Assembly: GCA_030041985.1 (NCBI GenBank)
Contig: JASIAM010000304.1
Coordinates: 1 to 35,446 of the forward strand
Origin: Bryobacteraceae bacterium
Lineage (GTDB): Bacteria > Acidobacteriota > Terriglobia > Bryobacterales > Bryobacteraceae
Length of the DNA stretch: 35,446 bases
Direction: 5' to 3'
Part shown: positions 1-35,446 of the stretch, piece by piece
How the letters are laid out: every line of letters begins with the position of its first letter
Numbering within the stretch: the stretch's first letter is position 1
The notes under the pieces: generated by a model
Told to the model about the DNA's origin: nothing
Seen by the model: only the letters and a program-made list of their open reading frames with translations
Databases searched by the model: none
Program-made: the position numbers and the translations under genes

Positions 1-204
1 GTGACCGAAATCCGCGCTGTGAACCCCAACCTGCCGATCCTGTTGTGCAGCGGCTATAGCGAAGTTGAAATGCGGAAACGCTCTGAAGGGCTGGCGGTAT
101 CGGGTTTCGTGCAAAAGCCGTTCACCGCCAAAAGTCTGCGCGAGAAAGTGGCGTTTCATTTGCGCGCCACGCACTCCACTCTGCGCAGCCAAACCGTTGG
201 TTGA
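1..204 (+). CDS. C-terminal receiver domain of a truncated (window-edge) response regulator or hybrid kinase
   Basis: Only the last 67 codons are inside the window. They read as the second half of a CheY-like receiver: a beta4 strand ending in a Ser (NLPILLCSGYSE), then the conserved beta5 Lys-Pro pair (GFVQKPF), then the final alpha5 helix. The phospho-acceptor Asp would lie upstream and is not visible. The 'LCSGYSE...QKPF' style is common in the receiver at the end of hybrid histidine kinases, so the parent may be a hybrid kinase (inference). The GTG at base 1 is probably an internal Val codon and not a start. The TGA stop overlaps the TTG start of the next kinase by 4 nt, which suggests co-translation. 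Confidence 0.75.
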   Translation: MTEIRAVNPNLPILLCSGYSEVEMRKRSEGLAVSGFVQKPFTAKSLREKVAFHLRATHSTLRSQTVG

Positions 205-965
205 CCTTGCTTCAGAGCGCGGCCGGCAAGCTTTTGGATCGCGTGTCTGCGATGTGCGTTAGAGTAAGTAAGTTCGAGGCGGGCGGAGACCTGCCCCACA
301 ACGTGGATTTAGACTTTCTGCACGCTCTGCTGCACGATCTCATCGGACCGGTATCGCGAGTCCGCATGCTGGGGGAACTGATCGAGCGGCGGGCGACTGG
401 CCTGGAACCGGAAATTCAAGTCCTGCTCGGCCATATCAAAACTTCGACAGCCTCCGCCGAAAATGTGCTGGAAGCTTTGCGCCGCTATGCTGAGGCCCTG
501 AACTGGTCCTGCCGGCCTGCCCCCTTTGATCTGGATCTTGCAGTGAAATCGGCGCTGACGCGGCTCAATAGGCCGATTGCCGATAGCGGCGCGCACGTCA
601 TCTACGGTGCCCTGCCGAACGTGCATGCCGACATGGTGCAGATGACTGCGCTGTTCGAGGAACTCATCGCCAACGCTCTGCGATTTCGCTCGGAGGATCC
701 GCCTCGAATCGAGGTCGCCGCCCAACTCACTCCCGAGGAACTGACTGAGCAAGGTGCGTGTGTCATTTCCGTAACCGACAACGGCATCGGTCTCAATGAC
801 TCGGCCACCGGGCGTATTTTCAAGCCGTTGGCAAGAGCTTCGGATCGCTCCGGAGCCGGCATGGGGCTGGCGATCTGCCGCCACATCGCCGAACTGCATC
901 GAGGAGAAATCTCAGCGATTCCGCGGCCCCGCGGCGCAGAGTTTCGCCTGTGGATTCCGCAGTGA
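201..965 (+). CDS. Small soluble sensor histidine kinase
   Basis: A 254-residue kinase core with no transmembrane segment and no recognisable sensor domain. The likely phospho-acceptor is His45 in LLHDLIGPV (HD-x-x-x-P type, like phytochrome-type kinases). The HATPase domain follows at about 125-254, with an N-box (FEELIANALRF), a G1 box (DNGIGL) and a G2 box (GAGMGLAICRHI). The start is TTG at 201, overlapping the upstream stop as TTGA. An ATG 17 codons further in (252) is an alternative that would still keep the H-box. With no input domain of its own, it may work with a partner sensor or serve the neighbouring receivers (inference). Confidence 0.82.
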   Translation: MTLLQSAAGKLLDRVSAMCVRVSKFEAGGDLPHNVDLDFLHALLHDLIGPVSRVRMLGELIERRATGLEPEIQVLLGHIKTSTASAENVLEALRRYAEALNWSCRPAPFDLDLAVKSALTRLNRPIADSGAHVIYGALPNVHADMVQMTALFEELIANALRFRSEDPPRIEVAAQLTPEELTEQGACVISVTDNGIGLNDSATGRIFKPLARASDRSGAGMGLAICRHIAELHRGEISAIPRPRGAEFRLWIPQ

Positions 966-1070
966 GCCGGGTGCAGTGACCGGCCGCTGCCTCACTTGTG
1001 CGTTTTTCAACATCGCTCCGCTGGATTCCATACCCGCGGCGCTATCATTGGCAAGAAGATCCGTACTCCT

Positions 1071-4000
1071 ATGCCTGCGCAACCCACTTCGACTAAGTCA
1101 GCTTCTTCGCGTGCGCGTGCCCACGCTAATGGTCACCAGCCCCCCGACGCCCTGGACACGGGCCTGTTGTTGCGAACTCTGGTAGCTTTCCAGAAAGGCG
1201 ATTTCTCCGTTCGTATGCCGGTCGACCAGACTGGTGTGCCTGGCAAAATCGCGGACACTCTGAACGCCATCTTCGAAATGAATGACCGCATGCGCGAAGA
1301 GTTCGGCCGGATCAGCAACGCGGTCGGCAAGGAAGGCCGCATCACGCAGCGGGCTTCCATTGGCGCCAGCGCTGGCGGTTGGGCCGATTGTGTCGATTCC
1401 GTAAATGAGCTGATTGGCGACCTGGTACGGCCCTCGATCGAAGTCGCCCGTGTGATCGGCGCGGTCGCCGAGGGTGACCTTTCGCAAACCATGACCCTCG
1501 AAGTGGACGATCGCGCTCTGAAGGGCGAGTTCCTCCACACAGCCCGCGTCGTAAACACCATGGTGGAGCAGCTTAACTCGTTCGCCAATGAAGTCACTCG
1601 CGTGGCGCGCGAAGTAGGCAGCGAAGGCAAACTGGGCGGGCAGGCCGACGTGAAAGGCGTAGCTGGAGTCTGGAAAGATCTGACTGACAGCGTTAACTTC
1701 ATGGCCGCCAATCTCACTACCCAGGTGCGTAACATCGCCGAAGTATCCACGGCCATCGCCAATGGTGATCTTTCGAAGAAGATCACTGTCAATGTGCAGG
1801 GCGAGATTCTGGAACTCAAGAATACCATCAACACCATGGTCGACCAGTTGAACGCGTTTGCGGGCGAAGTTACTCGCGTGGCGCGCGAGGTCGGCACCGA
1901 AGGTAAGCTGGGCGGACAGGCTGATGTGCGCGGCGTAGGCGGCGTGTGGAAGGATCTCACCGATAACGTCAACCTGATGGCCGGCAATCTTACAGCGCAA
2001 GTGCGTAATATCGCCGATGTGACCACTGCGGTAGCCAAGGGCGATCTCTCCCGCAAAATTACCGTGGACGTCCGTGGTGAAATTCTGGAGCTCAAGAACA
2101 CCATCAACGTCATGGTGGACCAGCTCAACGGTTTCGCCAGCGAAGTGACTCGCGTGGCGCGCGAAGTCGGCACCGAAGGTAAGTTAGGCGGCCAAGCCGA
2201 TGTAAAAGGTGTCGCGGGTGTATGGAAGGACCTTACTGACTCGATCAACTCCATGACCGGCAATCTTACCGCTCAGGTGCGTAACATCGCTGACGTCACC
2301 ACCGCGGTAGCTACCGGTGATCTTTCGAAGAAAATTACCGTCAATGTGCAAGGCGAAATTCTGGAACTGAAGAACACCATCAACACCATGGTGGACCAGC
2401 TCTCCTCGTTTGCCTCGGAAGTTACGCGCGTGGCCAAAGAGGTAGGTACCGAGGGCAAACTCGGTGGACAGGCCAACGTACCCGGCGTAGCGGGCACCTG
2501 GAAAGACCTTACCGACTCCGTGAACGGCATGGCTGGCAACCTCACCAATCAGGTCCGCAATATTGCCGACGTGGCAACAGCCGTTGCCAAAGGCGACCTT
2601 TCTACCAAGATCACAGTCACTGCCCGCGGCGAAATTCTGGAGTTGAAAAACACCCTCAACATCATGGTGGACCAGCTCAATTCCTTCGCCTCGGAGGTGA
2701 CGCGCGTGGCCCGCGAAGTCGGCACCGAGGGCAAGCTGGGCGGACAGGCGGATGTGAAGGGAGTGGCCGGAGTGTGGCGCGATCTTACCGAATCGGTCAA
2801 CTCCATGGCTTCTAACCTCACAGCCCAGGTGCGCAACATCGCCGACGTGACCACGGCTGTGGCCCGCGGGGACCTCAGCCGCAAAATTACCGTGGACGTG
2901 CGCGGGGAAATCCTTGAGCTGAAAAACACCGTCAACACCATGGTCGATCAGCTCAACAGCTTCGCGAGCGAAGTCACTCGGGTAGCGCGCGAAGTAGGTA
3001 GCGAAGGCAAGTTGGGCGGACAGGCCAGCGTGCCGGGTGTAGCCGGTGTGTGGAAAGATCTCACCGACAACGTCAACTTCATGGCCGCCAACCTCACTAC
3101 CCAGGTACGTAACATCGCCGAAGTGACTACCGCCGTCGCCAAAGGCGACCTCACAACCAAGATCTCGGTGGATGCCCGTGGCGAAATTCTGGAGCTAAAG
3201 AACACCATCAACGTGATGGTCGATCAGCTTAGTTCTTTCGCTTCGGAAGTGACGCGCGTAGCGCGCGAAGTCGGAACCGAAGGTAAATTGGGCGGACAGG
3301 CCGATGTGCGCGGCGTGGCGGGCACGTGGAAGGACCTTACGGAATCCGTCAACTCCATGGCTTCCAACCTTACCGCCCAGGTGCGCAACATCGCTGACGT
3401 GACTACGGCAGTCGCTCGCGGCGATCTCTCCCGCAAAATCACTGTCGATGTGCGCGGCGAAATTCTGGCGCTGAAGAACACCATCAACGTAATGGTGGAC
3501 CAGCTCAACGGCTTCGCTTCGGAAGTCACTCGCGTGGCCAAAGAAGTTGGCACCGAAGGCAAACTCGGCGGACAGGCCGATGTAAAGGGCGTGGCGGGTG
3601 TATGGCGCGATCTTACCGAATCTGTCAACTCCATGGCCTCCAACCTCACTGCCCAGGTGCGCAACATCGCCGATGTCACTACCGCCGTCGCTAAGGGCGA
3701 TCTGTCCCGCAAAATCACAGTAGACGTGCGCGGCGAAATTCTGGCCCTCAAAGATACCATCAACGTCATGGTCGATCAGCTTTCGTCGTTCGCCTCGGAA
3801 GTCACCCGCGTGGCCAAGGAAGTCGGAACCGAAGGCAAGCTCGGCGGACAAGCCAATGTGCCCGGAGTAGCGGGTGTATGGAAAGAGTTAACCGAGTCGG
3901 TCAACTCCATGGCTTCCAATCTCACGAACCAGGTGCGCAATATCGCCGACGTCACCACGGCTGTCGCGCGCGGCGATCTCAGCCGCAAAATCACCGTAGA

Positions 4001-7000
4001 CGTCCGCGGTGAAATTCTCTCGCTCAAAGACACCATCAACACGATGGTCGATCAGCTCAACAGTTTTGCGAGTGAAGTAACACGCGTAGCGCGCGAGGTC
4101 GGTACCGAAGGCAAGCTGGGTGGGCAGGCCGAAGTAAAGGGCGTCGCCGGCGTCTGGAAGGACTTGACCGAGAACGTCAACTCCATGGCCTCGAACCTCA
4201 CGGCTCAGGTGCGCAACATCGCCGACGTCACCACGGCTGTTGCTAAGGGCGATCTCTCCCGCAAAATCACAGTAGACGTGCGCGGTGAGATTCTGGCCCT
4301 CAAAGACACCATCAACGTCATGGTGGATCAGCTTTCATCGTTTGCCTCGGAAGTGACTCGCGTGGCGCGCGAAGTCGGCACCGAAGGCAAGCTTGGCGGT
4401 CAGGCTAACGTACCCGGTGTCGCTGGCACATGGAAAGAGCTGACGGAGTCAGTCAACTCCATGGCCTCGAACCTTACCAACCAGGTTCGTAACATTGCCG
4501 AGGTGACCACCGCGGTCGCCCGTGGCGATCTCTCGCGAAAGATCACAGTAGACGTCCGCGGCGAAATTCTCTCGCTCAAAGACACCATCAACACCATGGT
4601 GGATCAGCTCTCCTCGTTTGCCTCGGAAGTGACCCGTGTGGCGCGCGAAGTCGGCACGGAGGGCAAACTCGGCGGCCAGGCTGATGTGAAGGGCGTCGCC
4701 GGTGTATGGCGCGATCTTACCGAATCGGTCAACTCCATGGCCTCGAACCTTACCGCCCAGGTACGCAACATCGCCGACGTCACCACCGCTGTTGCCAAGG
4801 GCGATCTTTCGCGCAAGATCACAGTAGACGTGCGCGGAGAGATTCTGGAGCTGAAAAACACCATCAATACCATGGTCGATCAGCTCAGCTCTTTCTCTTC
4901 GGAAGTGACTCGCGTGGCGCGTGAAGTTGGCACCGAAGGCAAGCTGGGCGGCCAAGCCGATGTCTATGGTGTTGCCGGTACCTGGAAAGACCTGACGGAG
5001 TCAGTCAACTCCATGGCCTCGAACCTTACCAATCAGGTTCGTAACATCGCCCAGGTTACCACGGCCGTTGCCATGGGTGATCTCTCCCGCAAGATCACAG
5101 TAGATGTCCGCGGCGAAATTCTGGAGCTGAAAAATACCATCAACACCATGGTCGATCAGCTCAATAGCTTCGCGAGCGAAGTGACTCGTGTGGCGCGCGA
5201 AGTCGGTACCGAAGGTAAGCTCGGCGGCCAGGCGGAAGTGAGAGGTGTCGCTGGCGTCTGGAAAGATCTCACGGATAACGTCAATATCATGGCGGCGAAT
5301 CTTACCACGCAGGTTCGCGGTATCGCCAAAGTAGTTACTGCAGTCGCCAATGGCGATCTAAAACGCAAGTTGGTTCTGGAAACCAAGGGAGAAATTGCCG
5401 AACTGGCCGACACGATCAACGGCATGATCGATACTCTGGCCACCTTTGCCGACCAGGTTACCAGTGTCGCCCGCGAGGTCGGTATTGAAGGTAAGTTAGG
5501 CGGGCAGGCCCGCGTCCCCGGCGCCGCCGGTATCTGGCGAGATTTGACCGACAATGTTAATCAGCTTGCCGCTAATCTTACGACTCAGGTCCGCGCCATC
5601 GCCGACGTGGCCACCTCGGTCACCAGCGGCGATTTAACCCGCTCTATCGCTGTCGAAGCGCAAGGAGAAGTCGCTGCCCTCAAGGACAATATCAACCAGA
5701 TGATCGGTACTCTGGCGGAAACCACCCGCCAGAATAAAGACCAGGATTGGCTCAAAACTAACATTGCAAAATTTACGGGAATGCTGCAGGGCCAGCGCAA
5801 TCTTATGGCCGTGGCGCAGCTTCTGCTCTCGGAATTAGCGCCGGTGGTGGGCGCCCACCTCGGCACCTTTTACATGGCCGAGACTTCAGAGAACGAAACC
5901 GTGCTGCGCCTCCTCTCCGCTTTTGGATTGGACGGCGCTGCGGCGCCTGAAAATTACAAAATCGGTCAGTCGCTCATTGGCCAGTGCGCGCGGGACAAAG
6001 CTCGCATACTCATTACCAACGTCCCCAAGGACTACCTGCGAGTGAATTCGAGCCTCGGCGAAGCCGCGCCTGTCAGTATCGTACTACTGCCTGTACTGTT
6101 CGAAGGCGAGGCGAAGGCGGTCGTCGAACTGGCCTCTTTCCAGTCGTTCAACGATGTCCACCTCGCTTTCCTCGATCAGCTCACTCAGTCCATCGGCATC
6201 GTGCTCAACACCATCGCCGCTACCATGCGCACCGAGGAGCTTCTGAAGCAGTCTCAGGCGTTGGCGTTGCAGTTGCAAAAGACCAACCTCGAACTCGAAG
6301 AGAAAGCGCAACTCCTTGCGGAGCAGAAGACCGAGGTCGAAACCAAGAACCGCGAAGTCGAACAAGCCAAAGCCGCTCTTGAAGAGAAGGCCGAGCAGCT
6401 CGCGCTCACTTCCAAGTACAAAAGTGAGTTCCTGGCCAATATGAGTCATGAGCTGCGTACCCCGCTCAATAACTTATTGATCCTCGCCAAAATGCTGGCG
6501 GAAAACTCCGAGCGCAACCTCTCGCCCAAGCAGGTCAAGTATGCCGAAACAATTCATACTTCCGGAACCGACCTGCTGGCTCTGATCAATGACATTCTCG
6601 ATCTCAGCAAAATCGAATCCGGCAAAATGGATGTGGAAGTGGGCAGCGTGCGCTTCAATGAGCTGCAGGATTATTGCGCGCGCACCTTCCGCCACGTGGC
6701 CGATGGGAAAGGCCTCGAATTCGCCATCGATGTCGATCCCAAGCTGCCCGATTCCATTCACACGGATGCCAAGCGGCTTCAGCAGGTGCTCAAAAACCTG
6801 CTCTCGAATGCTTTGAAATTCACCGCACAAGGCTATGTCAAACTGCGCATCGAGCGCGCGGGAGAAGGCTGGCGGCCCTCTCATCCGGTGCTGAGCCGTG
6901 CCAAGACAGTGGTGGCGTTCAGCGTCATCGATACCGGCATCGGCATTCCCAAAGAAAAGCAGAAGATCATCTTCGAAGCGTTCCAGCAGGCTGATGGCAC

Positions 7001-9839
7001 CACCAGCCGCAAGTACGGCGGGACGGGGCTGGGGCTTTCCATTAGCCGCGAATTAGCGCGCTTATTGGGCGGCGAAATCGCTCTCGAAAGCGCGCCCGGA
7101 GCTGGCAGCACATTCACGCTGTATCTGCCGCAAACCTATCTCGGCGCGGTGGTGCAGCCGAAGACCGAGAGCCAAGCGCCGATCAGCGCCGTCGAAACCG
7201 TTCCGCAGGAGGCCCGCATCGACCTGCTTTTGCCCCCGGCCAAACCCAAACCGGCCACGGTTCTCTCGGACGAAGAACTCGCCGAAATGATCGATGATGA
7301 CCGCAATAATGTTCAATCGGGTGATGCGATTCTGCTGATCATTGAGGACGATCCCACCTTCGCCCGCATCCTTCTCGACATGGCCCACGAGCGCGATCTG
7401 AAGGCCCTTGTTGCCTTCCGCGGCAACACCGCGCTGAGCCTGGCGCGGGAATTCAAGCCTGCCGCCATTACGCTCGACATTCTTCTTCCCGATATGGTGG
7501 GCTGGAGTATTCTCGATCGCCTCAAGCACGACCCGGCCACCCGCCACATCCCCGTGCACATCATCTCCGGCGATGAGAACCGGCGGCGCAGTCTCGGCCT
7601 CGGCGCCATGACTCACCTTGAAAAATCCCTGACCAAGGACAGTCTCGAACGAGCGTTCGATTTCATTGGTGAAACTGCGCGCCGCAAGTCTCGCCGGCTG
7701 CTCATTCTTGCCGGCAACGAAGCGGAAGCTGATGCTATCCGCATGGCGGCGGGCGGCGCCGACTTGGAGATTGTGCAGGCCTCCACCGAAGCCGAAGCCT
7801 TGGCCCTCATCGGCCGTCAGAATGTCAATGGCATCGCCATGACGCTGCAGCTTTCCGATGCCAGCGCGCCTTCCTTTATTGAAGCCCTGCAAAAACAGGC
7901 ACTGCCCCACGTGCCTCCCGTAATTGTTTTCGCCGGCGAGGGCTTGTCTGATTCCGATGCCCGCGAAATTCGCCGCCTGGCGCGTTCCAGCGTGGTCCGC
8001 TACGCCGGTTCGTTCGAGCGGTTGTTGGATGAAAGTGTGCTATTGCTCCACCGCAATGAAGCGGATCTGTCGGATGGGCAGCGCAGCTTGCTGGCCGAAC
8101 TGCGCCAGAAGGATCTCGTTCTGGCGGGCCGCAAAGTGCTCGTGGTAGACGATGACCTGCGCAACATTTTCGCGCTTACCAGTCTGCTCGAAGAACACAA
8201 CATTCACGTGATGCACGCCGAAAATGGCCGCGCAGGCATCGAATTGTTGCGTCAGAATCCGGATGTTCACGCGGTGCTCATGGATATCATGATGCCCGAG
8301 ATGGATGGCTACGAAACCATGCGCGCCATAAGGCAGATTCCGCAATTCAGCAGCCTGCCCATCATCGCGCTCACTGCTAAGGCCATGAAAGGCGACCGCG
8401 AGAAATGCCTCGAAGCGGGGGCCAGTGACTATGTGACTAAGCCAGTCGATCTCGATCATCTCTTCAGCGTCTTACGGGTTTGGATCAGTTCCGGCGATGA
8501 AGCGCTCACCGCCTCTCTCGACTCTCCGGCTTCCGGCTCCGATGTTACGGGCGCGCGCCGCAGAACCATCTCCGGCCCTATCTCCGACGAGATGAACGAG
8601 ATGATCGATGACGACCGCAATTCCATTCACCCCGGTGATCCGGTTGTTCTCATCGTGGAAGATGACCCTACCTTCGCTCGCATCCTCGTCGATGCGGCCC
8701 ACGAACGCAATCTCAAAGCAGTGGTGGCTTTGCGCGGCAACACCGCTCTCAACCTGGCCCGCGAATTCAAGCCCGAAGCCGTCACGCTCGATATCGGCCT
8801 GCCCGATATGATCGGTTGGACCATTCTGGACCGCCTGAAGCACGACGCTCTGACCCGCCATATCCCGGTTCACATCATCTCCGGCGATGAGGATCGCCGC
8901 CGTGGCCTCGCACTGGGCGCTATGACTTATCTCGAGAAATCCTTAAGTAGAGAGGGCCTCTCGCAGGTGTTCAGTGTCATCGGAGACGCGGCCCAGCGGC
9001 GCATTCGCAAGCTGCTGGTGGTCAGCGATTCCGCAGATCAATTCGAAACCATTCGCACCGCGGTGGCCGGAGTGGATATCGAAATTCTGGGAGCCAACAG
9101 TGTTTCCGAAGCTTTGGCGGTGGTCACTCAGCAATACCTTGATGGATTGGCTATCTCTTACCGTCTCGAGGGCCAGAGGGCGGCCCAACTGATTCAGGAA
9201 CTGCAGCGCCGTGTCACTCCCTATACTCCGCCCGTAATCGTTTACGGCCAGGGGTTGACTGATGCCGATGCCCACGAAATCGGCGGGCTCTCGCGCACCA
9301 GCACCGTCCGTTATGCGCCTTCGCTCGAACGTCTGCTCGAGGAAACCGTGCTGCTGTTGCACCGTGCGGAGACGGATTTATCGGATGCGCAGCGCAATGT
9401 GCTGAAAGTGCTGCGCCAGAGCGATCGTACGCTGGCCGGCCGCAAAGTACTGGTGGTGGATGACGATTTGCGAAACATTTTCGCCCTAACCAGCCTGCTC
9501 GAAGAACATAACCTCAACGTGATTCACGCGGAAAACGGGCGCGCCGGCATTGAGGCCTTGCAGGCGCAGGACGATGTCGATGCCGTCCTCATGGATATCA
9601 TGATGCCGGAAATGGATGGCCTCGAAACCATGCGCGCCATCCGTCAGATCCCCAAATTCCGCAGACTGCCCATCATCGCACTCACCGCGAAAGCCATGAA
9701 AGGCGACCGCGAAAAATGTCTCGACGCCGGCGCGAGTGACTACGTAACCAAACCGGTCGATCTGGAACACCTGTTCAGTGTGCTCCGCGTCTGGGTTGCC
9801 AAATCCGATGCGCCCGGCAGGTTCACCACATCGAATTAA
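1071..9839 (+). CDS. Giant poly-HAMP hybrid sensor histidine kinase with multiple receivers
   Basis: A 2,922-residue cytosolic hybrid kinase; no signal peptide or TM segment is seen. In order: a divergent HAMP-like start (about 20-180); fifteen 92-residue HAMP units (181-1560); GAF (about 1577-1720); a coiled coil (1720-1784); HisKA with His1793 in MSHELRTP; HATPase (about 1895-2020; [21 protein letters not shown]). Then two copies of a receiver, degenerate receiver, receiver module. Acceptor Asps are at 2136, 2405, 2574 and 2842. The HAMP units resemble those of fungal group III kinases (Nik1/Os-1 type), which respond to osmotic stress and have about 5-6 repeats. ATG 1071 is preferred over the in-frame TTG at 996, because residues 1-25 of the longer form look non-coding. 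Signal and output are unknown. The array could act as a long relay or a scaffold (inference). Confidence 0.93.
1611..5750 (+). repeat. 15 in-frame tandem 276-bp repeats encoding 92-aa HAMP units
   Basis: Fifteen units each begin with an E-V-G-x-E-G-K-L-G-G-Q-A motif. The first starts at 1611 and the fifteenth at 5475. The distance is 3,864 nt, exactly 14 x 276, so no indel separates them. Each unit carries W-K/R-D/E-L-T, a Q-V-R-x-I-A helix, a G-D-L turn and a G-E-I/V-x-x-L segment, consistent with a canonical HAMP plus a linker HAMP per unit. Units 1, 6, 14 and 15 have MAANL or LAANL where most inner units have MASNL. A more divergent unit precedes the array (GKEG motif from about 1326), offset by 97 and not 92 residues. 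Confidence 0.93.
7287..9794 (+). repeat. Tandem duplication of a 438-residue receiver / pseudoreceiver / receiver module
   Basis: Copy 1 (7287-8483) and copy 2 (8601-9794) both begin with MIDDDRN and end with VLRVW. The offset is 1,314 nt (438 codons) except for one codon lost in copy 2. Each copy holds a receiver with IEDDP or VEDDP and TLDI..PDM. Next comes a middle domain lacking the acidic pair and the acceptor Asp. Last is a second receiver with [25 protein letters not shown] and TKPVD. The duplication is diverged but clear at protein level. Confidence 0.9.
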
Positions 9840-9871
9840 TTGCCATGTTTCTCATAACCACTAATCGTCAA

Positions 9872-9906
9872 CCCAGTCCCCAGCCCCGAGTTCCCAGCCC
9901 CCAGTG
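9872..9906. repeat. Tandem heptanucleotide array (consensus CCCAGYC), 5 copies
   Basis: Five abutting 7-mers read CCCAGTC, CCCAGCC, CCGAGTT, CCCAGCC and CCCAGTG. The array fills most of the gap between the giant kinase and the next kinase, and its last copy contains the GTG at 9904 that could be mistaken for a start codon. Short heptameric tandem repeats of very similar sequence are known from cyanobacterial intergenic regions. The link to those is from memory. Confidence 0.7.
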
Positions 9907-9909
9907 ACA

Positions 9910-11481
9910 ATGACTGCATTTTCACCATCCCCGCTGAACCAGGTTTTCCCCGCAGACTACAAGATTCGTCTGCTGCTGGTCGATGACAATCCGGACAACC
10001 TCATTTCGCTCGAAGCCATGCTTCACGGCATTACCGATGAGATGGTTCTGGCGCGCTCCGGCCGCGAAGCCCTGCGCCACGTTTTGGAGCACCAGGATTT
10101 CGCCGCTATTCTCCTGGATGTCAAGATGCCGGACATGGATGGTTTCGAAACGGCGGGACTGATCCGCTCGCGACGTCAAAATCGTAACACTCCCATCTTG
10201 TTTTTGACCGGCTTCCGCAACGATGAACAGCTCTTCCGCGGATATGACCTGGGCGCTGTCGATTTCCTGTTCAAGCCGGTGGTGCCCGAAATCCTGCGGT
10301 CCAAAGTGGCTGTGTTTGTCGAACTGGCGCGCACCAATCAGCTTCTGCGCAGACAGGCGGATACGCTGGCCAAGGCGGAACTCAAGTTCCGCTCTCTGCT
10401 CGAAGCTGCTCCCGATGCCATGCTCATCAGCCAGGCGGATGGCTCCATCGTGCTGGTGAACGCCCACATGCACGACTTGTTCGGGTATGAGCGCGGCGAA
10501 GTGCGCGGCCGGAATATCCGCATGCTGGTGCCTGGTTGGTCGTTTCCGTTCCTCCCGAGCGTTGCCTTGCGCTCCTCCAATGGCGCCGACGGAACGCCGG
10601 ATCTGTATGCGGTCCGTAAAGACGGCACGCGTTTCCCCATTGAAATCAGCCTGAGCCCGTTGCAAACCGAAGAGGGCCTGCTGATCACCAGCGTCATCCG
10701 TGATATCAGCGAGCGCCGCAAGGCCGAAGAGAAAATCCGCAGGCTCAACGCGGAGCTCGAGGAGCGCGTGGCCAGCCGCACCGCAGAGTTGATCCGCTCC
10801 AACGATGCTCTTCGCCAGTTTGCCTGGGCCGCCAGCCACGATTTGCAGGAACCCTTGCGCATGGTGGTTGCGTATTCGCAATGGCTCATGAAGAACCATG
10901 GCCATCAGCTTCAGGGAGACGCGCGCCAGTTTCTCGATTTCATCGTTACCGGCGGGGTCCGGATGAATAATCTTTTGGGCGCTCTGCGCGATTACATGCA
11001 AGTTACCGATTCCGGCGGCGAGGAATTGACCAAGACCGATGCCGAGGAATCCTTGCGGCTCGCTCTTTCCAACCTGCAGTCCAGCATCGAGGAATCGGGC
11101 GCGCGCATCACCTCCGAGCCGCTGCCGGCGGTGCTGTCCGTGCCCGTTTTGCTGGTGCAGGTATTTCAGAACTTGATTGCCAATGCCATCCGCTACGCCA
11201 AGCAAGCTGTCGCTCCTGAGATTCACATAAGCGCTGCGCCCAATGGTTTGGATTGGGCATTCGCGGTGCAGGATAATGGAATTGGGATCGCTCCGGAGTA
11301 TCACGAACGCGTGTTCGGCGTATTCAAGCGTCTGCACGCCGAGGGTACCGGAACCGGCATTGGCTTGGCGATTTCTAAGGCCGCGGTGGAGCGCTGGGGT
11401 GGGCGTATCTGGGTGGATTCGCAGCTAGGTGAGGGCGCTACCTTTCGATTCACGGTACCTTATCCGAAGGGAGTTAGATGA
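9910..11481 (+). CDS. Receiver-PAS-histidine kinase (phytochrome-kinase-like)
   Basis: A 523-residue soluble protein. An N-terminal receiver (about 15-135) has acidic pocket VDDNPDN and acceptor Asp70 in LLDVKMPDMDG. A PAS domain follows (about 150-270; LEAAPDAMLI to RKDGTRFPIEIS), then a coiled coil. HisKA carries His310 in ASHDLQEPLRMV, the form typical of bacteriophytochrome-type kinases. The HATPase has FQNLIANAIRYA, DNGIGI and GTGIGLAISK. ATG 9910 is chosen over GTG 9904 because the latter lies inside a heptamer array. No good Shine-Dalgarno is visible. The last 4 nt overlap the start of a lone receiver (ATGA), the usual pairing for this kinase class with an Rcp1-like regulator. The N-terminal receiver may take phosphate from the giant kinase (inference). 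Confidence 0.88.
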   Translation: MTAFSPSPLNQVFPADYKIRLLLVDDNPDNLISLEAMLHGITDEMVLARSGREALRHVLEHQDFAAILLDVKMPDMDGFETAGLIRSRRQNRNTPILFLTGFRNDEQLFRGYDLGAVDFLFKPVVPEILRSKVAVFVELARTNQLLRRQADTLAKAELKFRSLLEAAPDAMLISQADGSIVLVNAHMHDLFGYERGEVRGRNIRMLVPGWSFPFLPSVALRSSNGADGTPDLYAVRKDGTRFPIEISLSPLQTEEGLLITSVIRDISERRKAEEKIRRLNAELEERVASRTAELIRSNDALRQFAWAASHDLQEPLRMVVAYSQWLMKNHGHQLQGDARQFLDFIVTGGVRMNNLLGALRDYMQVTDSGGEELTKTDAEESLRLALSNLQSSIEESGARITSEPLPAVLSVPVLLVQVFQNLIANAIRYAKQAVAPEIHISAAPNGLDWAFAVQDNGIGIAPEYHERVFGVFKRLHAEGTGTGIGLAISKAAVERWGGRIWVDSQLGEGATFRFTVPYPKGVR

Positions 11482-11918
11482 CTGTAATTTGTTCCCGCCT
11501 CGTTTTGATTGAAGATAATCCCGCCGATGTCCTCCTGATTCGTGAGGCTATCCGCGAACGAGGGCTGGCTGTAGATTTGATTTCTTACCCGGACGGCCCC
11601 GAAGCTATTTCCGGTCTGGACGATCCCAGCAGTCCGCTTCCCGATGCCATTCTCATGGACCTGAATCTGCCCAAAGGCGAAGGCATGAATGTGATCAAAA
11701 CGCTCCGCGCCTCCGAGCGTCTGCGCAATGTGCCGCTCGCCATTCTCACTTCGTCCCAATCTCCGCGCGACCTCGAGCAGGCCCAGCGGCTCCGCGTGAA
11801 GTCGTACATTCACAAGCCATCTACTCTCGATGAGTTCCTGACTACCGTGGGCAATGCGGTCTCAGAACTGCTCGGTAAGGCATCTCGTTCCGGCGGAGTT
11901 GGCGCGCCACTGCTATAG
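11478..11918 (+). CDS. Single-domain response regulator (Rcp1/CheY-like)
   Basis: A 146-residue stand-alone receiver. The acidic pocket is IEDNPAD, the acceptor is Asp61 in ILMDLNLPKGEG, the beta4 strand is LAILTSS, and the beta5 Lys is in YIHKPST. No output domain follows. The ATG overlaps the stop of the upstream kinase as ATGA, so the two are probably translationally coupled and form a kinase-regulator pair. The Asp-Leu-Asn-Leu-Pro form of the active site is typical of regulators paired with phytochrome-like kinases. The downstream target is unknown; single-domain receivers act by protein contact or as phosphate shuttles. Confidence 0.9.
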   Translation: MTVICSRLVLIEDNPADVLLIREAIRERGLAVDLISYPDGPEAISGLDDPSSPLPDAILMDLNLPKGEGMNVIKTLRASERLRNVPLAILTSSQSPRDLEQAQRLRVKSYIHKPSTLDEFLTTVGNAVSELLGKASRSGGVGAPLL

Positions 11919-11967
11919 ATCTCAAGATGAAACTCGCGAAGCTGGTGATCCGATAACCACTGAAGAG

Positions 11968-13854
11968 ATGTTCGAGCGGGCCCTGGCCCATCTTCAGGCC
12001 GGGCGCCTGGCCGATGCCGCCCAAGTCTATCAGAAGATTCTGGAGCGCAAGCCCCGTGACGCCGATGCGATTTATTTCCTCGGAATCATCGCGCATCAGG
12101 CTGGCAAGCACAAAGAAGCGATCGAGCGTCTGGAGCGCGCTCTCGAAATCGTGCCCAATCAGGAGCGCTGCTATAACGTCCTGGGATTGTCGCAGATGGC
12201 TCTGGGGCGATCTGGCGAAGCAGAAGCCAGCCTGCGCCGCGCGATCGCTCTCAGCTCTCGCAGCGTGGCCGCGCATAGTAATCTCTGCGTTTTACTAAAA
12301 AGCCAGGACCGCATCCCGGAAGCGCTTCCCATCTATGAAAGGGTCCTTGCCCTCGATCCGCGCAATGCCGAATTGCACAGTGAGTTTGGCGATGCGCTCC
12401 AAACTCTTGGCCAGGTACCGCGTGCTATTGCGGCGTATGCCAAGGCGATCGAAATCGATCCCGGCCTCACGCGGGCCTGGTATGCCGCGGGATGTGCGGA
12501 GAACGCGCGCCGCGAGTATGTGTCGGCCTGTGGATGTTTTGAGAAAGCCTTGGCACAGATTCCGGATTGGCCGCAAGCCCTCCATAACTTCGGCCAGGCT
12601 CTCTATCGGCTCGGTGAGACTGATCGATCCCTTAATCTGTTCCGGCAGGCCGCGCGCGCGCCCGAACCGCAACTTCCGCTCGCGGCGATCGCTTCCGCCA
12701 TCCCGGCCAGCCCGTCCGCCACCAATCAGTCAATCCTCCAAGCTCGCCAGGCGTTCGCCCGAACATTACCGCCTCGCCGGGCTTTGGCGCCGCGCGCAAG
12801 GAACGATCGCTTGCGCGTCGGCTATCTCTCATCATTTTTCGCAGATCGCAACTGGATGAAGCCTGTTTGGGGCTTGATCAATCATCACGGCCACGAACAA
12901 TTCGATATACATCTGTTCTCCGATGGCCCGCAATCCGCCATTCAATTCGGTTATCAGAGCCGGGAAATCTTCCACGACATCAGCGCGCTTTCTAATGAAG
13001 ATGCCGCCTCTCTGATCCAGCGAACCGGCATCGATCTGCTGATCGACCTGAACGGCTACAGCGCCATGCGGCGTCTCCCGCTGATTGCGCTGCACCCTGC
13101 GCCGGTAGTCGCGGCATGGTTCAACATGTTCGCTACTTCGGGCATGGATGGTTATGACTATCTGATCGGCGACGAAACTGTGATCCCGCCCCCCGAAGAA
13201 CAGTTCTACACAGAGAAAATTTTGCGCGTGGAAGAGAGCTATCTCACCTTTGAAGTAAACTACCCCGTGCCTGAGGTCAGTCCCGCTCCATACCTGTCGA
13301 ATGGGTTCATCACCTTCGGCTGCCTGGCTCCGCTCTACAAGATCAATGCGGGTGTGATCGCTGCATGGAACCGGATTCTGGAGCAGGTACCGGACAGTAA
13401 GCTACTGCTTAAAAATGCACAGCTTGGTTCCTCGAAAAACCAACTGTATGTACAAAAGCTATTCCAAGATTCGAGCAGAGTCTTACTCGAAGGGCCTGCT
13501 GAACACTTCGAGTATTTAGAAACTTATAACCGGATCGATATAGCTCTGGATACATTTCCTTATAATGGCGGCACAACCACGTCCGAGGCGATCTGGCAAG
13601 GTGTCCCCGTAATTACGTTCACAGGCGATCGTTGGGTGTCGCGAACCAGCGCTTCGATTCTGCGCGCCGCGGGCTTGGAGGACTTTGTCGCACTTGATCC
13701 GGAGGGCTACATTTCTCGAGCAATTAGCATCTCTCCCGAAGCTTTCGCCGGTCTCCGCTCCAGCATGCGATCCCGCCTCCAAACTTCGCCCGTCTACAGC
13801 ACCAGCGAATTCGCCCGGCGTATGGAGCGGCTCTACCAGGACATTTGCCGTTGA
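11968..13854 (+). CDS. TPR-repeat O-GlcNAc-transferase-like glycosyltransferase (GT41/SPINDLY family)
   Basis: A 628-residue protein: about six to seven TPR repeats (1-235), a short linker, then a GT41-type catalytic region (about 285-628). Family signatures seen are LIDLNGYS, FGCLAPLYKINAGV, DTFPYNGGTTTSEA and GVPVITFTGDRWVSR, which match the sugar-nucleotide-binding half of O-GlcNAc transferases. No signal peptide, so it is cytosolic. Family members move GlcNAc, fucose or similar sugars onto Ser/Thr of proteins. The substrate here cannot be told. An in-frame ATG at 11854 would add 38 residues but overlap the upstream regulator by 65 nt; ATG 11968 is preferred because the TPR begins at once. 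Neither start has a clear Shine-Dalgarno. Confidence 0.85.
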   Translation: MFERALAHLQAGRLADAAQVYQKILERKPRDADAIYFLGIIAHQAGKHKEAIERLERALEIVPNQERCYNVLGLSQMALGRSGEAEASLRRAIALSSRSVAAHSNLCVLLKSQDRIPEALPIYERVLALDPRNAELHSEFGDALQTLGQVPRAIAAYAKAIEIDPGLTRAWYAAGCAENARREYVSACGCFEKALAQIPDWPQALHNFGQALYRLGETDRSLNLFRQAARAPEPQLPLAAIASAIPASPSATNQSILQARQAFARTLPPRRALAPRARNDRLRVGYLSSFFADRNWMKPVWGLINHHGHEQFDIHLFSDGPQSAIQFGYQSREIFHDISALSNEDAASLIQRTGIDLLIDLNGYSAMRRLPLIALHPAPVVAAWFNMFATSGMDGYDYLIGDETVIPPPEEQFYTEKILRVEESYLTFEVNYPVPEVSPAPYLSNGFITFGCLAPLYKINAGVIAAWNRILEQVPDSKLLLKNAQLGSSKNQLYVQKLFQDSSRVLLEGPAEHFEYLETYNRIDIALDTFPYNGGTTTSEAIWQGVPVITFTGDRWVSRTSASILRAAGLEDFVALDPEGYISRAISISPEAFAGLRSSMRSRLQTSPVYSTSEFARRMERLYQDICR

Positions 13855-14012
13855 CTCCTCTCAATGTAGCTCCTTCCACTATATTTCTTTCTCGCGTGTC
13901 TGTATAAACACCGCCAGCCAGTGACGGATCGTTGCTGTCAAGGGTTCCTGTTGCCTCATTGATATACCGCTGATATTCGGATGTAACACACAGCCGCTAC
14001 ACTTCCGTTTAA

Positions 14013-15017
14013 ATGAAACGAACGCTGTGTTTTGTCGTTGCCGCGCTGGGAGTGTGCGCCCATGCAGCGCAACTGGATTTTCTGAATCACAATCATCCCG
14101 TACTCGACGCACACAATTGTTATCCCTACGACGGCAAATGGACCGATCGTCTGGATCGCGCGCTCAGCACGGGCTTCCCCATTGGCATTGAGCAGGACAT
14201 CGCATGGGGCATCGATCCAGTGACAGGCAAGGGCCGCCCGGTTGTGACCCACACGCCCAAGACCACAGGCACTGAGCCCACATTGAAGGACCACTTCTTT
14301 GAACACGTTCGGCCCATCGTCGAAAAAGCTCTGAAAGAAAACGACCGTGCCCACTGGCCGCTGATTATTCTGCATTTCGATTTCAAGTCGGTCGATCCGG
14401 TTGTGCTACACGCGGTCTGGGATCTGCTCGGCGAATATCAGGATTGGATCACCACAGCGCCCCCAACCGATGACCCCCACGAGCTTGCACCCTTCGATCC
14501 GAAGCCGCTGCTCGTACTTACCGAAGACGCCGATATTCAGGACAAGATCTTCTTCCGCGATCTCCCCAAAGGCACGCGCTTACGGTTGTTCGGCTCCATG
14601 CCCACCGCGCGCATCGAAGCCTCTTCGCGTCAGGAGCGCCAGCATCTTGCCGCCACGCTTCCTCCGGAAAAGTTGCTCGTGGGCCGCCCCACCAACTTTC
14701 GCCGCTGGTGGAACAACTCATGGGACGAAGTCGAGGAAGGCGGCCAGACGAAAGCCGGCGAATGGACTCTTGCCACGGAAGCGCGTCTTCGCTCGCTCGT
14801 GAATTACGCCCATAGTCTCGGCTACTGGATTCGCTTCTACACGCTCGATGGCTTTGCGCCCGCTGACGGGCAGGGCTGGGGAGCGGGTTACAACTTCGGC
14901 AGTCCGGAGCGTGTTCGCGCACGTTGGAAAGCGGCCATCGATGCCGGAGTGGATCTCATCGCCACCGACCAGTACGAAGATCTACGTACCTTCATGCAAG
15001 AAAACGGAACAAAATGA
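14013..15017 (+). CDS. Secreted PLC/GDPD-like phosphodiesterase
   Basis: A 334-residue protein with a signal peptide (MKRTLCFVVAALGVCAHA, cleaved near 18). The rest fits the PLC-like TIM-barrel phosphodiesterase superfamily: an early catalytic pair His34-Asn35 in LDAHNCYPY, metal ligands Glu60 and Asp62 in GIEQDIAW, a second His80 in VVTHTP, the strand ILHFDFKS, and the late-barrel motif AGVDLIATDQYEDL. PI-PLC and glycerophosphodiester phosphodiesterases share this fold and split phosphodiester bonds of phospholipid head groups. I cannot tell which substrate class applies. The stop overlaps the ATG of the TonB receptor by 4 nt. The 158-bp gap upstream probably holds the operon promoter, but I see no convincing -35/-10 pair. 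Confidence 0.75.
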   Translation: MKRTLCFVVAALGVCAHAAQLDFLNHNHPVLDAHNCYPYDGKWTDRLDRALSTGFPIGIEQDIAWGIDPVTGKGRPVVTHTPKTTGTEPTLKDHFFEHVRPIVEKALKENDRAHWPLIILHFDFKSVDPVVLHAVWDLLGEYQDWITTAPPTDDPHELAPFDPKPLLVLTEDADIQDKIFFRDLPKGTRLRLFGSMPTARIEASSRQERQHLAATLPPEKLLVGRPTNFRRWWNNSWDEVEEGGQTKAGEWTLATEARLRSLVNYAHSLGYWIRFYTLDGFAPADGQGWGAGYNFGSPERVRARWKAAIDAGVDLIATDQYEDLRTFMQENGTK

Positions 15018-18000
15018 TCAAACGCCTCCTCTTTGCACTTCTAACGGCCACCTGCGCTCTCCTGGCGCAAACCGATTCCGGCTCGATCCGCGTGTTCGTG
15101 GCCGATTCTTCCGGCGCAGCCCTTTCCGATGCAATGCTGCGCCTGTCGAACACCGCGACCGGCATCGTGACCTCACGATCCACGGACGCGGATGGGTATG
15201 CCACCTTCGGTCCTATTTCAGGCGGCAGCTATACGCTCGACGTGGACAAAACCGGCTTCGGCGCCACACACGTTACGGATCTTTCTCTCGATGTCAACGA
15301 GAATAAGTTAGTGCGCGTTGCCTTGAAGGTCGCGGAAGTTTCCTCGACCATTGACGTCTCTGCGGCAGCCAACACCGTGCAATCCGAACAAGCTTCGCTC
15401 GGCCAGGTGGTCCAGGGCACTGTCGCTGTAGATCTGCCCCTCGCGGCTCGCCGCTACGCTCAGCTCGCACTGCTCGTGCCCGGAGCCACCGACAGCACGC
15501 TCGATAACACCACCACGCGCGGCGTGGGCTGGTTCACGGTCAATGGAAATTACCAGACGCAGAATAACTTTATCCTGGATGGAGTCGATAACAACCAGGG
15601 GACGAACAACGCACAGTCGCTGTCTTCACAGGTCGTAGCTCCGTCGCCGGATGCGATCGCCGAATTCAAGGTACAGACCAACAGCTACTCGGCCGAATTC
15701 GGCCGCTCCGCCGGCGCGGTTGTGAACGTGGTTCTCAAGTCAGGCACTAACCAGTTGCATGGCTCTGCCTGGTACTACAACCGCGATGCCCTGTTTGCCG
15801 CGAACGCGTGGGCCTCGAATCTCGCCGGAGCACCGAAATCCAATCTTTCGTGGAATCAGTTTGGCGGCACAGTCGGCGGTCCGATCGTAAAAAACAAAGT
15901 CTTTTACTTCGCCGACTACGAAGGCTTCCGCGAGGACTACAGTACACCATTCATCGAGACCGTTCCCACGGCGGCCGAACATCAGGGCATCTTCTATCGC
16001 ACGATCGACTATCCGGGCACGAAAACCCCTATCCCCAATAACACCATTCCGGATTCGCTCATGGATCCGATGGGCGTCAAGCTGATGGCGCTTTATCCTG
16101 CCGCGAATATCCTCGGCACCATCTCTTCCAGCGGTCAAACAATCAACAACTATTCGATCCAGGCGCCTAGCACAGAGCGGGATCACAAAGGCGACATCAA
16201 GGGCGATTACAATATCACCAACCAAGACGTCCTGTCGTTGCGCTTTAGCTACCTGCGCCAGGATATTTACAATGGCGCGATCTTCCCCGGCATCGCAGAC
16301 GGCGTAGGTAACCAGGGCGCTCAGTTCAATACCAACCAAAGCTACGGCGGAAGCTGGACCCGCATCATTACTCCTTCGATGATCAATGCTTTCCGCTTTG
16401 GCTATACCAGTACCAACGCCAATTTCAGCAACGCTTCCGTCAACGGCGAAGGAGCTGCCGCATTCGGCTTCCAGATTCCGAGCGTGGCCCTTCTGCCGTC
16501 CAATGGAGGCCTTCCCCTGATTAATCCAACCGGCTACAACAACCTTGGTACCCGTGGTTTCCGGCCCCAGTATCAGAAACCAAATCTCTACCAGGTGCTG
16601 GATAATCTCTCCTTGGTTCGCGGCACGCACAACATCCGCATCGGCTTCGAGACACGCCAGAAGAGCAACACGAACCTGAACTCCAACCGCACCGTGCCGG
16701 AGTACGATTTCAACGGCAACTTCACAGGCGAGGCTCTGGCCGACATGCTAACCGGTCAAGTCTATAACCTGACCGCCAACACCCAGGAGATTGAAACCAT
16801 CCTGCAGAAGGCCTATGCCGCCTACGTTCAGGACGACTGGAAAGTCGCGCAGAACCTGACGATAAATATGGGACTGCGCTGGGAATATGAAACGCCCTTC
16901 TACGGCGCCAACCCGTACCGGAACATCGGCTTTAATTTCCAGACCGGACAACTCATCTACAGCAACAACCCGGCCGACTATATGGTCCACCCCGACCACC
17001 GCGATTTCGGTCCGCGCTTCGGCCTCGCCTGGCAGGCTGTCCCCAATAAGCTGGTCTTGCGAGGAGGCTATGGCATCTTCTACTCGGGCGAAGACGTCTC
17101 GGGATCGGACGTCGATCTCGCCGCCAATCCCCCGCAGTTGATCTCCGTCAACCTGACAGAAGTCGGCAGCGGTCCCCCACCGCTAACGCTCTCGCAGCCG
17201 GTGCCGTCCAACATTTTCGATACTTATAACACCACCACAATCTCGCTCACTGCGCGCCAGCCGGATTACCACGCCGCGCTGATCGAGCAGTTCAACATCG
17301 CCCTGCAATACCAGTTGCCGCTCCAATCCACAGTTGAGTTCGCCTATGTCGGCAACCGTGGCTATCGTGAGTTTGCCGAAAACGCCGGCAATCAGGTTCC
17401 GTTCGGACTGGATGGCACTGTGGCCGCCAATCGCCCCTATCCTGATTGGAACAGCATCACGGTGGGATCCCAAGTGGCACGCTCCTGGTATAACGCGTTT
17501 CAATTCAAGTACGACAAGCGGTTGACAAAAGGCTGGTATGCGTTGTTCTCCTATACTTTCGCCAGCGCGATCGACGAAGCCGGCGCTTGGGGCGCCAACA
17601 CACAGCCGCAGATCGCCGCAGACTTCAATCTGGAGCAAGGCCCACAAGCACAGACGCCGCGGCACAGCAGCCTCGTCTTCTCAGATGTATATGAATTGCC
17701 CTTCGGCCGCGGCCGCTCTTTCGGAACGAGTTGGAATCGCGTCACCAATGCCATCCTCGGCGGTTGGCGTCTTGCGAATATCCTTACCTGGCACGACGGG
17801 TTGCCCCTCAACGTCACCTTGTCCTCTTCGGGTGTGAACCCAGCCAACAATCAGAATTACAAGTTCCTCTCGACCAACGGCGGAACGCTCCGACCGAATC
17901 TCGTAGGGAATCCGCAGACTGGCATCAGCCCCGAAGTCAACCGCAATGATTTTCTCAATACAGCCGGCTTCCAGGTACAGACACTGAACACACCCGGCGA

Positions 18001-18238
18001 CGCGAGCCGCGACGTCGCCCTCAGCCCCGGCTTCTTCAATCTGGATCTGAGCCTTGCCAAGCAGGCTTCCTTGACCGAGCGCATGGGCATGGAAGTGCGC
18101 TTCGAGGCTTTCAATTCGTTGAATCACACCAATTTCGGAAATCCGGGCACAACCTTCGGCACCTCCAGCTTTGGTGTGATCACGTCAACGGTTGGCAATA
18201 ACCGCATCGTTCAGATGGCAATCCGTCTGCGATTCTGA
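15014..18238 (+). CDS. TonB-dependent outer-membrane receptor with N-terminal carboxypeptidase-regulatory-like domain
   Basis: A 1,074-residue outer-membrane protein. Signal peptide 1-18 (MIKRLLFALLTATCALLA), then a CarboxypepD_reg-like Ig fold (about 22-105), a plug (about 120-240; DLPLAARRYAQLALLVPG, NNFILDGVDNNQGTN, YSAEFGRSAGAVVNVV) and a beta-barrel to the end. The last residue is Phe in MAIRLRF, the usual outer-membrane assembly signal. This is the Oar-like receptor type that is greatly expanded in Acidobacteriota. Substrates are rarely known. Here the position between two secreted phosphate-releasing enzymes suggests an organophosphate ligand or a product of it (inference). ATG 15014 forms ATGA with the upstream stop. 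A longer in-frame opening exists but would replace the signal peptide. The stop overlaps the phosphatase start by 1 nt. Confidence 0.9.
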   Translation: MIKRLLFALLTATCALLAQTDSGSIRVFVADSSGAALSDAMLRLSNTATGIVTSRSTDADGYATFGPISGGSYTLDVDKTGFGATHVTDLSLDVNENKLVRVALKVAEVSSTIDVSAAANTVQSEQASLGQVVQGTVAVDLPLAARRYAQLALLVPGATDSTLDNTTTRGVGWFTVNGNYQTQNNFILDGVDNNQGTNNAQSLSSQVVAPSPDAIAEFKVQTNSYSAEFGRSAGAVVNVVLKSGTNQLHGSAWYYNRDALFAANAWASNLAGAPKSNLSWNQFGGTVGGPIVKNKVFYFADYEGFREDYSTPFIETVPTAAEHQGIFYRTIDYPGTKTPIPNNTIPDSLMDPMGVKLMALYPAANILGTISSSGQTINNYSIQAPSTERDHKGDIKGDYNITNQDVLSLRFSYLRQDIYNGAIFPGIADGVGNQGAQFNTNQSYGGSWTRIITPSMINAFRFGYTSTNANFSNASVNGEGAAAFGFQIPSVALLPSNGGLPLINPTGYNNLGTRGFRPQYQKPNLYQVLDNLSLVRGTHNIRIGFETRQKSNTNLNSNRTVPEYDFNGNFTGEALADMLTGQVYNLTANTQEIETILQKAYAAYVQDDWKVAQNLTINMGLRWEYETPFYGANPYRNIGFNFQTGQLIYSNNPADYMVHPDHRDFGPRFGLAWQAVPNKLVLRGGYGIFYSGEDVSGSDVDLAANPPQLISVNLTEVGSGPPPLTLSQPVPSNIFDTYNTTTISLTARQPDYHAALIEQFNIALQYQLPLQSTVEFAYVGNRGYREFAENAGNQVPFGLDGTVAANRPYPDWNSITVGSQVARSWYNAFQFKYDKRLTKGWYALFSYTFASAIDEAGAWGANTQPQIAADFNLEQGPQAQTPRHSSLVFSDVYELPFGRGRSFGTSWNRVTNAILGGWRLANILTWHDGLPLNVTLSSSGVNPANNQNYKFLSTNGGTLRPNLVGNPQTGISPEVNRNDFLNTAGFQVQTLNTPGDASRDVALSPGFFNLDLSLAKQASLTERMGMEVRFEAFNSLNHTNFGNPGTTFGTSSFGVITSTVGNNRIVQMAIRLRF

Positions 18239-19551
18239 TGCGATCGATTCTCTTCTTTCTTTTATGTGGCGCGCTGTCGCTCCCGCCGCAGTTCGCTTTC
18301 GCGCAGGACACTGCGACCAATGACCCGGCGAACGAACTTCGCGCAGTAGTCATCCTGACTCGCCACGGTGTACGGGCGCCGCTCTCGAGCGAGATCCGTA
18401 GCAGTGTCTACAATGCGCAGCCGTGGCCGGGGTGGTCCGTGCCTTCGGGCGTGCTGACTGAGCACGGCACGGCCGCCCTGCGTCTGATGGGCGCGTGGTA
18501 TCGGGCGCGCTATGGGTGCCGGCCGCACACGGTGTATGCCGAAGCCAACAGTGCCCAGCGCACCATCGCCTCGGCGAAAGCTCTCATCGAAGGACTCGGT
18601 ATGGGCTGTGAAGCCAATGTCATCACCAGCCCCGCCGGACAGTCTAATCCTCTGTTCGGGCCAGCTCTCGCGGCCGAAGCCGACCCGGCAAAACTCGCCA
18701 ACGCCATCCAGGGCCGCCTGGGTGCCCATCCCGATTGGTGGACCCATTCGTTCCGGGAGCCGCTCGAAGAGATGCGCCACGTGCTGCTCGACTGTACAGA
18801 ACCGGATTGCGGCCACACGAAGAAGAGTCTCCTCACCGCGCCCGCTATCGTCGCTCCGGCCACGCGCGGGCTGGTGAACGTGGACGGTCCCGTGGCCATG
18901 GGGGCCGATTTCGCCGAACATTTCCTGCTCCAGTACATCGAAGGCCTGCCTATGGAGAGCGTCGGCTGGGGACGCGTCTCGCGTCCGGCGCTCGACCGGC
19001 TCATGGAAATGAATACGCGATACCACGATTTCGTGCTGCGCACACCCTACTATGCGCAGATCGCCGCTTCCGATCTTGCTTGGCGCATCGCTGCAACCCT
19101 GCGCCAGGCTGCTTCCGGCAAAGAGACCACAGGCGCGCTGGGTGACACGCGCAGCCGCATCGTGATTTTGGCCGGCCACGATTCCAATCTCACATGGTTG
19201 GGTGGCCTGCTGCGGCTCGACTGGCTCCTCCCCGACGAGACCTTCAACGCCACTCCGCCAGGGAGCGGGTTAGTCTTCGAGCTTCGGCGCAATCGCACCA
19301 CGGGCGAATTCCGCGTGCGCGCCCTATTCGCAAGCCAGACTCTGGATCAGATTCGATACCTGAAACCACTCACGGGCGCCGAGCAACCCGCACTGGTCCC
19401 CGTCTTCATTCCGGGCTGCAGCGGTCGAGACCCCGATTATTCCTGCCCGGTCGAGGATTTCAGCCGCGTGGTCGAAGCGGCGGTCGACCCGCGCTTCGTG
19501 GAGCCTCGCTTCCGAGGCAAATCGGGCCGGCGCGAGCCGGGAGCTAGGTAG
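18238..19551 (+). CDS. Secreted histidine acid phosphatase (phytase/AppA-like)
   Basis: A 437-residue protein with a signal peptide (1-22, ending AFA). The catalytic signature RHGVRAP is at 42-48 with nucleophile His43. The proton-donor pair is His314-Asp315 in LAGHDSNLTW. Both are hallmarks of the two-domain histidine acid phosphatases, which include AppA phytase and glucose-1-phosphatase. The length is close to AppA. Cysteines at several sites suggest periplasmic disulphides. Such enzymes release phosphate from phytate, sugar phosphates or other monoesters; which applies is not visible. The start ATG overlaps the receptor stop (TGATG), so translation is likely coupled. This ends a three-gene operon; a convergent gene stops 10 nt downstream. 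Confidence 0.88.
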   Translation: MRSILFFLLCGALSLPPQFAFAQDTATNDPANELRAVVILTRHGVRAPLSSEIRSSVYNAQPWPGWSVPSGVLTEHGTAALRLMGAWYRARYGCRPHTVYAEANSAQRTIASAKALIEGLGMGCEANVITSPAGQSNPLFGPALAAEADPAKLANAIQGRLGAHPDWWTHSFREPLEEMRHVLLDCTEPDCGHTKKSLLTAPAIVAPATRGLVNVDGPVAMGADFAEHFLLQYIEGLPMESVGWGRVSRPALDRLMEMNTRYHDFVLRTPYYAQIAASDLAWRIAATLRQAASGKETTGALGDTRSRIVILAGHDSNLTWLGGLLRLDWLLPDETFNATPPGSGLVFELRRNRTTGEFRVRALFASQTLDQIRYLKPLTGAEQPALVPVFIPGCSGRDPDYSCPVEDFSRVVEAAVDPRFVEPRFRGKSGRREPGAR

Positions 19552-19560
19552 CGCGGGATC

Positions 19561-20664
19561 TCAGTCTCCCGTCACTCGCTGCGGCTTCACCGGCAATGCC
19601 CAGCCCCAACTTCCCAGAGTAGGTGTCACACGCGCCCAGAGCGCATGGCGGTAAGTCTTGATCGTACTCAGAAGCAGCATCAATAGAATCACGAGCACTG
19701 CGGCCACTATTGTTTGCACCACGGTCAGGTTATTTTTGAGATATCCCAGCCATCGGCCGTAAATCAATTCGATGTGCACCCAGTACACCAGCAAAGACGT
19801 CGTGCCGAATTGCCGTACCCAACTCCACCGGTTGTGCGAAACATTTTGTGTCCACAGATAACCCAGCGCCAGTAACAGCAGAGTGACTCCCAGCTTAATC
19901 ACTACCTGCGCGGGACTGTTCAGCCAGAATTCCGATTTCGCATAAATCGAGAAAGGCAGATTGGCAAAGTATTGCCCTGCCAGAACAATCACACCGCCGG
20001 TCAAGGCTGCCCACTGCATGGCTCGCTCAATCGCTTCGGGGTGCAGCGTCCTTAAAATGCTTCCAGCGCTAATGCCGAAAACCAGGTACGCTCCCCACGG
20101 GAAAAAACCAAAGAAGTTATAGTCGGGCACAATATAGCTGCGTGCCAGCGGTGGCGCCCAGGACCAATCCAACTGCGAGATCAACGGAGAGGCGAAAGCG
20201 ATTCCGAGACCCAGCACCGCCGCCAGGCGTGCTCGTTCCTCCGTTCGGAACAGCGCCATTACCGACATGGCAGCTACGCCAAATCCCATGCAGTTCAGGA
20301 TGTCCACTCGCAGCAGGTCCGTCCAGGGAGAAGGCCAGGCAAATAGCCAAAGTTGCAGCCGGAACGCAAATGCCAACAAAAACAGATAACCCGCGCGGCG
20401 CCACACGGTGAAAAATCGCGCGTGAGCCGGCAGCCCTTTGCGTTCGACACTGTCCATCAAAAAAGCCAGAGTGATGCCCGTCAGAAACAGAAATATTGCA
20501 GGCGGCATCCCTCCCACAAACTGCGAGAGCATGAAAGGACCGCCGCCCCGCAGCTCCGGCTTGAGGAACGAGTGGAACACGTGCCCCTGGAGCATAATCA
20601 ATGCCCCGAGTCCGCGAAGCCAATCGAGATACTGCAGCCGGTAGGCGCTGGCCTTGGTTTTCAT
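19561..20664 (-). CDS. Polytopic acyltransferase-like membrane protein (DUF1624/HGSNAT type)
   Basis: A 367-residue protein with about ten hydrophobic segments. The N-terminus has R-L-x-Y-L-D-W-L-R-G-L then L-Q-G-H-V-F-H, the start pattern of the DUF1624 / heparan-alpha-glucosaminide N-acetyltransferase-like family, in which the first-helix His region is thought to take part in transmembrane acyl transfer. A second conserved-looking His lies in VYWVHIELIYGR. The likely role is acetylation of a cell-envelope sugar or lipid, but the acceptor is unknown. It starts 8 nt after the LolA-like gene stop, so it is the last gene of a three-gene operon. An acyltransferase-3 family assignment is the main alternative. 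Confidence 0.72.
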   Translation of the reverse strand: MKTKASAYRLQYLDWLRGLGALIMLQGHVFHSFLKPELRGGGPFMLSQFVGGMPPAIFLFLTGITLAFLMDSVERKGLPAHARFFTVWRRAGYLFLLAFAFRLQLWLFAWPSPWTDLLRVDILNCMGFGVAAMSVMALFRTEERARLAAVLGLGIAFASPLISQLDWSWAPPLARSYIVPDYNFFGFFPWGAYLVFGISAGSILRTLHPEAIERAMQWAALTGGVIVLAGQYFANLPFSIYAKSEFWLNSPAQVVIKLGVTLLLLALGYLWTQNVSHNRWSWVRQFGTTSLLVYWVHIELIYGRWLGYLKNNLTVVQTIVAAVLVILLMLLLSTIKTYRHALWARVTPTLGSWGWALPVKPQRVTGD

Positions 20665-20672
20665 CCGGATTC

Positions 20673-21350
20673 TTAATGGGGATATTCGACTTTAGTGCCC
20701 TTGGGCAGGGAAAGCTTGAATGCCGAATCGGGAAGGTTGGGATTGATCTTCATGTTACTGTAAGTGAACACGTCGTAGTCCCCACCACTGGGACCGGGCC
20801 AATATAGCTTCTCTTGCAAGGGAAGGCCCGTTGTGTCCGAGATCCACAGATCTACTTTTTTCAAATGCGTTTCATCAGACTTTGGTGTCAGTTCCAACCA
20901 CGTCGTTTTTTGGCCGTTCAGTGCTTCCGAGCCGCCCAAAGCGATGGTATAGGCTTCGGCCAACTCCTTGGATGTTGTGCCAAAACCGAGAAGCAGAATC
21001 TGGTCCGCCAGTTTTTTATAATCACCGATCTTATACTTCTGTTCTGTCTGGCTTTTGGGAAAATAGATCGCTGCCTCGCGCGCATCTACCGCGTATTGCT
21101 TGGCGTCCGGCTCGGTGATATCGGCACGCATCAGCAATTCGTGCGGTTTCTGTCTTTTTATAAAGATGGTTCCCGAGTCAACGGCGTTCTCATCGATTAC
21201 CGCCGTATGGTGAGTTTTTTTCAGATCGGCTGTAAGATCTTTGAAGGTTTTCGCGGCTTGATCCATTCTCGCCAGTGCCGCTTCTAACTCTCCACCGGCG
21301 CTGAAGGCGCAAATCGCGCTGAGAAATCCGATCAGAACAGCTCGTAACAT
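20673..21350 (-). CDS. LolA-like outer-membrane lipoprotein-sorting protein
   Basis: A 225-residue protein with a signal peptide (MLRAVLIGFLSAICAFSA). The mature part shows the LolA/LppX fold pattern: an early helix (MDQAAKTFKDLTADLKKTHH), alternating beta-strands (SGTIFIKRQKPHELLMRA), the Y-F-P-K strand, and late strands around WLELTPKSDETHLKKVDLWI and TGLPLQEKLYW. LolA-fold proteins carry lipoproteins or lipids across the periplasm. The family is diverse and this may be a specialised member, not the housekeeping LolA. It lies 25 nt after a small membrane protein and 8 nt before a membrane acyltransferase, which points to envelope lipid handling (inference). Confidence 0.75.
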   Translation of the reverse strand: MLRAVLIGFLSAICAFSAGGELEAALARMDQAAKTFKDLTADLKKTHHTAVIDENAVDSGTIFIKRQKPHELLMRADITEPDAKQYAVDAREAAIYFPKSQTEQKYKIGDYKKLADQILLLGFGTTSKELAEAYTIALGGSEALNGQKTTWLELTPKSDETHLKKVDLWISDTTGLPLQEKLYWPGPSGGDYDVFTYSNMKINPNLPDSAFKLSLPKGTKVEYPH

Positions 21351-21375
21351 AGAGTACAGTTTTTAATAATCTTCG

Positions 21376-21726
21376 CTAGGAGCGCGCGAAGGCCATATAA
21401 CCTTGCAGTTCGCCTTCCGAATCCAGAACCGGCTCTACCCGGATGACTACCAGGTGCCGGTCATTCATGCGAACCTTTAGGAACTCGGTCAGTCTCGAAA
21501 CGCGCTGTTCGTCGGAAACTCCCGCCAGTAACTCCGAGTTCACGAAAAAGACCGAGTCGCCCTTTTCCCTGGGCAGCAATGCAATGCTGCTGGTATTGGG
21601 AACACGCGGCCAATCGTGAAACCAGGCACGGGGAGTCAGAAAAATGAACGCCAGAATAATCCCCACCATCACGTCGTACTGCCAACTCGCCCGTGGATAA
21701 TCCCAAAGGATGAAGCGCTTAAACAC
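21376..21726 (-). CDS. Small one-TM membrane protein, unknown function
   Basis: A 116-residue protein not recognised. A single hydrophobic helix (about 18-36, VMVGIILAFIFLTPRAW) follows a short basic N-terminus, and the remaining 80 residues appear to be an extracytoplasmic alpha/beta domain. The layout (short N-tail, one TM, periplasmic domain) recalls ExbD/TolR-type proteins, but I see no motif that proves this. It is the first gene of the operon with the LolA-like protein and the acyltransferase. The 92-bp gap to the divergent gene at 21819 must hold promoters for both directions. Confidence 0.65.
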   Translation of the reverse strand: MFKRFILWDYPRASWQYDVMVGIILAFIFLTPRAWFHDWPRVPNTSSIALLPREKGDSVFFVNSELLAGVSDEQRVSRLTEFLKVRMNDRHLVVIRVEPVLDSEGELQGYMAFARS

Positions 21727-21818
21727 CGTACGATTATTCTAGCAAGGCATGTCCACACGGGCGGTGCGTTTTTCTGATACTCGGGAACCAGCGCCCAGGC
21801 CCCGGTGTCCAACGTCGC

Positions 21819-22661
21819 ATGCCTGTCAAGATCACCGCGGCGGCGGCAGTGGCTGTGGTATCCCTACTCGCTCAATCGCCAACTACGAAACCACCGGCGT
21901 TTGAGGTGGCTTCGATCAAGCCAAGCACGGCCACGGACTTCAACGCTGGAATTCAGTATCTGCTCGGCGGCCGTTTGACCGCGCACAACATGCCGCTCCG
22001 CGCGATCATCGTCATGGCGTACGGGCTTTCCTTTCAACCGGCAAGGCTTTCGGGCGGCCCCGGCTGGATACGCAGTGAACGGTACGATATCGAAGCGACG
22101 GCGGAAGCCGGCGCCATTCCAGCCGGCGCTTCGGAGAAAGTGCGCATAGACAAGATGAAGTTGATGCTTCAGGCGCTGCTTGCGGACCGTTTCAAACTCG
22201 TTATACGCCACGAAACCAAGGAGACCCCGGTTTATGCCATAACCGTCGCCAAAGGTGGCCCGAAGCTCGAGAAGGCGAAGCTCACGGAAGCAGATTGTGA
22301 GAAACTCGCGGAGGACGGCAACGATTCCAGCCCCTGCCATGGATTTAATGGCGATCCGGGACGTGGTCTGCACGTCGACAACGCCGACATGGCGGACCTC
22401 GCGATCATGATGGAAACTTTCTCGGACCGCCCCGTGCTGGACCGCACGGGCCTCCAAGGTCTGTACAATCTCCGGACCGAGGGTTGGGTGCCACTCCTTC
22501 CCCAGCCGCCACGCCCGCCCGGCGCCGAACCGACTGCCGAAGATCTTGCCCGTCCCTCGATTTTTACCATCTTCGACCGGCTCGGGCTCAAACTAGAAGC
22601 GACCAAAGCCCCGATAGAAACATTCGTAATCGAGAGCGTAGAAAGGCCATCGAGTAATTGA
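21819..22661 (+). CDS. TIGR03435 family secreted protein
   Basis: A 280-residue protein with a signal-like hydrophobic N-terminus (1-19) and the family opening FEVASIKPS. Other family features are the segment GGRLTAHNMPLRAIIVMAYG, GGPGWIRSERYDIEA, MLQALLADRFKLVIRHETKE and PVLDRTGLQGLYN, near the end FDRLGLKLEATKAPIETFVIESVERPS. TIGR03435 is a family of unknown function with many paralogues in Solibacter-like Acidobacteriota, so it supports the taxonomic guess. Often these sit next to BlaR/MecR-type sensor proteins, but none is seen here. The gene is divergent from the LolA operon. Confidence 0.9.
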   Translation: MPVKITAAAAVAVVSLLAQSPTTKPPAFEVASIKPSTATDFNAGIQYLLGGRLTAHNMPLRAIIVMAYGLSFQPARLSGGPGWIRSERYDIEATAEAGAIPAGASEKVRIDKMKLMLQALLADRFKLVIRHETKETPVYAITVAKGGPKLEKAKLTEADCEKLAEDGNDSSPCHGFNGDPGRGLHVDNADMADLAIMMETFSDRPVLDRTGLQGLYNLRTEGWVPLLPQPPRPPGAEPTAEDLARPSIFTIFDRLGLKLEATKAPIETFVIESVERPSSN

Positions 22662-22664
22662 CTA

Positions 22665-22912
22665 TGCCGGAATCCTCCCGTCCTTTTTGGCGGAGTCACT
22701 CCTGTACTCCGCGTCAGCGAGGTCGCTGCCAGCCGGGACTACTACGTCCAGGTTCTCGGCTTCAAGGTGGATTTCGAGCACCCGGATTACTTCGCCTCTG
22801 TTTCACCCGGCCGCTGCGGCCTCTTTCTTTGCCAGGGCGGACCGGCGAACCCGACGGCGAGTGGCTCGACATGTACGGCCGCCGCTGGCTGAACGGCAAA
22901 CTCATCGCGTAA
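22665..22912 (+). pseudogene. Decayed VOC/glyoxalase-family gene fragment
   Basis: Reading frame 22665-22892 gives VTPVLRVSEVAASRDYYVQV, LGFKVDFEHPDYFASVSPG, then RCGLFLCQGG. This is the N-terminal beta-alpha-beta half of a vicinal-oxygen-chelate (glyoxalase/bleomycin-resistance) protein. It has no start codon after the preceding in-frame stop and ends at a TGA after about 75 codons, while VOC proteins need about 120 or more. A neighbouring frame continues as GEWLDMYGRRW to a TAA at 22910-22912, so at least one frameshift or internal deletion is likely. It lies directly after the TIGR03435 stop. Confidence 0.65.
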
Positions 22913-23051
22913 TCCGCGCGCCCGCCCACCGGGACATGACTTCACGGCAACGGATCGGCATCGTCGCCGTTCTCGTCGAGCGCGTTCGGGTAGGCCGCGA
23001 TTCCAACGTATGGCCCATGTCACCGGCACCCACCGCCCCTCTCATGCGAAA

Positions 23052-23615
23052 ATGAAATTTATGGAAAAGCCGTTAGCCAGTGGACCTCCTGAACTGTTCG
23101 CACGCGTGGACGATTACGTGGCCAGCAATGCGGCCGCCGCAGCGTCGGAAGGGTTCGTGTTTACCACGCTCGATCGCGCCGTGAACTGGGCGCGCAAGAA
23201 CTCCATCTGGCCCATGAGCTTTGGGCTTGCCTGCTGCGCCATCGAAATGATGTCCATGAGCGCTTCCCGCTTCGATATCGCCCGCTTCGGAGCGGAAGTG
23301 TTTCGTGGCTCGCCGCGGCAATCGGACCTGATGATCATCGCCGGCCGCGTGTCCAACAAGATGGCCCCCGTCATCCGGCATCTCTATCAGCAGATGCCCG
23401 AGCCGAAATGGGCCATCTCGATGGGCGCCTGCGCTACCTCTACCGGCGTGTTCAACAATTACGCACTCGTTCCGGTGAACCAGGTGATTCCCATCGATGT
23501 GTTCGTGCCGGGTTGCCCGCCGCGGCCGGAACAACTCATTTATTCGATCCTTCTGTTACAGAAAAAAATCGACGAATCGAGCGGAACCGTCAAGCAGGTA
23601 CTGAACCTGGCATAA
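23052..23615 (+). CDS. nuoB: NADH-quinone oxidoreductase subunit B
   Basis: A 187-residue protein of the complex I NuoB/PSST family, the peripheral-arm subunit that carries cluster N2 next to the quinone site. The tandem Cys61-Cys62 is in [12 protein letters not shown]. The third Cys is in ISMGACATS and the fourth in [12 protein letters not shown]. Other conserved stretches are [19 protein letters not shown] and [22 protein letters not shown] 23052 or 23061 (MKF.MEKP) is preferred; the in-frame ATG at 23010 would add a poorly matching extension. No other nuo gene is adjacent: upstream is a pseudogene and downstream a convergent patatin gene that overlaps its last 26 nt. Confidence 0.92.
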
Positions 23616-24495
23616 GTGTGCTGGGCTTCTGTGGTGAGGGCGCAAGCCACACTCGAATGCTGGCGATTGCGGCTAGTGCCGCGGTTTCACCGGCGCGCAG
23701 CAGGTCGGGTCCGCAACCAAAGCCGTCCCACTCCACTCCCTTCACATCGGGCACGATTACGAGGTCGCTTTCCCGCCGCCAGCTTTCTTCGGTGCGTCTC
23801 TGCAGGATCTGAAAACAGCGGTTCACCACCTGGAAGACGTTCTGCGGCAGCGGACCCCGGCAATTCGGCAGATGCACGGAGACCACATGTGTAGCGCCAA
23901 GCTCGCGCGCGAGCCGCGCCGGAACCTCGACGCTCATCGCCCCATCCACCAACAGCCGCTCCCGGTAGTGGATCGGCTGGAACAGGCCGGGATACGCACA
24001 ACTGGCGCGGATGGGCAGCAATACGTCACCCGAGCCATGAAAGCGGACCGGCTCGCCTGTGCCAAGATCCGTGGCGACAACTCCCAGCGGAATCCGCATT
24101 TCCTCGAAACGATAGTTCTTCAACAGCCGCTCGAGAAACTTCTTCATGCGCTCGCTGGCAACGAAACCCATCCGTCCCAAGCTCCAGCGGCCCACATCGC
24201 CGAAGCGCATGGAGCAGCCGGCTTGGGCGATCTCGGCAGGCGTTGCCCCGCTCGCGTAAGCCGCGGCCACGATCGCGCCGGCGCTGACTCCCGTTATGCA
24301 GTGAATCGGGATGCCCTGCTGTTCGAAAACCCGCAAAATGCCCACGTGCGCGATGCCGCGGGCGAAACCACCGCCCAGCGCCAGGCCGATCTTCGGCGCC
24401 GCCGCAACGGTGGCAGGCTTTAGCCTCGCTGCGGGCAAATGGGCAAGCTGGCGCACCGCTGCCCAGAAGCTCCCCACCGGGCGAGCTCCCCTCAT
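23590..24495 (-). CDS. Patatin-like phospholipase (RssA/NTE type)
   Basis: A 301-residue serine hydrolase of the patatin family. The oxyanion-hole motif [14 protein letters not shown] is at 41-54, the nucleophile Ser71 in GVSAGAI, and the catalytic Asp184 in [10 protein letters not shown], giving the Ser-Asp dyad. The short N-terminal extension (1-34) is not a clear signal peptide, so it may be cytosolic. Family members hydrolyse phospholipids or lysophospholipids; the substrate is not known. The 3' end overlaps the end of nuoB by 26 nt in convergent orientation, and the 5' end lies 49 nt from the divergent PIG-L gene. Confidence 0.88.
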
Positions 24496-24544
24496 GCCCT
24501 TCCTCCAGAGACGGGTTGGCCCTCAGGGGACGCCCCGTCGTAGA

Positions 24545-27154
24545 ATGACTTCAATGACTTCGACGTGCATCTCGCGTGCCAGATTTCGCATTTTGCTGCT
24601 TTTGTTAGTAGCAGTTTTATCGGCGCCCTTAAGCGTTCCCGCGGTGCCTACCTTCTCCGGTGCGGCGGAAATCGAGCAATCGTTGCGTAAGCTCAATGAA
24701 CTCGGCTCGGTGCTGATGATCGGTGCCCATCCCGATGACGAACGCACACCGGTGCTGGCCTATTTCGCCCGCGGCCGGCACATGCGCACCGCCTATCTCT
24801 CGGCCACCCGCGGCGAGGGCGGCCAGAACCTCATCGGTTCGGAGCAGGGCGCGCAGCTCGGTATCGTCCGCACCCAGGAACTGCTGGACGCGCGCCACAT
24901 CGATGGCGCAGAGCAGTTCTTCACACGCGCCATCGATTTCGGTTTCTCCAAGACCCCCACCGAAACGCTCGGAAAATGGGGACGGGAACGCGTACTTTCC
25001 GATATGGTTTGGGACATCCGCCGCTACCGTCCCGATGTGATCATTCTCTGCTTCACCGGAACGTCACGCGACGGGCATGGCCATCACCAAGCCTCGGCGA
25101 TTATCGGCAAAGAAGCGTTTGAGGCCGCTGCCGATCCCAATCGTTTTCCCGAACAGTTGCGCTACCTACAGCCCTGGCGCGCGCGCCGCCTGGCCATGAG
25201 CATTTTCACACCGCCGAACCCCAACGCGGCCGGAGATGGCAGAGGGGGACAGGGACGCGGTGGACAAGGGCGCGGCGGAGCGGGCGCCCAAGCCGCCAAT
25301 CAAGATCAAGAGCCGCCTCCGCCGCCGTTGCCTTCCGGGCCGCATGTGAAAGTCGATACCGGCGCCTTCAATCCGATCCTAGGCTACTCCTACGAGGAAA
25401 TCGCCGGTATGAGCCGCAGCATGCACCGCAGCCAAGGCATGGGGAACATGGGCCGCTTAGGGGCGGTGGAAAGCGAATTTATCATCATCGGTGGCGAAAC
25501 CGCTTCCCAGGATTTGTTTGACGGCATCGATACTTCCTGGAACAGGCTCCCCGGAGGGGCGGCTGTCGCGGCGATTCTGAACGATACCATTCGCGAGTTT
25601 GATCCTTCGCACCCGGAAAAAGCTGTACCCCAGTTGCTGAAAGCCAGGCCGCTGGTTGCCGCCATGACCGATCCGCTGGCCCGCATCAAGCTCCGTGAGT
25701 TGGACGAAGCCATTGGCGAATGCGCGGGCGTGTGGGCCGAGGCGCAAGCGAAAGAACCCGAAGTGATTCCCGGAGCGGCGCTGAACGTGACCGCTACTTT
25801 ACTGAATCGTTCGCCGCTCAACATGACTTGGCAGGGCGCATCCTTCGAAGGCATGTTTCAGGATGCGCTGCCGGTAGAAGCCGGTCAGCTCGAGTTCAAC
25901 AAAAGCAAAGTGGTCAAAGCCGACCGGCGGGTGCCCGTATCACAGCCCTACACCCAGCCCTATTGGCTGGTGAAACCGCCGAGTGATGGCGTGTACACCG
26001 TGGAGGACCAGACGCTGATCGGCCTCCCGGAGAACCCGCCCATCCTCAGTGTGCGCTTCCGCATGGCGATCGATGGTGTGCCGTTCGAACTGGTGCGGCC
26101 CGTCGAATATCGCTACGCCGACCGTGCGGAGGGCGCGCGCGTACGGCCGCTGGTGGTGATACCTCCGGTCGCGGTCGATCTGCCCGAGTCCGTATCCATC
26201 TTCCCGAAGGCGGAAGCGCGCAGGGTGGTGATTTCGGTCAAGGCTAACGTCGCCAAGGCTACAGGTGAACTGCGTCTCGATGTTCCGGCCGGCTGGAAGG
26301 TCGAACCGAAATCCCGGCCATTCCAGATCGAGACGTCCGGCGAGCAGCAGGAATCGTCGTTTGTTGTGACTCCGCCGCAAGGCGACAGCACCGCGTGGCT
26401 GCGTGCCGTAGCCAATGTGGGCGGGCGGGAAGTGGATTCGGGAGTTCAGGTGATTTCGTATCCGCATATTCCCGATCAAACGCTACTGCTGCCTGCATCC
26501 GTCAAGCTGGTGCGGGCGGATATTCGCACGACCGCGCACAAAATCGGCTACATCATGGGCGCCGGCGATGACGTGCCCGAAGCGCTCCGCCAGCTCGGGC
26601 TGGATGTCACACTGCTCGGCCCCTCGGACCTGGAGCAGGGGGATCTTTCCCGATTTGACGCGATCGTGGCCGGAGTGCGCGCCTACAACGTTCGCTCCGA
26701 TGTGCGGGCGAACCAGCCGCGCTTGCTCGATTACGTGAAGAACGGCGGCACCTACGTGGTCCAGTACAACACCGGCGATAACTCGCTCAACATGGGGCCG
26801 TATCCGTTCACGGTGCCTCCGGGAACACGCTATCGCGTGACCTACGAGGACGCGCCGGTCGCGCTGCCCCATCCCGACAGCAGGCTGCTGCAGATGCCCA
26901 ACCGGATTACGCCGAAGGATTTTGATGGCTGGGTGCAGGAGCGCGGGTTGTATTTCTCAACCAAGTGGGACTCTCATTACGAGACAGTGATGGCGTCCAA
27001 GGACCCCGGCGAAGCCGAACAGCCGGGCGGCGAACTGTGGACGCGCTACGGCAAAGGCGTTTACATTTTCACCGCGTATTCCTGGTTCCGGCAGCTTCCC
27101 GCGGGTGTGCCGGGAGCGTACCGGCTGTTTGCCAACATGCTTAGCGCGAAGTAG
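24545..27154 (+). CDS. Large secreted PIG-L (LmbE-like) family deacetylase
   Basis: An 869-residue protein with a signal peptide (hydrophobic core RILLLLLVAVLSAP). The PIG-L domain (about 50-300) has zinc-binding AHPDDE at 61-66 (His62, Asp65) and a third ligand in DGHGHHQAS (His178-His181), as in MshB-like N-acetylglucosaminyl deacetylases. A Gly/Arg/Gln-rich then proline-rich low-complexity stretch lies at about 228-268. The middle (about 400-640) looks like beta-sandwich domains, possibly NEW3-like. The C-terminus (about 655-869) has a glutamine-amidotransferase/ThuA-like look (FDAIVAGVRAYNVR, NGGTYVVQYNT). The upstream in-frame stretch 24311-24544 is antisense to the patatin gene and is not included. 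The substrate is an N-acetylated sugar or conjugate, not identified. Confidence 0.85.
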   Translation: MTSMTSTCISRARFRILLLLLVAVLSAPLSVPAVPTFSGAAEIEQSLRKLNELGSVLMIGAHPDDERTPVLAYFARGRHMRTAYLSATRGEGGQNLIGSEQGAQLGIVRTQELLDARHIDGAEQFFTRAIDFGFSKTPTETLGKWGRERVLSDMVWDIRRYRPDVIILCFTGTSRDGHGHHQASAIIGKEAFEAAADPNRFPEQLRYLQPWRARRLAMSIFTPPNPNAAGDGRGGQGRGGQGRGGAGAQAANQDQEPPPPPLPSGPHVKVDTGAFNPILGYSYEEIAGMSRSMHRSQGMGNMGRLGAVESEFIIIGGETASQDLFDGIDTSWNRLPGGAAVAAILNDTIREFDPSHPEKAVPQLLKARPLVAAMTDPLARIKLRELDEAIGECAGVWAEAQAKEPEVIPGAALNVTATLLNRSPLNMTWQGASFEGMFQDALPVEAGQLEFNKSKVVKADRRVPVSQPYTQPYWLVKPPSDGVYTVEDQTLIGLPENPPILSVRFRMAIDGVPFELVRPVEYRYADRAEGARVRPLVVIPPVAVDLPESVSIFPKAEARRVVISVKANVAKATGELRLDVPAGWKVEPKSRPFQIETSGEQQESSFVVTPPQGDSTAWLRAVANVGGREVDSGVQVISYPHIPDQTLLLPASVKLVRADIRTTAHKIGYIMGAGDDVPEALRQLGLDVTLLGPSDLEQGDLSRFDAIVAGVRAYNVRSDVRANQPRLLDYVKNGGTYVVQYNTGDNSLNMGPYPFTVPPGTRYRVTYEDAPVALPHPDSRLLQMPNRITPKDFDGWVQERGLYFSTKWDSHYETVMASKDPGEAEQPGGELWTRYGKGVYIFTAYSWFRQLPAGVPGAYRLFANMLSAK

Positions 27155-28712
27155 GCAGCGAAGTAGAGCGCGGGCGCACGATAAACAACATCTGGTAACT
27201 CAATAACCGTCGCAGCGCGCGAGTGGCAACGGCCAGCACTCGGTTCAGGCCCCTCATGGGCCGGCCGTCCGGGTCGAAGGGAAGCAGCCGCTCGATGGGA
27301 ATCAGCGTCGCCTTAGTCTCCAGGATTTCCAAACCACAGTCTTCGAGGCACCGCCGCCCGCTCCGAAAGGTGAAGAACCGCAGGTGAGCGCGGTCCAGAA
27401 TGCCACGTTCCGTGTACTCGAATCTACCGAATAGCAGCATGACGCGGGTGGAGATATTGGCAACGTTGGGCAGCGTGACGATGATACGCCCATTCGGTTG
27501 GAGCAGCGAAGCGCACAGACGAAGTAAGTCTTGGGAAGATCTCAGGTGCTCCAGCACGTCGAGCAGCAGAATGTAATCGAATTTTCGGCCGCGAAGCTGA
27601 TAGGCCAGGCCCGATAAGTCGCTGTTCAGGTCCTGCTGATGGTAGCTCTCGAAAACTTCCTGTTCGGAGGGACTCTCAATCGCGTCTACACCAGTAACCC
27701 GGTTGCCGCGCTCGGCCAGTTCCTGCGCGAGGAACCCGTCTCCGCAACCGATATCCAGTACATCCTTATTCCGGCCCACGAGGCGCAGCGCCCAGTAGTG
27801 GCTGGAGTAACTCATTTTCTTGGGCGGGTACAGAACGAAGTACTCTTGAAATTCCGGGGATCGCGCCACCGAGCGGCAAGTCTTGCGGTAGCGGCGGAGG
27901 GCACGCGTCACGTTCCACGCATATTTGATCCCATTTACGTGGCAGATCTCCGTGCCGTAGTAAGTGGGAATCGGAACCTCAGTAATACGAAAATGCTGGT
28001 GGTGTAACTTGACGATGATCTCGGTGTCGAAATGGAAATCATCGGTCATATGAGTGAAATCGATCTGGCGCAGCGCGTGGAGGCTGTAGGCACGATAACC
28101 GCTGTGAAACTCGGTAAGGTTCATGCCCAGCATTCTGTTTTCGAGGCCACTTAGGATGCGGTTGCCAACATATTTATAGAGCGGCATACCGCCATGGAGT
28201 GCGCCGCCATAGGTTTTCATCATGCGCGAGCCAAAGACCGCGTCGGCTTCGCCTTTAACGATGGGGTGATACATGTGGGCAAGCAACTCCGGGGCGTACT
28301 GCCCATCCCCGTGAAGTAACACCACCACGTCAAAACCACGCTCGAGGAAATAGCGGTAGCCGTTCTTTTGATTGCCGCCGTAGCCCAGGTTCTGCGGATT
28401 TTTCAGAATGCGCAGTTTCGGCAGCTCGCGCAGCGCTTTAATTCCCACCAGCAGCTCATAGGTTGCGTCGTGGCTGGCATCATCAAAGACCACGATCTCT
28501 TCCACATTGCGCCACACATTGGGTGTAATCCTTTGCAGCACGGGCTTGATGGTGGAGAGCGCATTGTAGGCAACAATGAGGATGCCGATGCGTTTCCCGC
28601 GGGCATCGGCTTCCTCGGCGTCGTCGCGCAGGGCTACCATGCCGGGCAGGGGTCTGGGGGTAAATTCCAGACCCAGCCGCACGGGAGCTTGAGAGGCGAC
28701 AGTCGACTCCAT
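27141..28712 (-). CDS. Fused GT2 glycosyltransferase and SAM-dependent methyltransferase
   Basis: A 523-residue two-domain protein. An N-terminal GT2 domain (about 40-270) has the opening strand ILIVAYNALSTI, VVFDDASHDAT, NLGYGGNQKNGY and the metal-binding HGDGQ (Asp136), similar to dolichol-phosphate-mannose-synthase-type transferases. A C-terminal Rossmann methyltransferase (about 300-480) has motif I VLDIGCGDGF at 318-327 and YILLLDVLEHL. No TM helices are obvious. The likely role is transfer and methylation of a sugar in surface polysaccharide or lipid-linked glycan synthesis (inference). Its 3' end overlaps the PIG-L gene by 14 nt in convergent orientation. No other glycan cluster genes are adjacent. 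Confidence 0.87.
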   Translation of the reverse strand: MESTVASQAPVRLGLEFTPRPLPGMVALRDDAEEADARGKRIGILIVAYNALSTIKPVLQRITPNVWRNVEEIVVFDDASHDATYELLVGIKALRELPKLRILKNPQNLGYGGNQKNGYRYFLERGFDVVVLLHGDGQYAPELLAHMYHPIVKGEADAVFGSRMMKTYGGALHGGMPLYKYVGNRILSGLENRMLGMNLTEFHSGYRAYSLHALRQIDFTHMTDDFHFDTEIIVKLHHQHFRITEVPIPTYYGTEICHVNGIKYAWNVTRALRRYRKTCRSVARSPEFQEYFVLYPPKKMSYSSHYWALRLVGRNKDVLDIGCGDGFLAQELAERGNRVTGVDAIESPSEQEVFESYHQQDLNSDLSGLAYQLRGRKFDYILLLDVLEHLRSSQDLLRLCASLLQPNGRIIVTLPNVANISTRVMLLFGRFEYTERGILDRAHLRFFTFRSGRRCLEDCGLEILETKATLIPIERLLPFDPDGRPMRGLNRVLAVATRALRRLLSYQMLFIVRPRSTSLPTSR

Positions 28713-28720
28713 CTGGTTTG

Positions 28721-28867
28721 GATTTTACCGCAGAGGCGCAGAGACGCAGAGAAAGATTAAATTTAAGATCAAAACCTGAGGCCGCGGAGGTAGCAGAGGC
28801 CGCGGAGGAAATCGTTTTGGATTTGAATTTGGATTTCTCTGTGCCTCTGCGTCTCGGCGGTGGAAAA
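28721..28867. repeat. 147-bp near-palindromic intergenic element (GCAGAGRCGCAGAG type)
   Basis: The outer arms 28723-28754 and 28834-28867 are imperfect inverted repeats: ACCGCAGAGGCGCAGAG faces CTCTGCGTCTCGGCGGT. Inner stretches are also inverted (AAATTTAAGATCAAAA against TTTTGGATTTGAATTT). The centre has a direct repeat of GAGGCCGCGGAGG (28778-28790 and 28796-28808). The whole gap between the GT2 gene start and the propeller gene stop is filled by this element. Its transcript could fold into one long hairpin. Similar CAGAG-rich intergenic repeats are, from memory, common in several bacterial phyla. Confidence 0.75.
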
Positions 28868-28871
28868 CCTG

Positions 28872-29879
28872 CTATTTGCCGACTACCAAGACGTGGAAGG
28901 AGTCTGGCAGGATGGGAGCGCGGCCCTTTTTCTCGCCTGCTTTGGGCGCTGGGGCTTCGCCGTATTCGGCGGCCAGCAGGTAGACGCGGTGGTTTTTGAG
29001 GTCGACTGTCATGGTGCGCGCGCCGCGCTCGGTAGGCACGGTTTCGACCGCTTCCCATTTGCCGCCGGTGTTCTTCACAATTGTTAGACTGCCCTCGCCA
29101 TTGGAGCTGAACGCCAGGCCGGTTCCCGGATCGAAGCCCGCGGCATCGGGGTTGGCGCCAATCGCCGGCGTGGCGATTACGTTAAGAGATTTGATGCCGG
29201 TCACGGCCATCATTTTGTTATCGCAGACGGAGAACAGCACTCCATCTTTCGTATCGATCGCAAGGCCGGAGGGTGACTCACATGGCGCAAGCGGCGCGGT
29301 GCGCAGGACGGCGGGTTTGGCGGCATCGATCTCCGCGATCGAGCTTTTGTCTTCCAGGTTCACGTACAGTTTGCCGTTGCCATCAGCGGCACAGAATTCG
29401 GGTTTTCCGCCCACAGGGAAGGTTTCGAGCGGCTCTCCTGTCTCGGCGTTGATGGCGGTGGAATTACTCGAGCGGCCGTTGAAAGTAAACACGCGCTGCG
29501 TTTTGGGCTCGTAACAAATGGAATCGGGATTCATACCGCCGACGGCCGGTTCGCCGGTTTTCTGCAGCGTTTTCAAATCGAAAATGGTGACACTATTCGA
29601 TTGGCCGTTGCTGATGAAGCCCTTGCCAAGATCTGAAGCGAGCGCTACACCGTGGACGAAATGCAGTTGCTGGATGGAACCGACTATCTTGCCGTTATCG
29701 GGATCGATCACGTCGACTTCATTGTTATGCGTGGCGTAAAGGCGGCGCGCATTGCTGTCCATGGCCGTATAGTCCCAGCCGCCCATACCGCCGATTTTGA
29801 TTTTGGTGATGATGTGGTAGCCCTCAGCCGCCAGAGCCGCGGTTGCGAGCGCCAAAGAAAGGGTGATGAGCTTTTTCAT
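28872..29879 (-). CDS. Secreted YncE/YVTN-type beta-propeller protein
   Basis: A 335-residue protein with a signal peptide (MKKLITLSLALATAALA). Repeated blade motifs follow: LYATHNNEVDVIDPDNGKIV, GFISNGQSNSVTIFDLKTL, VFTFNGRSSNSTAINAETG, LYVNLEDKSSIAEIDAAKP, LAFSSNGEGSLTIVKNTGG, and a last blade HRVYLLAAEYG. This is the pattern of seven-bladed YVTN/40-residue propellers such as YncE. A specific role is unknown. A strong Shine-Dalgarno overlaps the stop of the upstream RND remnant, so the gene was once co-transcribed with an efflux pump and still has its own translation signal. Confidence 0.85.
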   Translation of the reverse strand: MKKLITLSLALATAALAAEGYHIITKIKIGGMGGWDYTAMDSNARRLYATHNNEVDVIDPDNGKIVGSIQQLHFVHGVALASDLGKGFISNGQSNSVTIFDLKTLQKTGEPAVGGMNPDSICYEPKTQRVFTFNGRSSNSTAINAETGEPLETFPVGGKPEFCAADGNGKLYVNLEDKSSIAEIDAAKPAVLRTAPLAPCESPSGLAIDTKDGVLFSVCDNKMMAVTGIKSLNVIATPAIGANPDAAGFDPGTGLAFSSNGEGSLTIVKNTGGKWEAVETVPTERGARTMTVDLKNHRVYLLAAEYGEAPAPKAGEKKGRAPILPDSFHVLVVGK

Positions 29880-29884
29880 TTCGG

Positions 29885-29891
29885 ACTCCTT
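29885..29891 (-). promoter_or_regulatory. Ribosome binding site of the beta-propeller gene
   Basis: AAGGAGT on the minus strand, 5 nt before the ATG at 29879. Its first bases lie inside the TAA stop of the RND remnant (29890-29892). It fixes the propeller start and shows that the two genes were once translationally linked. Confidence 0.75.
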
Positions 29892-30503
29892 AATTTCGGC
29901 CGGCCAGGTAATAGTGGACGGCCGGAGTGACGATCAGTGAGAGGATCATAGAAGCCAGCATGCCGCCGATGATGGCGATGGCCAGAGGCCGGAGCATTTG
30001 CGAACCAGCGCCCCAGCCGAGCGATAAAGGGATCATGCCGGCCACGGTGGCGAGCGCGGTCATCATAATGGGGCGCAGGCGGCGTTCGCCGGCGCGCATC
30101 ATGCTTTCTTCGACGCCGATGCCCGAGGCGCGGAATTTCTGGCCGGCATCGAGCAGCAGAATACCGTTTTTGGCGACTATGCCCACTACCATGATTAACC
30201 CATAAAAGATGACAGATTGAAGGTGGCGCCGGTGAGCAGCAGGCCACGAAAACTCCGGAGGTAGAGAGCAGGGCAGAACGGAGCATGGGCGAACGGCGCT
30301 GAGAAACCGCCGAATTCGAACAACAGCACGGTGAAGACCAGCACGATGGCCAGAACCAGCACGAATACGAGATCGCGAAATGACTTGTGCTGTTCCTGAA
30401 ATTGTCCGCCGTAATCGACGCGAATGGAAGGGGCAGATCGAGCGAGGCCAGCCATTACGCGCCGCAAGCAGGCTGTCAGGATCCGTCCCACGCGGTTTGG
30501 CAT
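29890..30503 (-). pseudogene. 5'-truncated, frameshifted RND efflux transporter remnant (AcrB/HAE1-like)
   Basis: Only about the last 200 residues of a roughly 1,000-residue inner-membrane RND pump remain, spread over several frames. The first part (30503-30290 region) reads IRVDYGGQFQEQHKSFRDL and VLVFTVLLFEFGGFSAP. A second frame gives LRSALLSTSGVF, then TGATFNLSSFMG. The last frame gives GLIMVVGIVAKNGILLLD, ERRLRPIMMTALATVAGM and AIAIIGGMLASMILSLI up to the stop at 29890. At least three frameshifts are needed to join these, and the porter domains and the first half of the membrane domain are missing. The remnant begins next to the stop of an unrelated gene, so a deletion is likely. A small product from the C-terminal frame alone is improbable. 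Confidence 0.85.
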
Positions 30504-30506
30504 GAC

Positions 30507-31340
30507 TTACTTCCGGTCCCAATCCAGGTGCAAACGATTCTGGCCGTTAGTGACGTCGAGGGTGATGTGGTAGATAGCGCCTTTGGCATCGCGCGAAAGG
30601 TAGGCGGGACCTTGCAGTTCGCCGCCATGGCCAGAGGAAACCGCGGCTTTCAGGGTTTGACCTTCCGGGGCCATCATGCTTCCGGTGAACGTTAGCGGGT
30701 TGCCATGATCGGTGCGGAAAGAGATAAGGATTTTGCCACCACGGTCAATATCTACGGTTGCGGCGGAGAGGATTTGCGGAGTTGCGCCATTAGTCGTGGC
30801 AGTACCTTTACCGTGGCCGGCGGAATGAAAGGTGTTGTTCCACGCAAGACCACCGCCTTTGTGCTCATCGTCGAAGCTGGGAATTGGGTTGCGATCGCCG
30901 TCGAAATGGCCGCTATCCGTGAAGCCGCGGCCGGTGTCCAGGCGCCAGGAGAGGCGGAAGTGATATTTCTCTTCGCTGCTCCCGCTGTTGCGGATAGACA
31001 CCACTGCCTTGTAATCAGAACTTGTGGAAGGCTCTTCAAGAAGACGCACTTCGCCGCGGCCCTCTTTCTTATCGAAGCTAAAAGCGGCGGGGGCGCTGTT
31101 GGGCAAAGGTCCACTGCATTGGGAGCCATCGTCGCGTGCTTCGGGCCCGTGGATGGCGCGGACCTGGACCCAATCGCCGCGTACGGTAACTTCGACTTCA
31201 CCGCCGACAATCAGGCGGATGTCGCACTGACCTTTGCCGCGGGGGGCGCTATTGGGAGAAGAGGCGGCGTGAAACTGGATATCGGCGGACAGGGGCAGGG
31301 CCGCGCATAACACGAGGCAGAAAACTGCGGGGCGAACCAT
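30507..31340 (-). CDS. Secreted protein of unknown function
   Basis: A 277-residue protein not recognised. It has a signal peptide (MVRPAVFCLVLCAALPLSA). The mature part is polar, rich in Gly, Ser, His and charged residues, with alternating strands that suggest an all-beta fold (GGEVEVTVRGDWVQVRAI, YKAVVSIRNSGSSEEKYHF). It has no TM helix after the signal. The final segment GAIYHITLDVTNGQNRLHLDW may be the last beta-strands. It is divergent from metH and ends 3 nt before the RND remnant. Confidence 0.7.
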   Translation of the reverse strand: MVRPAVFCLVLCAALPLSADIQFHAASSPNSAPRGKGQCDIRLIVGGEVEVTVRGDWVQVRAIHGPEARDDGSQCSGPLPNSAPAAFSFDKKEGRGEVRLLEEPSTSSDYKAVVSIRNSGSSEEKYHFRLSWRLDTGRGFTDSGHFDGDRNPIPSFDDEHKGGGLAWNNTFHSAGHGKGTATTNGATPQILSAATVDIDRGGKILISFRTDHGNPLTFTGSMMAPEGQTLKAAVSSGHGGELQGPAYLSRDAKGAIYHITLDVTNGQNRLHLDWDRK

Positions 31341-31352
31341 AGCTTTAGGCTA

Positions 31353-31401
31353 ACAGTTGTCAGTTATCAGTTATCAGCGATCAGCTATCAGCGATCAGCT
31401 A
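31353..31401. repeat. Tandem heptanucleotide array (consensus TCAGYKA), 7 copies
   Basis: Exactly 49 nt of seven abutting 7-mers: ACAGTTG, TCAGTTA, TCAGTTA, TCAGCGA, TCAGCTA, TCAGCGA, TCAGCTA. It fills most of the 88-bp gap between the divergent secreted-protein gene and metH. No cobalamin or SAM riboswitch motif is visible in this gap. Confidence 0.85.
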
Positions 31402-31428
31402 AAATAAGGTGACGACGTCTTTTTTATT

Positions 31429-34400
31429 ATGATCACTCCCGAAGAACGCGGGCGGGCACTCGAAGAATGCTTGGGGGAACGTGTCCTGGTGTTGGATGGG
31501 GCAATGGGCACGATGCTGCAGCAAATGCGGCTCGGGGCGGCGGATTTCGGCGGAGCGGCGCTGGAGGGATGCAATGAGAACCTGGTACGCACGCGGCCGG
31601 ATGTGGTGCGAGGCATACATCGGGCGTATCTCGAAGCGGGGGCGGACATAATCGAGACCAATTCGTTCGGGGGAACGGGGCTGGTGCTGGCGGAATACGG
31701 GCTGGCGGATGATGCGCACGAATTGAATGTCAGGGCCGCGCGGCTGGCACGGGAGGCGGCGGACGAATTCTCGACTCCGGCCAAGCCGCGCTTCGTGGCC
31801 GGAGCGATCGGCCCGACAACCAAAGCGATCAGTGTGACTGGCGGAGTGACGTTCCCGCAGTTGCTTGAGGAGTTTTATCGGCAGGCTGCGGCACTGGTGG
31901 AGGGCGGCGCAGACATTCTGCTGGTCGAAACCTGCCAGGATACGCGCAATGTGAAGGCCGCGTTGATCGCGATGGAGCGGCTGCGGCGCAAGTTGGGACG
32001 GCCTATTCCGGCCATGGTTTCAGGGACGATCGAGCCGACGGGAACCATGCTCGCGGGCCAGACGGCGGAGGCGTTTTGCGCTTCGATCCTGCACGGCGGT
32101 CTGCTCTCGATCGGCCTCAATTGCGCCACCGGCCCGGAGTTCATGACCGATCATTTACGCACGCTCGCGGCAATGGCGCCGGTGCGCATTTCCTGCCACC
32201 CCAACGCGGGTCTGCCGAATGAAGAGGGGCAGTATCTGGAAACGCCGGAATCGCTCGCGGCGCAACTGGAGCGGTTTGCCGATCATGGATGGCTCAACCT
32301 TGTGGGCGGATGCTGCGGCACCACGCCTGCGCACATTCGGATGATTGCGCAAATGGCGGCGGGGAAGAAACCGCGGAGTGTGCCGGGGCTGTCGCAGCGC
32401 GCATGGTACGCGGGTTTGGAATTGGTGGAGGCCGAAGAGAGCAATCGGCCGCTGGTAGTGGCGGAGCGCACGAATGTGATTGGCTCGCAGCTTTTCAAGA
32501 GGCTGATCGCGGACGAAAAGTGGGAAGAAGCGGCGGAAATTGCGCGCGCGCAGGTGCGCAATGGCGCGCATGTGGTGGATGTCTGCCTGCAAAACTCCGA
32601 TCGCGACGAACTGCACGATATCCCGCAGTTTTACGAGAAACTGATCGGAAAAATCAAAGCGCCGCTGATGATTGACACCACTGATCCGAAGGCGGTGGAG
32701 CTGGCGCTGACGTATTGCCAGGGCAAAAGCATCATCAACTCCATCAATCTGGAGGATGGGGAAGAAAAGTTAGAGCGGATCTGTCCGATCGCGCGGAGAT
32801 TCGGGGCGGCGGTCGTTGTAGGAACGATCGATGAGGATAAGCTCCAAGCGCAGGCCTTCACGCGCGAGCGCAAGCTGGCGGTAGCGGAGCGCTCGTTCCG
32901 GCTGCTCACCGAGAAGTATGGGATTGCGCCCGCGGACATCATCATAGACCCGCTGGTGTTTCCCTGCGCGACGGGCGATGCCAATTATGTCGGCGGCGCG
33001 GTGGAGACGATTGAGGCGATCCGGCTGATCAAGCAGAGCCTGCCTGTGAAGACAGCGCTAGGGGTCTCGAATATTTCCTTCGGCCTGCCGCCGGCGGCGC
33101 GCGAAGTGGTGAATTCGGTCTTTCTCTATCACACCACCAAAGCGGGGCTGGACCTGGCGATCGTGAACGCAGAGAGGCTGGAGCGATTCGCTTCGATTCC
33201 GGAGGCGGAAAGGCGCCTGGCGGAAAATCTGCTGTTCAATACGCCGCCGGTGGACTCGCCCGAGGAATCGCTGCGCACGGCGCCGGAGGATTGGCGCGAG
33301 CAGGAACCGAAACAGCGGATGGTGATCAACCAGTTTCACATCGGGGCGATCACTGAGCATTTTCGCAAGGCCATGCGGCGTACGGCACGGCAGCCGGCGG
33401 AGGATTTGCCGCTAGATGCCCGGCTGGCCCGGTACATTGTGGAGGGCACCAAAGAGGGTCTGCAGGCCGATCTTGACCGCAAACTGGCGGAAGGCGCTGC
33501 TGCCTTGGACATTATTAACGGCCCGCTGATGGCCGGCATGACGGAAGTGGGCCGCCTGTTCAATAATAACGAGCTGATTGTGGCGGAGGTGCTGCAATCC
33601 GCGGAGGCCATGAAGGCGGCGGTGAGTTATCTCGAGCGGTTTCTTGAAAAGGCCGATGCGGCGATGCGCGGCACGGTGATTTTGGCGACCGTGAAGGGCG
33701 ATGTCCATGATATCGGCAAGAATCTGGTGGAGATCATTCTGGCGAACAATGGGTATCGCGTGGTGAATCTCGGTATCAAAGTACCGCCGGAAACGCTGAT
33801 CAGCGCGTATGCGGAGCATCGCCCGGACGCCATTGGACTCTCCGGGTTGCTGGTAAAAAGCACGCAGCAGATGGCGACAACGGCGGCGGATCTGAGCGCG
33901 GCCGGTATTCGCGTGCCGCTGCTGGTAGGAGGCGCGGCTTTATCGGATAAGTTTACGCGGTCGAAAATTGCGCCCGCTTACACAGAAGCGGTGTGCTACG
34001 CCAAGGATGCCATGGCGGGTTTGCACCTGATGAATCAGCTTATGGACCCGGCCAGACGGGAAGCGGTGCTTGAGGCACACCGGCCGGCGGGCGAGGAGGC
34101 GGCGGTTGTCGTAGAGCCGGCAGCGAGCGGGACGGCTTCCTCCGAAACACGGCGCAGCAATCGTGTTCGCGCCGATATTCGGGTTCCTCCCGCGCCTTAC
34201 CTGGACCGCAAGGTGCGTGCAGTGCCGCAGCTTGCCGAGGTGTGGAGCTACATCAATCCGCACATGCTTTACGGACGCCATCTGGGTTATAAGAGCAACT
34301 TCAACAAAGATCTGGCGGAGCATCAGCCGAAAGCGATGGAGCTGTTTCACAAAGTGGAGGAAGTGAAAGAGGAAGCCGCCGGGTTCCTGAAAGTAAAAGC

Positions 34401-34995
34401 AGTGTGGCAGTTCTTTCCGGCGCGGCGCGACGGCAATGGCATTGCGCTATACGGCGCGTCAGGCGAGCATGGCGGGACGCCGCTGCACACCTTTCACTTT
34501 GCGCGCCAGGCGCGCGAGAACGGGCTTTGCCTGAGCGACTATATTCTGGAAGCGGAAGACCAAGGCTGCGATCACCTGGTTCTGTTTGTGGTTACGGCCG
34601 GCGCGGGCATACGGGAACAGGCGGAGGAATGGAAACGGAGCGGCGAATTTTTCAAGGCTCACGCGCTACAGGCGCTGGCGCTCGAAACGGCCGAGGCCTG
34701 CGCTGAATGGCTGCACCGGCGCATCCGTGAAGACTGGGGCTTTCCGGACCCGCCGGCGGTCACTATGCAGGACCGGTTCACTTCGAAGTACCGCGGGGAG
34801 CGCTACAGTTTTGGCTATCCGGCATGTCCGAACCTGGACGATCAGAAAGGCCTGTGGAAGCTGCTCGGTCCCGAAGACATCGGTGTGGCGCTTACTGAGG
34901 GCATGATGATGGACCCGGAAGCGAGCGTGAGCGCGATGGTGTTCCATCACCCCGACTGTACGTATTTCAATGTGGAGTCGGAAGCGCGCGCGTGA
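31429..34995 (+). CDS. metH: Cobalamin-dependent methionine synthase
   Basis: A 1,188-residue protein, near the usual length (E. coli about 1,227). It moves the methyl group from 5-methyltetrahydrofolate to homocysteine through cobalamin, in the cytosol. The homocysteine domain (about 10-310) opens with LDGAMGTML and has zinc ligands Cys232 (LNCATGP) and Cys295-Cys296 (GGCCGTTP). The pterin domain (about 340-620) has ERTNVIGS. The cobalamin part has a cap (about 640-735) and DVHDIGKN with the axial ligand His760, close to E. coli His759. The activation domain (about 890-1188) includes AEHQPKAMELFHKVE and RYSFGYPACPNL. All modules are present, so it should be active. ATG 31429 lacks a close Shine-Dalgarno; AAGGTGA lies 17 nt upstream. 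Confidence 0.96.
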   Translation: MITPEERGRALEECLGERVLVLDGAMGTMLQQMRLGAADFGGAALEGCNENLVRTRPDVVRGIHRAYLEAGADIIETNSFGGTGLVLAEYGLADDAHELNVRAARLAREAADEFSTPAKPRFVAGAIGPTTKAISVTGGVTFPQLLEEFYRQAAALVEGGADILLVETCQDTRNVKAALIAMERLRRKLGRPIPAMVSGTIEPTGTMLAGQTAEAFCASILHGGLLSIGLNCATGPEFMTDHLRTLAAMAPVRISCHPNAGLPNEEGQYLETPESLAAQLERFADHGWLNLVGGCCGTTPAHIRMIAQMAAGKKPRSVPGLSQRAWYAGLELVEAEESNRPLVVAERTNVIGSQLFKRLIADEKWEEAAEIARAQVRNGAHVVDVCLQNSDRDELHDIPQFYEKLIGKIKAPLMIDTTDPKAVELALTYCQGKSIINSINLEDGEEKLERICPIARRFGAAVVVGTIDEDKLQAQAFTRERKLAVAERSFRLLTEKYGIAPADIIIDPLVFPCATGDANYVGGAVETIEAIRLIKQSLPVKTALGVSNISFGLPPAAREVVNSVFLYHTTKAGLDLAIVNAERLERFASIPEAERRLAENLLFNTPPVDSPEESLRTAPEDWREQEPKQRMVINQFHIGAITEHFRKAMRRTARQPAEDLPLDARLARYIVEGTKEGLQADLDRKLAEGAAALDIINGPLMAGMTEVGRLFNNNELIVAEVLQSAEAMKAAVSYLERFLEKADAAMRGTVILATVKGDVHDIGKNLVEIILANNGYRVVNLGIKVPPETLISAYAEHRPDAIGLSGLLVKSTQQMATTAADLSAAGIRVPLLVGGAALSDKFTRSKIAPAYTEAVCYAKDAMAGLHLMNQLMDPARREAVLEAHRPAGEEAAVVVEPAASGTASSETRRSNRVRADIRVPPAPYLDRKVRAVPQLAEVWSYINPHMLYGRHLGYKSNFNKDLAEHQPKAMELFHKVEEVKEEAAGFLKVKAVWQFFPARRDGNGIALYGASGEHGGTPLHTFHFARQARENGLCLSDYILEAEDQGCDHLVLFVVTAGAGIREQAEEWKRSGEFFKAHALQALALETAEACAEWLHRRIREDWGFPDPPAVTMQDRFTSKYRGERYSFGYPACPNLDDQKGLWKLLGPEDIGVALTEGMMMDPEASVSAMVFHHPDCTYFNVESEARA

Positions 34996-35340
34996 CGCGC
35001 CTCAGGTGTATTAGCTTAGAAGTTGACCTTCCAATTCAGGATAGCGGACGAGGTCGTGCCTATTCGGTGGCATGGCAATGACGCACTTTCGGTATCCGGA
35101 TATCGAGGTCGGGATCCCAGGCAGCAATAGTTGGGACGCAAAGAGCTACAAGCTAATGTGTGGAGCGCCCATTTGGTCGCGGTTCGATGCGAAGTAACTG
35201 AAGGGAACTCCCGGCTGGCTTTTGGTGTCAAATTGGCGTGAGACCAGGGAATTTGCGGTTTGCGAAATTGGTTATCGCCAGAGGCGGTGCGAAGTTGCCC
35301 CGGCGGTTGTCCGCTTGCCGTCCACGAAGCTCGATCCAGC
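34996..35340. other. Stretch without a convincing gene
   Basis: About 345 bp between metH and the IS end. A minus-strand opening across 35016-35408 runs into the IS end, so it is probably not a gene. Its last residues (SSAILNWKVNF) alternate hydrophobic residues and end in Phe like an outer-membrane beta-signal, so a decayed barrel gene is possible but weak. A 41-codon plus-strand opening from ATG 35072 is also unsupported. No terminator hairpin is evident. Confidence 0.4.
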
Positions 35341-35383
35341 GAGGGTTTAAGATTTTTTGTGTAAACGTTCTTCCGCAATACTG

Positions 35384-35390
35384 AAGGAGA
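35384..35390 (+). promoter_or_regulatory. Ribosome binding site of the partial transposase gene
   Basis: AAGGAGA, 4 nt before the ATG at 35395. A strong Shine-Dalgarno at a good distance supports this start even though only 17 codons of the gene are visible. Confidence 0.65.
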
Positions 35391-35394
35391 ACGT

Positions 35395-35446
35395 ATGGAC
35401 GAAATCAAGCCCGATCTGGTAGACGAACTGCTGAAGGGGTACGAGA
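35395..35446 (+). CDS. N-terminus of an IS256-like (Mutator) transposase, cut by window edge
   Basis: Only 17 codons are present, reading MDEIKPDLVDELLKGYE. This matches the usual opening of IS256-family transposases, where an E-L-L-x-x-Y segment precedes the conserved G-E-N-G-L-x-K-x-L region. The DDE catalytic domain would lie outside the window. The Shine-Dalgarno and the terminal-repeat-like sequence upstream support the call. Whether the transposase is intact cannot be said. Confidence 0.6.
   Translation, partial: MDEIKPDLVDELLKGYE

Follow-up and report, generated by a model that had tools for sequence, protein, structure and literature searches.

What does a string of three genes do in which an outer-membrane receptor lies between a candidate phosphodiesterase and a phosphatase? 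Such a string is present in a Bryobacteraceae bacterium of the phylum Acidobacteriota, on a contig of 35,446 nucleotides (GenBank JASIAM010000304.1, forward strand; C287 in our survey) that was analysed at its full length and is referred to here as the window. The genome to which it belongs comprises 6.0 Mb in 355 contigs and is 98% complete. An earlier note on this DNA had proposed an operon for the scavenging of organophosphates. We assign a probability of about 0.7 to the reading that the three genes form an operon for organic-phosphorus scavenging that acts in two steps, on a diester and then on the resulting monoester.

Results

Gene order and junctions

The first gene (14013-15017, + strand, an ORF of 334 amino acids) encodes a PLC/GDPD-like putative phosphodiesterase of an uncurated family, hereafter the PLC-like protein. 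It is followed by a gene for a TonB-dependent receptor (15014-18238, +; 1074 amino acids counted from the ATG at 15014, the mechanical ORF opening at a TTG at 14924) and by a gene for a histidine acid phosphatase of the His_Phos_2 family, or HAP (18238-19551, +; 437 amino acids). At the first junction (aaaATGAtc) the receptor ATG at 15014 overlaps the TGA at 15015-15017, and at the second (tcTGATGcg) the TGA at 18236-18238 shares its last base with the ATG at 18238, so that the three reading frames with ATGA and TGATG overlaps described earlier are exact to the base. All three proteins open with signal-peptide-like stretches, as judged by eye without a predictor, in agreement with the claim that they are exported.

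The window's gene string comprises these three genes only, none of which matches a SusD family, and the gene after the phosphatase is on the opposite strand and matches Acyl_transf_3 slightly under the cut-off. Directly upstream of the operon a gene (11854-13854, +) encodes a TPR protein that also carries an O-GlcNAc-transferase-like domain of glycosyltransferase family 41; it was considered as an operon member and set aside given a gap of 158 bases and given that in L030, the other locus with the window's gene order, it has no match next to the family. A hybrid histidine kinase of 2947 amino acids is encoded at 996-9839 (+), with 15 HAMP stretches, GAF, HisKA and HATPase domains and 4 receiver stretches, the poly-HAMP array being unusually long.

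Predicted fold and active site of the PLC-like protein

Sequence searches gave little for the PLC-like protein. No Pfam family matched at its cut-off (the sole weak match was DUF2256, E 0.02), NCBIfam gave zero matches at E <= 1, and the PDB gave chance-level matches by sequence (best E 0.05) and none at E <= 10 by family profile. When 46 family members were scanned against Pfam the weak matches were scattered and included GDPD, with none at the GDPD cut-off: PF03009 (GDPD) matched weakly in 1/46 members (best E 0.008) and PF13653 (GDPD_2) in 3/46 (best E 0.0091), neither of them in the window, and PF16670 (Ca-dependent PI-PLC) was not one of the 18 families for which at least one of the 46 members gave a match at E <= 0.5.

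An alignment of 46 rows (the window and 45 of the 46 loci obtained from named genomes, L070 being excluded) revealed the conserved blocks DAHNCYPY and IEQD, a histidine about 18 residues later, and HFDFK. From this alignment AlphaFold (AF2) predicted a TIM barrel of the GDPD/PI-PLC type (pLDDT 93.1, pTM 0.92). The best Foldseek matches of the model were glycerophosphodiester phosphodiesterases (E 3e-6), barrels of other kinds, dihydropteroate synthase for example, came lower in the list, and VIA-align placed GlpQ (1t8q; Z 17.4, 234 residues, 3.3 A) level with the Ca-dependent PI-PLC (3h4w; Z 17.3, 244 residues, 3.7 A). GDPD and PI-PLC entries thus head the structural list for what is a predicted, not a solved, structure.

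Over the 116 rows of the locus set described below, gaps excluded, H16, E42 and D44 are each conserved in 113/113 sequences, H62 in 114/114 and D105 in 113/114, the lone substitution among these five key sites being D105N in L174; N17 and K107 are likewise near-invariant. A GDPD-derived enzyme has, in the available part of its description, a pair of catalytic histidines and three acidic residues that bind the metal, in the arrangement H...ExD...H...D (PMC3815110). The residues of the PLC-like family agree with this arrangement in their order and spacing, a correspondence that does not come from a superposition of coordinates. Given the predicted fold and conserved residues that match the catalytic histidines and acidic ligands in order and spacing, the PLC-like protein, a member of an uncurated family, very probably acts as a metal-dependent phosphodiesterase. 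The earlier description of the first enzyme as PLC/GDPD-like is borne out to the extent that the model and the conserved pattern point to this superfamily.

The receptor and the histidine acid phosphatase

The protein encoded at 15014-18238 matched PF25183 (OMP_b-brl_4 type) at 707.5 bits and, in its N-terminal part, PF13620 (CarboxypepD_reg) at 47.5 bits, both above cut-off. PF00593 was matched at 28.8 bits (cut-off 27) and the Plug family PF07715 at 18.3, under its cut-off of 23.9. A TonB receptor is thus located between the two enzymes, as had been claimed. Elsewhere in the window's genome, two receptor genes contain an in-frame stop (G000:C256:30071-32707 and G000:C212:4561-7008).

The third protein (18238-19551) matched PF00328 at 73.6 bits (cut-off 23.6), and its best PDB match was 4ars, a Hafnia phytase titled histidine acid phosphatase (E 9.6e-46), with phytases next. 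R42, H43, G44, V45, R46 and P48 of the RHGVRAP motif and H314 and D315 of the GHDSN motif are invariant in the 7 aligned sequences including the window. With the RHGVRxP and HD motifs intact, the protein has the signature expected of an enzyme acting on phosphate monoesters, as previously suggested. The label "phytase-like" holds for the family; it is less apt for the substrate. Neither the AppA equivalog model of NCBIfam (193.3 bits, cut-off 585) nor the glucose-1-phosphatase model (150.9 bits, cut-off 425) was reached, and phytate is not a safe guess because LSSE follows RHGVRAP where 4ars has TKMT.

Distribution of the family

The PLC-like family was found in 26/396 genomes of the phylum by a single-query search and in 83/399 genomes of the class by a profile search. 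The locus set combined the surroundings from this genome survey with 46 loci with PLC-like relatives from a search of named genomes; fragments in G422, G439, G517 and G619:C454 were left out, and the broken PLC frames of L070 and L197 were kept unmended. These 143 loci formed 123 groups at 97% identity, and after 7 with less than 1.2 kb of flank had been dropped, 116 non-redundant loci remained. Nearly all are from Acidobacteriota, including the named relatives Granulicella mallensis (L054), which carries TonB-PLC, and Silvibacterium bohemicum (L056), which carries TonB-PLC-HAP. From outside the phylum the search of named genomes gave a Hydrogenedentes contig (L073) and a contig that bears the title Caulobacter and may be mislabelled (L046, Caulobacter sp. 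S45); the PLC-like gene of the latter groups among acidobacterial ones, as would be seen after a label or assembly error or a transfer. A shorter PLC-like subfamily (L191-L200), in which the profile match is broken near positions 195-214, is present in several genomes that belong to the same family as the window; its strings contain no receptor or phosphatase, except in L197, which is of another type with a broken frame.

Linkage to receptors and phosphatases

Strings were defined as genes on the same strand with gaps of at most 300 bases, genes were longest-ORF calls, and the partner profiles were built from members seen at these same loci (for the calcineurin type from one sequence). The string of the PLC-like gene contained a receptor in 36/116 loci (the receptor calls in L064, L144 and L040 are weak or partial, at 87, 54 and 160 bits), a phosphatase or phosphatase-like hydrolase in 29/116, both in 21/116 and neither in 72/116. 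Within strings, receptor and hydrolase were associated in a test that takes no account of relatedness (odds ratio 12.6, p 1e-7); when TonB and phosphatase were compared over independent pairs, significance was not reached (median p 0.06).

Four kinds of hydrolase, unrelated to one another, serve as partners: CehA/McbA-type PHP hydrolases (15 loci), HAP (9), PhoX (3) and calcineurin-like proteins (2). More than half of the partners (15 of 29) are therefore phosphatases by superfamily only, CehA/McbA enzymes being best known for carbamate hydrolysis. In L093, L094 and L058 this type matched the curated model NF038032 (234.5 to 252 bits, against a cut-off of 80); L058 had no match in the PDB by sequence at E <= 0.1, and a structural model of the type, from 5 sequences, reached a pLDDT of 72. 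The PhoX partners (L090, L091 and L092) matched PF05787 at 244.7 to 252.5 bits (cut-off 24). In L103 PF00149 was matched at 35 bits (cut-off 21.5), and in the PDB sequence search its C-terminal part matched purple acid phosphatase (E 2e-6).

In three loci the PLC-like and phosphatase-like domains are fused in one protein, twice with a CehA-type (L093:2994-5471 and L094:4897-7215) and once with a calcineurin-like domain (L103:6020-8050), and in each case a receptor gene precedes the fusion by 53 to 170 bases. Because phosphatase-like domains are fused to the PLC-like domain, it is suggested that the two cuts occur in succession, and such fusions in nature give a hint of the reaction that would follow the diester cut. 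Close junctions between the PLC-like gene and the receptor also recur, with the receptor ORF starting -3 to 5 bases from the end of the PLC-like gene in L033, L040, L042, L061 and L159 (with partial receptors in L033 and L040); in L030 the PLC-like gene ends at 9008 and the receptor match begins at 9005.

Conservation of the trio itself in relatives is limited. The linkage to a receptor or a phosphatase-like protein recurs; the exact order PLC-TonB-HAP occurs in 2/116 loci (the window and L030) and the trio in any order in 7/116. The order TonB-PLC-HAP was seen in five loci and TonB-CehA-PLC in ten.

At the level of genomes, HAP was found in 43/399 genomes of the class and co-occurred with the PLC-like family in 21 (odds ratio 4.5, p 1e-5, relatedness ignored). 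In 6/21 of these genomes (G000, G061, G225, G313, G695 and G711) the two genes are in one string, an arrangement in which a random gene pair among some thousands would almost never be found, and in 15/21 HAP is elsewhere. For the other partners we searched genomes that were picked partly because a partner had already been seen there. Eight such genomes contained 17 CehA-type genes above cut-off, 8 of which adjoin or are fused to a PLC-like gene. The sole PhoX match in G285, G301 and G355 is the PLC neighbour; among the other five genomes searched for PhoX, G293 had two matches outside the string and four had none.

The simplest alternative is that the genes are adjacent by chance in genomes rich in TonB receptors, and such genomes are indeed rich in them, given at least 57 to 60 PF25183 matches in each of three genomes (114 to 162 candidates each). 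If the background is taken as 3 to 8 percent, which is an assumed and not a measured value, a receptor rate of 36/116 corresponds to a binomial p of 2e-26 to 6e-13 with relatedness ignored. Chance adjacency was rejected on this rate, and it also fits poorly with overlapping frames, fusions and the clade-specific receptors described below; we consider it very improbable.

Several other neighbours have no evident link to phosphorus: a GH18-type gene in L085 (and likewise beside the family in L043), a fatty-acid desaturase in L036 (and in L034), a SIS protein and an EPSP synthase in L063, and, encoded on the opposite strand, an M14 peptidase in L049. Proteins of the sulfatase/alkaline-phosphatase superfamily are encoded in the PLC strings of L159 (1193-2968) and L088 (4669-6135) and are possibly a fifth kind of partner. 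DUF6454 proteins adjoin PLC-TonB pairs in L061 (11936-12670) and L041 (3682-4473). A conserved protein that looks regulator-like by eye and has no Pfam match (L060:2716-4218, - strand) has relatives in 13 loci, some of one species, and in loci of the Terriglobales type its gene frequently precedes that of the receptor by a few hundred bases.

Exchange of the hydrolase partner

Quick LG+G4 trees were made for the PLC-like proteins (114 rows, 2 of the 116 being too short) and for the receptors (69 rows, of which 30 are string-linked receptors and 20 are high-scoring comparison receptors, ten each from G000 and G061); 43/111 and 40/66 inner branches, respectively, were starred. With "none" counted as a state, the PLC tree implies a minimum of 21 changes of partner. 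L055 (CehA) and L057 (HAP) are sisters with a support of 99, and L058 and L074 (both CehA) are nested among HAP loci with supports of 85 to 94. On the receptor tree five groups contain all 30 string-linked receptors. The largest is a clade with 21 rows (support 96), 18 of them string-linked; for the remaining 3 (L050, L145 and L070) the adjacent PLC gene is on the opposite strand or its frame is broken. The window's clade has 6 rows (support 100), all string-linked, and none of the 20 other receptors of G000 and G061 is inside either clade. Since receptor clades are string-linked while HAP and CehA swap between near relatives, the receptor and the phosphodiesterase tend to travel together and the hydrolase is exchanged. 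HAP would have joined PLC-receptor pairs on no fewer than two occasions, which differ in receptor and gene order.

This pattern bears on the possibility that the PLC-like enzyme acts on the cell's own envelope lipids or their headgroups, the receptor being a bystander or a neighbour that shares only a regulator. That 72/116 loci have neither receptor nor phosphatase in the string, and that a desaturase adjoins in L034 and L036, would be expected if this were so; a receptor lineage that tracks the PLC gene and phosphatase-like domains fused to the PLC-like domain would not, and we regard such a role as quite improbable.

Regulation and other phosphorus genes

The upstream intergenic region (13855-14012, +), where a search for a Pho box had been recommended, was scanned with the consensus CTGTCATNNNNCTGTCAT. 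The best site had 9/14 matches, and shuffled sequences averaged 8.9, with 206/300 as good, so that Pho-box-like sites are at chance level. There was no signal in 43 upstream regions either (mean 9.05 against 8.82). The window's genome had no PhoX and no PhoD match; it has one ordinary GDPD gene, the PF03009 matches being on C316, away from the operon.

The Pho-box result is what would be expected if the same enzymes served to gain carbon (inositol, glycerol, choline or a sugar), the phosphatase merely freeing the alcohol. Receptors of the OMP_b-brl_4 kind are linked to many carbon sources in Acidobacteriota, and the GH18-type genes in L043 and L085 point the same way. Weighing against a gain of carbon, the three-gene string of the window contains no gene for polyol or sugar breakdown, and four hydrolase families serve as partners, as if phosphate release were the constant. 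We consider this alternative unlikely, and phosphorus scavenging is retained as the preferred reading.

Discussion

The scavenging model is built on gene order, frame overlaps, protein families, conserved catalytic residues and recurrent linkage, all of which were observed, and on a predicted fold. For activity, step order, the location of each step, substrate and purpose we infer the following. The TonB receptor would carry a molecule with a phosphodiester bond, or what an initial extracellular cut had made of it, across the outer membrane. The PLC-like enzyme, as a divergent member of the GDPD/PI-PLC superfamily, would cleave the diester, and the histidine acid phosphatase, or another phosphatase in relatives, would remove the phosphate from the resulting monoester. 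The freed phosphate, and perhaps the alcohol too, would then be used. The predicted fold, the HAP, the recurrent linkage with four hydrolase kinds and the fusions argue for the earlier proposal of an organophosphate-scavenging operon. It is weakened by the rarity of the exact trio and the Pho box that was not found, and we also count against it the 72/116 loci with no partner and the 15/21 genomes with HAP elsewhere.

A broader and more tentative reading, to which we would give somewhat under even odds, is that Acidobacteriota own a modular outer-membrane system for organic phosphorus and that this system belongs to the phosphatase capacity, "as-yet-unidentified", that has been postulated for acid soils. 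Its steady pair would be an unrecognised phosphodiesterase family and its own receptor lineages, with unrelated phosphatases slotted in or fused. According to the available part of a soil survey, the shares of bacteria with PhoX, PhoD and PhoA genes drop in soils of low pH to 3, 7 and 1 percent, respectively, which raised the question of the phosphorus source of bacteria without these enzymes (PMC5552915). The window's genome, with this operon and no PhoX or PhoD match, may be such a case. In the same part of the survey, other known phosphodiesterases and phytases, and the dominant phyla, Acidobacteria included, showed no significant change between low and high pH (PMC5552915), and for this reason we offer a link of the operon to acid soil as a hypothesis. 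Since the conserved PLC-like family is under every cut-off in the Pfam and NCBIfam versions used here, it would escape gene surveys of this kind.

Comparison with known systems

The PLC-like protein resembles GlpQ (1t8q) and the Ca-dependent PI-PLC (3h4w) in its predicted fold and in the H / E-x-D / H / D pattern, and differs from them in an identity of 12 to 17% over the aligned part and in having no Pfam match at cut-off. GDPDs carry an HRG motif, whereas the PLC-like family has HN at this place. The phosphatase shares PF00328 and the RHGVRxP and HD motifs with AppA-type phytases and glucose-1-phosphatases; it is under the cut-offs of both models, and has LSSE in place of the TKMT of 4ars.

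The earlier remark that the trio was not known as a described system holds for the exact combination in the literature covered: the titles and abstract openings of open-access papers gave no description of the trio or of the PLC-like family in Acidobacteriota. Systems of this kind are nevertheless described. In the available part of a report on the phosphate utilisation systems (PUS) of Flavobacterium johnsoniae, TonB-type transporters are encoded with phosphodiesterases or phosphatases and induced on phosphate depletion; in PUSI an enzyme of PF16670 and one of PF00149 accompany PusCD1, and a phytase-TBDT pair and TBDTs without a SusD partner are also listed (PMC8115612). Compared with what is given there, the window belongs to another phylum and has no SusD-like gene in its string. 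Its phosphodiesterase family is missed by the PF16670 and GDPD models at cut-off, and its phosphatase is a histidine acid phosphatase that is swapped or fused in relatives. The window likewise co-locates a TonB-type transporter gene with phosphodiesterase and phosphatase genes, and we rate its operon as a candidate PUS-like system built on an uncurated phosphodiesterase family.
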